DNA from: Anaeromyxobacter terrae | GTDB lineage: Bacteria; Myxococcota; Myxococcia; Myxococcales; Anaeromyxobacteraceae | NCBI RefSeq assembly: GCF_022690685.1 | Contig: NZ_JALCYY010000033.1 | Location: 1 to 60,043 of the forward strand | DNA length: 60,043 nucleotides | Direction: 5' to 3' | Shown here: positions 1-60,043 of the stretch, piece after piece | Position numbering within the stretch: the first letter of the stretch is position 1 | Layout of the letters: every line of letters begins with the position of its first letter | The notes under the pieces: model-generated | The model's input: the letters and a program-made list of their open reading frames with translations, nothing else | What the model was told of the DNA's origin: nothing | The model's database searches: none | Made by a program: the position numbers and the translations under genes

Positions 1-786
1 CCGCCGCGCCCGCCCGCCCGCGCGCCGAGGCCGCTCCACCGGCGCGTCGCTCGCGCCCGTGCTCGCGCGCGGAGAGGTCCCGCTCTCGCGCGGTGCCCTC
101 CGCGCGGCCGCTCCCGCCGCGCCACGCGAGGTCCCGCCCGCGTCCTGCACCGCGAGCGCGGCGCGCTGCGCCATGAGGTGCGCGCGCATCAGGCGCTCGG
201 CCTCCTCGGCGTCGCCGCGGCGGAGCGCGCGCATGAGCTTGCGGTGCTCGGAGAGGGACGCCTCGAGCCGGCCCGGCACGCGGAGCTGGCGGCCGCGCAG
301 GAGCCGCAGGAACTGGCGCAGCTCGGACACCATCCGCGACAGCCACGGGTTCGCCGCGAGATCCTGCACCGCCTGGTGGAAGAGGTAGTTGAGCTCGTAG
401 TACTTGCCCACGTCGCCCGCGGCGGCGCAGCGCTCGAGCCGCTCGTGGAGCGCCTCGAGCCGGCGGACGTCGTCGGGCCCGGCCTTGCGGACCGCCTCGC
501 GCGCGCACAGCCCCTCGAGCAGCGCCATGAGCGGGAAGATCTCATCGAGGTCCTGCGGCGTGAGCTCGCCCGAGACGAAGGAGCCGCGCCGCGGCGTGAG
601 GCGCACGAGCCCCTCCGCGTGGAGCACCTTCAGCGCCTCGCGCAGCGGCGTGCGGCTGATGCCGAAGCGCTCGACCAGGGCGCGCTCGTCGATCCACGTC
701 CCCGGCGCGAGCTCGCCGGCGTAGATGAGCTGCCGCAGGCGGTCGGCGACCTCCTCGTACAGCGCGCGGTGGGCGATGCGGGTCAT
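1..786 (-). CDS. GntR-family regulator, FCD (FadR-C-terminal) type, 3' end off the left edge
   Basis: The leftward frame opens at an ATG at 786 and has no stop before base 1 (262 codons seen). Residues 5-70 form a GntR winged helix: EEVADRLRQLI, then ERFGISRTPLREALKVL, then an Arg-rich beta-wing followed by SFV. Residues 75-215 are all-helical and match the FCD ligand domain (FHQAVQDLAAN, SEHRKLMRALRRGD, EEAERLMRAHL). FCD regulators usually bind small organic acids and release DNA when loaded. After about residue 215 comes an Ala/Arg/Pro-rich tail that is unusual for the family. The gene lies 15 nt downstream of livF, so it is probably the last gene of the livKHMGF operon and controls it; the likely operator is the inverted repeat at 5419-5437. 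Confidence 0.85.
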   Translation of the reverse strand, partial: MTRIAHRALYEEVADRLRQLIYAGELAPGTWIDERALVERFGISRTPLREALKVLHAEGLVRLTPRRGSFVSGELTPQDLDEIFPLMALLEGLCAREAVRKAGPDDVRRLEALHERLERCAAAGDVGKYYELNYLFHQAVQDLAANPWLSRMVSELRQFLRLLRGRQLRVPGRLEASLSEHRKLMRALRRGDAEEAERLMRAHLMAQRAALAVQDAGGTSRGAAGAAARRAPRESGTSPRASTGASDAPVERPRRAGGRARR

Positions 787-801
787 CGGGGTCGCTCCGC
801 C

Positions 802-1518
802 TCAGATGCCGAGGTACGCCGTGCGGATCTCCGGGTTCGCGGAGAGCTCCGCGCTCGTCCCCTCGAGCCGCACGCGCCCAGTCTCGATCACGGTGCCGCG
901 CTCGGCGACCTCGAGCGCCTTGCGCAGGTTCTGCTCGACGAGCAGGACGGTGATGCCCTCGGCATGCAGGTCGGACACGGTCCGCATCACCTGGTCGACC
1001 AGGATCGGGGCGAGGCCGAGGCTCGGCTCGTCCAGCATGAGGAGCGTGGGCTCGGTCATGAGCGCCCGCCCGATGGCGCACATCTGCTGCTCGCCGCCGG
1101 AGAGGCTGCCCGCGAGCTGGCCGCTCCGCTCGGAGAGGCGCGGGAACATCGTGAACACGCGCTCGAGGTTGCGCGCGGCGTTCGCGCGCACGCGCGGGTG
1201 GTAGGCGCCGAGGTCGAGGTTCTCCCGGACGGTGAGCTGGCCCCAGAGGTCGCGCCCCTCCGGGACGAGGGCGATCCCGAGCTCCGCGCGGGCGGCGGCC
1301 GGCAGGCCCACGAGCGACTTCCCGCGGAAGTGGATGTCGCCCGCGCGCGGAGGGCGGATCCCCGAGATCGCCCGGAGCGTGGTGGTCTTGCCCGCGCCGT
1401 TCGAGCCGAGGAGCGTCACGATCTCGCCCTCGCGCACCTCGAGGCTGAGGCCGTAGAGGACCTGGATGTCCCCGTAGAACACGTCGATCGCGTCGAGGCG
1501 CAGGAGGGGCTCGCTCAC
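802..1518 (-). CDS. livF: Branched-chain amino acid-type ABC transporter ATPase LivF
   Basis: This 238-residue cytoplasmic ATPase has normal LivF length. Walker A GSNGAGKT is at residues 38-45, the ABC signature LSGGEQQ at 139-145 and Walker B LLMLDEP at 159-165, followed by the LivF-typical SLGLAP. It would pair with LivG to energise LivHM. Its ATG overlaps the livG stop in an ATGA junction, so the two are translationally coupled. Family assignment is firm; the substrate is not, since Liv-type (HAAT) importers also carry urea, amides, aromatic acids and dicarboxylates. Confidence 0.95.
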   Translation of the reverse strand: MSEPLLRLDAIDVFYGDIQVLYGLSLEVREGEIVTLLGSNGAGKTTTLRAISGIRPPRAGDIHFRGKSLVGLPAAARAELGIALVPEGRDLWGQLTVRENLDLGAYHPRVRANAARNLERVFTMFPRLSERSGQLAGSLSGGEQQMCAIGRALMTEPTLLMLDEPSLGLAPILVDQVMRTVSDLHAEGITVLLVEQNLRKALEVAERGTVIETGRVRLEGTSAELSANPEIRTAYLGI

Positions 1519-2252
1519 GCGGTCACCTCGTGGCCCTTGCCGAGGTAGGCCTCGATGACGAGCGGATCGCGGACCACCTCGCCCGGCAGGCCCTCCGAGA
1601 TCTTCTTGCCGTGGTCGAGCACCGCCACCCGGTCCGAGAGCGACATCACCGCCGGCATGACGTGCTCGATCATGATCACCGAGACCTTCCGCTCGTCGCG
1701 GATGCGCCGGATGAGCGCGGCGAGCTTCATCGCCTCGGCGGGGTTCACGCCGGCGATGACCTCGTCGAGCATGAGCACCCGCGGCGCGGTCGCGAGGGCG
1801 CGCGCGAGCTCGAGCCGCTTGCGGCCGGCGAGCGTGAGCGCGCCAGGGAGCTGGCCGGCCCGGTCCGCGAGCCCGACGAACTCGACGATCTCGGCGGCGC
1901 GCTTCTTCGGCGTGCCCTCCGCGCGCCAGCTGCCGTGGATCGCGCCGACGGCGACGTTCTCGGCGACGGTGAGGTTCGGGAACGGCCGCACGATCTGGTG
2001 CGTGCGGACGATCCCGGCGCGCACCACGCGGTGCGCGGCGTAGCCGGAGACGCGCCAGCCCTGGAGCCGGACCTCGCCCGAGGTGGGCCGCAGCGAGCCC
2101 GCGATGAGGCTGAAGAGCGTGGTCTTCCCGGCGCCGTTCGGGCCGATGACGCCGAGGATCTCGCCCTCGTGGAGCTCGAGCGTGACCCCGTCGACCGCCT
2201 TCAGGCCGCCGAAGCTCTTCGAGACCGCGTGGCAGGAGAGGAGCGGTGCCAT
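1515..2252 (-). CDS. livG: Branched-chain amino acid-type ABC transporter ATPase LivG
   Basis: The open frame continues far upstream, but the protein homologous to LivG begins at the ATG at 2252 (MAPLLSCHAVSKSFGG), giving 245 residues. Walker A GPNGAGKT is at 37-44. The signature region reads LTLAGRKRLELARAL instead of the usual LSGGQ-like sequence, a variant seen in part of the LivG family. Walker B LMLDE at 160-164 is followed by VIAGVNP. The C-terminal IEAYLG stretch is typical of LivG. It is coupled to livF by a 4-nt overlap and starts 8 nt after the livM stop. Confidence 0.93.
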   Translation of the reverse strand: MAPLLSCHAVSKSFGGLKAVDGVTLELHEGEILGVIGPNGAGKTTLFSLIAGSLRPTSGEVRLQGWRVSGYAAHRVVRAGIVRTHQIVRPFPNLTVAENVAVGAIHGSWRAEGTPKKRAAEIVEFVGLADRAGQLPGALTLAGRKRLELARALATAPRVLMLDEVIAGVNPAEAMKLAALIRRIRDERKVSVIMIEHVMPAVMSLSDRVAVLDHGKKISEGLPGEVVRDPLVIEAYLGKGHEVTA

Positions 2253-2260
2253 GGCGGCGG

Positions 2261-3244
2261 TCAGGCGAGCGACTCGCGCGGCGCGCGGCGGGTGCGCTTC
2301 CGCACGGCGCCGGCGAGGCGCAGGGCGAGCCCGGTGAGCCCGAGCGGCTCGAAGAGGATGATGAAGACGAGGAGGAGCCCGTAGAGCCCGAGGTAGAGCT
2401 GCGGATAGGAGGCGAGCAGGAACTGCCGCAGGAGCACGAACACGATCGCGCCGAGCACCGGCCCGAGGACGGTCCCCACGCCGCCGATCACCGACATGAG
2501 GACGAACGCGATCGAGCGGTCGAAGCCGAACATGTCGCCCGGCTCGATGAAGCTGAAGTACGCGGCGTACAGGCCGCCGGTGATGCCCACCACCACCGCG
2601 GACAGCGCGAAGACGAGGTCCTGGTTGAAGGTCGCGTTGACGCCCACGTCGGCCGCGGCGTCCACGTCGGCCTTGATGGCGAGGAGCTGCAGCCCGAGCG
2701 TCGAGCGGCGGATGAGGAACGACGCCGCCACCACGAGGGCGGCGAGCCCGAGCCCCCAGAAGTAGAGCCGGTCCTTCATCTCCATGTCGATCGGCAGCGA
2801 GAGGCCCGAGGAGCCGCCGGTGAAGTCCTCCCAGTACGTGAAGAGGAGCCGGGCCGCCTCGCCCACGCCGATGGTGGCGATCGAGAAGTACGGGCCGCGC
2901 AGCCGCAGCATCGGGTGCGCGCCGAGCGAGAAGACGCCGGCGGCGAGGCCACCCACGAGCCACGCGAGCGGCGCCGGCGCCGGCGGCTCCATGAGCATGA
3001 GGCGCGCCGCGACGAACCCGCCCACGCCGAACAGCGCGGCGTGGCCGAAGCTCACCTGCCCCACGAAGCCGCCCATCCAGTTCCAGGCGAGCGCGCCCGA
3101 GATCATGAGGAACGCGAGCGTGACGAGGTTCCTCGAGTAGATGGAGAGGTCGAGCGCCGCGGGCGCGACGGCGAGCGCGGCGACGACGAGGACGAACGCC
3201 GCCACCGCCCAGCGGGGCACGAGGGGAGGCCAGGAGAACGTCAT
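2261..3244 (-). CDS. livM: Branched-chain amino acid-type ABC permease LivM
   Basis: A 327-residue inner-membrane permease with about nine hydrophobic segments. The hallmark region GQVSFGHAALFGVGG near residues 60-75 and the later GGVGTVLGPVLGA loop are characteristic of LivM/LivH permeases. It would form the translocation pore with LivH. The ATG overlaps the livH stop by 4 nt (ATGA), and livG follows after 8 nt, so the whole set is one transcription unit. Confidence 0.93.
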   Translation of the reverse strand: MTFSWPPLVPRWAVAAFVLVVAALAVAPAALDLSIYSRNLVTLAFLMISGALAWNWMGGFVGQVSFGHAALFGVGGFVAARLMLMEPPAPAPLAWLVGGLAAGVFSLGAHPMLRLRGPYFSIATIGVGEAARLLFTYWEDFTGGSSGLSLPIDMEMKDRLYFWGLGLAALVVAASFLIRRSTLGLQLLAIKADVDAAADVGVNATFNQDLVFALSAVVVGITGGLYAAYFSFIEPGDMFGFDRSIAFVLMSVIGGVGTVLGPVLGAIVFVLLRQFLLASYPQLYLGLYGLLLVFIILFEPLGLTGLALRLAGAVRKRTRRAPRESLA

Positions 3245-4116
3245 CCGAGCACCCGCTGGCCGAAGAGCCCGCCCGGCCGGAACACGAGGACGAGCACGAG
3301 CATGACGAACCCGACCGCCGCCGTGAGGTAGGAGGGGAGCACCAGGATCGCGAACACCTCGACGACCGCCAGGACCAGGGCGGCGATCCCGGTCCCGAAC
3401 ACGCTGCCGAGCCCGCCGAGCACCACCACGACGAACGACTTGAGGAGCTCGCCCGACCCGAACCCCGGGTTGAACGAGAAGATCGTCGCGGAGAGGAGCC
3501 CCGCGAGGCCGGCCAGGGCCGTGCCGAGGCCGAAGGTGATCGTGTAGATGCGCTCCACGTCGATCCCCACGAGCGTGCAGCTATCGGCGTTCTGCGCCAC
3601 CGCGCGGATGGCGCGACCGAGGTACGTCCGCTTGAGCAGGAGGTGCAGGGCGACCGGGGTGACGACCGCGATCGCGAGCACGGCGAGGCGGTTCACCGAG
3701 ACGTACGAGCCGAGGAGCGGGATCGCCCGCGTCGAGTACGCCGTCCGGATCGTCTGATCGTTCCCGCTGAAGAGCAGGTACGCCGCGTTGCGGAGGACGA
3801 GCCACACGCCGAAGAGGAGCAGCAGCGACGCGGGGCCGCCGGCGGCGCCGCGCGGCAGGTGGCGCACGAGCACCCGGTACGTGACGACGCCGAGCAGGAA
3901 CGTCGCGCCCACGACGAGCGGGATCGCGAGGTAGGGGTCGAGCCCCAGCCAGCCGTGGAGGATCCAGCCCATGTAGGCGCCCACCATGATCACCCCGCCG
4001 TGGGCGAGGTTCACGACGCGCAGGACGCCGTAGATGAGGCCGAGCCCGTACGCCATGGTGGCGTAGAGCCCGGCGAGCAGCACCGCGGAGACAACGAGGT
4101 CGACGAAGCGGTCCAC
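3241..4116 (-). CDS. livH: Branched-chain amino acid-type ABC permease LivH
   Basis: A 291-residue membrane protein with about eight hydrophobic helices. Motifs include GLGLIYGVLRVVNLAHGG near residues 24-41, RAIRAVAQN in the middle loop and VVLGGLGSVFGTGIAA, all standard in LivH. Its ATG lies 4 nt downstream of the livK stop. It forms the membrane channel with LivM. Confidence 0.94.
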   Translation of the reverse strand: MDRFVDLVVSAVLLAGLYATMAYGLGLIYGVLRVVNLAHGGVIMVGAYMGWILHGWLGLDPYLAIPLVVGATFLLGVVTYRVLVRHLPRGAAGGPASLLLLFGVWLVLRNAAYLLFSGNDQTIRTAYSTRAIPLLGSYVSVNRLAVLAIAVVTPVALHLLLKRTYLGRAIRAVAQNADSCTLVGIDVERIYTITFGLGTALAGLAGLLSATIFSFNPGFGSGELLKSFVVVVLGGLGSVFGTGIAALVLAVVEVFAILVLPSYLTAAVGFVMLVLVLVFRPGGLFGQRVLG

Positions 4117-4120
4117 GGGA

Positions 4121-5386
4121 TCACTTGGCGCAGCGCGGGTTCGGGGCGACGCCGGCGGCGCTCGCGACGTCCTTCGGGAAGATGATTGGCGAGGCGCCGT
4201 CCGGCTGGTTCTGCTGCAGGACGAACGAGTTCTGCGCCTGCTGGCCGAACTCGGCCTTGAACTCGACCGTCCCGCCGGGCAGGAGCGACGGCACCTTCAT
4301 CGCCGCGAGCTTGGCGCGCACCGCCTCGCGGTCGACCTTGCCCGCCTGCTGGATGGCGGTGAACAGGACGCGCGCGCTCTCGTACGCGAGCGCCTGGAAC
4401 CACTCCGGCTCGCGCCCGCCGTACTTCGCCTTGAACGCCTTCACGAACTCCTGCGACGGGCCGGGCCTCGTCCCGAGCTGCGCGCTCCACCACACGCCGG
4501 AGAGGACGCAGTTCACGTTCTCCTGCCCGAGCGCCTGCACCGCGTCCTTCTCGCCGCCGCGCGCGCCGTAGCTCACGACCTTGTGGCACATCCCGTTCGC
4601 CACGTACTGACGGTGCATGGTGATGTAGTCGGGCAGGTGCGCGTCCACGAGGAACAGGTCCACGCCCGCGGCCTTCACCTTCCCGAGGAGCGCGCCGAAG
4701 TCGCGCGCGTTGAGCTCGAACGACTCGTCGACCAGGATCGGGTACGCGCCGCCGCTCTTCTGGGAGAAGTCGGAGATGCCCTTGCGGAAGTCCTTGCCGT
4801 GCGCGGTGTTCTCCCACACGAGCGCGATCTTCGCGGGCTTCGGCAGCTTCCCGGCCTTCTGCTGCTCGTCGATCCACTGCATCAGCGTCCCGCCGAGCAG
4901 CTCGACGGGAGAGATGAGGCCGAAGAGGTACTTGAACTTGCGCTTGTAGATCTTGGTCGCGCCGCCGCCGCCGTTCACGTACGGCACCCGGTTCTGCTCG
5001 GCGACCGTGCTCTGCGCCTCCACGAGGTGGCTCGCGTAGGTGCCGAGGAGGAAGTCCACCCGGTCGCTGTTCACGAGCCGGTCGGCGAGGCTCACCGCCG
5101 ACGCCTGGGTGCTCGTGTCGTCGAGGAGGAGGAACTGCACCGGCAGCTTCTTGCCACCGACCTCGAGGCCGCCGGCCTTGTTCACCTGCTCGAAGGCGAG
5201 GTCGTAGCCCTCCTTGAAGAACCCGCCGACGCGGGCCTCGGCGCCGGTGAGTGGCAGCGTCGCGCCGATCAGGATCTTGTCCTTGTCGGCGGCGGCCGCC
5301 GCGCCGGGCAGGGCGGCCGCCACGGCGAGGGCGGCGATCGCGAGGAGCAGCGGGGCGTACGGCCGGCGGTTGTTCCGGATGCTCAT
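4121..5386 (-). CDS. livK: Periplasmic substrate-binding protein LivK/HAAT type
   Basis: A 421-residue exported protein: basic N-terminus (MSIRNNRRPY), a hydrophobic core and an AAAA/AD cleavage region near residue 33. The mature part begins KILIGATLPLTG, the classic start of Peripla_BP_6 (Leu/Ile/Val-binding) proteins. A good ribosome-binding site (GGAGG, spacing about 6) precedes the ATG. It is the first gene of the operon livK-livH-livM-livG-livF-gntR. The ligand cannot be read from the sequence; the neighbouring acyl-CoA ligase hints at an organic acid rather than an amino acid. Confidence 0.92.
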   Translation of the reverse strand: MSIRNNRRPYAPLLLAIAALAVAAALPGAAAAADKDKILIGATLPLTGAEARVGGFFKEGYDLAFEQVNKAGGLEVGGKKLPVQFLLLDDTSTQASAVSLADRLVNSDRVDFLLGTYASHLVEAQSTVAEQNRVPYVNGGGGATKIYKRKFKYLFGLISPVELLGGTLMQWIDEQQKAGKLPKPAKIALVWENTAHGKDFRKGISDFSQKSGGAYPILVDESFELNARDFGALLGKVKAAGVDLFLVDAHLPDYITMHRQYVANGMCHKVVSYGARGGEKDAVQALGQENVNCVLSGVWWSAQLGTRPGPSQEFVKAFKAKYGGREPEWFQALAYESARVLFTAIQQAGKVDREAVRAKLAAMKVPSLLPGGTVEFKAEFGQQAQNSFVLQQNQPDGASPIIFPKDVASAAGVAPNPRCAK

Positions 5387-5418
5387 GGGCGCCTCCAGGG
5401 GCGAGGGGAGCCGCGTCT

Positions 5419-5437
5419 CCGTAATTATGGATTACGG
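5419..5437. promoter_or_regulatory. AT-rich inverted repeat in the livK / acyl-CoA ligase divergent promoter region
   Basis: Perfect 7-bp arms CCGTAAT and ATTACGG flank a 5-bp spacer TATGG. This AT-rich patch stands out in a roughly 70% GC setting, 33 bp upstream of livK and 95 bp upstream of the ligase ATG. Size and symmetry suit a dimeric regulator, most simply the GntR/FCD protein at the end of the liv operon. The role is inferred from position and symmetry only. Confidence 0.5.
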
Positions 5438-5531
5438 CTTCGCGGCAGGATGGCCCATCCGCAACGCGAAGATCCATCGGCGCCCCATCGGAGACCCGGG
5501 CGCGCCGCGGCGGGCTTTAGACTCCCGGGAC

Positions 5532-7025
5532 ATGCACCCGCTCCTCCCCGATCTCTCCGCGCGCGGCGGCCGCGTGGCGCTGCGCGTCATCGATTCCGGC
5601 GCCGGCGCCGCGAGGGACCCCGGCGCCGCCGCGCCGCGTCGCGGCGACGTGTCGTACGCCGACCTCGATCGCGCCGCGCGCGCCCACGCGGCGCGCCTCC
5701 TCGCCGACGGCGTCCGCGCGGGCGATCGCGTCGCGCTCTGGGCGACCCCAGAGCTCACGACGATCGCCGCCGTCGTCGGGAACGCCCTCGCCGGCGTGGC
5801 CACGGTGCCGCTCAACCCGGCGCTCGGCGAGGGCGAGCTCGCCCACGTGCTCGGCGATGCCGCGCCGCGTCTCGTCCTCGCGGCCGATCCCGCCCCGTTC
5901 CGCGCGCGCACGCCGGGGGTCCGCGGGGTCACGCTCGACGGCTCGCCCGCCTCGCCGCCGCCGCCGCGCCCGGACGACCCGCTCCTCGTGCTCTACACGT
6001 CGGGCACCACCGGCAAGCCGAAGGGCGCCGTCATCACGCACCGAAACGCCGCGTTCGACCTCGACGCGCTGGCCGGCGCGTGGGGGTGGACCGAGCGCGA
6101 CGTGCTCGTGCACGCGCTGCCGCTCTTCCACGTCCACGGCCTCGTCCTCGGCGTGCTCGGGGCGCTGCGCGTCGGGGCGTCGATCCTCCTCCTCCCCCGC
6201 TTCACGCCGGAGGGCGTCTGCGCGGCGATGGAGGGCGGCGGCACGATGCTCTTCGCCGTCCCGACGATGTACCACCGGCTCGCAGAGCACTGCGAGGCGA
6301 CGTCCGAGGACGCCCGGCGGCTCGCGCGCGCACGGCTCCTCGTCTCCGGGTCCGCGGCGCTGCCCGTCCGCGAGAACGACCGGCTCTTCCGGCTGTTCGG
6401 GCAGCGCGTCGTCGAGCGGTACGGCCTGACGGAGACGCTCATCATCACGGCCGCGCACCACGACGGCCCGCGCACGCCCGGCGTCGTCGGACCGCCGCTG
6501 CCCGGGCTCACGCTCCGCCTCGTGGACGACGCGCGGCGCCCGCTCGAGCCCGGCCCGGACGTCCTCGGCGAGGTGGCGGTGAAGGGTCCGACGGTGTTCG
6601 CCGGCTACCTCAACCGGCCGGACGCGACGGCCGCGGCGATGGACGCGGAGGGCTTCTTCTACACCGGCGACATCGCGGCGATCGGGCCGGGCGGCGAGGT
6701 GCGCATCGTCGGCCGGCGGGCCACCGACCTCATCAAGACCGGCGGCTACAAGGTCGGCGCGGGGGAGGTGGAGGCGGCGCTCCTCGAGCACGCCGCGGTG
6801 CGCGAGGCGGCCGTGATCGGGGTGCCCGACGAGGACCTCGGCGAGCGGATCGTCGCGTTCGTCGTCCCGGCCCCCGGCGCGGCGCCGCGGCCCGAGGAGC
6901 TCTCCGAGCACGTCGCCCGGCTCCTCGCGCCGCACAAGCGCCCGCGCGCGGTGCGGCTCGTCGAGAGCCTGCCGCGGAACGCCATGGGGAAGGTGCTGAA
7001 GAAGGAGCTCGCCGCGCTCGTCTGA
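5532..7025 (+). CDS. AMP-forming acyl-CoA synthetase, malonyl-CoA-synthetase-like
   Basis: The 497-residue protein starts at the ATG at 5532; the open frame extends upstream but overlaps the divergent promoter. P-loop YTSGTTGKPKG is at 155-165, the adenylate motif ERYGLTET ends near 302, the hinge region GRRATDLIKTGGYK lies near 394-407 and the catalytic C-terminal lysine lies in NAMGKVLKKEL near 482. LPLFHVHG near 197-204 and the short length resemble MatB/ACSF3 malonyl-CoA synthetases, which activate dicarboxylates. Such enzymes make acyl-CoA from acid, ATP and CoA. It diverges from the liv-gntR operon, and a FCD regulator beside a MatB-like ligase recalls the matR-matB arrangement. Exact substrate unknown. 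Confidence 0.85.
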   Translation: MHPLLPDLSARGGRVALRVIDSGAGAARDPGAAAPRRGDVSYADLDRAARAHAARLLADGVRAGDRVALWATPELTTIAAVVGNALAGVATVPLNPALGEGELAHVLGDAAPRLVLAADPAPFRARTPGVRGVTLDGSPASPPPPRPDDPLLVLYTSGTTGKPKGAVITHRNAAFDLDALAGAWGWTERDVLVHALPLFHVHGLVLGVLGALRVGASILLLPRFTPEGVCAAMEGGGTMLFAVPTMYHRLAEHCEATSEDARRLARARLLVSGSAALPVRENDRLFRLFGQRVVERYGLTETLIITAAHHDGPRTPGVVGPPLPGLTLRLVDDARRPLEPGPDVLGEVAVKGPTVFAGYLNRPDATAAAMDAEGFFYTGDIAAIGPGGEVRIVGRRATDLIKTGGYKVGAGEVEAALLEHAAVREAAVIGVPDEDLGERIVAFVVPAPGAAPRPEELSEHVARLLAPHKRPRAVRLVESLPRNAMGKVLKKELAALV

Positions 7026-7074
7026 CGGCGCTGCGCGCGCGCACGACGCCGGATGCGCGGCGCCAGACCGCGCG

Positions 7075-7797
7075 TCACTCCCAGATCAGGTACAGCATGC
7101 GGTGCTTGCCGATGAGATCCGCGAGCCCGGCGATGGGGTTCGTGTGCCCCGCGACGAGGTCGGGCGCGATCTCGACGGCGCGGCGCGCGATGGCCTCCGG
7201 GTCCTTCGGCTCCCGCTGGAACCGCCCGGCCACGTAGTCCGCCCCGATCTCGTAGAGCTCGAACGCCTCGTCACGCTCGAGGGCGGAGAGCCACGCCACG
7301 ATCTGCTCGCTCGTCACGTGGCGCTTCGGCCCGGCCGTGCCGATGCGGCGGATCACGGCGTGCGGGTCGGCGGTCGCGAGGAGGCCCACGAGATCCTTCT
7401 CGCCGGCGAGGCCGAAGCTGCGCTCGTAGCGGAACAGGTAGACCCCTGCCTTGCGGAACGTCGAGTGGCTGCCGGCGAGGAGCCGCTCCGCGGTGCGGGT
7501 GTCGACCGCGAAGGCACGGCCCTCGGCGAGCGGGATGGGCGCGACCTCGCTGTCCATCTGGCCGCCCTTCACGCCCACGGCGTCCTCGACGAGCTTCACC
7601 GCGGCCGCGAAGCCCTTGGGCGCGGGGAGCACGATGGGCTCCGCCTCGGCGGACGACGCCGCGGGAGCCGCCTTGGCCGTCGACGGCTCCGCTCCGGCGC
7701 CGAGCGGGACCAGCGCGAGGAGCGCGGCGGCCGCGAAGGCGCTGCAGGCGGGGGCGTTCGTGCGGACGCGGTCGAGGCAGCGGGTCGATTCCGTCAT
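7075..7797 (-). CDS. DUF4253-type protein with N-terminal export signal
   Basis: I chose the ATG at 7797 because AAGGGAG lies 5-6 nt before it; an upstream GTG at 7818 has no such site. The 240-residue product has an N-terminal hydrophobic stretch (about residues 18-35) and an Ala-rich linker, then a domain with the features of DUF4253 proteins: a region where an active or moribund D..A.I.. segment precedes SEQIVAWLSALE, an FELYEIGADYVAGRF segment, a KDPEAIARRAVEIAPDLV segment, and an end in LYLIWE, where family members end in WFFWWD-like sequence. The family has no established biochemical function. Export is inferred from the N-terminus. Confidence 0.7.
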   Translation of the reverse strand: MTESTRCLDRVRTNAPACSAFAAAALLALVPLGAGAEPSTAKAAPAASSAEAEPIVLPAPKGFAAAVKLVEDAVGVKGGQMDSEVAPIPLAEGRAFAVDTRTAERLLAGSHSTFRKAGVYLFRYERSFGLAGEKDLVGLLATADPHAVIRRIGTAGPKRHVTSEQIVAWLSALERDEAFELYEIGADYVAGRFQREPKDPEAIARRAVEIAPDLVAGHTNPIAGLADLIGKHRMLYLIWE

Positions 7798-8054
7798 GGC
7801 GGCTCCCTTTTGCCGCACGCGAACGGCCGTGCGACAGAGAGCCGCAATCTACACGCCCCGATCGGCATGATCGACTTTGCGTCGTCCGCGCACCGTGTCC
7901 CACAGCCGCGCCGGGGCCCCCGGACGGACCCGGAGGCCTCCGGCCTACCTGCGGCTCACTTGCGCGTGACGCCGAGGTCGCTCTTCGCGCCCTTCCCGAA
8001 CGTCACGAGATCCATGACGTAACTCTCGGGGACGGCCTCGGCGTCGTTGGCCGG

Positions 8055-8963
8055 CTACCGTCCGCGCCAGCCGCGAGGCGGCTCGGCGTACCCGCTCTCG
8101 CGGAACGGCTCGGCGCTGTCGCGGAGCCAGGCTTCGCGCCGTGCCGCGAGACGACCGTCGACGTCGATCCCGAGCGCGGCGAGCCCCTCGCGATCGTCGT
8201 AGCGCAGCGCGAGCACGGCCTCGGGCCGCGCGCTCGCGCGCTCGAAGCGGACCGTGCGCACGCGCGACTCGTGCTCCTCCGCGAACTCCGTGCCGAGCCC
8301 GGGCCGTTCGGCCTCGGGCGCTCCTGCGGACCGCTCCGGCGCGGCCGCGCGCGCCCCCGAGGCCTGCGGCGCCGGGGCAGCGTCCGCGCGCGCCTCTCCA
8401 GCCGGTGCGGAGCGGCCGGGCTCGGCGGGAGCCCCGGCGCGGCGTTCGTCGGCGAGCGGCTCGGCGCGGCGGAGCGGCGCGACGGGGCGGAGCTCGCGCT
8501 CCTGGAAGATCGCCACCCCCACGACGCCGACGTCGCGCGCGTCGCCCGTGAGCGCCGCATACGAGCGCGGCACGCTGGAGAAGCGGAACGCCGCGACGGA
8601 CGCGCGGCTCGTCCGGAAGCCGTCGATCGCCACCTCGGACCACGCGTCCACGAGGTAGCCGCGCTTCGTGAAGGTCGCCGGGCGTCCGTCGAGGACGTCG
8701 CGGCCGTCCACCGACACGACGACCTCTACGCGGCGGCCGGAGTGGTTCCGCACGCGCACGAGGTACCGCTCCCCCAGCGAGCCGAGGACGTAGGTGCGGC
8801 CGCGGTGCGAGAAGGTCGGCAGCTCGTCTCCTTCCTCGCCGATGAGCTGGACTGAGTACGGCCCGGCCTGCGCCGGCCGCTCCGGCGGACGGGCGGCGAC
8901 GCGGGTGGCTGGAACGGCGGAGGACAGCAGGGCGACGGCGACGGCGAGCACGTGGAGACGCAT
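8055..8963 (-). CDS. Exported protein of unknown function
   Basis: The product begins at the ATG at 8963 (AGGAG 6 nt upstream), giving 302 residues; the open frame upstream has no signal. Residues 1-24 are a signal peptide (MRLHVLAVAVALLSSAVP). Residues 35-150 look like a beta-rich domain (YVLGSLGERYLVRVRN, EVVVSVDGRDVLDG, SYAALTGDARDVGVVGVAIF). Residues 160-230 are Ala/Pro/Glu-rich, and a helical C-terminal part ends in YAEPPRGWRGR before a TAG stop. The reading frame continues sensibly for 32 codons beyond that TAG (see findings). I do not recognise a named family. Confidence 0.7.
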   Translation of the reverse strand: MRLHVLAVAVALLSSAVPATRVAARPPERPAQAGPYSVQLIGEEGDELPTFSHRGRTYVLGSLGERYLVRVRNHSGRRVEVVVSVDGRDVLDGRPATFTKRGYLVDAWSEVAIDGFRTSRASVAAFRFSSVPRSYAALTGDARDVGVVGVAIFQERELRPVAPLRRAEPLADERRAGAPAEPGRSAPAGEARADAAPAPQASGARAAAPERSAGAPEAERPGLGTEFAEEHESRVRTVRFERASARPEAVLALRYDDREGLAALGIDVDGRLAARREAWLRDSAEPFRESGYAEPPRGWRGR

Positions 8964-9096
8964 GGAGGCTCCTCTCTCTCGCGAGGTGAACGGACGAGCG
9001 GGCGAAAGGATCTGCGGACGCCGTCCGGGTTCTGGCGCCGCGGGCGGCACGCGATGACGCGTTGCATCCGGGGGGCGGGGTGCGGAGATTCGCGCC

Positions 9097-9888
9097 ATGC
9101 CCACGCCGCGCGACGCAGTAGCCGTCCTCGAGGACGATCACCGCGAGATCGAGGAGCTCTTCCAGGCGTTCGAGCGTTCCCGGAGCGCCGCGCACCGGGA
9201 GGACCTCGTCGCGCGGATCGTCCGGGAGCTCTCGATCCACGCCTCCATCGAGGAGCAGCTCGTCTACCCGCGCGCGCGGGTAGTGGTCGACGGCGCGTCG
9301 AAGGAGCCGGCGGTCCTCGTCGCGCTCGAGGAGCACCACGTCGCGAAGCTCGCGCTCTCCGAGATCGCGACCCTCCGGGCGACCGACTCCCGCTTCGAGG
9401 CGAAGGTCCGCGTGCTCATCGCGAACGTCCGGCACCACGTGGAGGAGGAGGAGCGCGACCTCCTGCCCGCGATGGAGCGGGCGTACACGCCGGAGGAGCT
9501 GCAGGAGCTCGGGGCCGCGCTCGAGCGCGCGAAGCGGATCGCGCCGACGCGGCCGCACCCGTTCGCGCCGGACGAGCCGCCCGGCGCCATGTTCGCCGGG
9601 CTCGCGGCGGGCGCCTTCGACCGGAGCCGCGACGGCCTCGCCCAGCTCGTCGAGATGGCGGCCGACGTCGGCCGGCAGCTCGTGGACTCGGCGCTCCGCC
9701 GGGGCGAGGACGCGGTGCGCCGGGCGCGTGGCCGCCTCGCGCGCCGGATCGAGGAGGCGCGCGCCGAGGTGCAGCCCGAGGCCGTCGAGCGGCGGATGCG
9801 CCGCGGCGTGCGCGCGGCCCGCCGTGCGCAGCAGCGGGTCGGCGAGGGCGTCGAGGAGCTCGGACGCGAGCTGCAGCCGGCGCAGTGA
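9097..9888 (+). CDS. Hemerythrin (HHE) domain protein with basic helical tail
   Basis: A 263-residue cytoplasmic protein. Residues 5-140 form an HHE cation-binding four-helix bundle: DDHREIEELF (His near 15), HASIEEQLVYP (near 50-60), EEHHVAKLALSEI (near 76-88) and HHVEEEERDLLP (near 110-121), supplying the His and acidic ligands of a di-iron site. Such proteins bind oxygen or NO or buffer iron. Residues 175-263 are a highly charged Arg/Glu helical tail, not part of the standard domain. A second hemerythrin-like gene, with a signal peptide, lies at 27887-28489. Confidence 0.88.
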   Translation: MPTPRDAVAVLEDDHREIEELFQAFERSRSAAHREDLVARIVRELSIHASIEEQLVYPRARVVVDGASKEPAVLVALEEHHVAKLALSEIATLRATDSRFEAKVRVLIANVRHHVEEEERDLLPAMERAYTPEELQELGAALERAKRIAPTRPHPFAPDEPPGAMFAGLAAGAFDRSRDGLAQLVEMAADVGRQLVDSALRRGEDAVRRARGRLARRIEEARAEVQPEAVERRMRRGVRAARRAQQRVGEGVEELGRELQPAQ

Positions 9889-10077
9889 GCTCGAAGCCCG
9901 TCAGGAGCGCGAGCCCGTTGCCCGTGGTCCGACCGCGCCCTACCCGGCCGCGCGTCGGCGCACTCGCGCGCCCTTGTGGCTCCTCCACCGGTCGTGCGAG
10001 GTTCCCGGCCCGGCTGCCCGTTTCCCCGGCGCGGCCGCGACCCCCTTCCCTCACCGGGAACGGCTCCGGAGGCCCGC

Positions 10078-10260
10078 ATGAAGACGCTCGTCGCATCCGT
10101 CATGGCCGTCGCGATCCTCGGGACCGGCTGCGTCATCCACACGCCGGGATACCGGCGGTCCAGCAGCGCCGCCGTCGCCGCGCCGGCGAAGAACTGTCCT
10201 CCCGGCCACCGGTGGAGCGACGGCCGCTGCCACGCCAAGGGCAAGGGGCACGACCGGTAG
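10078..10260 (+). CDS. Small lipoprotein, 60 residues
   Basis: The ATG at 10078 opens a 60-residue product with an N-terminal MKTLVASVMAVAILGTGC, a good lipobox ending at Cys18. The mature part is short, has two further cysteines in NCPPGHRWSDGRCH and ends basic. The CPPGHRW...C pattern resembles small lipoproteins of unknown role in proteobacteria. Its size and clean lipobox support it as real. Confidence 0.75.
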   Translation: MKTLVASVMAVAILGTGCVIHTPGYRRSSSAAVAAPAKNCPPGHRWSDGRCHAKGKGHDR

Positions 10261-10283
10261 CTCACCTCCGCGAACGCGGCGGC

Positions 10284-10742
10284 TCAGCTCGTCGCGCCGC
10301 GCCAGCGGAGCGAGGCCGCCGACCGCCTCCGCGCGTGCGCACGCAAGCGCTGCGCGAGCGAAAGGACGAGGCCAGCCGCGAGGAGCGCGAGCATCCCGCG
10401 GAGATACGCCTCGTTCAGGCGGGTGCGCGGCGCGAGGTCGAGCGCAAGCGCCCCGACCCCGGAGAGGACGCCGGCGAGCGCGAGGAGATGGGCGCGCAAG
10501 GTCGTGCGCCAGCGTCTCCAGGACCCGGCGAGCATCGAGTAGGCCGCGCCCAGGAGCACGAGGCCGCAGAGCCCCTCCACGACGGCGGCCGTGGCGATGG
10601 GCGGCTCCTCGATGCGCAGGGGGCCGAGCGCGAGCGGATGACCGAGGTGCGCCGTCGCGAAGATGAAGAACGTCGTCGCCTCGACCGCCAGGAGCAGGCC
10701 GAACAAGGCGGCGCCGGGCGTCGTCCGGTGCGGTGGGGCCAT
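10284..10742 (-). CDS. Small integral membrane protein, four helices, unknown function
   Basis: Starts at the ATG at 10742 with GGAGG 8 nt upstream; a much longer open frame upstream is antisense to the next gene and is rejected. The 152-residue product has about four hydrophobic segments (GAALFGLLLAVEATTFFIF, a second around residues 45-65, a third around 75-95 and a fourth around 110-130) and an Arg-rich C-terminus. No family recognised. Confidence 0.65.
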   Translation of the reverse strand: MAPPHRTTPGAALFGLLLAVEATTFFIFATAHLGHPLALGPLRIEEPPIATAAVVEGLCGLVLLGAAYSMLAGSWRRWRTTLRAHLLALAGVLSGVGALALDLAPRTRLNEAYLRGMLALLAAGLVLSLAQRLRAHARRRSAASLRWRGATS

Positions 10743-10904
10743 TCCGTCGTCCTCCCTGGAGCGCCCGCCCGAGCGCGAGCGGCTCGCCCGAAGATCGTAA
10801 GCACGACGCGGCGTGTGCCACCCGGGAGGTCGGCCGGCGCTCGTGCCCCGGGCGAGCGGGAGGACGGCCGGCGCCGGCGGACGGGGATGTGCTAGCGTCA
10901 CCGC

Positions 10905-11354
10905 GTGCTCCGCCGACCCCCGCAGAGCGTCGTCCTGGCGATCGCCTCGGCCGGCGTCGTGGGGCTCGAGGCCGTCGCAGTCGGCGTCTGGTGCGCCCGG
11001 CTCCTCGGTGAAGGCGAGTCGATGCTGCGCTCCGCCGGGACCCTCTTCCTGTGCGTCCTCGTGGCCGCCGGGATCGTCTCGTTCATCCGCGGAGCGCTCC
11101 TCCAGCACCCCGACGTCCGCATGACGGCGGTCGGCTGGACGATGCCGATCGCGGCCTGCCTCGCCGTGTTCGCGATCCTGCTCGGGCTCATGGCGGCGCT
11201 GCTCTCCGCCCGCACCGCCGCGCTCCCCCTGCTCGCGTTCGTGCTCGTGGTGGTGATGCCGCTCGGGACCATCGGCGTCGCGCTCCTGCGCCCGTCGGCG
11301 CGCGCCTGGTTCGACGCCGGCGCCGAGCGAGAGCGGCGACCCCGCCGCTCCTGA
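10905..11354 (+). CDS. Small integral membrane protein, unknown function
   Basis: A 149-residue frame from GTG at 10905 with four strongly hydrophobic segments (around residues 10-30, 43-62, 77-100 and 105-127) and a charged tail ERERRPRRS. It is divergent from the membrane gene at 10284-10742 with about 160 bp between starts. No family recognised. Confidence 0.65.
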   Translation: MLRRPPQSVVLAIASAGVVGLEAVAVGVWCARLLGEGESMLRSAGTLFLCVLVAAGIVSFIRGALLQHPDVRMTAVGWTMPIAACLAVFAILLGLMAALLSARTAALPLLAFVLVVVMPLGTIGVALLRPSARAWFDAGAERERRPRRS

Positions 11355-11449
11355 AGCGCGCCCTCCCACGGTCCCGCCGGAGCGCCTCGGGCGCGTGACG
11401 CGAGGGCCCCCCATGCGCTCGGCCGCGTTCCGCAATATCCTGCGGAGCC

Positions 11450-11944
11450 ATGGCGACCGAGCCCATCCGACTCTTCGTGACCGGCGGCACCTTCGACAAG
11501 GAGTACGACGAGCTGACCGGGCGCCTGTACTTCAAGGACACGCACGTCCACGAGATGCTCCGGCTCGCGCGCTGCCGCGTCGAGACGCGCGTGCGGACGC
11601 TCATGATGATCGACAGCCTCGACATGACCGACGCGGATCGCCGCGCGATCGTGGAGAACTGCCGGAGCGCCGCCGAGCAGCGCCTCGTCATCACCCACGG
11701 GACGGACACCATGGCGGAGACCGCTCGCGCGCTCCTCGCGGCGGGGCTCGGCAAGACGGTCGTGCTCACCGGCGCGATGGTCCCCTACGCGTTCGGCTCC
11801 TCGGACGGGCTCTTCAACCTCGGCAGCGCGATCTCGTTCGCGCAGGTGCTACCGCCCGGCGTCTACGTCGCGATGAACGGCCGCGTGTTCGCGGGCGACC
11901 ACGTCCGGAAGAACCGGGAGAGCGGCATCTTCGAGGAGGTGTGA
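11450..11944 (+). CDS. Single-domain asparaginase-like protein (N-terminal domain only)
   Basis: A 164-residue protein with asparaginase motif 1 at TGGTFDK (residues 11-17; the Thr is the nucleophile position) and motif 2 at HGTDTM (83-88), plus VLTGAMVPYA near 106-115. It stops where the N-terminal domain of full-length asparaginases ends (those are about 330 residues). Short N-domain-only versions are widespread, so this is probably an intact member of that class rather than a truncation. Deamidase activity is uncertain because part of the classical active site lies across the domain and oligomer interface. Confidence 0.85.
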   Translation: MATEPIRLFVTGGTFDKEYDELTGRLYFKDTHVHEMLRLARCRVETRVRTLMMIDSLDMTDADRRAIVENCRSAAEQRLVITHGTDTMAETARALLAAGLGKTVVLTGAMVPYAFGSSDGLFNLGSAISFAQVLPPGVYVAMNGRVFAGDHVRKNRESGIFEEV

Positions 11945-11993
11945 CCCGCCCGGGCGCTCGCGCCGCGAGGGCGCGTGCGAGAACGTCCGGCGC

Positions 11994-12899
11994 ATGGCTC
12001 CCTCCGAACCTCGGTACGAGCTCCTCTACTGGCCGGGCCTCCAGGGACGCGGCGAGTTCATCCGGCTGGCATTCGAGGACGCGGGTGTCCCCTACGACGA
12101 CGTGGGGCGCATGCCCGACTCGGCGGGCGGCGGCGCCGCCGCCATCGAGCGGCTGCTCGAGGAGCCCGGCCCGTGGCTCACGCCGCTCGGACCCCCGGCG
12201 CTCCGGCACGGCGAGGTCCTCGTCGCGCAGACCGCCGCGATCCTGCAGTACCTCGCGCCGCGCATCGGCGTCGTCCCGGACGACGAGGCGAGCCGGCTGC
12301 GCGCGCACCAGATCCAGCTCACCCTCGCCGACCTCGTCGCCGAGACGCACGCGACCCACCACCCCATCGCGACCTCGCTGTATTACGAGGACCAGAAGCG
12401 CGAGGCGGCGCGCAACGCGGAGGCGTTCGTGCGCGAGCGCATCCCGCTCTTCCTGCGCTACCTCGATCGCGCGCTCGACTCGAACCCCGAGGGCGGCGGG
12501 CGGTGGCTCGTCGGGCGCGGCTGCAGCTACGTCGATCTGTCGACGTTCCAGGTCATCGCCGGCCTGCGCTATGCCTTCCCGAACGCGATGCGCCGCATCG
12601 AGCGCCGCTTCCCGCGCCTCGTCGCCCTGCACGACGCGGTCGCGGCGCGGCCGCGGATCGCCGCCTACCTCGCGTCCGAGCGGAGGATCCCGTTCAACGA
12701 GTGGGGCATCTTCCGGCACTACCCCGAGCTCGATCTTGGCGCGCCGGCTCGCACCGCGCGTGGAGGCAGGGCGGCCCCGAAGGAGGCCGTCGCCCGCTCG
12801 AAGCGCGCCCGCGCCGCTCCTGCCGCCAAGCGCGCCGCCGCAGGGTCAGGACGCGCGCGCGCGAGCCGGAAGGGGCGGAAGCCGCGGCGGAAGGCCTGA
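11994..12899 (+). CDS. Glutathione S-transferase-like protein with Lys/Arg-rich tail
   Basis: Residues 7-85 form a thioredoxin-like GST N-domain (YELLYWPGLQGRGEFIRLAFEDAG; LVAQTAAILQYLA with the Gln-Thr glutathione-binding pair); residues 90-230 are the helical C-domain (DLVAETHATHHPI, SYVDLSTFQVIAGLRYAFP). The Tyr in ELLYW and the QGRGEFIRL segment resemble the sigma/mu-type GSTs. After about residue 245 comes a roughly 55-residue tail of Lys, Arg and Ala resembling histone H1-like or AT-hook-poor nucleoid tails. The tail may bind nucleic acid; that is inference. Confidence 0.82.
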   Translation: MAPSEPRYELLYWPGLQGRGEFIRLAFEDAGVPYDDVGRMPDSAGGGAAAIERLLEEPGPWLTPLGPPALRHGEVLVAQTAAILQYLAPRIGVVPDDEASRLRAHQIQLTLADLVAETHATHHPIATSLYYEDQKREAARNAEAFVRERIPLFLRYLDRALDSNPEGGGRWLVGRGCSYVDLSTFQVIAGLRYAFPNAMRRIERRFPRLVALHDAVAARPRIAAYLASERRIPFNEWGIFRHYPELDLGAPARTARGGRAAPKEAVARSKRARAAPAAKRAAAGSGRARASRKGRKPRRKA

Positions 12900-13010
12900 G
12901 GCGGACCGGGCGGGCGGACCCGCGCGAGGGACCCCATCCGACCTCTTTCCGCGCAGTGACGTTCACGGCCAACTCACCGCCTCGAAGGCCACCCGAACCC
13001 GGAGTTGCCC

Positions 13011-13277
13011 ATGAAGCGGATCGCCCTCGCCCTCCTCCTCGGCTCGCTCGCCACCCCCGCCCTCGCCGCGACGAAGACCTACCAGGTGACCGGTCCGGTC
13101 CTCGAGGTCACCGAGGACAGCATCACCGTCCAGAAGGGCAAGGAGAAGTGGGAGATCGCCCGCACGCCCGACACGAAGATCACGGGCGAGGTGAAGAAGG
13201 GCGAGAAGGTGACGGTCGAGTACCGGATGACCGCGACCAGCGTTGAGGCGAAGCCGGCGGGCAAGGCGAAGAAGTAG
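13011..13277 (+). CDS. Small exported protein, beta-rich, 88 residues
   Basis: GGAG at 13001-13004 points to the ATG at 13011. The product has a signal peptide (MKRIALALLLGSLATPALA, cleaved before ATKTY) and a mature region of about 68 residues with YQVTGPVLEVTEDSITVQKG and GEVKKGEKVTVEYRMTATSVE. This alternating pattern with D-S-I-T-V and K-G-D/E-K-V-T-V is the one seen in DUF5666-like small OB/beta-barrel proteins. Function unknown. Confidence 0.72.
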   Translation: MKRIALALLLGSLATPALAATKTYQVTGPVLEVTEDSITVQKGKEKWEIARTPDTKITGEVKKGEKVTVEYRMTATSVEAKPAGKAKK

Positions 13278-13334
13278 CGCGCGACGTTCGGTGAAGGTGC
13301 GGCGCCGGCGCGGGCGCGCCGCTATCTTCCTCGC

Positions 13335-14435
13335 GTGCCCGACCGCCCGCTCTCGCTCCGCGCCCTGAACCGCGCCACCCTGGCGCGCCAGCTCCTCCTG
13401 GCCCGCGAGCGCACCCCCCTGCTCCGCGCCCTCGAGCGGGTCGCCGGCCTCCAGGCGCAGCTTGCGCGGCCGCCGTTCATCGGCCTCTGGTCGCGGGTCG
13501 ACGGGTTCCGCCGCGACGGGCTGAAGAAGCTCGTCGCCTCTCGCGCGGTCGTCCGCGGGCCGCTCATGCGCACCACGCTCCACCTCGTCAGCGCGGCGGA
13601 CTTCCTGCGCCTCCGCGGGCCGCTCCAGCCGGCCCTGGACGGCGCGCTCCGCATCGTCTCCGACCGGCTCGCGGGCGTGGAGCTCCCGCGGGTGACCGCC
13701 GCCGCGCGCGCGCTCTTCGAGGGGGAGCCCCGGACCTTCGACGAGCTCAGGCCGCTGCTCGCCGCGCGGTTTCCCGGGGTCGACCCGCGCGCGATAGGCT
13801 ACGCCGTGAGGACGCAGCTCCCGCTCGTGCAGGTCCCGAGCGACGACGCCTGGGCGTTCCACGGCTCGGGGCGCTTCACGCTGGCCGAGGTCTGGCTCGG
13901 CGAGCCGGTCCCGGACGAGCGCTCCCCCGAGGCGCTGATCGTCCGCTACCTCGCGGCATTCGGCCCGGCGACCGCTGCGGACGTGCAGGCCTGGTCCGGC
14001 CTCGGGAGGCTCGACGGCGCGCTCGCGGCCGTCCGGCCGAAGCTGCGGAGCTTCCGCGACGGGGACGGGCGGGAGCTCCTCGATCTCCCGCGCGCTCCTC
14101 TCCCGCCGGAGGACACGCCGGCGCCGGTGCGTTTCCTGCCGGAGTGGGACAACCTGCTGCTCGCGCACGCCGACCGCCGCCGCGTCGTGGCGGACGCCCA
14201 CCGGAAGGCGCTCGTCACGAAGAACCTGCAGGTCCCGCCGACGTTCCTCGTGGATGGGTTCGCCGCGGGGAGGTGGCGGATCGCCGGCAGCGGAAAGCGC
14301 GCGAAGCTCGAGCTCCAGCCGTTCGCGCCGCTGCCGCGGCGGACTCGGGACGCGCTCGAGGAGGAGGGCGAGCGGCTCGTCGGGTTCGTGGTGGACGACG
14401 AGGACGCTGCCCCCGCGCGCGCGCGGCGGAGCTGA
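13335..14435 (+). CDS. Winged-helix DNA-binding domain protein (HTH_42 / YcaQ-like)
   Basis: A 366-residue protein from GTG at 13335. Hallmarks of the HTH_42 family are LNRATLARQLLL at the start, the AGLQAQ motif near residue 39, the R..LMRTTLHLVSAADF segment near 75-90, the later GPATAADVQAWSGL and the FLPEWDNLLLAHADR motif near 265. Members act on or bind damaged DNA: YcaQ/AlkX-type enzymes are DNA glycosylases for interstrand crosslinks. Whether this one is catalytic cannot be told from the sequence. Confidence 0.85.
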   Translation: MPDRPLSLRALNRATLARQLLLARERTPLLRALERVAGLQAQLARPPFIGLWSRVDGFRRDGLKKLVASRAVVRGPLMRTTLHLVSAADFLRLRGPLQPALDGALRIVSDRLAGVELPRVTAAARALFEGEPRTFDELRPLLAARFPGVDPRAIGYAVRTQLPLVQVPSDDAWAFHGSGRFTLAEVWLGEPVPDERSPEALIVRYLAAFGPATAADVQAWSGLGRLDGALAAVRPKLRSFRDGDGRELLDLPRAPLPPEDTPAPVRFLPEWDNLLLAHADRRRVVADAHRKALVTKNLQVPPTFLVDGFAAGRWRIAGSGKRAKLELQPFAPLPRRTRDALEEEGERLVGFVVDDEDAAPARARRS

Positions 14436-14495
14436 TCGGTCGTGAGCTGCGTCAGGCTCGGGTGGCGCTGGTGACGGACGCTCATTCGACGGACT

Positions 14496-16187
14496 TCAGT
14501 CCATCGACCGCATCGGCTCCCGCGCGCCGAGCCGCCACGTGAGCCGGTCGGGCGCCGCGCCGCGGATCTCGACGAACCCTCCGTGGACGCCCCGCAGGTG
14601 GTGGGCGGCGCACAGGGACGCCAGGTTCGCCGGCTCGTCCCCGCCGCCGCGCGAGCGGTAGACGACGTGGTGCGCATGCACCGCCGCCCGGCTGCAGCCC
14701 GGCACCTGGCAGAGGCCGCCGTCGCGCGCGAGGGCCCGTCGCTGCGGCGTGCTCCGCTCCGCGAGCGCCGTTTTCCAGGTGGAGACGAAGTGCTCCGCCA
14801 CCCGCTCGAGGCACTCCGCGGACGTGAGCCAGGCGTCCGCGGCGGCGCGGGCTGCCCGGATGGCCGCCTCGAGCAGATTTCCGACCCGCCTGGGCACGCG
14901 CAGGTCCAGCTCGGCGCGCGCGCACATCTGCACCTCCTGCTCCGCCTCGAGCTCGCGGCGAAGCGCGATGCAGGTGCGGCCCTCCGCCCGGCGGATCCAG
15001 TCCTCGACGGAGAGATCGTCCGCGACCTCCGCCACGAGCCGCGCCTGCTCGTAGGAGACGCGCCGGTCGCGCATCGCCTGCCTGAGCGCCGGCAGCGCGT
15101 GGAGCCTCCGCTCGAGCGCGACCCGCTGCTCGACCGTGCGCGTCGCCATCCCGAGCCGCTCCTCGCAGTAGTGGCCGAACGAGGCGAAGCCCATGTCGCG
15201 CCAAAGGCCGAGCATCCGGACGAGCATCCCGAGGTGCCCGACGAGCTCGTCCCAGCGGTCGCGCATCGCGGCGAGCCGGCGGAGCTCCGCGTCCACGGAC
15301 ATCGCGTCCACGCCGCCGTCGAGCTCGGCGCTCATCTCCGCCTCGACCGGAGCGACCTCGCCGAGGAACGCCCAGCGCCCGTACTCCTCCTCGAGCCCCG
15401 CCTTCGCCGCCTCGAGCCAGTCGGCGACCGGCCCGCGCAGCGCGCTGTCAGACGCGCCGTCGTCCCCGCCCTCCGAGGACGCCTCCACCGGATGCGCGCC
15501 GAGGAATTCCTGGCAGATGGCCTCGAGCCGCTGCCACCGCGGCGCCGTCGCGCCAACGACCTTGCCCGCAAGCGCCATCGCCTCATCGAGCTTGGCGCGA
15601 CCTCCGGGCGTGAGCTGGACCGAGACACGCTCCCACGTCTCGTCTTCGCCCGCATCCGTGGCGCTCTCCGCCCGCACCGCCGCCGCGAGCGCGCGCACCG
15701 TCTCGGTCCGCGCGAGCGCGACCCAGCGCTCCTCCGTCTCTCCGCGCGCGACGGGCAGCACGGTCTCCGCCTTGCGCGCGCTCACCTCGCCGCGCCGGAC
15801 CGCCTCGGCAAGGAGCGGCCGGTCGCGCAGCGCCCGCGAGAGCCGGGCCAGCTTCTGGGCGGTGCCCGCAGCGATCCCCAGCCGCTCGCGCGCGTAGTCG
15901 CCGATGCCCGAGAACCCGAGCCGCATCGCGCCGTCCCGCTCCGCGAGCGCCGCGAAGCCACGACCGAGGGCGACCTCGAGCGCGCCGTGACCGCGCGCCA
16001 CGGCCGTGAGGAGCCGGTCGAGCAGGAACGCCGCTTCGTCGCGCAGCACGCCCTTCCGCTCGTGCGGCGGCGGCGGCTCGAGCAGCCAGGCCTCGGCCGC
16101 GAGCACGTCCAGCGCGGCCGCCGAGGCGGTCGCGAGAGGTGCGGGAGGGCTCGGGCGCACGTCGTCCATCGCGTGAACCCATACCAT
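14496..16187 (-). CDS. HNH endonuclease domain protein (DUF222-like N-terminal region)
   Basis: A 563-residue protein; an ATG at 16169 (MDDVRPS) is an equally possible start. The first 470 residues are helical and contain two similar segments with the pattern F..IG.Y..ERLG...(GFSGIGDYARERLGIAAGT near 95 and GFASFGHYCEERLGMATRT near 335), so the body looks internally duplicated. The C-terminus carries an HNH core: CQVPGCSR, then AHHVVYRSRGGGDEPANLASLC and AAHH (about residues 497-535). Such proteins occur in many copies in actinobacteria and myxobacteria; the role is unsettled. The gene converges on the winged-helix gene with a 60-bp gap, and its upstream region is the tandem repeat at 16251-16485. 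Confidence 0.85.
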   Translation of the reverse strand: MVWVHAMDDVRPSPPAPLATASAAALDVLAAEAWLLEPPPPHERKGVLRDEAAFLLDRLLTAVARGHGALEVALGRGFAALAERDGAMRLGFSGIGDYARERLGIAAGTAQKLARLSRALRDRPLLAEAVRRGEVSARKAETVLPVARGETEERWVALARTETVRALAAAVRAESATDAGEDETWERVSVQLTPGGRAKLDEAMALAGKVVGATAPRWQRLEAICQEFLGAHPVEASSEGGDDGASDSALRGPVADWLEAAKAGLEEEYGRWAFLGEVAPVEAEMSAELDGGVDAMSVDAELRRLAAMRDRWDELVGHLGMLVRMLGLWRDMGFASFGHYCEERLGMATRTVEQRVALERRLHALPALRQAMRDRRVSYEQARLVAEVADDLSVEDWIRRAEGRTCIALRRELEAEQEVQMCARAELDLRVPRRVGNLLEAAIRAARAAADAWLTSAECLERVAEHFVSTWKTALAERSTPQRRALARDGGLCQVPGCSRAAVHAHHVVYRSRGGGDEPANLASLCAAHHLRGVHGGFVEIRGAAPDRLTWRLGAREPMRSMD

Positions 16188-16250
16188 CCGTGTCTGACGT
16201 CCAGGACGACGATGGCGCTACTGTCGGTGAATACCGGAAGTGACTTTCCG

Positions 16251-16485
16251 ACCTCGACCCCGACCTCGACCCCAACCTCGACCCCAACCTCGACCCCAAC
16301 CTCGACCCCAACCTCGACCCCAACCTCGACCCCAACCTCGACCCCAACCTCGACCTCGACCTCGACCTCGACCCTGACCTCGACCTCGACCTCGACCCCG
16401 ACCTCGACCCCGACCTCGACCCCGACCTCGACCTCGACCCCGACCCCGACCCCGACCTCGACCCCGTCGACCTCGAGACCTCGGC
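16251..16485. repeat. Tandem 6/12-bp repeat, C-rich on plus strand and G-rich on minus strand
   Basis: About 235 bp of repeats. The left half is a 12-bp unit ACCCCAACCTCG repeated about eight times; the right half mixes ACCTCG hexamers with ACCCCGACCTCG units. All variants keep a 6-bp period, so every frame stays open and simple Thr-Pro-Thr-Ser or Val-Glu-Val-Gly repeats appear in translation; I do not regard these as proteins. The repeat lies between the HNH gene start (16187) and the secreted-protein gene (16624); the rest of 16188-16623 shows no gene. The minus strand has regularly spaced GGGG and GG runs. Confidence 0.95.
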
Positions 16486-16623
16486 CCCTCACCCCGGCAC
16501 CAGGCGACGTACCGGGCGGTCCAGCGTCTCGTTCGAGCCACTCGGGCGTCCCTGTGGGGAGACCACGCCCCCCGCCGCGAAATATCAGAGGAGCAGCCGC
16601 GTACGTCGCTCCGGAGGTCGTCC

Positions 16624-17130
16624 ATGCGCACGCTCGCCCTCGCCGCACCCCTCGCCGCCGCCGTGCTCGCCGCGCCCGCCTTCGGCGCCGCCGAAGACAC
16701 GAAGGGTGGCTGCAACGTGGAGATCACCAGCAAGGACGAGCTCGTCCGGAGCGGCGACGTCGCGGTCGGGCCCGGCGACCACGCCCGCAAGGTCGTCGCG
16801 CTGGGCGGCACCGTCCGCGTCAAGGCCGGCGCGACCGTCGAGGAGGCCGTCGCGCTCGGCGGCGGCGTCGTGGTCGAGAGCGGCGCGGTCGTCGCGGGCG
16901 ACGTCACGGCCGTGGGCGGCGACGTCCGGCTCGAGCAGGGGGCGCGCGTCGAGGGGAACGCGACCACGGTGGGAGGCAAGCTGCGCGTGGCCGAGGGCGC
17001 CGCGCTGCGAGGCGAGAGACACTCGGTGAACGCCGAGATCGACGGGGTGAGCCTGGCGCAGCACGTCGCCGGCGCGGTGTCCGACGCGCTGCGGGACGCA
17101 AGCTGCCGGATCCGCATCCGGGAGGAGTAG
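16624..17130 (+). CDS. Exported bactofilin-like beta-solenoid repeat protein
   Basis: A 168-residue protein with signal peptide MRTLALAAPLAAAVLAAPAFG, then a repeat region (residues 40-125) in which short strands alternate as V-V-A-L-G-G-x-V-x-V-x-x-G-A-x-V: KVVALGGTVRVKAGATVEEAV is followed by VALGGGVVVESGAVVAGDV, TAVGGDVRLEQGARVEGN and TTVGGKLRVAEGA. The period of about 17-18 residues matches bactofilin or polymer-forming beta-helix repeats. Classical bactofilins lack signal peptides; a true cytoplasmic-type bactofilin is at 39698-40132. The C-terminus has a paired-cysteine possibility (Cys29, and Cys in ASCRIRI). Confidence 0.72.
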   Translation: MRTLALAAPLAAAVLAAPAFGAAEDTKGGCNVEITSKDELVRSGDVAVGPGDHARKVVALGGTVRVKAGATVEEAVALGGGVVVESGAVVAGDVTAVGGDVRLEQGARVEGNATTVGGKLRVAEGAALRGERHSVNAEIDGVSLAQHVAGAVSDALRDASCRIRIREE

Positions 17131-17164
17131 GGACGGAGCGCGGGCGGCGTGTTACGAGCTTGGC

Positions 17165-17605
17165 ATGACGCTCTTTTCTCGCCGCCTGCCGCACGTGGTC
17201 ACGCAGAAGGATCTCGTCCTGCTGCTCGCGCCGACGTACGCGGCGGCGCGGGGGGTGGACGAGGAGGAGGCCCAGGATCGCCTCGCGCAGGCGCTCGCCG
17301 TGCCGGCTGCGCTCGACGACGTCTACCGTGGGTTCTCCGAGGCGCTCCGCGCCCTTCAGGGTCCGCGGACGACCGAGGACCAGCTCGTGGACAAGCTCTC
17401 CGCGGGCGTGCTCGCGCGCCGGGCCCGCGCGAAGCCCGCGCCGGCCACCCCCGCGATCTCGGCGGTCCTCGTGCGGCTGGATCTCGAGATCGGCCTCGCC
17501 GCCGACGCGATGCGCGCGACGCTCGCCACGCCGCGCGGGAAGGCGCTGCTCGACGAGGGGCTACGGGCGCTCGGCACCCACCTCGTGAAGGACCTGCTGA
17601 AGTAG
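17165..17605 (+). CDS. Conserved-looking helical protein of unknown function
   Basis: A 146-residue frame with high GC at third positions and no antisense competitor of better quality. It is mostly helical (DLVLLLAPTYAAARG, EEEAQDRLAQALAVP, RVLDLEIGLAADAMRATL-type stretches), ends in LGTHLVKDLLK and has no signal peptide or recognised motif. It follows the solenoid protein after 34 bp and may share its transcript. Confidence 0.6.
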   Translation: MTLFSRRLPHVVTQKDLVLLLAPTYAAARGVDEEEAQDRLAQALAVPAALDDVYRGFSEALRALQGPRTTEDQLVDKLSAGVLARRARAKPAPATPAISAVLVRLDLEIGLAADAMRATLATPRGKALLDEGLRALGTHLVKDLLK

Positions 17606-17648
17606 CGACGGGACAGGCAGCGCCGCGCCGAAGTCCATCACGCCTCGC

Positions 17649-18263
17649 TCACGCCGCCTCCTCGCGCAGCTCCGTGAGCGTCCGGCTGAGCCGGTTCCAG
17701 CAGGTGACGAGCGCGAGCGCCGTGAGGGCGTCGAAGAACCAGTCCGCCGCCGCGGCCGCCGGCGCGTGGAGCGCGAGCACGAGCGCGAACGCTCCCACGA
17801 CGAGGGCGCGATCGCTCTTGCCCATCGGTCCGTCGTACCGGCGCGTCCCGCCGAGCGCCTGGCCCAGCACGCCGCAGAACTCGGTGAGCACGGCCGCCGC
17901 CGCGAACAGGAAGACCGGGAGTGCGGCCTCGGGGGCGCGCAGCGCGAACGGGAGGTAGAGCGCGAGGTCCGAGACGACGTCGCCGACCTCGTTCAGCACC
18001 GCGCCGAGCTGGCTCGCCTGCCCGAGCTCGCGCGCCATCATCCCGTCGAGCGCGTTGAGCGCCATCCGGACGAGGAGCCAGGCCGGGAGCGCCGCCAGGA
18101 TCCAGCGCGCCTCGCTCGCCGCGAGCGCGCCGCCGAGCGCGACCGAGCCGAGGAGCGCGGCGGTGGTGATCGCGTTCGGCGTCACGCCGGCGCGGGCGAG
18201 CGCGTGCATGACGGGTCGGAGCAGCGCCTGGAACCGGGCCTTCAGGTCGTGGACCGAGCTCAC
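17649..18263 (-). CDS. YnbA-type CDP-alcohol phosphatidyltransferase
   Basis: I place the start at GTG 18263, giving 204 residues; the longer open frame upstream overlaps another gene. The central RMALNALDGMMAREL segment, the LGAVLNEVGDVVSDLALYLPF segment and GPMGKSDRAL match Escherichia coli YnbA closely from memory. The classical CDP-alcohol motif D..DG..AR........G...D...D here reads N..DG..AR........G...N...D, so two of the metal-ligand aspartates are Asn, as in the YnbA group. About six hydrophobic helices; inner membrane. The E. coli partners (ynbB-D) are absent here. The lipid product is unknown. Confidence 0.83.
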   Translation of the reverse strand: MSSVHDLKARFQALLRPVMHALARAGVTPNAITTAALLGSVALGGALAASEARWILAALPAWLLVRMALNALDGMMARELGQASQLGAVLNEVGDVVSDLALYLPFALRAPEAALPVFLFAAAAVLTEFCGVLGQALGGTRRYDGPMGKSDRALVVGAFALVLALHAPAAAAADWFFDALTALALVTCWNRLSRTLTELREEAA

Positions 18264-18463
18264 GCGGCGAGGAGAGCACGCTCCTGAAAGCGTGTCGATC
18301 CGACGCTCGGTGGACGCGCGCAGCGTGTCGGCGTCGGTCGCACCCGACGCGACAGTCGCGCCGCGTCGAGGGGACGCGGCGGCGCGGGCGGCTCGACGCG
18401 GATGCACCGCCCGACTCGAGGCGCGAGCGCGGCGCGCGTGGGGTCGGCCGCGCTCGCGAACCG

Positions 18464-18829
18464 CTACTTCCCTCCGGGCGCCTCGTGGAACTTGCGTATC
18501 TGCGCCTCGGTCAGCTTCGTCAGCTTCACCGCCTTCGCGTCCTTCCGCTCGGCCTCCGGCACCTTGCTGAGCGCGTCCTCCGAGCTCTTCGCCTCGGTCG
18601 TCAGGTACATCGTGTGATCGCCCGACATGCAGCCCCACTCCGCCTTGCCGAGCAGCTTCTTGTCCTTCGCGACCTCGTCCATCCTCGCGAGGCACTCCTC
18701 CGGCGTGTGCTTCACCATCACGAGATACTTGCCCTTCCCCTCTCCCGCCGTCGTCGTGTCGGCCGCCAGGCTCGGCAAGGCTGCCGAGATGAAGAGCGCC
18801 GCGAGCGTCGTCCATAGAGCGAGCTTCAT
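18464..18829 (-). CDS. Small exported protein, 121 residues
   Basis: A strong ribosome-binding site (AAGGAGGGG, spacing 5) precedes the ATG. Residues 1-22 are a signal peptide (MKLALWTTLAALFISAALPSLA). The mature protein contains YLVMVKHTPEECLARMDEV, WGCMSGDHTMYLTTEA and AVKLTKLTEAQIRKFHE, a ferredoxin-like alpha/beta pattern with two cysteines. This resembles DUF4242-like or muconolactone-isomerase-like small dimeric folds, but I cannot name the family. Probably periplasmic. Confidence 0.7.
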   Translation of the reverse strand: MKLALWTTLAALFISAALPSLAADTTTAGEGKGKYLVMVKHTPEECLARMDEVAKDKKLLGKAEWGCMSGDHTMYLTTEAKSSEDALSKVPEAERKDAKAVKLTKLTEAQIRKFHEAPGGK

Positions 18830-19047
18830 GAGCCCCTCCTTTCACGCGGTCGCATAGGCGTTTCCTGGCTCCAGCGCCCGCCCTCGACCGCGACACCCCA
18901 AGGGCGGAAGGACGACGAGGTGCGGCTGATCGCCTGACGGGAATTCGCACGCGGCGACCGAATCGCCACCAGAGCCGAAGGGACGCCAACGGCGGTGCGC
19001 CGCTGACCCGGTCGCGGCGCCGTCCGCACGTGGAGTAACCTGCGCGG

Positions 19048-22000
19048 GTGCCGAAGCCCCTCGCCGACGGCGTGTACGACCACCTGCTCGACGAGGCGCT
19101 CCGCGCGCTCGTCCACGACGCGGAGGGACAGCGCGCCGTCCACGTCGGCGATCTCGAGCCCGAGCGCACCCCGAGCTTCCTCGCCGCGCACTTCCGGCCG
19201 CTCCTGGAGCGGGTGCTGGAGGAGGTGCCGGGCGAGGACGACGAGCGGCAGCGGCGACGGGTGGAGATCCTGAACCGGCTCCTCGCCACGCTCGCCGACG
19301 CCGCGCGCGAACACTGCGGGGAGCTGCCGCTCGATCCCGACGCGACGGTCGTCACCGCCGCGCGCCACCTCCGCTCGGTCTGGCCGCGCGGCCCGCTCGG
19401 CGCCGCCCCCGAGGTCCGGCTCCCGGAGACGCCGCTCTCGGAGAGCGCGCTCCTCGTGAATGCCTCCGGCGAGCCGTCGCTCGGGCACGAGCTCGCGCGC
19501 GAGCTCGCGAGCGCAGATCGGGTGGACCTCCTCTGCGCGTTCGTGAAGTGGAGCGGGCTGCGCTTCGTGCTGGACGAGCTCCGGGAGCTGGTCGCGCGCG
19601 GCCGCCGGCGCGGCGAGGCCTGCCCGCTGCGCGTGTTGACGACGACCTACATCGGCGCGAGCGACGCGCGGGCCATCGAGGAGCTCGCCCGGCTGGGCGC
19701 CGAGGTCCGCATCTCCTACGACGCGCAGCGCACGCGCCTCCACGCGAAGGCGTGGCTCTTCCACCGCGCGTCCGGCACGCACACCGCGTACATCGGCTCG
19801 TCGAACCTCTCGCGCGCGGCGCTGCACGAGGGGCTCGAGTGGAACGTGCGCCTCTCCCAGCGCGACGCCGCGCCGCTGCTCGAGAAGTTCCGCCACGCGT
19901 TCGACTCGTACTGGGACTCGGACGAGTTCGTGCCGGTGAACCCGGACCGCGACATGGCGCGGATCCGGGCGGCGCTCGCCGCGCAGCGCGCGCCCGCCCG
20001 CGCCGACGGGGACGGCGCGACGGACGGCGCCCCCTGGCTCGCCGCGATCCACTTCGACCTCCGCCCCCACCCGTTCCAGGAGCCCATGCTCGAGGCGCTC
20101 CGCGTCGAGCGCGAGCGCGGCCACCACCGGAACCTCGTCGTCGCGCCGACCGGCACGGGCAAGACCCTCGTCGCCGCCTTCGATTACGCGCGCCTGCGCA
20201 AGGAGCTCCCTCGCGATCGGCTCCTCTTCGTCGCGCACCGCGAGCGGATCCTGACGCAGAGCCGCGCCGCGTTCGCGGCGGTCGTGCGCGACGCCTCGTT
20301 CGGCGAGCTCCTCACCGGCGACGCGAAGCCCACGGCGGGCACGCACGTGTTCGCGACCATCCAGTCGCTCGCGCGCGCGGACCTCTCGCGCGACCTGCCG
20401 CCCGACCACTTCGACGTGGTGATCGTGGACGAGTTCCACCACGCCGAGGCGCCGACGTACGACCGGCTCCTCGCGCACGTCCGCCCGAAGGTGCTCCTCG
20501 GCCTCACCGCCACGCCCGAGCGCCACGACGGCAAGGACGTGCGCCGCTGGTTCGACGGGCGGACCGCGTTCGAGCTGCGCCTGTGGGACGCGCTCGAGCA
20601 GGGGCTCCTCGCGCCCTTCCAGTACTTCGGCGTGAAGGACACGGTGGACCTCTCGGACGTCGCCTGGAAGCGCGGCTGGGGATACGACCGCGACGAGCTC
20701 TCGCGGCGCTACGTGACGAGCGGCGCCGACGCGCGCGTGCGGCTCGTGCTCCAGGAGGTGCACCGCCGCGTCGCCGACCCGGGCCGCATGCGGGCGCTCG
20801 GGTTCTGCGTGTCGGTCGCGCACGCCGAGTACATGGCGCGGATGTTCACCGAGAAGGGGCTCCCGAGCGTCGCCGTGACCGGCGACACGCCCGGCGAAGC
20901 GCGGGAGGCCGCCATTCGCCGGCTCGAGCGCGGAGAGCTCACGACGCTGTTCACGGTGGACCTCTTCAACGAGGGCGTGGACATCCCCGCGGTGGACACC
21001 GTCCTCTTTCTCCGGCCGACGGAGAGCGCCACGGTGTTCCTGCAGCAGCTCGGCCGCGGGCTTCGGCGCCACGCCGAAAAGCCCTGCCTCACCGTGCTCG
21101 ACTTCATCGGCAACGCCCGCCGCGAGTTCCGCTTCGACCGCCGCTTCAAGGCGCTCCTCGGCGGCACGACTCGCCAGGTGAAGGCGGCCATCGAGCAGGG
21201 CTTCCCGTACCTGCCTCCCGGCTGCGCGATGCACCTCGACCACCTCGCGACGCGCGCCGTGCTGGACAACATCCAGCACGGCATCGGCACCGGCGTGCAG
21301 TGGCTCTCGTCCGAGCTCGCCGCGCTCGGCATCGGCACGCCGCTCGGCCAGTTCCTGCGCGACGCCGGTGTCACCCTGAACGAGCTCTATGCGGACAACC
21401 GGAAGAGCTTCACTTCGCTCCAGGAGCGGGCGTTCGGGACTCCCGTCCTCGACGATGCTGCGCGCGAACTCCACGCACGCGCGCGCGCCGTGATGCACCT
21501 CAACGACCACGAGCGACTTGGCTTCCTTCGTCGCGTTGCCGGGGGCGCTCCGCTCGACGCATCCGAACCGCGCAACGCCCGGTTGGCGGCCATGACAGCC
21601 GCAGCGCTGCTGGACTGCAACCGCCCCGAGAGCGCAACCGCCGAGCTGGAACGGGCCAGAGCGCATTCGACATTCAGGAAGGAACTCGGCGAGCTGCTCG
21701 ACTTCCTGGAAGACGAGGCGAGAGACGCGACGTCACCGTGGCAGGACGGAACCCGGATCCGACACGTTCCGTTGCACGTCCACGGTCGTTATCGACAGGA
21801 CGAAGTGCTCGCCGCGCTCGACGCCCGGTCGCCCAAGGGCCTCCTGCCGCAGCTTCAAGGTGGCGTCTACCACGCTCCAGTCGAGAACGTCGACGTGCTC
21901 TTCGTGACGCTGAAGAAGAGCGAGTCCGGCTTCTCCCCGTCCACGATGTACCGCGACTTCGCGATGAGCCCGACCCGCTTCCACTGGGAGACGCAGAACA

Positions 22001-22233
22001 CGGCCCACCCTGGCTCCGGCGCCGGCCGTCGCTACCTCGAGAAGACCAGCACCGTGCTGCTCTTCGTCCGCGAGTACCGCAAGCAGCCCAACGGCGTCGC
22101 CGAGCCCTACTGCTTCCTCGGCCCCGCGACGCTCGAGTCCGCCTCCGGCGAGCGCCCGATGCAGATCATCTGGCGGCTCGAGCACCCGATGCCCGGGCAC
22201 CTGTACCAGCGGGCGACGCTGGCGGCGGGGTAA
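19048..22233 (+). CDS. PLD nuclease - SF2 helicase - DUF3427 protein
   Basis: A 1,061-residue protein from GTG at 19048. Residues 140-300 are a phospholipase-D-like nuclease domain with HAKAWLF (232-238) and GSSNLSR (250-256). Residues 340-690 are a superfamily 2 helicase: APTGTGKT (366-373), VIVDEFHH (458-465), GLTATPER (485-492) and QLGRGLRRH (about 666-674). The rest, with VLDFIGNARREFRFDRRF at its start, matches the DUF3427 region usually fused to this kind of helicase. Such fusions are frequent in defence and mobile islands and are thought to process nucleic acid. GC falls in the last 800 bp, approaching that of the convergent NTPase gene (stop-to-stop gap 46 bp). Confidence 0.88.
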   Translation: MPKPLADGVYDHLLDEALRALVHDAEGQRAVHVGDLEPERTPSFLAAHFRPLLERVLEEVPGEDDERQRRRVEILNRLLATLADAAREHCGELPLDPDATVVTAARHLRSVWPRGPLGAAPEVRLPETPLSESALLVNASGEPSLGHELARELASADRVDLLCAFVKWSGLRFVLDELRELVARGRRRGEACPLRVLTTTYIGASDARAIEELARLGAEVRISYDAQRTRLHAKAWLFHRASGTHTAYIGSSNLSRAALHEGLEWNVRLSQRDAAPLLEKFRHAFDSYWDSDEFVPVNPDRDMARIRAALAAQRAPARADGDGATDGAPWLAAIHFDLRPHPFQEPMLEALRVERERGHHRNLVVAPTGTGKTLVAAFDYARLRKELPRDRLLFVAHRERILTQSRAAFAAVVRDASFGELLTGDAKPTAGTHVFATIQSLARADLSRDLPPDHFDVVIVDEFHHAEAPTYDRLLAHVRPKVLLGLTATPERHDGKDVRRWFDGRTAFELRLWDALEQGLLAPFQYFGVKDTVDLSDVAWKRGWGYDRDELSRRYVTSGADARVRLVLQEVHRRVADPGRMRALGFCVSVAHAEYMARMFTEKGLPSVAVTGDTPGEAREAAIRRLERGELTTLFTVDLFNEGVDIPAVDTVLFLRPTESATVFLQQLGRGLRRHAEKPCLTVLDFIGNARREFRFDRRFKALLGGTTRQVKAAIEQGFPYLPPGCAMHLDHLATRAVLDNIQHGIGTGVQWLSSELAALGIGTPLGQFLRDAGVTLNELYADNRKSFTSLQERAFGTPVLDDAARELHARARAVMHLNDHERLGFLRRVAGGAPLDASEPRNARLAAMTAAALLDCNRPESATAELERARAHSTFRKELGELLDFLEDEARDATSPWQDGTRIRHVPLHVHGRYRQDEVLAALDARSPKGLLPQLQGGVYHAPVENVDVLFVTLKKSESGFSPSTMYRDFAMSPTRFHWETQNTAHPGSGAGRRYLEKTSTVLLFVREYRKQPNGVAEPYCFLGPATLESASGERPMQIIWRLEHPMPGHLYQRATLAAG

Positions 22234-22279
22234 CGGGGCATCGGCGAGCGAGATTTATCTCAGACTGCGCGGCGGCTGA

Positions 22280-24544
22280 TCATTTGCCCGCACTCCCGAC
22301 CCTACCTCGCACGGCGTCCAGGAATGCGCCAAAGCTACCTTGCGATGACTCGTCTAGCGCTTGAAGCTCCGTCATCTTCATGCCTAAACGGAACCTTCGC
22401 TGCTGACCGGAGCCCACGTAATCGACTTCTCGCACAGCCCCGGCGCGAACCAGCGCTGGAAGCACACGATCAACGAACTCGTTAGCCGCTTTCCCGGCCC
22501 GCGCCCTCAACGTCCCCTCGTTTAGCTCGGTCGCGCGCATGAACGCCTTCAGCATTCGTCGCGCAAGCACGAGATCCCCGTCCGCGCTGATCGGAGCGGG
22601 AGAAGCTGCAGGGAGGACGCCTTGCTGCTGGACTCGCACTTTGGAGTCCTGCAGCAGCGCAATAATCCGCCCAGGGTCGTAGGCGACCTCGTCGCCTCGG
22701 CAGACGCTCCGAACGACGGACTGCACGAACTCTGCACCAGTGTACGCTGCCCCGTCGTGGACCGTAACCCGCTCAAACTCGCAATCCCGGAACACGCACG
22801 ACTCCATGCGCGCAGGGAGGACGGTGGGACGGAAGTAGCATCTTTCGAACGTGACCCGCCGTATCTCAGGCACGTTGAGTGCGTCAGGAGGAAAGGTTAT
22901 ACGCTCGATGCATTCCCCGTCTGTCCAGATCGGCAACAACCGCGAAACGATAGCACCAGCGTTCTCGCGCGCAAACGACGCGCTGCCCTCTGCCTCGCAG
23001 CACTGCCCCAACGTTGCCAGAACGCGCTGAGCCGCAGTCGGGTCGCGGCGAACAATTGCCGCCGCCCCTTCAACGGCCATCGGAACCAGTGACCCTACCC
23101 GCAGGGAGGCACGAATGTCAGCCACACGCCCAGCCAACACGGCGTGCCCAATCGCTTCACCAAGGAAGAAGTATCTGAACTCTTCATGATCGAAAGCGAA
23201 CGACCGCCCATCACCGTTCTGCACTATTAGCGCGTGATGCCGCACCCTCTCCACAATCTGTCGAGCAAGGTCGGGACCTTTCTCGCGACCTTCGGCGTAC
23301 AACTCGGCGATAGAGTCCAGAACCGGACCCGAAAGCGCGTCAACGCGATTCTCCCACATTTCTTGAGCGATCATCGCCAGCAACTGATGATGCTCTTCGC
23401 GGGAGAGCAGAGGCTCTCGAGGCTCACCACTATTCGTGATCCACTTTTCGGTAGCCTCGCGATTAATGATGGCATCAACAAATTGCGGAAAGAAGTCTTC
23501 CGCGTGCGGCTCAAGGGTGCGCAGGAGCGCATCACGATCGCCAACATTTTCAGCGACATCGAGGAGCCGCTTCACCAGCACCGCGCGAGTCAACAGAGGA
23601 TGATCCGGCCCTAGGCGCGCAGAGACGTCGTCGTAAATTAGATCCGGCTGCTGCACGCCGCGTTTCGTCGCGTATCTGGTGAACTTGTCGCGATCCCACC
23701 TCAGAAGCGCTAACCGCGAAAACAGCACTGATGCCGACCCCAGAGCATCAAGCAATTTCGCCTGGGCGCGGGGATTCGTATATTCAAAGAACGCCTTTCG
23801 GGCGGCAATGAGCACCGTTCCCGACCTGTTGAGCAGTTGGATGAGGTTTCCGAGCGCCGACATTGCCTCGCCCGACGCGGTCTCAACAAACATCTCTTCG
23901 AAACCGTCAAGCGCCGGGACAACAACTCCAAGGCGCACCAACTCAAGAAACGCGTCATAGTACAGCAGCGAGAATCTGTACCTGTTCAGCAGTCCGCTCA
24001 CAATGACGTCATCAAGGCGCATAAACGGACGGCCGCCCAGCGTTACCGGGACAAGCAGCCAGTCCGACTCCTTGCGCTTGAATGCGTTCGCTTGAGCAAT
24101 TGCCATCTCATTGATGAGAGTGGTCTTGCCTTCCCCAGCGTCGGAGGTGAGATAGACAACGGACGAAGTGCCTGCCGGCCGCCGCGACAACAGATTGAGC
24201 GCCACCTGAGCCGCGTCATCCACGGTCCGCAACTCGTCGCCAGGCGCGGTCTCTACGTCGTCCAGCAGTTGAGCGCCCGGAGTAACGAAGGAAGGCTCCG
24301 GGTGCAGCGACTGAACGATTCGATCCGCAAGAAGAGGCAACCGAGCGACCCGGTGCGTGAGCCACCGCTCAGCGCTTAGCGTCTGGCCCCCCTCCTCAAC
24401 CCATACCGCTCCCTCACGGACGCTGAGAGCCGCCTCAACGAGTTCGTCATGCAGTTGCGCCAGCAACTTTCCCTTATCGATATTCACATCGGCGGGCCTG
24501 TCCGCGAACGCTGTCAGCACCTGCCGAAGCTCTTGAATATTCAT
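22280..24544 (-). CDS. STAND/NACHT-like NTPase with pentapeptide-like segment and C-terminal winged helix-like region
   Basis: A 754-residue protein. Residues 1-100 are a helical N-domain of unknown type. The P-loop is YLTSDAGEGKTTL (131-143; the first Gly of GxxxxGKT is Ser134). Walker B is VVPALDGFEEM (208-218), the hhhhDGxEE pattern of NACHT-class STAND ATPases, followed by VLIAARK (244-250), a sensor-like strand. FAFDHEEFRYFFLGEAI (449-465) matches the helix ending the NACHT winged-helix region. Residues 545-605 hold short repeats (RVTFERCYF, SCVFRDCEFERVTV) of the pentapeptide or beta-helix kind. Residues 655-725 look like a winged helix. GC is visibly lower than in the flanks. It follows the NYN nuclease after 3 nt, so it is surely co-transcribed with it. 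Confidence 0.82.
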   Translation of the reverse strand: MNIQELRQVLTAFADRPADVNIDKGKLLAQLHDELVEAALSVREGAVWVEEGGQTLSAERWLTHRVARLPLLADRIVQSLHPEPSFVTPGAQLLDDVETAPGDELRTVDDAAQVALNLLSRRPAGTSSVVYLTSDAGEGKTTLINEMAIAQANAFKRKESDWLLVPVTLGGRPFMRLDDVIVSGLLNRYRFSLLYYDAFLELVRLGVVVPALDGFEEMFVETASGEAMSALGNLIQLLNRSGTVLIAARKAFFEYTNPRAQAKLLDALGSASVLFSRLALLRWDRDKFTRYATKRGVQQPDLIYDDVSARLGPDHPLLTRAVLVKRLLDVAENVGDRDALLRTLEPHAEDFFPQFVDAIINREATEKWITNSGEPREPLLSREEHHQLLAMIAQEMWENRVDALSGPVLDSIAELYAEGREKGPDLARQIVERVRHHALIVQNGDGRSFAFDHEEFRYFFLGEAIGHAVLAGRVADIRASLRVGSLVPMAVEGAAAIVRRDPTAAQRVLATLGQCCEAEGSASFARENAGAIVSRLLPIWTDGECIERITFPPDALNVPEIRRVTFERCYFRPTVLPARMESCVFRDCEFERVTVHDGAAYTGAEFVQSVVRSVCRGDEVAYDPGRIIALLQDSKVRVQQQGVLPAASPAPISADGDLVLARRMLKAFMRATELNEGTLRARAGKAANEFVDRVLPALVRAGAVREVDYVGSGQQRRFRLGMKMTELQALDESSQGSFGAFLDAVRGRVGSAGK

Positions 24545-24547
24545 TCG

Positions 24548-25243
24548 TCACTCGCACGCGAAACGCTTGTAGTTCGGCTCGGAAGCCAAGTACCTGGCTG
24601 AATGCTTACGAGGGTTGACGGCGTGAAGGACGTTCGCGCCCTGCAAGGTCGCAAACCTGATCCCCGGCCACAAATCGTCATCTGACGACACAACACAGAT
24701 TGTGGACTCTGGCTGCGACGAAAGGTGTATCAGATCAGTCAGCATCATCGAATCGACAAGTTTCTGCTCTTGCCGATGAAGAACCTCGCTTAGCTGCGTC
24801 GTACACCCCGGCACGGTGCATTTGCGCTTCGAAACCAGCCCAAGAAGTGTCTTCATCGGGCAGCCCGCTTGCCCGCAGTCGAATTCGTTCTTGCCCTTCA
24901 AGCTCCCGAGATTATTGCGCGTCCGCAGAGTATGGAAAATGTGATTTTGCGGTTCGATTTCTAACGAATAGGCGAGCTCAGCCGAGACGACCGCGGTGCG
25001 ACGTGATCGCTGCTCTACCGGCACTAGCGCGGGAAAGTCGCGATCGATTTCCGCCATCAGCGCTTGGGCCAGGCGCGTGGGCTTGTTCTGTTCGTACCAG
25101 CCGCCATACAGGCGGATCCGGATCGAGCGGCGCGTCCCGGGGACGAAAGGACCGGCTGAATGGATCACCGTCTCTGCGACCCATCGCAGGTCATGGCGGC
25201 GGAAGTCGCGGACAAGATTATCGAAGTCGACCAGGACGTTCAT
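24548..25243 (-). CDS. NYN-domain (PIN-like) ribonuclease with four-cysteine insertion
   Basis: A 231-residue protein. MNVLVDFDNLV at the N-terminus gives Asp6, Asp8 and Asn9 of the NYN active site; IRIRLYGGWYE (41-51), KLVDSMMLTDLIHL (161-174, Asp164) and CVVSSDDDLWPGI (183-195, Asp188-190) complete the metal-binding set of the fold. Between them residues 123-147 hold CGQAGC and CTVPGC (C-x4-C, 13 residues, C-x4-C), a likely zinc-binding insertion not standard in NYN proteins. First gene of a two-gene unit: its TGA at 24548-24550 is 3 nt before the NTPase ATG. Low GC like its partner. Expected to cut RNA (tRNA or mRNA); the target is unknown. Confidence 0.8.
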   Translation of the reverse strand: MNVLVDFDNLVRDFRRHDLRWVAETVIHSAGPFVPGTRRSIRIRLYGGWYEQNKPTRLAQALMAEIDRDFPALVPVEQRSRRTAVVSAELAYSLEIEPQNHIFHTLRTRNNLGSLKGKNEFDCGQAGCPMKTLLGLVSKRKCTVPGCTTQLSEVLHRQEQKLVDSMMLTDLIHLSSQPESTICVVSSDDDLWPGIRFATLQGANVLHAVNPRKHSARYLASEPNYKRFACE

Positions 25244-25647
25244 GATTCGAACCTGGGATTTTCTCTCGACTTCACTCTTCGATCAACTCTAGTTCGCGGT
25301 GGCGCCCTCTCCGGCCAGACGCGAGGCGTAACGCGTGCGCGAGGCCTTCCTGACCGAGAGTACCGTGCCGAGGACCGACCGCCCACGGCGCGGCCCATCA
25401 CCCGCCATTCCACGTCGGCCACGACTCGGTAACGGTCTTCCGCATCCGTCCCCCACGTTGAGTAGAGGGCTCACGCTTCGAGCCGTCCAGTGTTCAGGGG
25501 GCAGGACACCCAGCGTCTCCCCGCTGATCACCCTCGGGCGGGTTCCGGACCTGCGCATCGACAGCTTTCGCGTCGCTGGTTACTATCGGTCCGGGCTCTG
25601 AATTACGCCCCGGTGACAGCTCTCGCGAGAGGTGCTCTCCTCGCCGG
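25244..25647. other. Intergenic region upstream of the NYN/NTPase unit
   Basis: 404 bp without a convincing gene. It must hold the promoter of the leftward NYN-NTPase unit. The short frames in it have no ribosome-binding site and no recognisable protein features. The first 20 bp contain AGGTTCGAATC on the minus strand, resembling a tRNA T-loop, but no matching stem or tRNA body is present. Confidence 0.5.
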
Positions 25648-26453
25648 GTGCCCGTGCCTCCCGATTACGTGCGGAACCTCCGTGCGCCTCTCACGGACGC
25701 CCAGCTCGCGCCGCTCGCGCCAGAGTGCCGTCTGGTCCAGTTCGGTGGCGCGATGTCGGGAAGCGACGTGAGGCGACTCGCGGCATTCCTGCAGAGCTCG
25801 CCCGAGGTGCCGTTTCGAATCTTCGGCACGGACACGGCGAGGGATCTCGACTTCCTGGAGCTCCTCGCCGGGCATCCTCGCATCCGGATCGATCTCCCGC
25901 TCCTGACGTCGCTCGATGGGCTCCGGCACCTGACGCCGGACATGGTCGAGCTCGGGATCGGGAGCACGAAAGCGCGTGTGTCCCTCCGGATCTGAGGCCG
26001 TTCATCCCGCTCTCGGAGCTCGAGTCCTTCACCCTCGGCCTGGGCGGGACCCGGAACATTCGCGACCTCTCGCGCGTGGGTGGGTTGCGCAACGTGGACA
26101 TCTTCAGGGTGCTCGGGCTCTCCGATGTCACCGTGACGTCCGAGCTTCCATGGTTGGAGACCCTGCGACTCGATTCATTGAAGCGGGTCACCGAGCTGCC
26201 CTCGTTCCGATCTCTCGAGCGGCTTCGCAGTGCCGTGGTGGTGGGGCTCTCCGTTCGGGACCTGACCTCGGTCAGCGAGGCGCCGAGCCTGGCGGAGCTC
26301 ATCTTCATCGGCCGAAGAGGTCTCTCGCCTGACGTTGCGCTGCCATTCGTGCGTCATCCTTCGCTCCGGAAGGCCACGTTCTCGCTCGGAGACGAGCGGA
26401 AGGATCGACGCGTGCGCGAGATGCTCGCGCTGCCGCCCGTGTTCGAGGCCTGA
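25648..26453 (+). pseudogene. Leucine-rich-repeat-like protein, broken by a frameshift
   Basis: Two overlapping frames together make one roughly 265-residue product. Part one (25648-25995, GTG start) runs VPPDYVRNLRAPLTDAQLAPLAPE through LDGLRHLTPDMVELGIGS and stops at TGA. Part two continues in a different frame from about 25980 with PDLRPFIPLSELESFTLGLG, then repeats of L..L..L..F.. (NIRDLSRVGGLRNVDIFRVLGL, LRLDSLKRVTELPSFRSLERL) to a stop at 26453. The units of about 21-22 residues look like leucine-rich repeats. A single indel near 25980-25990 (loss of one base or gain of two) would restore the frame; decay and sequencing error are both possible. Confidence 0.65.
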
Positions 26454-26507
26454 GTGGGCCGCCGGCAACGACCACGGTGACCATCCGGCGCCGTGGCCGC
26501 GCGCTCT

Positions 26508-27107
26508 CTACGTCAAGTGGGACCGGATGATCGCCGCGACCTCGTCCGGGCGCTCGTTCGCGAACGCGTGAGTCCCGCCCGCCACCGTGACGATGCGCGC
26601 GTTCGCGATGCGCTCGGCGAGGAACCGGGCGACGGAGGGCGGGCTGACAGGATCCTGGTCGCTCCACAAGAGGAGCGTCGGCGCGCGGATCTCGGAGAGC
26701 CGGTCGGTGAGGTCGGTGCGGTCGTCGATGAACCAGCTCGGAACCTCCGGCAGCGCCGCGCGGTACTCCTCGCGCCACTCCGCCGCTCCCAGCCGTCGGA
26801 CGTCCACGCCGCCGGAGGTCGCGACCAGGACCAGGCGTGCCACGCGCTCCGGCCGGTCCGCCGCCAGACGTGCGGCGAGGATTCCCCCCATGGACTGCGC
26901 GATGACGTGGCTCGATCCTGGGGGGAGGCGCTCGACGACCCAGCGGTAGAGGTCGTCGAGCGACTTAACCGCGGGAGCGGCGGAGAACCCCCCCCACCCG
27001 GGGTAGCCGAGGACCTGAACCGGACCGAGGTCCCCAAGCCGGTCGGCCACGGGCCGCCAGAAGGACGCGCTTCCAGCAGCGCCGGGCAGGAAGACGAGGG
27101 GTGGCAT
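26508..27107 (-). CDS. Alpha/beta hydrolase
   Basis: A 199-residue alpha/beta-hydrolase-fold protein: FLPGAAGSASFWRPVADRL (oxyanion region), LGYPGWGG, the nucleophile elbow AQSMGG (Ser near residue 72), LLLWSDQDPVSPP (Asp near 152) and GGTHAFANERPDEVAAII (catalytic His near 180). All three triad residues are present. It is short for the family because the cap domain is small. Substrate not predictable. It converges with the leucine-rich pseudogene, about 54 bp apart. Confidence 0.88.
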   Translation of the reverse strand: MPPLVFLPGAAGSASFWRPVADRLGDLGPVQVLGYPGWGGFSAAPAVKSLDDLYRWVVERLPPGSSHVIAQSMGGILAARLAADRPERVARLVLVATSGGVDVRRLGAAEWREEYRAALPEVPSWFIDDRTDLTDRLSEIRAPTLLLWSDQDPVSPPSVARFLAERIANARIVTVAGGTHAFANERPDEVAAIIRSHLT

Positions 27108-27443
27108 GACAGTGAGCCTCTCTGTTGACGGTGGCTGATCGTCTTACAGCGGCGTGGCTACTGGGACCTGCTGACGTCCTCCGAGCGCACGGCCTGCCTC
27201 CTCCCGCGTGGAGCCGAGCCGAGGCCGTTCGCGCGCGCACTCTGCCTCCGGGCAATTCGCCGCCAGGGCGCCCGCCGGACACGACGCCGGGGATCCGAGC
27301 AGCCGGCTGCCCGTCGCGCGCCGGCGGGTCGGGGGGGGTTGGCCCGACGAGGCGTCGCCCGAAGCGCTCACGACGCGTCGCCCGGTGCGTGCGACGATCA
27401 CCGTGGCTCGACGTGGCGCAGAGGCCGAGCCAGGAGGGCGGCC
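27108..27443. other. Intergenic region between divergent hydrolase and SnoaL-like genes
   Basis: 336 bp that should contain both divergent promoters. A TTGACG hexamer is present at 27125-27130 on the plus strand, but no well-spaced -10 box follows. Open frames here are artefacts of high GC and have no ribosome-binding sites. Confidence 0.4.
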
Positions 27444-27941
27444 ATGATCGGAGCACTGATCGCGAGGTCGCGTGCGCGACGCGGGTTCGACGCGTTGAAC
27501 CGCAAGGACCTCGCCGCCGTGGTCGGCGCGTTCGCCGACGACGCGGTCTTCGAGTTCCCGGGGCGGACGCGCATATCGGGCCGGTTCGAGGGCAAGCGCG
27601 CCATCGAGGAACACTTCCGGCGCTGGTTCGCCGAGCGGACGATGATCCGCTTTCGCGTCATGCACGTGTGCGTCGAGAACATCCTCGCCCTCGGCGGCAC
27701 CAACACCGTGCAGGTCGAGTGGGCGCTCGAGGAGGCGGATCGGCACGACGTGAGCTTCCATCTCTCCGGCGTGACGGTGCTCGACGTCCGCCGCGGGAAG
27801 ATCGCGAGAGCGCGCGACTACGTCTTCGAGCCGGACGTGCTCGAGCGCGAGTGGGCGACGCCCGAGGCCGCCGCTGTCCCACACCATCAGCGAGAAGCGC
27901 GCGCCCTGACGGCGTCTCCCACGAGCAGCGCCGCCGGATAG
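27444..27941 (+). CDS. SnoaL-like (NTF2-fold) protein
   Basis: AGGAGG at 27432-27437 supports the ATG at 27444 over longer frames. The 165-residue product has the SnoaL/NTF2 layout: helix FDALNRKDLAAVVGAFADDAVFE-like start, FPGRTRISGRFEGKRAIEEHF, then strands including NTVQVEWALEEAD and DVSFHLSGVTVLDVRRGKIARARDY. Such domains act as small isomerases or cyclases or only as binding folds. The last 55 bp overlap the convergent hemerythrin gene, and the C-terminus after EWATPEAAAV is probably not conserved. Confidence 0.8.
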   Translation: MIGALIARSRARRGFDALNRKDLAAVVGAFADDAVFEFPGRTRISGRFEGKRAIEEHFRRWFAERTMIRFRVMHVCVENILALGGTNTVQVEWALEEADRHDVSFHLSGVTVLDVRRGKIARARDYVFEPDVLEREWATPEAAAVPHHQREARALTASPTSSAAG

Positions 27942-28489
27942 AACACCTGCTCCTCGGTCCGAGCGTGGAGCTGGAGGTCCTTCGCGAGCTGCTCGACCTT
28001 CGCGTTCTTCGCCTTCCGCGCCGTGGCCTCGAGCTTCTTCGCCGCCGCCCCGATGGCCTCGTGCTCCTTCAGCATCTTCGGGAGCTCCTCGCGCAGCGCG
28101 TCGGTGAGCTTCAGCACCTCCGCCATCTTCGCGTCGTACTTCCCGGCCGCGAGCGGCTCGAGGAGCGCGAGCGGCGGGAGCGCGATCTCCTCCTCGCGGA
28201 CGAAGTGCGGGTGGAGCACCTCCGCGAGCGCTCGCGCCGCCTGGCCGACGGCGCCGGGCTCCTTCGTCGCGCGCACGAGCTCCTCGTCGATCTTGGCGTG
28301 CTCGACGCGCATGGACTCCGGGATCTGGAACGGTGCTGCGGAGGCGCGAGGCGGGGCAGCCTCGGCCTCGTGCCCGTGCTGCGCCGCGGCCGGGCGCGGG
28401 GGCGCGGCGAGCGCGGCGGCCGCGACCAGGAGGGCGGACGACGTCCAGGAGAGCAGCCGGCGGGCTCGAACGGGGTCGCGATCGCGCAT
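27887..28489 (-). CDS. Exported hemerythrin-like (HHE) protein
   Basis: Starts at the ATG at 28489 with GGAGGAT about 8 nt upstream, giving 200 residues. Residues 1-37 are a signal-like segment (RRLLSWTSSALLVAAAALAA...AAAQ). The mature part shows the HHE bundle: RVEHAKIDEEL, HPHFVREEEIALPPL, LKEHEAIGAAAKKL and HARTEEQVFYPAALL, giving His and Glu/Asp di-iron ligands. A periplasmic oxygen- or NO-binding role fits an organism with an oxygen-sensitive hydrogenase next door, but this is inference. It is 121 bp downstream of hybC. Confidence 0.83.
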   Translation of the reverse strand: MRDRDPVRARRLLSWTSSALLVAAAALAAPPRPAAAQHGHEAEAAPPRASAAPFQIPESMRVEHAKIDEELVRATKEPGAVGQAARALAEVLHPHFVREEEIALPPLALLEPLAAGKYDAKMAEVLKLTDALREELPKMLKEHEAIGAAAKKLEATARKAKNAKVEQLAKDLQLHARTEEQVFYPAALLVGDAVRARASR

Positions 28490-28610
28490 GACGGGATCCT
28501 CCGCCCGAGGGCTAATCCCGTACGCGCACGCGCGCGCGGGAACCTTGCCGCACCCCGAGGAAGGAACCGAGGTGGGAGAGGCGAGCCGCCCGGGCGGCGG
28601 ACGCCCCCGC

Positions 28611-30314
28611 TCACCCCACCCTGACCGTCGCCAGCTCCGTCCCCTCGGCGTCCACCGCGTGGACCGCGCACGCGAGGCACGGATCGAAGGAGTGGATGGT
28701 GCGCAGCGCCTCGAGGGGCAGCTTCGCGTCCGCGATCGGATTCCCCACCAGCGCCGCCTCGTACGGCCCGGCCTGCCCCTTCCCGTCCCTGGGCCCGGCG
28801 TTCCAGGTCGACGGCACCACGGCCTGGTAGTTCTTGATCGCGCCGTCCTCGATGACGACCCAGTGCGACAGCGCCCCGCGCGGCGCCTCGTGGAACCCGA
28901 ACCCGCGCACCTCACCCTTGGGGAAGGTCGGCGGGTTGAACACCGCCGTGTCTCCCCGGCCGATGTTCTCGACGAGGAGCTGCCAGTGCTTCAGGGCGAG
29001 CTCGGCGAGGACCGCCGTCCGGATGGCGCGGGCGGCGTGGCGGCCGAGCGTGGAGTGGAGCACGGCCGGGGTGAGCTTGGCGCCCGCCACCGTCCCGGCC
29101 ACGTCGAGGCAGCGGTCGGCCCAGAAGCGGATGCGCGGGTGGCCGAGCGCGTAGCCGACGAGGACCTGCGCGAGCGGGCCGACCTGCATCGCCCTGTCCT
29201 GGAAGCGCGGCGACTTCACCCACGAGTACTTCCCCTCCGGCTGCCAGTCCTGGACCTTCGGGACGGTCTCCTCCGCGAACGGGCTCTTCTGCCAGTCACC
29301 CTCGTAGAACGAACGCGCGATCGACTCCGTGACGTTGTCGCGGAAGTACGGATCGGTGAACGAGGTGAATGCGCGCGCCGAGGAGAGGTCCCCGGCCATG
29401 ATCGTCCCGCCGGGCAGGTCGAACTTCGTCCCGGCGGCGTCCGTCGGCAGGTCGGGGACGGAGAGGTAGCTCGTCACGCCCGCGCCGTGGCGCAGCCAGT
29501 CGGGGTACATGCCGGCCACCGCGCAGACGTCGGCGAAGTACGCCTGGTGCACGAACGCCTGCACCTCCTCGAGCAGCGTCTTCACCTGGTACAGCTTCTC
29601 CATGTTGAGGGCGGCGGGGCTGTCCAGGTTGATCGCGTTCGCGACCCCGCCGACGGCGAGGTTCTGGATGTTGGGCGTCTTGCCGCCGAGGATCGCGACC
29701 GCCTGGTTCGCCTTGCGCTGCACGTCGAGCGCCTGCAGGTAGTGCGCGACCGCGAGGAGGTTCACCTCGGGCGAGAGCCGCATCGCCGGGTGGCCCCAGT
29801 AGCCGTTCCTGAAGATCCCGAGCTGGCCCGCCTTCACGAAGCCGTCGAGCTTCGCCTTGACGGCCGCGAGCGCGGCGCGCGAGTTCCCCGGCCAGGACGA
29901 CAGGCTCCCGCCGAGCGCCGCGGCCTTCGCGGGATCGGCCTCGAGCGCGCGCGTCACGTCCACCCAGTCGAGCGCGGAGAGCTGGTAGAAGTGCACCACG
30001 TGGTCGTGCAGCGCGTGGGCGGCGACGAGCAGGTTGCGGATGAGCTGCGCGTTCAGCGGGATCGGGAGCCCGATCGCGTTCTCGACCGCGCGCACCGACG
30101 CGATCGCGTGGACCGTCGTGCACACCCCGCAGATGCGCTGCGTGAACACCCACGCGTCACGCGGATCGCGGCCCTTCAGGATGAGCTCCATCCCGCGCCA
30201 CATCGTGCCGCTCGACCACGCCTTGCGGACCGCGCCACCGTCCACCTCGATGTCGATGCGCAGGTGCCCCTCGATCCGCGTGACCGGATCGATCGTGATG
30301 CGCTGGCCCGTCAT
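28611..30314 (-). CDS. hybC: Group 1 [NiFe]-hydrogenase large subunit HybC
   Basis: A 567-residue catalytic subunit starting at the ATG at 30314. The N-terminal nickel motif is RICGVCTTVH (Cys62, Cys65); the C-terminal one is DPCLACAVH (Cys546, Cys549, His552). The 15 residues after His552 are the extension that a maturation endopeptidase removes after nickel insertion. FDPCLACAVH is typical of Hyb-type (group 1c) uptake hydrogenases. The subunit pairs with HybO and reaches the periplasm with it. Its ATG overlaps the hybB stop by 4 nt. No maturation protease or hyp gene lies in the window. Confidence 0.97.
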   Translation of the reverse strand: MTGQRITIDPVTRIEGHLRIDIEVDGGAVRKAWSSGTMWRGMELILKGRDPRDAWVFTQRICGVCTTVHAIASVRAVENAIGLPIPLNAQLIRNLLVAAHALHDHVVHFYQLSALDWVDVTRALEADPAKAAALGGSLSSWPGNSRAALAAVKAKLDGFVKAGQLGIFRNGYWGHPAMRLSPEVNLLAVAHYLQALDVQRKANQAVAILGGKTPNIQNLAVGGVANAINLDSPAALNMEKLYQVKTLLEEVQAFVHQAYFADVCAVAGMYPDWLRHGAGVTSYLSVPDLPTDAAGTKFDLPGGTIMAGDLSSARAFTSFTDPYFRDNVTESIARSFYEGDWQKSPFAEETVPKVQDWQPEGKYSWVKSPRFQDRAMQVGPLAQVLVGYALGHPRIRFWADRCLDVAGTVAGAKLTPAVLHSTLGRHAARAIRTAVLAELALKHWQLLVENIGRGDTAVFNPPTFPKGEVRGFGFHEAPRGALSHWVVIEDGAIKNYQAVVPSTWNAGPRDGKGQAGPYEAALVGNPIADAKLPLEALRTIHSFDPCLACAVHAVDAEGTELATVRVG

Positions 30315-31528
30315 GATGCCGCTCCTTCCTGGAGGCCGGCCGGCGCGCGCTCTGGCTCGGTGAGGCTCACGCCGGCGAGGATCGGGAACCGCCGCACCGC
30401 GACGATGTAGACCATCGTCTCGGTGGCGATGAAGCCGAGGGTGATGAGGATCTCTCCCAGCGAAGGGAAGTACCGCCAGCCGTGGCCCGGCTGGAACGCG
30501 ACCAGGAACGCGTCGATCCGGTAGAGCGCGCCGCCGGCGAGGGCGAGGAGCGCCGCCTGGAGCTGGGTGGCCGGGCTCGCGTGGACCCACTGCTGCAGGA
30601 AGAGCCCCGCCGCGGAGAGGAGGAGCAGCGTCTCCGCCCAGAAGAAGAACGACAGCGTGCCGGAGGTGACCGTGAGGCCGAGGCGCCCGGCGCCCATGAG
30701 CCCGGCGAACCGCACCGCGACGAACACGAGGAGCACGCCGGCGATGAACACGCCGAGGGAGCCGAGCAGCCGCGTCTCGAGGGGCCGCCGGAACGCGACG
30801 TTCGAGAAGATCGTCTCGAAGTACAGGACGGCGTAGCCCATGCCGAACGCGGTGAGGAGGAACAGGAGCGGCAGCGCCCCCGTGTGCCACAGCGGGTGCA
30901 CCTTCGTCCCGGCGACGACGAGCAGCGACCCGAGGCTCGACTGGTGCATCGTGGGGAGTACGAGCCCGAGCGCGATCACGAACGGCAGCGCGCGCGCGAG
31001 CCGTGGCAGCCAGCGCGCGGCGAACGCCTGGCGCCGCGGGTGCTCCACCGTGATCCAGCGCTCCAGCAGGGCCGGCGAGAGCTCCACGAGCAGCACCGCC
31101 AGGTACGCCATGATGCAGAGCGCGACCTCGAGGAGGATCGAGCTCGTGTTCCAGCGCCACGGCATGACCGGCACCTTCCACAGCGCCCAGTAGCGGCCGA
31201 CGTCGAACATGACCGCGATGCCCGCGACGGAGTAGCCGAGCGCGCTCGTCAGGATCGCGGGCCGGACGAGCGGGTGGTAGCGGCCGCGGTTCAGGACGTA
31301 GACGAGCAGCGCGATGGCGTACCCGCCGCTCGCGAGCCCCGTCCCCACCACCACGTCGAACGCGATCCAGAGCCCCCACGGATAGCCGTCGTTCAGCGCG
31401 GTGACCGCGCCGAGCCCCTGCGTGAACCGCACGACGCCGACCGCCGTCGCCGCCGCCCACAGGACCAGCATGAGCTTGAAGGTCGGCGTGAGGAGCCGTC
31501 CTCCCACCGCGCGCGCCTCGGTCGTCAT
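30311..31528 (-). CDS. hybB: Hydrogenase integral membrane subunit HybB (NrfD/PsrC family)
   Basis: The real protein starts at the ATG at 31528 and has 405 residues; the far longer frame upstream is antisense noise. It has about ten hydrophobic helices with NDGYPWGLWIAFDVVVGTGLA, a WRWNTSSILLEVALC segment, LPTMHQSSLGSLL and YRIDAFLVAF, all HybB/NrfD landmarks. It passes electrons between HybA and the quinone pool. It is coupled to hybA (ATGA overlap) and hybC. A second HybB-like gene is at 33775-34980. Confidence 0.95.
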   Translation of the reverse strand: MTTEARAVGGRLLTPTFKLMLVLWAAATAVGVVRFTQGLGAVTALNDGYPWGLWIAFDVVVGTGLASGGYAIALLVYVLNRGRYHPLVRPAILTSALGYSVAGIAVMFDVGRYWALWKVPVMPWRWNTSSILLEVALCIMAYLAVLLVELSPALLERWITVEHPRRQAFAARWLPRLARALPFVIALGLVLPTMHQSSLGSLLVVAGTKVHPLWHTGALPLLFLLTAFGMGYAVLYFETIFSNVAFRRPLETRLLGSLGVFIAGVLLVFVAVRFAGLMGAGRLGLTVTSGTLSFFFWAETLLLLSAAGLFLQQWVHASPATQLQAALLALAGGALYRIDAFLVAFQPGHGWRYFPSLGEILITLGFIATETMVYIVAVRRFPILAGVSLTEPERAPAGLQEGAAS

Positions 31529-32406
31529 CGCTCGCCCTCCCCGCCTCCGCCGGCGCGCCGGTTGCGCCAGGTGACCCACGCGAGCGCCCCGAAGAGCACC
31601 ACCGGCGCGACGAAGCCCTGGTAGATGCCGTGCTGGATGGTCTCGCCGAGCGCGGGCACCGCCTCCGACCCGAGCGCCGGGAGGCCCATCGCCGTGAACG
31701 GCACCGCCGAGAGCACGAGCACGCCCGTGCCGCCGCCCTCGCGCTCGCCGTACACGCCGCCCTGGTAGCGCCCCGGCTCGGCCTCGAGCCGCCGGTGCGC
31801 CTCGGCCCGCAGCTCGGCGCGGGGCCCGAACACCACCGCCTCGCGCGGGCAGGCCTCGGCGCAGGCCGCGCCCTTGCCCTCGCGCCAGCGGTGCCGGCAC
31901 AGCTCGCACTTCACGATGCGCGGCGTGGCCGACGACCACTGGAAGCGCGGCACGTTGAAGGGGCAGGCCACCTGGCAGTAGCGGCACCCGACGCAACGGC
32001 TGACGTCGTACGCGACGACGCCGCGCTCGCCCTTGTGGAGCGCGCCGAGCATGCACACCGAGACGCAGGCGGGATCCGCGCAGTGCATGCACTGCGCCTT
32101 CACGAACGCGCCGTCTGCCCCGTCGCTCGTGCGCTTGATGACCGTGAGCGTCCGGTCGTTGAGGTCGATCGGCGCGTCGTAGGGGACGCCGTCCACGAGC
32201 TTCACGTCCTCGGGGAGCGAGTTCGCCTCGCGGCAGCGCACGGTGCAGGCGCGGCAGCCCACGCAGCGGGTCGAGTCGAAGAGGAGCCCGAGGTCGTCGT
32301 CGTGCGGCGGCCTCGGGGCGCGGGCCTCCGCGGGCGCGGGGGCCGCGGCGAGCGCGGCGGCGCCGCCGAGCGTCCTGAGGACGGTGCGGCGGGAGACGTT
32401 CGGCAT
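31525..32406 (-). CDS. hybA: Hydrogenase 4Fe-4S ferredoxin subunit HybA
   Basis: A 293-residue periplasmic iron-sulfur protein. Residues 5-30 are a twin-arginine-like signal (SRRTVLRTLGG). Four cluster motifs follow: CVGCRACTVRC, CMHCADPACVSVC, CVGCRYCQVAC and CELCRHRWREGKGAACAEAC. A C-terminal hydrophobic helix (GFVAPVVLFGALAWVTW) anchors it, as in Hyb-type HybA. It links HybO to HybB. It starts 3 nt after the hybO stop and overlaps hybB by 4 nt. Confidence 0.95.
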   Translation of the reverse strand: MPNVSRRTVLRTLGGAAALAAAPAPAEARAPRPPHDDDLGLLFDSTRCVGCRACTVRCREANSLPEDVKLVDGVPYDAPIDLNDRTLTVIKRTSDGADGAFVKAQCMHCADPACVSVCMLGALHKGERGVVAYDVSRCVGCRYCQVACPFNVPRFQWSSATPRIVKCELCRHRWREGKGAACAEACPREAVVFGPRAELRAEAHRRLEAEPGRYQGGVYGEREGGGTGVLVLSAVPFTAMGLPALGSEAVPALGETIQHGIYQGFVAPVVLFGALAWVTWRNRRAGGGGEGER

Positions 32407-32409
32407 GGC

Positions 32410-33519
32410 CTACCCCTCCCTCGGCGGTTCCTTGGGCTCGTCGTGCGCGAGCTTGCGCGAGGAGACGTAGCCCGCCGCGGCGAGACCGCCGACGACGAGC
32501 CCCGCCACGCCCGCGGAGACGGCGCTCACCTCGCCGCGCTCCGGCGCGATCCCGGGGTACGCCATCGGCCCGGTCGGCTTCTGGACCTCGACGGTCGTGT
32601 GGAGCGGGACGCGGAACGCGATCTCCTGCTCCGTGCAGCCGACGCACGGGTGACCGATCCCGATGGGCCAGGCGCCGGGCACCTCGCAGAACGGGAGCAG
32701 CGAGCAGTTCGCGTGCGTCTGGGGCCCCTTGCAGCCGAGCTTGTAGAGGCACCAGCCGTTCCGGTGCCCCTCGTCCCCGAACGCCTTGGCGAACCGGCCG
32801 GCGTCGAAGTGCGGCCTGCGCGGGCAGTCCTCGTGGATGACGCGGCCGTAGGCGAACTTCGGCCGGCCCTTCCCGTCGAGCGCGGGGAGCGTGCCGAAGG
32901 TCGCGAACTGGAGCACGGTGCCGAGGAGGTTGTACGGGTTCGCCGGGCACCCCGGCAGCGTCACGACGGTCCTTCCCTCCAGCACCTCCGGCGCGCCGGT
33001 CGCGCCGGTCGGGTTCGGCGCGGCCGACGGTACGCCGCCCCACGACGCGCACGAGCCGATCGCCACGATCGCGCCGGCCCGGCCCGCGACGGTGCGCGCG
33101 ATCTCGAGCGCCGTGCGGCCGCCGATCATGCAGTAGCGCCCGCCCTCGCGCACCGGGATGGCGCCCTCGATGACGCACACGTACTTGCCGTCGTTCTCCG
33201 CCATCGCCTTCGCGAGCGCGTCCTCGGCCTGGACGCCGGCCGCGGCGAGGAGCGTCTCGTGGTAGTCGAGCGAGATGAGGTCGAGGATGAGCGCCGCGAC
33301 GTCGGGGTGGCTCGTGCGCAGGAGCGACTCGGTGCAGCCGGTGCACTCCTGGAAGTGGAGCCAGATGACGGAGGGCTTCTTGCCCTTCGCGATGTCCTCC
33401 GCCATCGCCTCGCCGGCCCACGCCGGCAGGCCCACCGCGGCCGCGGCGGTGGTGCAGATCTTCAGGAAGTCTCGCCGTGACGGCGAAGAGGGTCCCGCGA
33501 CCGAGGTCGGGTGCGGCAT
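32410..33519 (-). CDS. hybO: [NiFe]-hydrogenase small subunit HybO
   Basis: Starts at the ATG at 33519 with AGGAGG 5 nt upstream; 369 residues. A Tat signal SRRDFLK (14-20) is followed by a hydrophobic stretch and AWAGEAMA. Cluster ligands: CTGCTES (59-65), a Cys in GSCASWGG and TLPGCPANP, then HEDCPRR, GWCLYKLGCKGPQT, ANCSLLPFC and GHPCVGC for the three clusters. A C-terminal helix (VSAGVAGLVVGGLAAAGYV) anchors the protein. First gene of hybOABC; gene order equals that of E. coli hydrogenase 2. Confidence 0.96.
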   Translation of the reverse strand: MPHPTSVAGPSSPSRRDFLKICTTAAAAVGLPAWAGEAMAEDIAKGKKPSVIWLHFQECTGCTESLLRTSHPDVAALILDLISLDYHETLLAAAGVQAEDALAKAMAENDGKYVCVIEGAIPVREGGRYCMIGGRTALEIARTVAGRAGAIVAIGSCASWGGVPSAAPNPTGATGAPEVLEGRTVVTLPGCPANPYNLLGTVLQFATFGTLPALDGKGRPKFAYGRVIHEDCPRRPHFDAGRFAKAFGDEGHRNGWCLYKLGCKGPQTHANCSLLPFCEVPGAWPIGIGHPCVGCTEQEIAFRVPLHTTVEVQKPTGPMAYPGIAPERGEVSAVSAGVAGLVVGGLAAAGYVSSRKLAHDEPKEPPREG

Positions 33520-33660
33520 CGCGCCTCCTTCCCGCGGGCATCCGCGGACGGGTGCGATGATGGGCGCTGTTTTCTGACGCCCACCTTGACCTCCGTCATG
33601 CGACGCAAAGATCGCGCGCACGCCTTGCGTTCGCTCGTGATTCCGAGATGTTGGTCATCG

Positions 33661-33699
33661 CGCAAAAACATGCCGAGCGGCGAGGATCGGCCGCTCGGC
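33661..33699 (-). terminator. Rho-independent terminator downstream of the second HybB-like gene
   Basis: A perfect 10-bp stem, GCCGAGCGGC (33672-33681) and GCCGCTCGGC (33690-33699), with an 8-nt loop. Read leftward, it is followed by ATG and then five T residues. It lies 76 bp after the stop of the HybB-like gene and before hybO, so the two units are likely separate transcripts. Confidence 0.8.
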
Positions 33700-33774
33700 G
33701 CCAGCGCTGACTCCTTCGGACCAGCCTATTCGCATACGGGCGGTGCCGACGATCCGGACCGCCCGCGCCGCCCT

Positions 33775-34980
33775 TCACGCGTGCGCGCGCAGGCGCGCGG
33801 CCTCCTGTCGCCGCTCGGCGGGCTCGGCGACGCCGCTCAGGATCGGCAGCCGCTTGACCGCGACGACGTACAGCGCGACGCCCGCTGCGGCGAGGCCCAG
33901 CGAGAAGACGAGCTCGGCGAGCGACGGGAAGTAGCTCCACCCCAGGCCCGGCGAGAACGCGCCGAGGTAGACGTCGAAGCGGTACAGCGCCCCGCCGGCG
34001 ACGGCGAGCTGCGCCGCCCAGAAGAGGAGGCCGGCGTTCTCGCGATACGAGCGCTGGAGGACCCGCACCGCCGGATAGGTGAAGAGGCCCAGCTCGACGA
34101 GGAAGAGCACGCCGCGCCAGCCGGTGACGTGCCGCAGCGCGCCGGACGTGGCGAGATCACCGACCCGGAGCGCGACGAAGGCGAACGACAGCCCGGCCAT
34201 CACGAGCGCGAGCGAGGAGCACAGCCGGACGTCCCGCCTGCGCCCCCACGCGAGGTGCGTGAGCGTGTCCACGACGATCACCGCGCCGAACCCCATGCTG
34301 AGACAGGAGAGCAGGAAGAGCGCGGGTAGCCAGCCCGTGTACCAGAGCGGGTGGAGCTTCGTCGGCGCGAAGAGGAAGAGCGCGCCGAGGGACGACTGGT
34401 GCATGAAGGGCAGGACGATCGCGAGCGCCAGGAGGAAGGGGAACATCCTCTGCATCCGCGGCAGCACCCGCGCGGCGAGCCGGCCGCGTGCACCCGGCGC
34501 GTCGCGCCAGCGCTCGAGCAGGGCGGGGAGCACCTCGAGCCAGAGGACCGCGCAGTACGCGATGACGCAGAGCGCGACCTCGAGCAGCACCGAGCGGACG
34601 TTCCAGCGGGTCGGGACGACGAGCTCCCAGACGCTCCACCAGCGGCCGAGATCCACGAGCACGGAGATGCCGGCGAGCGTGTAGGCGATGGCGCCGGTCA
34701 GCACCGCGGAGCGCACGAGCGGGTGATGGCGGCCGCGGTTCGCGACGTGGGCGACGAGCGCGAGCCCGAGCGCGCCCGCCCCGACGCCGGTGAAGGTCAC
34801 GACGTTGAGCGGCTTCCAGATCCCCCAGGCGAAGCCGTCGTTCAGCGCGGTGATCGGCCCGAGGCCGGTGAACAGCCGGACCGACACGAGCACCGATGCG
34901 ACCGCGGCGATGAAGAGCGCGAGCTTCGTGCCGCGGGTGAGGAGCGGACCTCCGACGGGAGCCACGGATGCGTGGGCCAT
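33775..34980 (-). CDS. Second HybB/NrfD-like membrane subunit, orphan
   Basis: Starts at the ATG at 34980 (GGGGAGGTGGA upstream), 401 residues, about ten hydrophobic helices. It is a clear paralogue of HybB: TGLGPITALNDGFAWGIWK, WNVRSVLLEVALCVIAY, LPFMHQSSLGALFLF, YRFDVYLGAFSPGLGWSYFPSLAEL and VVAVKRLPILSG all have close equivalents in the hybB product. No iron-sulfur or catalytic partner gene lies beside it; its own terminator separates it from hybOABC. It could be an alternative quinone-reactive subunit of the same hydrogenase or serve another redox complex. Confidence 0.9.
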   Translation of the reverse strand: MAHASVAPVGGPLLTRGTKLALFIAAVASVLVSVRLFTGLGPITALNDGFAWGIWKPLNVVTFTGVGAGALGLALVAHVANRGRHHPLVRSAVLTGAIAYTLAGISVLVDLGRWWSVWELVVPTRWNVRSVLLEVALCVIAYCAVLWLEVLPALLERWRDAPGARGRLAARVLPRMQRMFPFLLALAIVLPFMHQSSLGALFLFAPTKLHPLWYTGWLPALFLLSCLSMGFGAVIVVDTLTHLAWGRRRDVRLCSSLALVMAGLSFAFVALRVGDLATSGALRHVTGWRGVLFLVELGLFTYPAVRVLQRSYRENAGLLFWAAQLAVAGGALYRFDVYLGAFSPGLGWSYFPSLAELVFSLGLAAAGVALYVVAVKRLPILSGVAEPAERRQEAARLRAHA

Positions 34981-35332
34981 GTTCCACCTCCCCGCTCCGG
35001 AGGGAGCGGTGAGGGACCCGCAGCGGCGGACGACCCCGAGCGACTGCCGGCCCCCGGGCCCACACATCGCAAGCCCGGCGCCAGGACCCGCGCCCCGCCT
35101 CGCGCCGCGTCGAACGCGCGACTGGCGCGCGGTTCCGAAAGGCGCCTCAGCGCCCCGACGAGGGGAGTCGCGACGGGGCTGTTGCCTTGCTCAACGGCCC
35201 GGACCGTGGGCGTCGCGTGGAAAGGCCAGGCGTATCGAGGAGGTCCTCGCCCTCGGCGAGCGCCGTCGCGATCCTCGACGGCCGTCGAATTCATCCACAC
35301 CCGCGCGGAGGGCGTGCTCACCTCTTCGAGCG
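34981..35332. other. Intergenic region with the promoter of the HybB-like gene
   Basis: About 350 bp with no convincing gene. A short hairpin, CCGCTCC then GGAGCGG, lies at about 34992-35009 next to the ribosome-binding site of the HybB-like gene. Nothing else was recognised. Confidence 0.4.
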
Positions 35333-35354
35333 GCTCCGGCGCGCAGGCCGGAGC
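35333..35354 (-). terminator. Hairpin directly after the Asp-box protein stop codon
   Basis: An 8-bp stem GCTCCGGC / GCCGGAGC with a 6-nt loop abuts the stop codon at 35355. It has no T tract; it may be a GC-rich terminator or an mRNA 3'-end protector. Confidence 0.4.
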
Positions 35355-36440
35355 TCAGCCGCCGAAGGCCACCTGGTAGATGGGCGGCAGCCGCGCGGGG
35401 AGGAGCTGCCAGCGATCCCCGCCGTCCTCCGAGATCCACAGGCCGCCGGTGGTCGAGCCCATCACCAGCCGCTCGCCGTCGTCGCTGACGTCGAGCCCGT
35501 GCCGGTACACGAGATCGTAGGCGTGCTCCTGGGGCAGGCCTTCGCGGAGGACCTCGAAGCTCTCGCCGCCGTCGCGGGTGCGCGCCACGACGAGCCTCCC
35601 GTCCACCGGCACGCGCCGCTCGTCCTTCACCGCGGGGACGAACCAGGCGGTGCGGGGGTCGGCGGGGTGGACGGCGACGGCGAAGCCGAACTTCGAGGGG
35701 CGGATGGCGGTGATCTCGGTCCACGTCCTCGCGCCGTCCGTGGAGCGGAAGACGCCGTTGTGGTGCTGCACGTAGAGGAACTCGGGCGCGGCAGCGCACT
35801 GCACCAGCCGGTGCGGATCCTGGACGTTCGGGTCCTCGCGGCGCTCGGGCGGCATGTACTCCGCGTACATGCCGCGCGAGCGGGACGCCCAGGTCTCGCC
35901 GCCGTCCTCGCTCGCCCAGGCGCCGCCGGAGGAGATGGCGCACAGGAGGCGCCGCGGGTCGCGCGGGTCGACCGAGATCGAGTGCAGCCCCGGCTCGTCG
36001 TAGCCACCGCCCGCCCAGTCCTTCCGCTCCGGCCGATCCCAGAGCGAGCGCACGAGCGTCCACGACTCGCCGCGGTCCGCCGAGCGGAACAGCGCGGCGG
36101 GGATCGTGCCCGCCCAGAGCGCCCCGGGCTCGCGCGGGCCGCCCGCGGCGAGCGCCCAGAGCTGGTGGACCGTGGGCGCCTCGCCGGCGCCCTCCGGCGC
36201 GGCGGGGAACGCCGGCGCGCGCACCTCGGCCCAGCTCCGGCCGCGGTCGTCGGAGCGGTGCAGCTTCACCCCGAAGTGGCCGAGCGCGAGCGCGGCGTAG
36301 AGGCTGCCGTCGCGGCGGTCGTCGAGCACCATCGAGACCGGATCCCCGAGGAACGAGACGCGCGCGACGGCCCAGCCGCGCGCGCCGCGCTCCAGGAGGA
36401 AGAGTCCCTTCCGCGTCGCCACGTGGATCGCGTCGTTCAT
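35355..36440 (-). CDS. Asp-box (BNR/sialidase-like) beta-propeller protein
   Basis: A 361-residue cytoplasmic protein without signal peptide. It has six Asp-boxes of the S/T-x-D-x-G-x-x-W type: SDDRGRSW, SADRGESW, SEDGGETW, STDGARTW, TRDGGESF and SEDGGDRW, spread evenly as in a six-bladed propeller. It starts HVATRKGLFLLERG and ends PPIYQVAFGG. The sialidase RIP motif and catalytic Arg triad are not evident, so glycosidase activity is unlikely. It lies 7 nt after the MoaD/ThiS-like gene and is co-transcribed with it. Confidence 0.83.
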   Translation of the reverse strand: MNDAIHVATRKGLFLLERGARGWAVARVSFLGDPVSMVLDDRRDGSLYAALALGHFGVKLHRSDDRGRSWAEVRAPAFPAAPEGAGEAPTVHQLWALAAGGPREPGALWAGTIPAALFRSADRGESWTLVRSLWDRPERKDWAGGGYDEPGLHSISVDPRDPRRLLCAISSGGAWASEDGGETWASRSRGMYAEYMPPERREDPNVQDPHRLVQCAAAPEFLYVQHHNGVFRSTDGARTWTEITAIRPSKFGFAVAVHPADPRTAWFVPAVKDERRVPVDGRLVVARTRDGGESFEVLREGLPQEHAYDLVYRHGLDVSDDGERLVMGSTTGGLWISEDGGDRWQLLPARLPPIYQVAFGG

Positions 36441-36447
36441 TGGCGCC

Positions 36448-36717
36448 TCATCCTCCCGACAGGGCCTGCATGACGAAGACCGCGCTCGAGGGCCGCACCG
36501 GGTCCGTCAGCCGGATCCGATCCGCGACGAGCTCGCCGTCCACGAACACGACCACGTGCTTGCGCACCCGGCCCTGGTCGTCGAGCACGTACCCGCGCAG
36601 CCGCGGGTTCGCGCGGAACACCTCGTCGAGCGCCTCGCGCACCGTCGCGCCCGGCACGGTGGAGACGGGAGCGGCGAGGTGGCGCTCGAGCGTGGTCGTG
36701 AAGGTCACCACCGGCAT
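36448..36717 (-). CDS. MoaD/ThiS-like ubiquitin-fold protein
   Basis: I use the ATG at 36717 (MPVVTFTTTLERHL), giving 89 residues. It has the beta-grasp pattern: VTFTTTLERHLAAPVSTV, a helix VREALDEVFRANPRLRGYVLD, then HVVVFVDGELVADR and SAVFVMQALSGG. The C-terminal Gly-Gly is the feature activated by adenylation to a thiocarboxylate in sulfur transfer (MoaD, ThiS) or used in conjugation. No E1-like activating enzyme is adjacent; the partner is the Asp-box propeller gene. Confidence 0.85.
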   Translation of the reverse strand: MPVVTFTTTLERHLAAPVSTVPGATVREALDEVFRANPRLRGYVLDDQGRVRKHVVVFVDGELVADRIRLTDPVRPSSAVFVMQALSGG

Positions 36718-36905
36718 GCGGCCCCTGCCTCCGTCGCGGGCACATGGCATTGCCGCTCGAACGGCCCGGCCGCAACCCACCGCTGGGGCGTCGGTCTCCG
36801 AGAAAAGGACGTTTGCCGCTCGAAGACGATACCGGCGCGGAGCTCGCGCTCAGCCCTTCGAGCCGCGTCGCCGGAAGCGTCCGCGCGACGGGTGCGTGCG
36901 CCCCG

Positions 36906-37868
36906 TCACCGCCTCGTCCGGCTCGCCGTCGTCCGCTTGTGAGCCGGCGCCGGCGCCGCCGTGACGTGCTTCGGCGCGGGCGTGGCGGCCGCCGCCTTCC
37001 TCGGCAGGGGCGCCGCTGCGGCAGTCGTCGCCGAGGCGATGGCCGCCTTGCGATCGGGATCGATCTCCGGCGTGAGCAGGATCTCGATGCGCCGGTTGCG
37101 CGCCCGCCCGCTCGCGGTCTTGTTCGCGGAGATCGGATCGAACTGCGAGTGCGCCGCGGCGACCAGCCGACGCCCGGGGACGCGGGCGCGCTCCTCGAGG
37201 AACCGCACGACCGTGATCGCGCGCGCGGCGGAGAGCTCCCAGTTCGTCTGGAAGCGATCCGCGAGGCGCGGCGAGATCGGCAGGTCGTCGGTGTGGCCCG
37301 ACACCTGGATGCGCTTGTCGGCCATGCGAGCGAGCACCGCGCCGACGCGCGAGAGCACCTCCTCGCCCTGCGTGGAGATCGACGCCTCGCCGACGTCGAA
37401 GAGGATCTCGTCCACCATGTCGACCTTGATCCGCCCCTGGTCCTGCGAGAGGCGGATGTTCCCCTTCTCGATCTCCGCCTTCATCTTCTCCTGCAGCTCG
37501 TCGAACTCGCCGCGGAGCGCCGCGATCTGCTCGTCCTTCGCCTGCACGTCCTGCGAGAGCTCGGCCTTCGCGCTCGCGAGCTCCTGCTTCTCGACCTCCG
37601 TCTGCCCGAGCCGCTGGGCGAGATCCGCCCGCTGCGCGCGCACCTCGTCGAGCTCGGCGCGCACGCCCTGGAGGCTCTGCGCCGCGGTCGCCGCCTCGCC
37701 GCGCGCGAGCTGGAGCCGGTAGAGGAGCCAGCCCGCGACGGCCGTGCCGGCGAGGAGCGTGAGGACGAGCAGCACCCACGGGGCGCGGCTCGGGCGCTTC
37801 TCCTCGATGGGATCGAGCTCCACCCCGTCGCGGGTGTCCAGCAGCTCCGCCTCCTCGAACCTCGGCAT
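36906..37868 (-). CDS. OmpA-domain envelope protein with coiled coil and Ala/Lys/Thr tail
   Basis: Starts at the ATG at 37868 (AGGGAG 7 nt upstream), 320 residues. A cytoplasmic stretch is followed by one TM helix (residues 31-50), then a periplasmic coiled coil (55-140, ELDEVRAQRADLAQRLGQ) and a peptidoglycan-binding OmpA/MotB-like domain (about 150-265: FDVGEASIS, VSGHTDDLPIS, NWELSAARAITVVRFL, ARNRRIEILL). The last 50 residues are a Thr/Pro/Ala/Lys-rich tail. The layout resembles MotB-like OmpA proteins (chemotaxis MotB-type, inner-membrane anchor); no motA gene is adjacent. Confidence 0.85.
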   Translation of the reverse strand: MPRFEEAELLDTRDGVELDPIEEKRPSRAPWVLLVLTLLAGTAVAGWLLYRLQLARGEAATAAQSLQGVRAELDEVRAQRADLAQRLGQTEVEKQELASAKAELSQDVQAKDEQIAALRGEFDELQEKMKAEIEKGNIRLSQDQGRIKVDMVDEILFDVGEASISTQGEEVLSRVGAVLARMADKRIQVSGHTDDLPISPRLADRFQTNWELSAARAITVVRFLEERARVPGRRLVAAAHSQFDPISANKTASGRARNRRIEILLTPEIDPDRKAAIASATTAAAAPLPRKAAAATPAPKHVTAAPAPAHKRTTASRTRR

Positions 37869-37994
37869 GCAGCGCTCCCTTCGTCGGGAAACCCGGGATT
37901 CTTCCACCGACCGTCAGGAGGCGGGCAAGCGCCAGGGTGGCCGCGCCTACCACACCACTTGTGGGCGCGGTGGCCTCGTGTCACGCTCGGTTCG

Positions 37995-38615
37995 TTGCGA
38001 CACCCACGACCCGCCCCTCCGCGCACCGACTCCCCGTCCTCCACCATCGCGATCCGCGTCGCGCGCGCGCTGCTCGCCGCCGCCGGCTGGCGCGCCGACA
38101 TCCGCTGGCCGCCGGTCCCGCGGTGCGTGATCGTCGTGTACCCGCACACGTCCAACTGGGACTTCGTCGTCGGGTACCTCGCCCGGCTCGCCTCTGCGCT
38201 CCCGGTGACCTTCGTAGGGAAGCACACGCTGTTCCGCTGGCCGTTCGGCGGGCTGCTCCGGCGCATGGGCGGCATCCCCGTGAACCGGGCCGATCCGACC
38301 GGGATCATCGAGCTGCTCGAGGGCGAGCTCGCGCGACGCGAGCGGCTGTTCCTCGCCATCGCGCCCGAGGGCACCCGCTCGTACACCGATCACTGGAAGT
38401 CCGGGTTCTACCGGATCGCGCTCGCCACCGGCGTCCCCGTCGGCCTCGCCTTCATCGACTACCGCTCGCGCACCGTCGGCCTCACCGAGTACCTGACGCT
38501 CACCGGCGACGAGGAGGCGGACCTCGCGCGGATCCGCGCCTCCTATGCGGACAAGGTCGGCAAGCACCCCGAGCAGGCGGGCGAGATCCGCCTCCGCGCG
38601 ACGCGCTCCCGCTGA
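37995..38615 (+). CDS. Lysophospholipid acyltransferase-family protein
   Basis: The frame has no ATG near its start; TTG at 37995 gives 206 residues, but the start is uncertain. The core carries HTSNWDF (H-x4-D catalytic motif), FVGKHTLFRWPFGGLLRRMGGIPVNR (motif II region) and APEGTRS (E-G-T-R). These define the PlsC/1-acylglycerol-3-phosphate acyltransferase superfamily; members with HxSNxD act on other acyl acceptors as well. Probably membrane-associated. Confidence 0.83.
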   Translation: MRHPRPAPPRTDSPSSTIAIRVARALLAAAGWRADIRWPPVPRCVIVVYPHTSNWDFVVGYLARLASALPVTFVGKHTLFRWPFGGLLRRMGGIPVNRADPTGIIELLEGELARRERLFLAIAPEGTRSYTDHWKSGFYRIALATGVPVGLAFIDYRSRTVGLTEYLTLTGDEEADLARIRASYADKVGKHPEQAGEIRLRATRSR

Positions 38616-38774
38616 CGTAGCGCGAACGATCGGCGCGGCGCCTCCCCTCGGGCGGCCGGCCGTGCGCCGCCCGAGCGGCCTCACCGATGGGGACGCCGCC
38701 GGAGGGAGGTGCCACGCGCGCTCCCACCCGTTACTCGCGGTGCACGACCCGTGTCACCACGGAAGGAGCCGTTC

Positions 38775-39533
38775 ATGATGAGCCCCGTTCGCTTCCTCGT
38801 GCTGCTCTCCCTGCTCGCCCCCATCGCCGTGCTCGGCCAGGGGACGGGCGCCCCTCCGACCCCGACCCGGCCCTCGCCCACCACTCCCGAGCCCAGCACT
38901 CCCGCGCCCGCGACCGCCGAGCCCAGCACTCCGGCGCCCACCACTCCCGAGCCCAGCACTCCCGCGCCCGCGACCGCCGAGCCCGGCACTCCGGCGCCCA
39001 CCACCGCCGAGCCCGCGCCGTCCGCCGCGGCGAAGGACCAGGGTCCGATGGCCGGCTGGACGCCGCGGAAGGTCACGCCGGCGCAGGAGAAGCAGGGCCA
39101 GCAGCAGATCATGGCCCTGCTCAAGAAGATGGAGCAGGCGAGCCAGAAGGGCGAGCTCGACGCGGCCGTCGCGCTCGTCGACTTCCCGGTCCTCATGCTC
39201 ACCGACACGAAGGCCGGCGAGGGCGTCGGAGGCCCGTGGAACGAGGAGCAGTGGAGGAAGATGATGGAGCCCGTCTACGGGAAGCCGATGAAGGGCCTGA
39301 AGATGACGCACTCCCCGAAGATCTTCCTCGTCACCGACGCGCTCGCGACGGTGGACGACAGCTGGACGATGACGATGGGCAAGAAGAAGACCACCGGCCG
39401 CAGCGCCCTGCTCCTCGTCCGGAAGGGCGGCGACTGGAAGGTGAAGGCGATGGTCGAGGGGGGCTGGGGCGACATGCCCGGGGTGGGCGAGGGGAAGAGG
39501 GCGCCGGCAGGGAGCGACACCGGCACGAAGTAG
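38775..39533 (+). CDS. Exported SnoaL/DUF4440-like protein with Thr/Pro repeat linker
   Basis: AGGAG 7 nt before the ATG at 38775 fixes the start; 252 residues. A signal peptide (MMSPVRFLVLLSLLAPIAVLG) is followed by a low-complexity linker (residues 22-90) of ten-residue units such as PSTPAPATAE. The C-terminal part (110-235) looks like an NTF2-fold domain: helix QGQQQIMALLKKMEQASQ, FPVLMLTDTKAG, WTMTMGKKKTTGRSALLLVRKGGDWKVKAMVEGGW. Probably periplasmic or surface-attached; function unknown. Confidence 0.78.
   Translation: MMSPVRFLVLLSLLAPIAVLGQGTGAPPTPTRPSPTTPEPSTPAPATAEPSTPAPTTPEPSTPAPATAEPGTPAPTTAEPAPSAAAKDQGPMAGWTPRKVTPAQEKQGQQQIMALLKKMEQASQKGELDAAVALVDFPVLMLTDTKAGEGVGGPWNEEQWRKMMEPVYGKPMKGLKMTHSPKIFLVTDALATVDDSWTMTMGKKKTTGRSALLLVRKGGDWKVKAMVEGGWGDMPGVGEGKRAPAGSDTGTK
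38892..39011 (+). repeat. Four 30-bp coding repeats (PSTPAP-type linker)
   Basis: Four in-frame 30-bp units, each coding ten residues of the form P-S-T-P-A-P-x-T-x-E, with a 60-bp higher-order repeat (units 1 and 3 are identical). A variant unit lies upstream. They form the flexible linker of the gene at 38775-39533. Confidence 0.9.
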
Positions 39534-39697
39534 CGCACACCAGCGGGGGATGAGCGCGAGGGCGCACGGTCGCGGGTTCCGCGCCGCTGCGCCCCTCGTG
39601 TTTTCTCCGGGTGGGTCGATCGGGCGAGCGCGGGAATGCTCGTCCGCGTCCGGCTGTAAGTGGTGCGTCGCAGCACCAACCCCGAGGAGCCCACCTG

Positions 39698-40132
39698 ATG
39701 TCCATGATCCCGCAGAACCCCGTCGCCACCGGCCCCAGCACGGCTCCCACCGGCTCGAGCGATCTGCTCCTCGGCGCGGGCGCCGAGTTCGAGGGGAAGC
39801 TGACGTTCCGGGGCACGGTCCGGATCGACGCGCTCTTCAAGGGATCGATCGTGACGAACGACGTGCTCGTCGTGGGCGAGCACGCGCGGATCGACGCCGA
39901 GATCACCTGCGGGACGGTCGTCGTCCTCGGTGAGGTGAACGGCGACATCCACGCGAAGACCGGCGTCGAGATCCACCGCGCCGCGCGCGTCCGGGGAAAC
40001 GTCGAGACGCCCAGCATCGAGGTGCAGAAGGGCGCGCTCCTGCAGGGCTCGGTGAAGATGACGCCGGGCGGCTCGAGCGAGAAGCCGGCCCCCGCGAAGC
40101 CCACGGCGTCCGCCTCTCCGGTGAAGCAGTAG
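39698..40132 (+). CDS. Bactofilin
   Basis: A 144-residue cytoplasmic protein from the ATG at 39698 (GAGGAG upstream). After a disordered start, residues 22-115 are a bactofilin beta-helix: LLGAGAEFEGKLTFRGTVRIDALFKG, VLVVGEHARIDAEITCGTVVVLGEVNGDIHAK, VEIHRAARVRGNVETPSIEVQKGALLQGSVKM (quoted in pieces). This is the standard polymer-forming cytoskeletal domain, which scaffolds envelope and chromosome-organising proteins in myxobacteria. The short Ala/Pro/Lys tail is typical. No neighbouring ParAB. Confidence 0.93.
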   Translation: MSMIPQNPVATGPSTAPTGSSDLLLGAGAEFEGKLTFRGTVRIDALFKGSIVTNDVLVVGEHARIDAEITCGTVVVLGEVNGDIHAKTGVEIHRAARVRGNVETPSIEVQKGALLQGSVKMTPGGSSEKPAPAKPTASASPVKQ

Positions 40133-40303
40133 CGCAAGCCGGCGCGTGCACCCACGGTGTACGCGCCGCACCGCTGCCGCCCGCGAGCGGCCGAGCCGGG
40201 CCGCAAGCGTCCGCTGACGCCCTCCCACGCCTTCCCACATTGACCGCTCCCGCTCCGTCACGTACGGAGGGGCGTTCACGATGTGAGAAGGGGAGACGTC
40301 GGC

Positions 40304-42043
40304 ATGCGCGAGCTCGCGACCCACCTGCAGGCCCCCGGCACGGACGCGCTGCCGGTCGATCCCGCATCGCTGTACCCGGAGCCCGACGGCTTCCTCGGCC
40401 GGCGCGCCAAGGCGCAGCGGGCGAAGCTCGTCGCCGGGATCGAGGGGGTCCTCCGCACGGCGCTCGCGCCGGGCGAGACCATCCGCTACGTGGCGCGCGG
40501 CTGCCGCTTCTTCCTGTTCGAGTACGCGCTCGGCGGAGCCCCGGCGCACGTCCACAACCTGACGGCGCTCGTGCTCACCGACCGGCGCCTGCTCCTCGTC
40601 CAGCTCGACTGGCGCGGACGGGCCGGCGACATCAAGAACCAGGTCCCGCTCACCGCCATCCGCGGCGCGGGCCGCTCCCTGTCGGGCTGGCGCATCCGCC
40701 TCGCCGACGGCTCGAGCCTCAAGTTCGTGTCGATCCGGGCGGCTGACCGCAAGCGGCTCGAGGCGCTCCTCCCGACCGCGGACGGCCCCAAGGCCGCGGG
40801 GCCGTCGCTCCAGCACCTTTGCCCCGCCTGCCTCGGCGTCACCCCCGGCCCGGTCGGCGCGACGGCGACCTGCCCGTCGCCCACCTGCCGGATCCCGTTC
40901 CGCGATCCCGAGAAGGCGGCGCGGCTCTCGACCTGGGTGCCCGGCCTCGGTGACCTCTACCTGCGCCACCACCTCTTCGGCGCGCTCGAGTTCCTCGGCT
41001 CGATGGCGATGCTCGGCCTGGGCCTCGCGCTCCTCGCCGACGCGCTCGCGAACCCCGAGGCCGAGCGCCTGGGCGTCGCGGCGGCCGTGCTCGTCCTGCT
41101 CATCGTCGTCCCGCGCGCCATCGATCGCCGCCTCACGCGTCACATGGGCAGGAAGGGGCTCGTCCCGCTCGCGCTCGCGCCGGCGCCCGGTGCCCAGGCG
41201 CGAAACCTCCCCTCCTTCCCGCGCTGGAGCCCGCTCCTCTTCGCCGCCGGGATCGCGATCGCCGGCGGGCTGCTCGCGCTCACCGCCGGGGACCTCCGCC
41301 ACGACGGCGCGGTCCGCGAGGCGAGCCGCCTCGCGGCGCAGGGCCGCTTCGACGACGCGCTCGCCCGCTGGAACGCGCTCGAGGCCGCGGGCGGCGTCGA
41401 CGAGGCGCGCCGGATGCAGTTCGTGCTCGCGCTCATGGACGCGGGCGACCTCGCCGACGCGGACCAGCTGCGCGGCGAGCTGGACGGCACCCCCGTGGAC
41501 GCCGGGCTGGTCGCGCGCCTCGAGGCCGCCGTCGCGCGCGAGCAGGCGGCGATCACCGACTACAACGAGGGCATCGGGGCGCTCGTGAAGGGCGACGAGG
41601 CCACCGCGTGGCCGAGGCTCGATCGCGCCTTCGAGTACCTGCGCGGCGTGAAGCGCCCGCACCTCGCCGTGAACCGCGCCGAGCTGCACGCGCACCTCGC
41701 GACCCAGCTCCTCGCGGAGCCGCTCGCGGACGGCGACGTCGCGGCCGCGCCCCGCTGGCTCGACGGCGCCGCTGGGGCCCCCGCCGCGGAGCTCGCGATC
41801 GTGAAGGCCGCCTACCACTCCGCGAGGGGCGAGGCGGACGCCGCCCGCGCCGCGCTCGCGAGCGCGGACGTCCAGGGGCTCTCGCTCGACTTCCAGCTCC
41901 TCGCGCTCGAGGCGCGGGCGCGGCTCGCGACGAGCGACGCGGCGCGCGCCGAGGTCCGCGCGGCGGCAAAGGCGCTCCCCCGCGACCAGCTCTCCGAGGA
42001 GGAGGCGCCGCGGCTGGACGCGCTCCTCGGCGAGGCGGAGTAG
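40304..42043 (+). CDS. Membrane protein with PH-like, zinc-ribbon-like and TPR-like parts
   Basis: I place the start at the ATG at 40304 (GGGGAG about 10 nt upstream); a GTG at 40283 is possible. Product about 579 residues. Residues 25-155 look like a bacterial PH-like domain (LAPGETIRYVARGCRFFLFEYAL, ALVLTDRRLLLVQLDWRG, GWRIRLADGSSLKFVSI). Residues 165-195 hold CPAC and CPSPTC, a likely zinc ribbon. Hydrophobic helices follow at about 215-265 and near 305-325, then a TPR-like helical C-terminus. The next gene begins 18 nt later. No named family recognised. Confidence 0.72.
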   Translation: MRELATHLQAPGTDALPVDPASLYPEPDGFLGRRAKAQRAKLVAGIEGVLRTALAPGETIRYVARGCRFFLFEYALGGAPAHVHNLTALVLTDRRLLLVQLDWRGRAGDIKNQVPLTAIRGAGRSLSGWRIRLADGSSLKFVSIRAADRKRLEALLPTADGPKAAGPSLQHLCPACLGVTPGPVGATATCPSPTCRIPFRDPEKAARLSTWVPGLGDLYLRHHLFGALEFLGSMAMLGLGLALLADALANPEAERLGVAAAVLVLLIVVPRAIDRRLTRHMGRKGLVPLALAPAPGAQARNLPSFPRWSPLLFAAGIAIAGGLLALTAGDLRHDGAVREASRLAAQGRFDDALARWNALEAAGGVDEARRMQFVLALMDAGDLADADQLRGELDGTPVDAGLVARLEAAVAREQAAITDYNEGIGALVKGDEATAWPRLDRAFEYLRGVKRPHLAVNRAELHAHLATQLLAEPLADGDVAAAPRWLDGAAGAPAAELAIVKAAYHSARGEADAARAALASADVQGLSLDFQLLALEARARLATSDAARAEVRAAAKALPRDQLSEEEAPRLDALLGEAE

Positions 42044-42061
42044 GGCGGAGGCTACGCTCAC

Positions 42062-42754
42062 GTGAAGGCCCAGCGGCTCTTCCGCACGATCTGGCGCATC
42101 AACGGCGCCCTCCTGCTCCTCGCGTTCGTGACGATCGCCGTCGGCGCGGCCGCCGGCCTCGTGTCCACGCTGCTCGAGGCCGGGAAGCCCGCCGCGCGCG
42201 AGGAGACGGTCACCGAGGTGGACGGGGAGGAGCTCGCCCTCGGCGACGCCCAGGAGCTCGAGGGGACGCCGCACGTCCTCCTCCCGCTCGTGGCCCATCA
42301 TGGCTCGGGGGCGTACTCGAGCGGCGAGCGCTCGACCACGCGCAACCTGCTCTTCTTCGACGGCGCCGCCGGCCGGGCGCGCTGGCTCAGGCCCGACCAC
42401 CGCGCCGCCATCACCACGTACCTGCCCCTGCACGACGGCGGAGGTGCGCAGGGGCGCAGCGAAGAGAGCGCCCCTGCCCGTCCGGTCCGCTGGCTCCGCT
42501 ACGAGCTCGCGGACGCCGATACGGACGGCGACGGCCAGATCACCGAGGAGGACGCCCTCCGCGTGGCCGTGTCCGGCGCCGCCGGTGACGACCTCACCGT
42601 CGTCCTCCCGGACGCGGAGGTCATCCACGGCTACTCCATGCCGCGCAACGGCACGCTGCTCGTCTTCTTCCGGCGCGGCGGCGCGGAGCTGGTCGGCGAG
42701 ATCGACCTCGCGGCCCGCGAGCTCCGCAGGACGACGCCGCTGCCGAAGTCCTGA
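42062..42754 (+). CDS. Membrane-anchored protein with an EF-hand-like calcium loop
   Basis: A 230-residue product from GTG at 42062, 18 nt after the preceding gene. One TM helix at about residues 15-35 (INGALLLLAFVTIAVGAAAGL) is followed by a beta-rich extracytoplasmic domain. Near residues 150-165 lies DADTDGDGQITEED, a canonical EF-hand loop (D-x-D-x-D-G-x-I-x-x-x-D/E). It is probably the partner of the upstream PH/TPR-like membrane protein. Function unknown. Confidence 0.75.
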   Translation: MKAQRLFRTIWRINGALLLLAFVTIAVGAAAGLVSTLLEAGKPAAREETVTEVDGEELALGDAQELEGTPHVLLPLVAHHGSGAYSSGERSTTRNLLFFDGAAGRARWLRPDHRAAITTYLPLHDGGGAQGRSEESAPARPVRWLRYELADADTDGDGQITEEDALRVAVSGAAGDDLTVVLPDAEVIHGYSMPRNGTLLVFFRRGGAELVGEIDLAARELRRTTPLPKS

Positions 42755-42871
42755 ACCTCCCGCGGGCGAGGTGCGTGGCGCGCCCACCTCGCAGGTCCAC
42801 CCGGAGTCGAGCCACGGGCGCGCCCGTCACGGACCGTGATAAGATCCACGGCCTCTCCGGAGAGGTCCCCC

Positions 42872-43459
42872 ATGCGCAAGACGCTCCTCCTCGCCGTGCT
42901 CTCGCTCCCGCTCCTCGCCTTCGACTGCGGCGGCGGCGACTCGCAGCCGGCGCCCGGCGGGTTCGGCTGCAGCCTCGAGGTCCGCGGCGCCGTCTCAGAG
43001 GACCTCTGGTGCATCGTGACCGCCTACGACTACTCGGCGATGCCGACGATGCCGACGAACGAGTGGGTGTTCCTGCTCGTCGCCTACCGGGGGCAGCCGG
43101 TGGCGGGCGGCGCGCTGCCGGATCCAGCGGCGCAGGTCGGCTTCTTCCTCACGGGCCGGCCGGCGCTGAGCCAGCCGTACGGGTGGTCCACGACCGCGAG
43201 CACGGTGGACAGCGGCAGCGCCACGCGCGGCACGGGCTCGGTCCAGGCTGGCACCTACGCGGAGACGCACGAGGCGCTCGCCCCGCTCGACCCGCTCGAC
43301 CCGAGCTCCGGCACGGGCGCCCTCGCCACCCGCTTCACCGCCATCCCGGCGGCGGCCGCCACCGGCGCGCAGCTCCTCGGCGTGCACGGCACGCTCGAGG
43401 GCACGCTCCCCGCGCTCGACGCCGGCGGCGCGCCGGTCACGATCCGCGCGACGTTCTGA
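42872..43459 (+). CDS. Exported protein, possible lipoprotein, unknown function
   Basis: GGAGAGG upstream supports the ATG at 42872; 195 residues. The N-terminus MRKTLLLAVLSLPLLAFDCGGG is a signal peptide with a Cys at 19, but the residue before it is Asp rather than Gly/Ala, so it is an imperfect lipobox. The mature part is Gly/Ala/Ser/Thr-rich with few charges, including a segment SMVDSGSATRGTGS-like and TAIPAAAATGA. No domain recognised. Confidence 0.65.
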   Translation: MRKTLLLAVLSLPLLAFDCGGGDSQPAPGGFGCSLEVRGAVSEDLWCIVTAYDYSAMPTMPTNEWVFLLVAYRGQPVAGGALPDPAAQVGFFLTGRPALSQPYGWSTTASTVDSGSATRGTGSVQAGTYAETHEALAPLDPLDPSSGTGALATRFTAIPAAAATGAQLLGVHGTLEGTLPALDAGGAPVTIRATF

Positions 43460-43480
43460 CCCGCCGGGCGGGCTCAGCCG

Positions 43481-45139
43481 CTACAGCATGGGCGCAGCGA
43501 GCGGATCTTCCTCTGCTGCCTGCACGCCCGGGTCGGCGGGGTACGCGTCCCAGCCCTCGAGCGAGTAGCCGGCGGGGATCGCCTCGCCGAGGCAGAGGAT
43601 CTCCCGCGGCGGCGTGCCGATGCCGTCGCCGTCCGCATCCGGGTACAGCACCGTCCACCGCCAGAGCGCCGTGTCGGAGTCGTCGCAGTCGTTCCCCGCC
43701 ACCTTCGCCCGGTAGGGGTCGGGGAGCGCGGCGCCCGCGCAGAGGCTGCCCGCGATCCGGGTGGTGAAGCCGTCGCCGTCCTCGTCCAGCCCGGCGTAGG
43801 CGAGCATCTGCCAGCGCGTCTCGTCCGCCGCCGCGCAGTCCGTCCCCGTGGCGACCCAGTCGGCCGGGAGGGTGCCCGCGGTGCAGTACAGCACGCCCTG
43901 TCCCGCGCCGAACCCGTCCTTGTCCTCGTCGACGTAGCCCCAGAGCGCGGTGTGAACGGACGGGTCCGCGTCGTCGCAGTCGAGGGGCGCCGAGGCGGTG
44001 GTCGCGTAGCCGGGCGGCAGCGCCGTGCCGTAGCAGACCGTCCCTCTCGCGGACACGAAGTGGTCGTCGCGATCGGCATCGCGATACGTGTACGCGTACT
44101 CGCGCCAGGCGTCGGGATCGTCGGGTGCGCAGTCGCCGCCGGTCGCGAGGTATCCCGGGGGCAGCCGTCCGTCCGTGCAGAGCGTGACGAGGCTGCCTCC
44201 GCCGACGAGGTCCTCATCCGCGTCCGCGTACCCGTACATGCTGAGGTACTTGCTCACGTCCGCGTCGTCGCAGTCGCGGTCTCCGCGCCAGCCGGGCACG
44301 CTCGAGAACGGCGACGGAAGCCCCCATCCGCCGCAGAGGTTGCCGCTCTCGGGAGCCGTGTAACCGTCGTAGTCGCGATCCACGTATGCGTACGAGAGCC
44401 ACTGCCAGCGCTGAGCGTCGCCGTCGTCGCAATCGCCGCTCTCCGTCGCCCAGCCGCCCGGAAGCGCGTAGCCGCCGGCGCAGACCGTCCCGGCCTCACC
44501 GCCGTGGCCGTCGCGGTCCCCGTCCACGTACGCCCCCGTCCAGGCGAACACCGCGGCGTTTTCGTCGTCGCAGTCCTGTCCTGCCGGGTCCATCGCGTAG
44601 CCGGGCGGGAGCGCGTTGCCGCTGCAGACGACGCCCACGCCGTACGTCGTGACGCCGTCACGGTCGGCGTCGCGGTAGAGGTACCCGAGCTCCGCCCAGC
44701 GCGCGGGATCGTCGGGCGCGCAGTCGGTCGCCGCGTCGGCCCAGCCCGCGGGGAGCGCGTCGCCGCGGCAGACCGGAGTGAGCGCGCCGCCCGCCCGGCC
44801 GTCACCGTCCACGTCGGGGTACGCCTCGCTCATCCGCCAGCGGCCGGGGTCCGAGTCGTCGCAGTCGCTCCCGTCCGCCGACCAGCCCGGCGGCAGCGCG
44901 TCGCCGGCGCACGCCACGCCCTCCGTCGCCGCGCCTCGCCCGTCGCGATCTGCGTCGGGATGAGCGGTGACCTGCTTCCAGACGCCGGGGTTCGAGTCGT
45001 CGCAGTCCTGCGCCCGGACGACGCCATCCCGATCGCCGTCGAGGGTCGCGGGATCAGGACCACCGCCCTCTCCGTCGTCGCCCCCGCAATGGATGGAGGC
45101 GGCCGCGAGCGCGGCGAGGATCCAGTGCGCGGCGCGCAT
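43481..45139 (-). CDS. MopE-like repeat protein (putative metal-binding surface lipoprotein)
   Basis: From the ATG at 45139 the product has 552 residues. The N-terminus MRAAHWILAALAAASIHCGGDDG is a signal with a Cys at 18 (lipobox-like, with His before Cys). The rest consists of about eleven repeats of 45-50 residues, each with D-C-D/A-D/P-D, then W, then Y-x-D-x-D-x-D, and usually C-x-G-x-A-L-P-x-G. Y-D-D-D-x-D-G carboxylate clusters and paired Cys point to calcium or copper binding, as in MopE-type domains of methanotrophs. The last units are degenerate. Antisense frames here are artefacts. Confidence 0.8.
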   Translation of the reverse strand: MRAAHWILAALAAASIHCGGDDGEGGGPDPATLDGDRDGVVRAQDCDDSNPGVWKQVTAHPDADRDGRGAATEGVACAGDALPPGWSADGSDCDDSDPGRWRMSEAYPDVDGDGRAGGALTPVCRGDALPAGWADAATDCAPDDPARWAELGYLYRDADRDGVTTYGVGVVCSGNALPPGYAMDPAGQDCDDENAAVFAWTGAYVDGDRDGHGGEAGTVCAGGYALPGGWATESGDCDDGDAQRWQWLSYAYVDRDYDGYTAPESGNLCGGWGLPSPFSSVPGWRGDRDCDDADVSKYLSMYGYADADEDLVGGGSLVTLCTDGRLPPGYLATGGDCAPDDPDAWREYAYTYRDADRDDHFVSARGTVCYGTALPPGYATTASAPLDCDDADPSVHTALWGYVDEDKDGFGAGQGVLYCTAGTLPADWVATGTDCAAADETRWQMLAYAGLDEDGDGFTTRIAGSLCAGAALPDPYRAKVAGNDCDDSDTALWRWTVLYPDADGDGIGTPPREILCLGEAIPAGYSLEGWDAYPADPGVQAAEEDPLAAPML

Positions 45140-45156
45140 GGCGGTTGCCCGGGCGG

Positions 45157-45501
45157 TTACGGCGTGGCCCGCGCGAGCTTGCACGCCGGGTACGAGTACG
45201 TGGAACCGGGGACGAGCTCGAAGCGGAACTGACCGGGCCGCGTCATCGCGAGGAGCGCCAGGCGCTGGCAGGTCGCCACGTCGTCTCGGTAGTACGCGGA
45301 CACGGAGGTGTTGAAGCTGACCGCGATGGTCCGGGCATCGCTCTCGCCGTCGAGGACACCGGTCACCGTGAAGAGGTTCCCCTTGTGCTCCACCGCGTCC
45401 ACGGCCACGAAGACGTAGCGTGTGGGCGCGGTCTGGGCTTGCGCAGCCACCGCGAAGACGAGCGCGGCAGCGAGCGCGCCCGCGAGGAGTAGCCGCTTCA
45501 T
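45157..45501 (-). CDS. Small exported protein, 114 residues
   Basis: Starts at the ATG at 45501; 114 residues. A signal peptide MKRLLLAGALAAALVFAVAAQAQ is followed by a beta-rich segment (TRYVFVAVDAVEHKGNLFTVTGVLDGES, FRFELVPGSTYSYPACKLAR). It lies 17 nt upstream of the MopE-like gene on the same strand, so the two may be one transcription unit and function. Family not recognised. Confidence 0.68.
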   Translation of the reverse strand: MKRLLLAGALAAALVFAVAAQAQTAPTRYVFVAVDAVEHKGNLFTVTGVLDGESDARTIAVSFNTSVSAYYRDDVATCQRLALLAMTRPGQFRFELVPGSTYSYPACKLARATP

Positions 45502-45627
45502 GTGAGCCTCCGGCGCCGTCCCTCCGGACCGCGCGCACCTCGGGTGTGGGCGCGATACTTCGCGATTCCACACCTCGAGTCAATGACTGGCGGTACGACT
45601 GCGACACCCGGGCGCGGACGGGCCGGA

Positions 45628-46719
45628 TCAGACGGGGGCGGCGCGGCGTACCTCGCGCCCGGCGAGCCTCAGGATTTCCTCCGGGATCTCGTCGAGATCG
45701 AGCTCGCGGGCCGCCGCCCCGGACTCGAGCGCGGCCTTCGGCATGCCGTAGACCACGCAGGAGGCGGCACTCTGCGCGGCGGTGTAGCCGCCCGCGGCCT
45801 TGAGCAGCGCGAGGCCGTCGGTGCCGTCCCGCCCCATCCCCGACAGGACGATCCCGGCGCCGCGCGGCCCGAGCTCGCGCGCAAGCGACGCGAACAGGTG
45901 CGTGCAGGAGGGCCGGAAGCCGTGCAGGGGCGGATCGTCGGAGAGCCGCACGGTCCGGCCGCGGACGCCGAGGTGCCGCCCGTCGGCGGCGAGGTGGACC
46001 GTGCCCGGCGCGAGCGGCGCGCCGTCCACCGCGAGCCGCACGGCGAGGGGGGTGAGCGAGTCGAGCCAGCGCGCGAGCTCCGCCTCGAAGCCCGCCGCGA
46101 TGTGCTGGACCACGAGCAGCGGGATGGGGAGCTCGCGCGGGAGCCGCGCCAGGATGCGGGCGAGCGCCGCCGGACCGCCGGTGGAGGCCGCCAGGGCGAG
46201 CACCTCCGGCGCCGCGCCGGCGTGCGGCACGGCGAGTCGCGATCGCTCCGGCGGCGGGCGGCGCGGCTCCTCGCGGCGCGGCGCGGGAGCCGGCCGCGAC
46301 GAGCGCCCGCGGCCGACGAGCAGGAGCCCCGCGACCGCGCGGACGGCCTGGCGGATCGCCTCGGCCTGCCGCTCGAAGCGCGCCGTCCCGGGGTCGCGCG
46401 GCTTCGCCAGCACCTCGATCGCGCCGAGCTGCAGCGCGCGGAAGGAGGCCTGCTGCGCCTCCCCGCCCGCCTCGCCGCTCACCACCACCACCGGCGTCGG
46501 CGCGACGCGCATGATCTCCTCGAGCGCCGCGAGGCCGTCGACGCCCGGCATGCGCACGTCCATCGTGACGACGTCCGGCCGGAGCGCCCGCACGAGCGAG
46601 ACCGCCTCGCGCCCGTCGCCCGCCTCGCCCACCACCTCGACGCCGGGGGCGGAGGAGAGGATCTCCCGGAGCACCGCGCGGAAGGCGCGTGCGTCGTCGA
46701 CGAGGACGCAGCGGATCAT
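45628..46719 (-). CDS. cheB: Chemotaxis response regulator protein-glutamate methylesterase CheB
   Basis: A 363-residue CheB. Receiver domain residues 1-115 with phospho-acceptor Asp54 (VTMDVRMPG) and Lys106 (LAKPRD). The methylesterase domain contains AASTGGP (catalytic Ser179), VVQHIAAG (His206) and GMGRDGTDG (Asp298). It demethylates or deamidates receptor glutamates. The linker is Arg/Pro-rich. Its ATG overlaps the cheA stop by 4 nt. The cluster has no CheR to oppose it. Confidence 0.95.
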   Translation of the reverse strand: MIRCVLVDDARAFRAVLREILSSAPGVEVVGEAGDGREAVSLVRALRPDVVTMDVRMPGVDGLAALEEIMRVAPTPVVVVSGEAGGEAQQASFRALQLGAIEVLAKPRDPGTARFERQAEAIRQAVRAVAGLLLVGRGRSSRPAPAPRREEPRRPPPERSRLAVPHAGAAPEVLALAASTGGPAALARILARLPRELPIPLLVVQHIAAGFEAELARWLDSLTPLAVRLAVDGAPLAPGTVHLAADGRHLGVRGRTVRLSDDPPLHGFRPSCTHLFASLARELGPRGAGIVLSGMGRDGTDGLALLKAAGGYTAAQSAASCVVYGMPKAALESGAAARELDLDEIPEEILRLAGREVRRAAPV

Positions 46720-49169
46720 GCAGGGAGGAGCTGCCGCACGAGGTCGAGCAGCTTCCCGCGCTGAACGTCGCCCTTCACGAGGTAGCCGTCGGCGCCCGCC
46801 TCGAGCCCGGCCGCGCGGTCCTCGGCGGCGTCGAGCGACGTCACCAGGATGACCGGGACGTGGGAGAGCTTCGGGTCCGCCTTGAGGCGCCGCGTGAGGC
46901 CCAGGCCGTCGAGGCGCGGCATCTGCACGTCGCTCACGACGAGGTCGCAGCCCGCCTCCTGCGCGAGCGCGAGCGCCTCCTCACCGTCTGCGGCGGGCAG
47001 CACGAGGAACCCGGCGATCTCGAGGAGCGCCTTCACCGCGGAGCGGGTGCCGAGGGAGTCGTCGGCGACGACGATGCGGGCGCGGGACGGGTCCTTCGCC
47101 TCCGCGGGGAGCCGCGCCACGTCGAGGAGGTTCGCCGGCTGGAGGACCGCCACCACCCGCCCGTCGTCCAGCACGGCCGCGCCCGCGACGTGCGGCGCCG
47201 AGGACATCCGCCGCCCGAGCGCGCTCACGACGATGGCCTGCTCCCCGAGCACCTCGTCCACCGCGAACGCGGCCCGCCTCCCGGCCGAGGAGACGAGCAG
47301 CGCGACGGTCGTCCCGGTCTCGCTCCGCGCCGGCGCCTGGCCGCTCGCCCCGACGACCCGCGAGAGCGGCGCGAACGGCACCTGGTCGCCCTCCACCGAC
47401 ACCGTCACCTGCCCCGCCACGGTCCCGAGGTCGGCCTCGCCGACGAGGAGGACGCGCTCGATGGCGTCGGCGGGCAGGAGCGCCACGCCCCCGCCCGCGC
47501 GGACGAGGAGCCCGGTGGTCCCGGCGATGGTGAGCGGCACGTCGAGGACGAAGGACGCGCCGCGGCCGCGCTCGCTCGCGACGTCCACGCGCCCGCCGAG
47601 CCGCCGCACCGCCTCGGCGACGACGTCGAGCCCGACGCCCCGACCCGACAGCGCGGTGATCTCCTGCGCGGTGGAGAGACCGGCCCGGAAGGCGAGCCGG
47701 GTCGCCTCGGCCTCGCCGAGCCGAGCGGCCTCCGCGGCGGTCACGATCCCGCGCTGCACCGCCGCGGCGCGCAGGCGCTCCGGCGAGAGGCCCGCGCCGT
47801 CGTCGCGGACGGTGAAGAGGACACGGTCGCCCCGCGACTCGACGCGGACCGCGAGGAGCGCCTCCGCGGGCTTGCCCGCCGCGCGGCGGTCCTCCGGCGC
47901 CTCGATGCCGTGGTCCAGGGCGTTGCGCACGAGGTGCAGGAGCGGCCCCTTCAGCTCGTCGAGCACCCGCCGGTCGAGGCGCACCTCACCGCCGGCGAGC
48001 TGCAGCGAGACCTTCTTGCCGAGCTGCGCGGCCACCTCCCTCACCGCAGGCCGCAGCGCCTGCAGCGCGGCGTCGGCGGGGACCATCCGAAGCCCCTGGA
48101 GCGTGTCGCGCAGCGACTGGGCGAAGATCCGCTCGCGCTCCGCCTCCCGCCGGAGCTCGCGCGCGGTGCGGCCGAGGTCGGCGCCGCGCGCGCGGATGCG
48201 CTCGAGCCCCTCCTCGAGGGCGCGCGGGCGGGCGTCGTCCGCGATCCCCGCCTCGTCGAGCCCCCGCTGCACGAGCAGGAGCGCCTCGCGCAGCGCCTGG
48301 GCCGTCCGCTCGAGGTCGCGGCCGCGGCGCTCGCGGCGGGACACGCCGACCACGAGCTGGTCCACGTCCGCGGCGGCCGTGTCGAGGCGGGTCGCGTCCA
48401 CCCGGACGCTGCGCTCCTCGTCCTTGCTCGCACGCGCCGCCGGCGCGCGCTCCCGAGGGGCTGGCTGGCGCGGTGCCGTGGCCGGCTCGGGCGGCGCCTC
48501 CACCGCCGCGCGCAGCTCCACCACCTCCGCGGCGGCCCGCGCGAGGAGCCTCGGGAGGTCGTCGCCGCCGCCTTCCAGCTCGGCCACCGTCGCCTCCACG
48601 CGGGCGGCCAGCTCGGCAGCGTGCCCGTGCAGCGACGTCGCGAGGCGGCTCGCCCCCGCGCGCGCGCGCGCCGCGTGCGCGGAGCGCTCGTCGCCGTCCG
48701 AGGTGCAGACCGCGCCGAGCTCGGCCGCGAGCACCTCCACGTCGGCCGAGGGGCCCGTCGCCATGGTGCGAGCGCGCGGGTCCTTCGCCGTCGTCCCGCG
48801 CGGCAGGACGGCCCCCAGCCCCGCGAGCACCTCGTCCACGTCGGCGATCCGCCCCGGCGTGGAGGCCGCGAGCGACTCCTCGACGGCGCGGGCGGCCCGC
48901 AGCACGGCCTCGACCGCGCCCGCGGGGAGGCCCTGACCGCCGTCCGCCAGCACGAGCACGTCCTCCACCGCGTGCGCCGCCAGCTCGATGTCGCGCAGCC
49001 CGAGGCTCGCGGCGGTGCCCTTCAGCGTGTGGGCGATGCGGCGGAGCGGCACGACCGCGCCCGGCGACGAGGCGTCCTCGAGCTCCATGATCCCGGCGGC
49101 GAGCGCCTGGACCTGCTCGCGGGTCTCGGCCTCGAAGACCGGCCACACGCGTTCGAGGAGGTCGGCCAC
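46716..49169 (-). CDS. cheA: Hybrid histidine kinase CheA with C-terminal receiver domain
   Basis: I start at GTG 49169 (AGGAG 5-6 nt upstream), 2 nt after the cheW stop; 817 residues. Hpt domain: AHTLKGTAASLG with phosphorylated His47. A long coiled linker covers about 100-330. Kinase: HLVRNALDHG (N box), DDGAGLS, GRGVGLDVV. CheW-like P5 domain about 560-690. Receiver domain about 698-817 with acceptor Asp747 (VVSDVQMPR). CheA-REC fusions are typical of the Frz-like and alternative chemosensory systems of myxobacteria. It is coupled to cheB downstream. Confidence 0.95.
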   Translation of the reverse strand: MADLLERVWPVFEAETREQVQALAAGIMELEDASSPGAVVPLRRIAHTLKGTAASLGLRDIELAAHAVEDVLVLADGGQGLPAGAVEAVLRAARAVEESLAASTPGRIADVDEVLAGLGAVLPRGTTAKDPRARTMATGPSADVEVLAAELGAVCTSDGDERSAHAARARAGASRLATSLHGHAAELAARVEATVAELEGGGDDLPRLLARAAAEVVELRAAVEAPPEPATAPRQPAPRERAPAARASKDEERSVRVDATRLDTAAADVDQLVVGVSRRERRGRDLERTAQALREALLLVQRGLDEAGIADDARPRALEEGLERIRARGADLGRTARELRREAERERIFAQSLRDTLQGLRMVPADAALQALRPAVREVAAQLGKKVSLQLAGGEVRLDRRVLDELKGPLLHLVRNALDHGIEAPEDRRAAGKPAEALLAVRVESRGDRVLFTVRDDGAGLSPERLRAAAVQRGIVTAAEAARLGEAEATRLAFRAGLSTAQEITALSGRGVGLDVVAEAVRRLGGRVDVASERGRGASFVLDVPLTIAGTTGLLVRAGGGVALLPADAIERVLLVGEADLGTVAGQVTVSVEGDQVPFAPLSRVVGASGQAPARSETGTTVALLVSSAGRRAAFAVDEVLGEQAIVVSALGRRMSSAPHVAGAAVLDDGRVVAVLQPANLLDVARLPAEAKDPSRARIVVADDSLGTRSAVKALLEIAGFLVLPAADGEEALALAQEAGCDLVVSDVQMPRLDGLGLTRRLKADPKLSHVPVILVTSLDAAEDRAAGLEAGADGYLVKGDVQRGKLLDLVRQLLPA

Positions 49170-49171
49170 GA

Positions 49172-49687
49172 TCAGCTCCTGTCGCGCTCCGCGACGCCGA
49201 GCCGCGAGGGATCGAGGACAGCCCGCCGATCGGGCGTCACCCACGCGAAGGGGCCGGTCTCCGGCGGTCGCAGGTCGGCCACCGGGATCTCGATGCGCCG
49301 GCCCACGCGCTCGACGGCGAGGCCGAAGAGGTCGCCCTCGTCGTCGAGCACGACGACCCGCTGCAGATCGGAGAGCCCGCCGCCCTCGAGGCCGAGCACG
49401 TGCCGGAGATCGAGGACCGGCACCGGGCGCGTGCGCGCCACGATGGCCCCGATCACCCCGCGCGGCGCTCCGAGCAGTGGGTGGACGCGGCGGGAGTCGA
49501 GGACCTGGTGGATCCGGGTCACCTCCACGGCGTACCGGTCCCCGGCGACCTCGAACGGCAGGATCACGCGGACGTCGGCGCTCTCCTCCTCCCGCGCCTG
49601 GGCGAGCTCGCGGGCGCGCTCGCGCAGGATCGCGTCGGAGCGGTCGGCCTCCGCCGCGGGACGCGCGGTCACCTCGGACCCGCTCAC
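49172..49687 (-). CDS. cheW: Chemotaxis coupling protein CheW
   Basis: 171 residues from GTG at 49687, which shares 3 nt with the cheY stop. After an N-terminal extension (residues 1-45, acidic/basic) the CheW fold follows: VRVILPFEVAGDRYAVEVTRIHQVLD, RGVIGAIVARTRPVPVLDLRHVLG and LFGLAVERVGRRIEIP. It links receptors to CheA. The next gene, cheA, begins 2 nt after the stop. Confidence 0.9.
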   Translation of the reverse strand: MSGSEVTARPAAEADRSDAILRERARELAQAREEESADVRVILPFEVAGDRYAVEVTRIHQVLDSRRVHPLLGAPRGVIGAIVARTRPVPVLDLRHVLGLEGGGLSDLQRVVVLDDEGDLFGLAVERVGRRIEIPVADLRPPETGPFAWVTPDRRAVLDPSRLGVAERDRS

Positions 49688-50052
49688 CGGATCACCGCCG
49701 TGACCTTGCGGACGGCGTCCCGGAGCTGGAGGGGCGAGACCGGCTTCGTGAGGAAAGCGCTCGCGCCGACCAGCACCCCGCGCTGCCGGGACGCCTCGTC
49801 CCCGAGCATCGTGAGGAGCAGCACCGGGATGTGCCGGAGCGCGCGATCGCTGCGCATGGCGGCGCACAGCTCGAACCCGTCCATCACCGGCATGTTCACG
49901 TCGGAGATCACGACGTCCGGGCGAAGCGCGCGCACCTTCGCGAGCCCCTCCGCGCCGTCGCACGCCTCGCTGAACTCCCAGCCCTGGGCGATGAGGTAGA
50001 TCTGGACGAGCGAGCGGAGCGTGTGGGTGTCATCGACGATGAGCACCTTCAT
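49684..50052 (-). CDS. cheY: Single-domain response regulator CheY
   Basis: A 122-residue receiver: acidic pair Asp7-Asp8 (LIVDDTH), phospho-acceptor Asp51 (VISDVNMP), Thr81 (LLLTML) and Lys103 (LTKPVS). It has no output domain. Its ATG overlaps the upstream MCP stop by 4 nt and its stop overlaps cheW. It is the likely effector of the pathway. Confidence 0.95.
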   Translation of the reverse strand: MKVLIVDDTHTLRSLVQIYLIAQGWEFSEACDGAEGLAKVRALRPDVVISDVNMPVMDGFELCAAMRSDRALRHIPVLLLTMLGDEASRQRGVLVGASAFLTKPVSPLQLRDAVRKVTAVIR

Positions 50053-51242
50053 GCGCGCTCCCCCGTCCGGTAGCGCGCGGTCGCCTCGCCGAGCCTGCCG
50101 GCGAGGGCGGAGAGGCTCGCGGTCGCGCGCTCCACGGCCTCCGTGCCCGCCCCCGCCTCCTCGGAGGCGGAGGACAGGTCCGAGATCGCCGCGACGATCT
50201 GCTCGACCCCGATGCCCTGCTGCCGCGTGTTGTTGGCGATCTGCCGGGCGGAGAGCGACGAGTCGCGGATGGCGCGGGTGAGCCCCGAGATCGCCTTCGC
50301 GGCCTCCGCCGCGAGCTCCATCGCGCCGTGCGCGCGGCGCGTCCCCTCCTCGGCGACCTGCATCGCGGCCTGCGTCCCCTTCTCGATCTCCGCGAGGATG
50401 CCGCGCACGTCGCCGGCGGCGGAGGTGGACTGCTCGGCCAGGTTCCCCATCTCGACGGCGACCACGGAGAAGCCGCGCCCGCGATCGCCTGCCTTCACCG
50501 CCTCGATCGAGGCGTTCAGCGCGAGCAGGCTCGTCTGCTCGGCCAGATCCTTCAGGCCGGCGACGATCTCGCCGATGTGGCGCGAGCGCCGCGCCTGATC
50601 CGCGATGGCGCGCGAGAGGGTCTGGACCTGTCCCGCGAGGCTCCGGATCGTCTCGACGGTGCGCTCGAGCACCTGCTGGCCCTCGGCGGAGAGGTCCTCG
50701 GAGCGCTGCGCGACCTCGACCACCTCCTCGGCGTGGAGGGCGGCCGCCCGCGCGGTCTGCGCGATCTCCGCGGCGGTGGTGCTCGTCTCGGCGACCACGG
50801 CCGACTGCCGCGCGGCGAGGGCCGACTGCCGCGAGACGCCGCCCGCGAGCGCGCTCGAGTCCTCGCCGAGCTGGGCCGAGGCCTTCGTGAGCTCGTCCAG
50901 GGTCGCGCGCAGCGCGAGGCGCAGGGCGTCGAGATCGCGTCCGGTGCGCATCACCTCCGCGGCGCCCTCGGGCTCGATCGAGCGCGTGAGGTCCCCCCGC
51001 GCCGCCGCCCGGGCTGCCACGGCGAGGCGCTCCGCCGGCCGCGCGAGGTACGTCGCGAGGGCGAGCACCGCCGCGGCGGCCACCCCCGCCGCGGCGAGGC
51101 CGGTGCCGCTCGGGAGCCGCGTCGCGGCGGCGCCCGCGGCGAGCGCCGACCAGCCGACGAGGAGGATCCCCCAGCGCAGCGGGAGCGCCAGGCGTCCGCG
51201 CCGCCGTCGGGGGCGCTCGGTCGGGCTCTCGGTCCGGTTCAC
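50049..51242 (-). CDS. Methyl-accepting chemotaxis protein without a large sensor domain
   Basis: A 397-residue receptor. The first 15 residues are Arg-rich; two hydrophobic segments (about 22-42 and 48-68) are separated by only a few residues, so there is no real periplasmic sensor domain. A HAMP-like region (about 70-110) is followed by coiled coil with the tip LAEQTSLLALNASIEAVKAGDRGRGFSVV (about 242-270), which fits the canonical hairpin, including the conserved Glu. Coupled to cheY by ATGA overlap. It probably senses through the membrane or the HAMP, or works as a partner of the second MCP. Confidence 0.92.
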   Translation of the reverse strand: MNRTESPTERPRRRRGRLALPLRWGILLVGWSALAAGAAATRLPSGTGLAAAGVAAAAVLALATYLARPAERLAVAARAAARGDLTRSIEPEGAAEVMRTGRDLDALRLALRATLDELTKASAQLGEDSSALAGGVSRQSALAARQSAVVAETSTTAAEIAQTARAAALHAEEVVEVAQRSEDLSAEGQQVLERTVETIRSLAGQVQTLSRAIADQARRSRHIGEIVAGLKDLAEQTSLLALNASIEAVKAGDRGRGFSVVAVEMGNLAEQSTSAAGDVRGILAEIEKGTQAAMQVAEEGTRRAHGAMELAAEAAKAISGLTRAIRDSSLSARQIANNTRQQGIGVEQIVAAISDLSSASEEAGAGTEAVERATASLSALAGRLGEATARYRTGERA

Positions 51243-51294
51243 TCGAAGACCTCCACCCAGGGGGACGCGACTCCGGCGTCCGGCAACGAGGGAT

Positions 51295-51825
51295 TCACGA
51301 CCGCTCCAGCGCGTCCCGCTCCACGATCTCGGGGGCGAGGACGGGGACGGCCTCGTCCTCCACCCGGCAGGCGCCGAGGACGAGGCGCGACGCCTCCCCC
51401 GCTCCCGCGGCGCCGTCGGCGAGGAGCGGATCCTCGACGAGGCCGTGGACCTCCTCCACGACGAGCGCCACCGTCGGCGCGCCGTCGAGGATCACCATCA
51501 TCGCGTCGAGCGACTGCGCGGGCGCGCCGCCGAGCCGCACGCCGAGGTCGACGGCGAGCGCGGGCCGTCCGCGCCAGACGAAGCTCCCGAGCAGCCACGG
51601 CGCCGCGCCGGGGACCTTGTCGAAGGCCACGCGGCGCGCGAGCTCGGCGGCCCGGGCGGCGGGCAGGAGCACCCGGCCACCGGCCACGCCGGCGACCAGG
51701 TACAGGCCCGGGAGGTGCTCCCCCGGCCCGAGCGCCACGAGCCCCGCGCGAACGCGCTGATACTCCCGCTCGATCGCGCGGAGCTCCTCCACGAGCGCGC
51801 GGCGCTCTGCTCCGGTCACCCTCAT
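51295..51825 (-). CDS. CheW-like coupling protein, divergent
   Basis: 176 residues if the ATG at 51825 is used; a GTG at 51858 would add 11. The N-terminal 50 residues are helical (AERRALVEELRAIEREYQRVRA). The remainder has the CheW pattern with LYLVAGVAGGRVLLPAARAAEL, GAAPWLLGSFVWRGRPALAVDLGVRLG and VALVVEEVHGLVEDP. It is more divergent than the CheW at 49172 and may serve as a scaffold for the second receptor. It lies between a binding-protein gene and an MCP in the same operon. Confidence 0.8.
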   Translation of the reverse strand: MRVTGAERRALVEELRAIEREYQRVRAGLVALGPGEHLPGLYLVAGVAGGRVLLPAARAAELARRVAFDKVPGAAPWLLGSFVWRGRPALAVDLGVRLGGAPAQSLDAMMVILDGAPTVALVVEEVHGLVEDPLLADGAAGAGEASRLVLGACRVEDEAVPVLAPEIVERDALERS

Positions 51826-51880
51826 GCCCGCCCCTGGCGTGCGACTCGTGGTGCTCACGCTTCGGGCCCGGGCGTGCCGC

Positions 51881-52756
51881 TCACTTGCCGTTCGCGAGGG
51901 TCTTCGTCACGCGGACGAGGTCGTCGCGGGCATGGCGGACGTCGTCCCAGTCCGCGGGCTTCGCGGCCTCGAAGCCCTGCTTCATGTTGAGCGTCTCGAG
52001 GATGCCCTTGTTGGCGGGATCCTTCGCGAACGCCACGAGGGCCTTCTGGACCTTGGCGACCACGTCGGCCGGGACGTCCTTGCGCGCGGCGAACGGGAGC
52101 GGCGAGTACGCCTTCGTGGTGTAGAGGATGCGGAGCTGGGCGCGATCCTCCTTGGGGAGGAGCTCGAAGGTGCGCGTGAGCCCCCCGGAGGCGACCGCCT
52201 TGCCCTGCAGCACGGCCTGGTAGCCCGCCTCGTGCGAGCCGGCGACCACGACCTTCACGTCCTTCTGGAGATCGAGCCCGCCCTCCTTCTGGATCGCGAA
52301 GAGCGGGAGGACCGCGGCGCCGAACGAGCCCGCGCTCGGGATCGCGACGGTCGAGCCCTTGAGGTCCGCGAGGCGGGAGAGCTTGCTGTCCTTGGCGACG
52401 ACGAGCACGCCCACGGTCTTCGCGCCGACCTCGCGCGCGAAGGCGGTGTACTGGTCGTCCTGCTGAACGTAGGCGAGGGTGTTGTGGTAGTAGAACGGGT
52501 ACGCGGCCGCCTTCGCGCGCGCCCCGAACTCGGAGATGTTCGGCGCGGTGACGAAGCGGAGCTTCACCCCCGACATCTCGCTCAGCTTGTCCAGGAACGG
52601 CACCCACTGCTCCGCGACCTTCGCCGTCGCCACCTGGGGCAGGACGCCGAAGTCGTAGACGGGCTGCTCCGCGCGGGCGGGACCGGCCGCCGCGGTGAGG
52701 GCGCCGGCGAGCAGCGCCGCGATCCCGGCCTTCAGTGCTCTCTTCTTGCGAACCAT
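51881..52756 (-). CDS. PhnD-type periplasmic substrate-binding protein
   Basis: A 291-residue protein with a signal peptide (MVRKKRALKAGIAALLAGALTAAAGPARA) and a PhnD/PBP2-like mature part: DFGVLPQVATAKVAEQWVPFLDKL, LKGSTVAIPSAGSFGAA and VVVAGSHEAGYQAVLQGKAVASGG. The family binds phosphate, phosphite or phosphonates in ABC importers, but there is no permease or ATPase here. Its position between an MCP and CheW suggests it delivers a ligand to that receptor. It starts 125 bp... no: its start is 15 nt from the MCP stop at 52772. Confidence 0.83.
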   Translation of the reverse strand: MVRKKRALKAGIAALLAGALTAAAGPARAEQPVYDFGVLPQVATAKVAEQWVPFLDKLSEMSGVKLRFVTAPNISEFGARAKAAAYPFYYHNTLAYVQQDDQYTAFAREVGAKTVGVLVVAKDSKLSRLADLKGSTVAIPSAGSFGAAVLPLFAIQKEGGLDLQKDVKVVVAGSHEAGYQAVLQGKAVASGGLTRTFELLPKEDRAQLRILYTTKAYSPLPFAARKDVPADVVAKVQKALVAFAKDPANKGILETLNMKQGFEAAKPADWDDVRHARDDLVRVTKTLANGK

Positions 52757-52771
52757 GGGTACCTCCTCCGT

Positions 52772-54475
52772 TCAGCTGCGGTAGCGCTCCGCGAGGCGCG
52801 TGAGCCGGCTGGAGACGGCCTTGAGCCGCTCCGCCGCGCGCCTCGTCTCTTCACTTCCGGCCACGTTGCCCTCGGCGGCCTGCGCGAGCTGCGCCAGGGC
52901 TCCCACGATCTCGTTCACGCCGCTCGCCTGCTGGCGCGAGCTCTCCGCGATCTGGCGCGCCGCGGTCGCCGACTCGCGGCAGACGTTCGCGAGGTTGCCG
53001 ATGGTCGCGCCCGCCCGCCGCGCCAGCGCCGCGGTGGAGCGCGCCTTCTCGCTGCCCTGCTGGGTGGCGGCCGCGGCGGCCTCGCTGCTCTCGGCGATCT
53101 CGCCGAGGAGCTTCGGGACCTCTCCGGCGGTGGCGCTCGACTGCTCCGCCAGCGCGCGCATCTCGCGCGCGATCACCGAGAAGCTCGCGCCGCTCTCCGC
53201 CGAGCGCGCCGCCTGGATCGCCGCGTTGAGGGCGAGCACGTTCGAGCGGAGGGCGAGGTCCTTGACCTTCCCGATGATGTCGCCGATCTCGCCCACGCGC
53301 GTCGAGAGCGCGCCGAGGCGCGTGGCGATGGCGGAGACCTGCTGCTCGACGTGGGTCGTGCTGCCGACCGCCTCCTCCACGATGCCCTCGCCGGCGCGCG
53401 ACGACTCCTCGGCCGTCTGCGTCACGGTGATCACGCGATCCGCCTGCTCGATGGCCGCGCTCGAGGTCTGCGCGATCTCCTGGGTCGAGGCGTTCATCTC
53501 GGCGACCGCGGCGGACTGCTGCGCGGCCATGGCGGCCTGCCGCGTCGCCGCGCCCAGCATGGTGTCGGACTCCTGCGCGAGCGTCGCCGCGGCCTCCTTG
53601 AGCTCGCCGAGCATCGACTGCAGCTCCGCGACCATGTGCGCGAAGCTGCGCCCGAGATCCGCGACCTCGTCGCTCCCGGAGCGCCGCACGTCCTGGCGCA
53701 GATTCCCCTGGGCGATCCCGAGGGCCGCCTGCGAGAGCTCCATGAGGGGCTTCGTGGTGAAGCGCGCGATGGGGAACATCGCGAGGAGACAGGCGATGAA
53801 GACGACGGACGCGAGCGTCAGCGCGCGGCGGCTCGCGTCGGCGATCTGGCTCCTCAGGTCTGCGTAGGGGAAGCCGATCTCCACCGAGCCGAGCACCTTC
53901 ACGCCGGCGTCTCCGGCTGCCCCGGCGCCGAGCGCCTCCTCGAGCCCGAGGGGATCGAGGTACTGCGCGTCGGACTTGGCCTTGAAGGTCACGAGCGCGA
54001 CCACGTGCAGCACCTGCCGGCCGCCCACGGTCACCTCGCGCTCGAGGAGCCGGCTCCCGAGATCCAGGTCGGCGAGCTTCGTCGCCTCCGGGCGGGCGAC
54101 GCCGAAGTCGTCCTTCACTGCCTCGGCCAGCGACCGGCCGCGCTCGTCGCGCACGATCACGTAGGCCGCGCCGGGCACGTCGCCCAGCGTCGCCGCCGTG
54201 AGCGCCTCGAGCCCGGCCGTGTCCTGCGCGAAGAGCAGCGTCGCCGAGGTGTTCGCCACCGTGAGGGCCGCAAGGCGGCCGCGGCTCGTGAGCTCCCGCT
54301 CGAGCAGCTTCTCCACCTCGCGCCCGAAGGAGATCGCCAGGATGATCGCCACGATCGCAGTGGACGCCCCGGCGATCGCCACGATCTTGAGGCTCAGGCC
54401 GAACCGAGACCTCCGGGCCGCCTCGAGCACTCGGGGGGACGCATCGCGCCCGGACGTGCTCGCCGCTGTCTGCAT
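52772..54475 (-). CDS. Methyl-accepting chemotaxis protein with periplasmic sensor domain and divergent tip
   Basis: Starts at the ATG at 54475 (AGAGGTGG upstream) with 567 residues. TM1 is at about 30-48 (IVAIAGASTAIVAIILAI); a periplasmic domain of about 165 residues follows (TVANTSATLLFAQDTAGLEAL, AAYVIVRDERGRSLAEAV, GSVEIGFPYADLR), resembling a CACHE-type sensor; TM2 is at about 218-238. A HAMP segment and coiled coil follow. The signalling tip reads LALRSNVLALNAAIQAARSAESG..., where the usual Glu is replaced by Gln and GRGF by GASF. First gene of the cluster. Confidence 0.92.
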   Translation of the reverse strand: MQTAASTSGRDASPRVLEAARRSRFGLSLKIVAIAGASTAIVAIILAISFGREVEKLLERELTSRGRLAALTVANTSATLLFAQDTAGLEALTAATLGDVPGAAYVIVRDERGRSLAEAVKDDFGVARPEATKLADLDLGSRLLEREVTVGGRQVLHVVALVTFKAKSDAQYLDPLGLEEALGAGAAGDAGVKVLGSVEIGFPYADLRSQIADASRRALTLASVVFIACLLAMFPIARFTTKPLMELSQAALGIAQGNLRQDVRRSGSDEVADLGRSFAHMVAELQSMLGELKEAAATLAQESDTMLGAATRQAAMAAQQSAAVAEMNASTQEIAQTSSAAIEQADRVITVTQTAEESSRAGEGIVEEAVGSTTHVEQQVSAIATRLGALSTRVGEIGDIIGKVKDLALRSNVLALNAAIQAARSAESGASFSVIAREMRALAEQSSATAGEVPKLLGEIAESSEAAAAATQQGSEKARSTAALARRAGATIGNLANVCRESATAARQIAESSRQQASGVNEIVGALAQLAQAAEGNVAGSEETRRAAERLKAVSSRLTRLAERYRS

Positions 54476-54824
54476 GTGCGCCACCTCTGATGAACGCCGC
54501 TCGTGCTCACGGAGCCCCCCGGTCCGTCTCGCCGGTGCGGAGCATTTTCCAGCGAGTGAACGAACCCTAATCGCGTGACAGCCCCTGCGTCAAATCCCCC
54601 GCGCCCCTTTCCGGCTCCACCCCAGACGCTCCGTGTGCGCGCCGCCGTCTCACTGTCGGTCGCTTTCCGACACCCGCGCCCAAACACCCGCCGTTTGCGC
54701 AAAAAGCAATTTGTCCCACGAATCCCCCAATCGACTGAGTCCACACTTCGCAGTACGCTCCGCAAATCATCTCTCGGTGTGAATCATCACCGAACGCCTC
54801 ACCATACGAACCGAAGGGGATCTC
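54476..54824. other. Intergenic region between the chemosensory operon and the TRAP-type binding-protein gene
   Basis: About 350 bp with a lower GC stretch (54560-54824) that must contain both divergent promoters. The stretch has several AT-rich words (AAAAAGCAATTTGT near 54700, AATCATCACC near 54780), but no clear paired -35/-10 boxes or sigma-54 element could be recognised by eye. No gene seen. Confidence 0.5.
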
Positions 54825-56141
54825 ATGAAGACTCGCAACCCTCTGCGCTCGGCGGGCACCGCGCTCCTCGCCGGCGTCCTCGCGCTCGCGGCGACGCCCG
54901 CGCTCGCGACGGACATCTACTTCCGCAGCTTCAGCACCGCCGCCGCGATGGGGCCGCCGGCCGACGACTACGGCGTGAAGCTTGCGAGCATCACGGACCT
55001 CACGCTCGGCCCGGCCGGCCGGGTCAACTTCGTGAAGCTGCCCGGCATCCCCGCCGTCCCCTCGCAGTTCAAGGGCGACATCGTCGCCGCCGTCGGAGCG
55101 GGCGCGATCGGCGGCGGGTTCGACGCCGCGTACAACTCGGGCAGCGAGCTCAACAAGACCTGGGGCTTCCTCTTCAACTCGGGCGTGCCGTTCGGCCCCG
55201 GCTTCGACGAGTACCTGGGCTTCCTCTTCGGCAAGTCCGTCGACGACGGGCAGCGCTCCGGCCTCGAGCTGCTCCAGTCCATCCTCGACGCCAACAACCG
55301 GAACGTCGTCGTCCTCCCGATCGTCGGCAACGCCGAGCAGCTCTCCGGCTACTTCTACGAGCCCATCGGGGACGCCGGCAGCACGAAGGGCATCGGCCTC
55401 GCCGGCCTGTGCCAGCGGAACTGGACGCTCCGCTACCTCCCGCCCGGCGAGTACACCCTCAACCGCGCCTGCGACGACCTCGTGGCTCGCGGCGTCATCC
55501 CCGCGAAGAACCTCAAGTTCATCGCGCCGATCCCCGGCGGCGGCTCGCTCGTCGACGCGGTGAAGAACGGCTACCTGCAGGGCTTCGAGTTCGCCACCCC
55601 GCTCGACGACGTCTCGCAGCTCTTCAACACCGCCGACAACCCGGGCACGGTGGGCATCCGCTACGTCCACTTCCCGGGCTGGCAGCAGCAGTTCCTCATC
55701 ACCTGGATGATCGTCAACAAGCAGGTGTGGAACTCGCTGAGCCTCGCGCAGCAGACCCTCGCGTACAGCGTGGCCCGTGACCACGTGCTCTCGTCGTACG
55801 GCGAGAACATGCGCCAGCAGGGCGCGGCGCTGAAGTACATCCTCGACGTCAACCGCTACGACGCGGACCCCAACAACGACATGGTGCTCGTGAAGTGGCC
55901 GAAGGCGGACCAGGAGCTGATGATCCAGTCCACGATCGCGATGCTCAACGATCGCGCCAATGACCCGGCGCTGCCGTCGGGGGACCGGACCGACTACAAG
56001 ACGGTCCTGGAGGCGCTCCGCAAGTACGTCGCCACGACCGACATCTACTGGGACGACCGGAAGGTCGAGTCGAAGATCCGCTTCGACGGCTGGACGAACT
56101 CCTCCGGCGAGGCCTGGCAGGGCAAGAACGCCGCGAAGTAG
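54825..56141 (+). CDS. TRAP-type (DctP-like) periplasmic solute-binding protein, orphan
   Basis: A 438-residue protein with AAGGGGAT before its ATG and a signal peptide (MKTRNPLRSAGTALLAGVLALAATPALA). The mature part shows DctP-like features: GLAGLCQRNWTLRYLPPGEYTLNRACDDL region, PGGGSLVDAVKNGYLQGFEFATP (ligand-domain crossing region) and YVHFPGWQQQFLITWMIVNKQVWNSL. No DctQ or DctM membrane genes are next to it, so it probably works with a permease encoded elsewhere. Solute unknown. A strong hairpin follows its stop. Confidence 0.7.
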   Translation: MKTRNPLRSAGTALLAGVLALAATPALATDIYFRSFSTAAAMGPPADDYGVKLASITDLTLGPAGRVNFVKLPGIPAVPSQFKGDIVAAVGAGAIGGGFDAAYNSGSELNKTWGFLFNSGVPFGPGFDEYLGFLFGKSVDDGQRSGLELLQSILDANNRNVVVLPIVGNAEQLSGYFYEPIGDAGSTKGIGLAGLCQRNWTLRYLPPGEYTLNRACDDLVARGVIPAKNLKFIAPIPGGGSLVDAVKNGYLQGFEFATPLDDVSQLFNTADNPGTVGIRYVHFPGWQQQFLITWMIVNKQVWNSLSLAQQTLAYSVARDHVLSSYGENMRQQGAALKYILDVNRYDADPNNDMVLVKWPKADQELMIQSTIAMLNDRANDPALPSGDRTDYKTVLEALRKYVATTDIYWDDRKVESKIRFDGWTNSSGEAWQGKNAAK

Positions 56142-56166
56142 CGGTCGCAGCCATTGGTGGCAGTCC

Positions 56167-56196
56167 GGCGGCCGTTCCCTCGCGGGAGCGGCCGCC
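56167..56196. terminator. Bidirectional-type hairpin between convergent genes
   Basis: A 13-bp stem (GGCGGCCGTTCCC, 56167-56179; GGGAGCGGCCGCC, 56184-56196, one G-T pair) with loop TCGC lies 25 bp after the solute-binding gene stop and 21 bp before the end of the convergent YceI gene. No long T tract; it probably stops both transcripts. Confidence 0.6.
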
Positions 56197-56217
56197 GTCG
56201 TCTTCGCGGCCGGGGCG

Positions 56218-56772
56218 TCACAGCCCTTCGGCAGGGAGCGAGAGGCGCACGAGGACGTCGGCCTTCACGCGAAGCGTCCCGAGCATCGCGGTGTAGGGCT
56301 TCACCCCGAACGACGGCTGGTGGAGCGGCACCTCCGCGACGAGCCGCTCGCCGTCGCGGCGCACCGGCACCTCGATCGGCCGGGTCACCCCGGCGAGCGT
56401 GAGCGTGCCGCGGACCTCGTAGCCCCCCTCGCGGCGGGACACGCCCGTCGAGGTGAAGCGGATCTCCGGGAAGCGCCGCGCGCGCAGGACGGTGGCGGCG
56501 ATCGTCTCCTCGATCTCGCGCGCGTCGGACCCGCGGAGCGCTCCCGCGAGCGGGCGGCCGTCGCGCATCGCCCCGACCACGCGCAGCGACGCCGGATCGA
56601 AGCGGGCGGTGACCGAAGGGACGGCCGGGTCGACGACCAGGTCGAAGGCGGTGACGTCCAGCAGGAGGTCGTGCGCGAGGGCGGAGAGCGCCCCCTCGCG
56701 GAAGGTGAGGACCTCGCAGCGGGCCGCGCCGGGTCCGAAGGTCCTCGCCGAGCTCGCCGCCGTCTCCGCCAT
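56218..56772 (-). CDS. YceI-family protein
   Basis: From the ATG at 56772, 184 residues, cytoplasmic (no signal peptide, whereas many YceI proteins are exported). The YceI lipocalin-like fold is evident: LTFREGALSALAHDLLLDVTAFDLVVD, VTARFDPASLRVVG, ALRGSDAREIEETIAATVLRARRFPEIRFTST (quoted in pieces), then GYEVRGTLTLAGVTRPIEVPV and HQPSFGVKPYTAMLGTLRVKADV. The fold binds polyisoprenoids or other lipids. It diverges from the TetR gene with the operator-like palindrome at 56876-56895 between them. Confidence 0.87.
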   Translation of the reverse strand: MAETAASSARTFGPGAARCEVLTFREGALSALAHDLLLDVTAFDLVVDPAVPSVTARFDPASLRVVGAMRDGRPLAGALRGSDAREIEETIAATVLRARRFPEIRFTSTGVSRREGGYEVRGTLTLAGVTRPIEVPVRRDGERLVAEVPLHQPSFGVKPYTAMLGTLRVKADVLVRLSLPAEGL

Positions 56773-56875
56773 GGCCGGCAGGATGCGACTGCGTCTCCGC
56801 GGCGGCAAGGAGGACGGGCCGCGGCGGACCCGCAGCACGGCACGGATGGGGCTCCCGGGGCGCTCCGGGTTGCAG

Positions 56876-56895
56876 GTTAGTTGGTACTTACTTAC
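56876..56895. promoter_or_regulatory. TetR-type operator palindrome
   Basis: A 20-bp imperfect palindrome centred on GTAC, GTTAGTTGGTACTTACTTAC; 14 of 20 positions are symmetric. It is AT-rich against a GC-rich background, starts 9 bp before the TetR ATG and lies about 100 bp upstream of the YceI ATG. TetR regulators commonly bind such 15-21-bp palindromes, so it is probably the autoregulatory site also controlling YceI. Inferred from position and symmetry. Confidence 0.6.
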
Positions 56896-56904
56896 AAGCC
56901 GGGC

Positions 56905-57597
56905 ATGGCCCAGCTCCCGGAACCGACCCGCGAACGGAAGCCCACCGAGGACCGCCGGCGCGAGATCGCCGACGCCGCGCTGCGCGTGATCGCCGACCAG
57001 GGGGTCGGCCGCTTCACCGCCCTCGCGATCGCGCGCGAGGTGGGCGTCACCGACGCGGCGCTGTTCCGGCACTTCCCGACGAAGGAGGCCATCGTCCTCG
57101 CCGCCATCGATCGCGTCGGCGAGCTCCTGTTCGAGGCGTTCCCGCCGCAGGACGCGGATCCGATCGAAAGGCTCGGCAGGTTCTTCCGCCAGCGCGTGGC
57201 CGTGATCCGCGGCCGCCCCGGCATCGCGCGGCTGTTCGCGTCGGAGGAGCTCGCGCACGCGGCGCCGGCCGCGGGCGCGGCGCGGCTCGCGGAGTTTCGC
57301 GGCCGGTCCACCGGCTTCGTCCGCGCCTGCATCGCCGAGGCGACGCAGCGCGGCGCCCTCGCCCCGGGCCTCGGCGTGGAGGAGGCCTCGCTCGTGGTGC
57401 TGGGCGCGCTCCTCGCCCTGGCCCACTCGCGCGCCGTCCCACCGGGCGACGTCGCCGATCTCCCCGAGCGCGTCTGGAGCACGCTCGAGACGTTCCTCCG
57501 CGGAGCGGGTCCCCGCCCGCGGAGCGCGGCCCGCCGTCCGCCGCCTCTCATGCGACGGCGCTCAACCCCGAAGTCCAAGCGAGGTGACCTCCCATGA
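56905..57597 (+). CDS. TetR/AcrR-family transcriptional regulator
   Basis: A 230-residue regulator from the ATG at 56905. The HTH is at residues 15-60 (RREIADAALRVIADQG, TALAIAREVGVTDAALFRHFPTKEAIVLAAI). The ligand domain follows with LFASEELAHAAPAAGAARLAEFRGR and no recognisable ligand signature. The C-terminus is Arg/Pro-rich, and the stop TGA overlaps the next gene ATG (ATGA), so both are co-transcribed. The operator-like palindrome precedes it. Confidence 0.93.
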   Translation: MAQLPEPTRERKPTEDRRREIADAALRVIADQGVGRFTALAIAREVGVTDAALFRHFPTKEAIVLAAIDRVGELLFEAFPPQDADPIERLGRFFRQRVAVIRGRPGIARLFASEELAHAAPAAGAARLAEFRGRSTGFVRACIAEATQRGALAPGLGVEEASLVVLGALLALAHSRAVPPGDVADLPERVWSTLETFLRGAGPRPRSAARRPPPLMRRRSTPKSKRGDLP

Positions 57598-58247
57598 AGA
57601 TGAAGCTGCTGCTGCTGCCGCTCGCCCTGTCCGCCCTCCTCTCCCCCGCCCTCGCGCGCGCGCACTGCGACACGCTCGACGGGCCGGTGGTCGTCGCCGC
57701 CCGGTCCGCCCTCGAGTCGGGCCAGCTGAACACCGTGCTCGCCTGGGTCCCGGCCTCAGGCGAGGCCGAGATCCGGGAGGCCTTCGCCAAGGCCCGCGCG
57801 GCCCGCAAGTCCGGCAAGGAGGCCCGCGAGGTGGCCGACCGCTGGTTCTTCGAGACCCTGGTCCGCGTTCACCGCGCCAGCGAGGGCGCGCCGTACACCG
57901 GCCTCAAGCCCGCGGGCGAGGTCGAGCCCGCCGTGGCGGTGGTCGACCAGGCGATCGCCAAGGGCGATCCCAGGGCCATCGACGCATTCCTCCGGGACGC
58001 CGTGCACGGTGGGCTCGAGGCCCGCTGGCGCAAGCTCGCGGCCGAGAAGCCGCCGGCGAACGACGTCGCCGCCGGCCGGCGCTGGGTGGCCGCCTACGTC
58101 CCGTTCGTCCACTGGGTCGAAGGGGTGAACAAGGCGGCGGCGGGCCCCGACGCGCACGGGCACGCCGGAGCGGCCGAGGCCGCCGGCGCTGCCGAGCACG
58201 CGCAGCGCGAGCCGGCGCGCGGCGCCGGCCCCCAACACGTCCACTAG
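57594..58247 (+). CDS. DUF6448-like exported protein
   Basis: A 217-residue protein whose ATG overlaps the TetR stop. A signal peptide (MKMKLLLLPLALSALLSPALARA) is cleaved just before HCDTLDGPVV, the signature start of DUF6448 proteins. The family landmarks AFAKARAARKSGKEAREVADRWFFETLVRVHRASEGAPYTGLKP (quoted in pieces), VDQAIAKGD, and WVAAYVPFVHWVEGV follow. The C-terminal 45 residues are Ala/His/Gly-rich with several His, possibly metal-binding. Biochemical function unknown. Regulated with TetR. Confidence 0.8.
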   Translation: MKMKLLLLPLALSALLSPALARAHCDTLDGPVVVAARSALESGQLNTVLAWVPASGEAEIREAFAKARAARKSGKEAREVADRWFFETLVRVHRASEGAPYTGLKPAGEVEPAVAVVDQAIAKGDPRAIDAFLRDAVHGGLEARWRKLAAEKPPANDVAAGRRWVAAYVPFVHWVEGVNKAAAGPDAHGHAGAAEAAGAAEHAQREPARGAGPQHVH

Positions 58248-58286
58248 GGCCGCGCGCACCTTCCCCGGGTGCGAACGAAGACACCA

Positions 58287-58318
58287 GGCGGCCTCCCCGA
58301 GCTCCGAGGGAGGCCGCC
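58287..58318. terminator. Strong hairpin after the DUF6448-like gene
   Basis: Perfect 11-bp stem GGCGGCCTCCC / GGGAGGCCGCC with a 10-nt loop, 40 bp past the stop at 58247 and before the metallopeptidase gene at 58363. It has no T tract; possible GC-type terminator. Confidence 0.55.
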
Positions 58319-58362
58319 CCGGCCGCGCTCCGTCATAAGCTTCTCTCCGACGGGAGGGACGC

Positions 58363-59253
58363 ATGCGGCTCGGCAACGGGGATCGCTCGAACGTGGAGGA
58401 CCGGCGTGGGCTCGGTGGAGCGGGCTTGCGCCTGGGGCTCGGCGGCACGCTCGTCGTGGCCGCCCTGAGCCTCATCTTCGGACGGGACTTCCTCTCGATG
58501 GTGGGCGGCGGCGGCGAGGCGCCCGCGTCGCCCGAGCAGGTCGAGCTGCGCAAGGCGGGCGAGGCCCCGCTCGAGGACGTGGCGGTCGCGTCGTTCAACG
58601 ACGCGCAGGAGGTCTGGGGCCGCGAGCTCGGCCAGCGCTACCGGCCGTCCAGGCTCGTGCTCTTCTGGGACGGGACGCGCTCCGGCTGCGGCGACGCCTC
58701 GTCGGCGATGGGGCCCTTCTATTGCCCGCTCGACGAGAAGGTCTACATCGACCTCGGGTTCTACCGCGAGCTCGCGCGCCGCTTCGGGGCACCGGGGGAG
58801 TTCGCTCAGGCCTACGTCATCGCCCACGAGGTCGGTCACCACGTGCAGCACGTCCTCGGGATCGCGCCGCGCGTGCGCGAGGCGCAGGAGCGCGACCCCT
58901 CGAGACGGAACGCGCTCTCCGTCCGGATGGAGCTCCAGGCCGACTGCCTCGCCGGCGCGTGGGCCAGGTCGGTGGGCGACCGGGGACGGCTCGATCCCGG
59001 GGACGTCGAGGCCGGCCTCCGCGCGGCGGCGGCGGTCGGCGACGACCGGATCCAGCGGACGACGACCGGGAGCGTGCGCCCGGAGCGCTTCACCCACGGC
59101 ACGGCCGAGCAGCGCGCGCGCTGGTTCCGGCGCGGCTACGACACGGCGTCGCTCGACGCGTGCGACACGTTCGGCGGCGGTGCGGTCTCCGCGGAGGGCG
59201 AAGCCGGGCGCGCGCCGGGCGCGCGTGGCGCGCGGGCCGCCCCGGAGCCGTAG
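58363..59253 (+). CDS. ypfJ: YpfJ-family zinc metallopeptidase
   Basis: A 296-residue protein. One N-terminal TM helix (about 24-40) is followed by LRKAGEAPLEDVAVASFNDAQEVWGRELG and the family's DGTRSGCGDASSAMGPFYCPLDEKVYIDLGFY region (quoted in pieces). The zinc motif is HEVGHH (155-160). MELQADCLAGAWA further on supplies the third ligand region, and HGTAEQRARWFRRG is typical of the C-terminus. E. coli YpfJ is an orphan neutral zinc metallopeptidase; substrate unknown. Likely anchored facing the periplasm. Confidence 0.9.
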   Translation: MRLGNGDRSNVEDRRGLGGAGLRLGLGGTLVVAALSLIFGRDFLSMVGGGGEAPASPEQVELRKAGEAPLEDVAVASFNDAQEVWGRELGQRYRPSRLVLFWDGTRSGCGDASSAMGPFYCPLDEKVYIDLGFYRELARRFGAPGEFAQAYVIAHEVGHHVQHVLGIAPRVREAQERDPSRRNALSVRMELQADCLAGAWARSVGDRGRLDPGDVEAGLRAAAAVGDDRIQRTTTGSVRPERFTHGTAEQRARWFRRGYDTASLDACDTFGGGAVSAEGEAGRAPGARGARAAPEP

Positions 59254-59288
59254 CGCGACCCGAAGGCGGAGAAGTCCCGTCTCGCCGC

Positions 59289-60043
59289 TCAGCTCGCCGG
59301 CTGGAACGTCGCGGTCACCGTCCTGGCGCTCGTGACCGCCACCGAGCAGACCGGGCCGGAGACGCTGGTGCAGCCGGACCAGGAGGTGAAGACCGAGCCC
59401 GCCTCCGGCACGGCCGTGAACGTCACCACCTGCGCAGGGATCGTGTTCGCGACGCTCACCGTGCACACGCCGCTCACGCAGGTGAGCCCGTCACCCGCGA
59501 CGCTGCCCTTCCCCATGCCCGTGGTCCGCGTCGTCACCGTGTACGTCGCCGGCTGGAACGTCGCCGTCACCGTCCTGGCGCTCGTGACCGCCACCGAGCA
59601 GACCGGGCCGGAGACGCTCGTGCAGCCGGACCACGACGTGAAGACCGAGCCCGTCTCCGGCATCGCCGTGAACGTCACCACCTGGGCGGGGCTCGTGTTC
59701 GCCACGCTCACGGTGCACACGCCGCTCACGCAGTTGAGCCCGTCGCCCGCGACGCTGCCCTTCCCGATCCCCGTGGTCCGCGTCGTCACCGTGTAGGTGG
59801 CCGGCTGGAACGTCGCGGTGACGGTCTTCGCGCTCGTGACCGCCACCGAGCAGACCGGGCCGGAGACGCTGGTGCAGCCGGACCACGACGTGAAGACCGA
59901 GCCCGTCTCCGGCACGGCCGTGAACGTCACCACCTGGGCCGGGTTCGTGTTCGCCACGCTCACCGTGCACACGCCGCTCACGCAGGTGAGCCCGTCGCCC
60001 GCGACGCTGCCCTTCCCGATCCCCGTGGTCCGCGTCGTCACCG
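59289..60043 (-). CDS. Tandem-repeat secreted protein, 3' end; gene runs off the right edge
   Basis: 251 codons of the leftward frame are visible, with the stop at 59289; the start lies beyond the right edge. It is three nearly identical 84-residue repeats (252 bp each). Each unit contains GKGSVAGDGL, CVSGVCTVSVANT, VVTFTAVPETGSVF, SWSGCTSVSGPVCSVAV and TVTATFQPA, matching the bacterial repeat/Ig-like domains of large surface adhesins. Four Cys per unit suggest disulfides. Almost identical repeats imply recent duplication or gene conversion. Confidence 0.75.
   Translation of the reverse strand, partial: VTTRTTGIGKGSVAGDGLTCVSGVCTVSVANTNPAQVVTFTAVPETGSVFTSWSGCTSVSGPVCSVAVTSAKTVTATFQPATYTVTTRTTGIGKGSVAGDGLNCVSGVCTVSVANTSPAQVVTFTAMPETGSVFTSWSGCTSVSGPVCSVAVTSARTVTATFQPATYTVTTRTTGMGKGSVAGDGLTCVSGVCTVSVANTIPAQVVTFTAVPEAGSVFTSWSGCTSVSGPVCSVAVTSARTVTATFQPAS
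59289..60043. repeat. 252-bp tandem repeat
   Basis: The same landmark (GCCGGCTGGAACG on the plus strand) recurs at about 59296, 59548 and 59800, exactly 252 bp apart. A partial fourth unit may continue past the edge. The copies differ at only a few bases and code for the secreted repeat protein. Confidence 0.95.

Follow-up and report, generated by a model that had tools for sequence, protein, structure and literature searches.

Does a NACHT-type switch protein in which no fused effector can be detected act through a nuclease encoded by the adjoining gene? This question is raised by two open reading frames at 22280–25243 of the window, the 60,043-nucleotide stretch of Anaeromyxobacter terrae DNA analysed here, which the initial annotation had read from the letters alone as a NYN ribonuclease joined in one unit with a STAND/NACHT-like NTPase. 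Our reading is that the two genes probably form a mobile anti-phage (or anti-mobile-element) module, with a NACHT protein as the sensor and, switched on by it, a NYN ribonuclease in a chain of its own.

An AT-rich pair of coupled genes

The two genes form a coupled pair in which 3 nt separate the stop codon of the NYN gene from the start codon of the NTPase, and the description of the two reading frames as one unit held exactly, down to its coordinates. GC content of the unit is 59.5%, against a mean of 74.0% (sd 1.8, minimum 69.3%) for the remaining window taken in 2964-bp steps, and GC3 is 0.67–0.70 in its genes against 0.94 in the neighbouring gene, so that the AT-richness first noticed by eye is borne out by the numbers. 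The source genome measures 5.65 Mb with 73% GC. The features of the locus are as follows.

24548–25243, minus strand: NYN-family nuclease gene, first in the unit, 231 aa (PF01936 and MARF1 NYN model match)
25226–25228, minus strand: NYN catalytic Asp D6 (motif LVDFDN, β-1), invariant in 12 homologues
24803–24877, minus strand: Cys insert C123-C128-C142-C147, putative zinc ribbon inside the NYN domain (Cys conservation)
24752–24754, minus strand: NYN Asp D164 (motif EQKLVD), invariant
24674–24682, minus strand: NYN Asp triplet D188–D190 (motif SSDDDLWPGI), invariant
22280–24544, minus strand: NLR-like NACHT/STAND NTPase gene, second in the unit, 754 aa (homologues and model)
24290–24544, minus strand: N-terminal α/β domain, residues ~1–85, pLDDT ~90; candidate adaptor towards NYN
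23105–24214, minus strand: NACHT/STAND core with helical and winged-helix part, residues ~111–480 (motifs, model, homologues)
24122–24145, minus strand: Walker A SDAGEGKT, residues 134–141; A136, G137, G139, K140 and T141 invariant in 11 homologues
23894–23920, minus strand: Walker B VPALDGFEE, residues 209–217; D213, G214 and E217 invariant
23165–23200, minus strand: FAFDHEEFRYFF, NACHT-type helix, residues 449–460; F451, H453 and F456 invariant
22679–22924, minus strand: pentapeptide-repeat β stack, residues ~541–622; candidate sensor or scaffold (Pfam, profile, model)
22283–22579, minus strand: putative winged-helix-like C-terminal domain, residues ~656–754 (secondary structure of the model, GSGQQRRFRLG wing motif)
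19048–22233, plus strand: convergent neighbour, a PLD-helicase-DUF3427 type IV restriction enzyme (mREase_IV; PADLOC E 1.5e-244)

Upstream of the NYN gene, the stretch at 25.3–25.6 kb was considered as part of the unit and set aside; it contains a short repeat that also occurs in other members of the genus, with only one further copy in the same genome.

Conserved motifs and predicted folds of the two proteins

The window NYN protein matches PF01936 at E 3.7e-6 and 27.9 bits, above the curated cut-off of 24.2 bits, over a match that spans only residues 159–219; the same family matches 10 of 12 NYN homologues. Residues D6, N9, D164, D188, D189 and D190 are invariant in all 12, and so is an RLYGGW motif. 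The first half of the NYN motif set is separated from the last by an insert with four cysteines, three of them invariant and the fourth present in at least 90% of the homologues, a pattern that suggests a metal-binding zinc ribbon. The AlphaFold model is of moderate confidence (mean pLDDT 69.9), with the Cys insert as its low-confidence region. Neither Foldseek of the model against the PDB (nothing at E 0.001 or better) nor a PDB sequence search with the NYN profile (no chain) returned a match, and single-protein sequence searches of the PDB with either protein gave nothing meaningful. VIA re-ranking placed the MARF1 NYN domain (5yaa) on top with Z 11.0 and rmsd 3.1 over 138 aligned residues, followed by 2qip, a bacterial protein without assigned function (Z 9.4), both well ahead of the third entry, ExoIX (7.0). 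Since Foldseek gave no significant match, family membership rests on this re-ranking together with the Pfam match and the motifs. By sequence, active-site residues and PIN-like fold, the window protein belongs to the NYN family (PF01936), and we expect it to be a metal-dependent RNase, with RNA as its probable substrate.

The NTPase carries a P-loop, YLTSDAGEGKTTL, at residues 131–143, DGFEE at 213–217 and an F.F.H..F.YF helix at 449–460. Residues K140, T141, D213, G214, E217, F451, H453 and F456 are the same in all 11 homologues, at identities down to 23%; these are full-length at 34–48% identity, with one divergent member (L031) at 23%. The P-loop, Walker B and F.H..F.YF helix of the NTPase stood where the initial annotation had placed them, and the active-site Asp residues that it named for the nuclease are kept; in both sets the key residues are invariant. 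Taken alone, the window NTPase reaches no Pfam cut-off, its best match being nSTAND_NTPase5 at E 0.0096, and the NACHT assignment therefore rests on homologues and fold: PF05729 (NACHT) matches three of the 11 homologues (best E 1.6e-8), the window protein itself being unmatched. The best PDB match of the NTPase model (pLDDT 80) is NLRC4 at E 1e-9; NLRP3 and NOD2 match at Z 13–13.5 over 335–367 residues with large rmsd, ahead of ORC/Cdc6-type AAA proteins. TM scores are low because whole chains were compared, and the match is accordingly to the NACHT core, not to the full chain. Within that core, the model predicts an NLR-type fold. Structure prediction of the single proteins, proposed as a check at the outset, thus led to the MARF1 NYN and to NLR NACHT domains as best matches.

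Around the core, the chain is divided into regions of unequal conservation. In residues 1–110, Pfam, the model and the homologues gave no detectable nuclease, TIR or SIR2 domain as a fused effector. The nucleotide-binding part is the least variable, at 55% identity, and the last ~270 residues are the most variable, at 21–33%; by mean pairwise identity the N-terminal domain stands at 36% and the pentapeptide stack at 27%, among the most divergent regions. Such a gradient along the alignment fits a switch protein whose sensor is diversifying. The pentapeptide stack was found by Pfam in 10 of 11 homologues, its β rungs are present in the model, and the NTPase profile matches MfpA-type structures there. 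Residues 481–540 form a variable helical part. Membership of the HalA (Hailong) family was rejected: the match, at residues 562–598, scores 17.6 bits (E 0.0017) where the cut-off is 250 and reflects shared pentapeptide repeats only, and that of the NTPase profile likewise.

Co-occurrence, co-evolution and mobility of the pair

We searched 195 Myxococcota genomes, 395 Bacteroidota genomes and IMG/VR contigs. The NTPase occurs at 15 distinct loci in Myxococcota, Bacteroidota and five IMG/VR virus contigs; besides the window protein, the 195 Myxococcota genomes hold full-length relatives in two further members, the 395 Bacteroidota genomes in seven (the divergent L031 among them), and the five contigs carry the rest. 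A further candidate locus in a Clostridiales MAG (L002) was dismissed as likely contamination, since its protein is identical to that of Petrimonas (L003) and its contig is 3.7 kb long; the two were counted once. Among the 82 Bacteroidota NTPase matches called, most are short pentapeptide matches at profile positions ~510–670 and were ignored. A NYN gene of the same subfamily lies directly upstream of the NTPase at all 14 readable loci, at spacings from an overlap of ~10 nt to ~13 nt apart; at the fifteenth (L014), the upstream side is unreadable because the contig ends at the NTPase.

Searched from the nuclease side, the result is the same. The seven Bacteroidota genomes with a strong NYN match are the seven with a strong NTPase match (the NYN scores are at least ~200 bits, except for one copy that is truncated at a contig end and reaches 61.8 bits), both searches of Myxococcota find only the three genomes G000, G087 and G098 (NYN above 285 bits), and among viral contigs the NYN profile finds only those already known from the NTPase search. 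Residual NYN matches in Bacillota and Myxococcota, at 32 bits or less and confined to positions 129–224, were rejected as generic NYN/PIN proteins. Between the two proteins, the matrices of pairwise distances correlate with r = 0.86, a value reached in none of 5000 permutations, and with r = 0.77 without the outlier. Two-way co-occurrence is complete and the distances are correlated; both genes therefore move together, across phyla, and evolve together. The unit is rare, at about 2% of genomes in the Myxococcota and Bacteroidota samples. The conserved NYN–STAND pairing that the initial annotation had asked for is thus complete in both directions in the sampled genomes. Homologues living mostly alone, and NYN residues unconserved or in another fold, had been named beforehand as the outcomes that would count against it; neither came true.

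The unit also behaves as a transferred cassette, as had been supposed from its composition: its AT-richness, a comparison of occupied and unoccupied sites and carriage on prophages all support this. In its own genus, the NTPase is present in one of nine genomes. One of the eight others, the complete genome G036, retains the restriction gene as well as the gene that lies beyond, and has 647 bp of unrelated sequence in place of the ~4.0 kb that include the pair in the window; homology with the window ends at 22231 and restarts at 26226. Since mREase_IV is also at the site in this genome, where the pair is absent, it is context and not a component. Most copies of the pair are AT-richer than their flanks.

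Several copies are carried by phages. On contig L016, genes for tail-fibre assembly flank the pair, and a Gin-like invertase and the tail sheath lie to one side; the place corresponds to the Z/fun moron region of P2. The defence hotspot published for P2, between gpA and gpQ (PMC9122126), is another site. Further copies lie among tail genes (L014), on a contig that also encodes tail proteins and integrase (L015) and between integrases (L017), and on phage contig L013 a PD-Lambda-2_B system is found ~2 kb from the pair. Plasmid and phage record collections searched with the window proteins and the L016 NTPase gave no matches, and E. coli genomes searched with the DNA of the L016 pair gave none; the unit is absent from all of these at that sensitivity, but not from phages, since IMG/VR holds copies.

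Chromosomal neighbourhoods were read at eight loci (the window, L003, L004, L045, L046, L048, L049 and L050). A recognised defence gene is near three of the eight, a raw count without a background rate and with neighbours partly scanned; the pair adjoins Druantia DruE at L046, and type I HsdR with a GajA/AriA-like ATPase at L049. At a ninth locus (L051), left out of this count, a 358-aa ORF has a weak Pycsar cyclase match (7.6e-12).

Proposed mechanism and its alternatives

In the module that we favour, the NACHT switch protein would be kept inactive in the uninfected cell, and its variable C-terminal half, comprising the helical part, pentapeptide stack and winged helix, would sense an infection cue. 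ATP-driven oligomerisation of the NTPase would then recruit or activate the zinc-ribbon NYN ribonuclease of the adjoining gene, probably by contact with the conserved N-terminal NTPase domain, and cleavage of RNA by the NYN protein would lead to growth arrest or abortive infection. We infer the defence function and its trigger, the ATP-driven assembly, the protein–protein contact and RNA as the substrate. A more specific form, to which we give not quite an even chance, is a bacterial analogue of an NLRC4-type inflammasome, where the pentapeptide and winged-helix regions sense and the N-terminal region assembles with the zinc-ribbon NYN RNase in trans to confer immunity by RNA decay.

A nuclease gene placed first, translationally coupled to a larger second partner and carried on prophages, is also what a toxin–antitoxin-like arrangement would look like, with a constitutively toxic NYN RNase bound and restrained by the NTPase and freed on infection. 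Two apparently damaged copies are in keeping with genes that are costly: at L016 the NYN gene is frameshifted and the NTPase intact, and at L004 the NTPase has an early stop and the NYN is intact. Unless it stems from a sequencing error, however, the L004 copy speaks against strict toxicity of the nuclease. Antitoxins are usually small, and in place of the small neutralising antitoxin of a type II system we find a 754-aa ATPase with an intact ATPase site and an NLR layout, which makes this arrangement unlikely. The NACHT ATPase might instead merely guide the NYN protein to phage nucleic acid, in a restriction-like complex that acts directly and without abortive infection. The pentapeptide stack of MfpA and Qnr is a DNA-mimic fold; here, stack and winged helix could touch DNA or DNA-binding proteins, and a type IV restriction gene adjoins the site. 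Against this, the NLR-like architecture indicates regulated assembly and the CRISPR-associated NYN that has been characterised cleaves RNA, and we consider direct action very improbable.

A role outside defence, with a STAND transcription-factor-like ATPase and an RNase serving RNA processing or regulation for the host or for mobile elements, would suit the C-terminal winged helix, those chromosomal loci that have no defence neighbours, and the proposal that a CRISPR-associated NYN of Bacteroides fragilis trims crRNA (PMC11346440). The patchy spread (one of nine genomes of the genus), carriage on mobile elements and restriction and Druantia neighbours favour defence over housekeeping, however, and we think such a role distinctly unlikely.

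Among known systems, PADLOC 2.0 and NCBIfam hold no equivalent of the pair, and neither the window proteins nor the 11 homologues gave a relevant PADLOC match. Our searches of the open full-text literature gave no description of a NYN–STAND/NACHT pair; one may exist in subscription papers or preprints. Like our NTPase, bNACHT proteins (PMC12169576) have a central NLR-type NACHT and a variable C-terminal part, and those of clade 14 also have no discernible effectors; the window protein differs in its C-terminal pentapeptide stack and winged helix, its conserved N-terminal α/β domain and, as a unit, in a constant separate NYN gene and the lack of a PADLOC match. STAND proteins of the Avs and TIR-NLR types, including those in P2/P4 hotspots (PMC9122126), share the ATPase switch and carriage by prophages and satellites, but have a fused N-terminal effector (TIR, SIR2 or nuclease) and C-terminal repeats such as TPR, whereas here the effector would act in trans and the repeats are pentapeptides. 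CARD-NLR systems (LypABC of Lysobacter; PMC13236601) likewise combine an NLR-like protein with separately encoded partners and effectors; the present unit has two genes only, with a NYN nuclease as its proposed effector and no protease or gasdermin gene.

The initial annotation had noted that STAND immune proteins usually carry the effector in the same chain. This holds as the usual case, with exceptions in CARD-NLR systems, which have separate effector proteins (PMC13236601), and in clade-14 bNACHTs, which have no obvious one (PMC12169576). Judged by that feature, the pair is not a member of the Avs or effector-fused bNACHT systems, and it is without the partner set of CARD-NLR; by analogy, it may work like the switches of all three. 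Other likenesses are more partial. The type III-B CRISPR-associated NYN of Bacteroides fragilis is a NYN-type RNase in an immune system, shown to cleave ssRNA with Mn2+ (PMC11346440); its partner is a CRISPR complex, unlike the NLR-like ATPase that accompanies our Cys4-bearing NYN. DS-5 of DefensePredictor (PMC13092281) is a validated system of two proteins that needs a PIN-type RNase and its partner, the latter with DUF5830/AcrIF4-like domains and no NACHT. PARIS (AriAB; PMC9122126) is also mobile and pairs an ATPase sensor with a separate effector in two genes, but its AAA ATPase and toprim-like effector are unrelated to the present proteins.

NLR-type immune switches connect animal, plant, fungal and bacterial immunity. 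MCPIP-1 is a NYN RNase of animal antiviral immunity. KHNYN, which acts with ZAP, is another (PMC6615859). If our reading is correct, the pair would show a NYN RNase serving an NLR-like sensor of bacteria as its dedicated effector, and NLR-triggered RNA decay, of a kind not previously described, would be common to Myxococcota, Bacteroidota and temperate phages. A compact case of two chains, sensor and RNase, would offer a tractable model of how an NLR licenses an effector in trans, and the copies in temperate phages suggest a role in inter-phage competition.

Flanks of the nuclease-NTPase pair

The window and G036, a complete same-genus genome that lacks the pair, have in common a type IV restriction gene, and the stretch immediately downstream of it varies:

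19048-22233, + strand: PLD-helicase-DUF3427 type IV restriction enzyme, seemingly intact (PADLOC mREase_IV, E 1.5e-244)

The next stretch adjoins the unit on its upstream side, and it is here, at 26226, that the match to G036 restarts:

25632-26453, + strand: leucine-rich-repeat-like ORFs, degenerate or frame-split

Short repeat pieces of about 50-80 bp occur at 25280-25620, with matches at several sites in same-genus genomes.

Relatives of the pair

The low identity of the divergent Bacteroidota branch L031/L049 (23% for the NTPase, 22% for the NYN nuclease) suggests that the pair belongs to a wider superfamily; a type I restriction locus adjoins this divergent pair. In the virus contig L013, two genes directly upstream of the pair (4183-5074), which from their sequence pattern we take to be a DUF4065/Panacea-like antitoxin and a small partner, may form a defence cluster inside a phage together with the pair and the nearby PD-Lambda-2_B. 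An apparent frameshift in the NYN gene of virus contig L016 (5286-5998) and an apparent premature stop in the NTPase of the chromosomal locus L004 (8726) would reflect either decay or sequencing error.

Other features of the window

Between two flanking genes, an intergenic low-complexity tandem repeat (16218-16500) encodes, depending on frame, runs such as TSTPTSTP or VEVGVEVG. The segment 28611-33541 (- strand) reads as a NiFe-hydrogenase operon, with a large subunit, an NrfD-like membrane protein and an Fe-S subunit.
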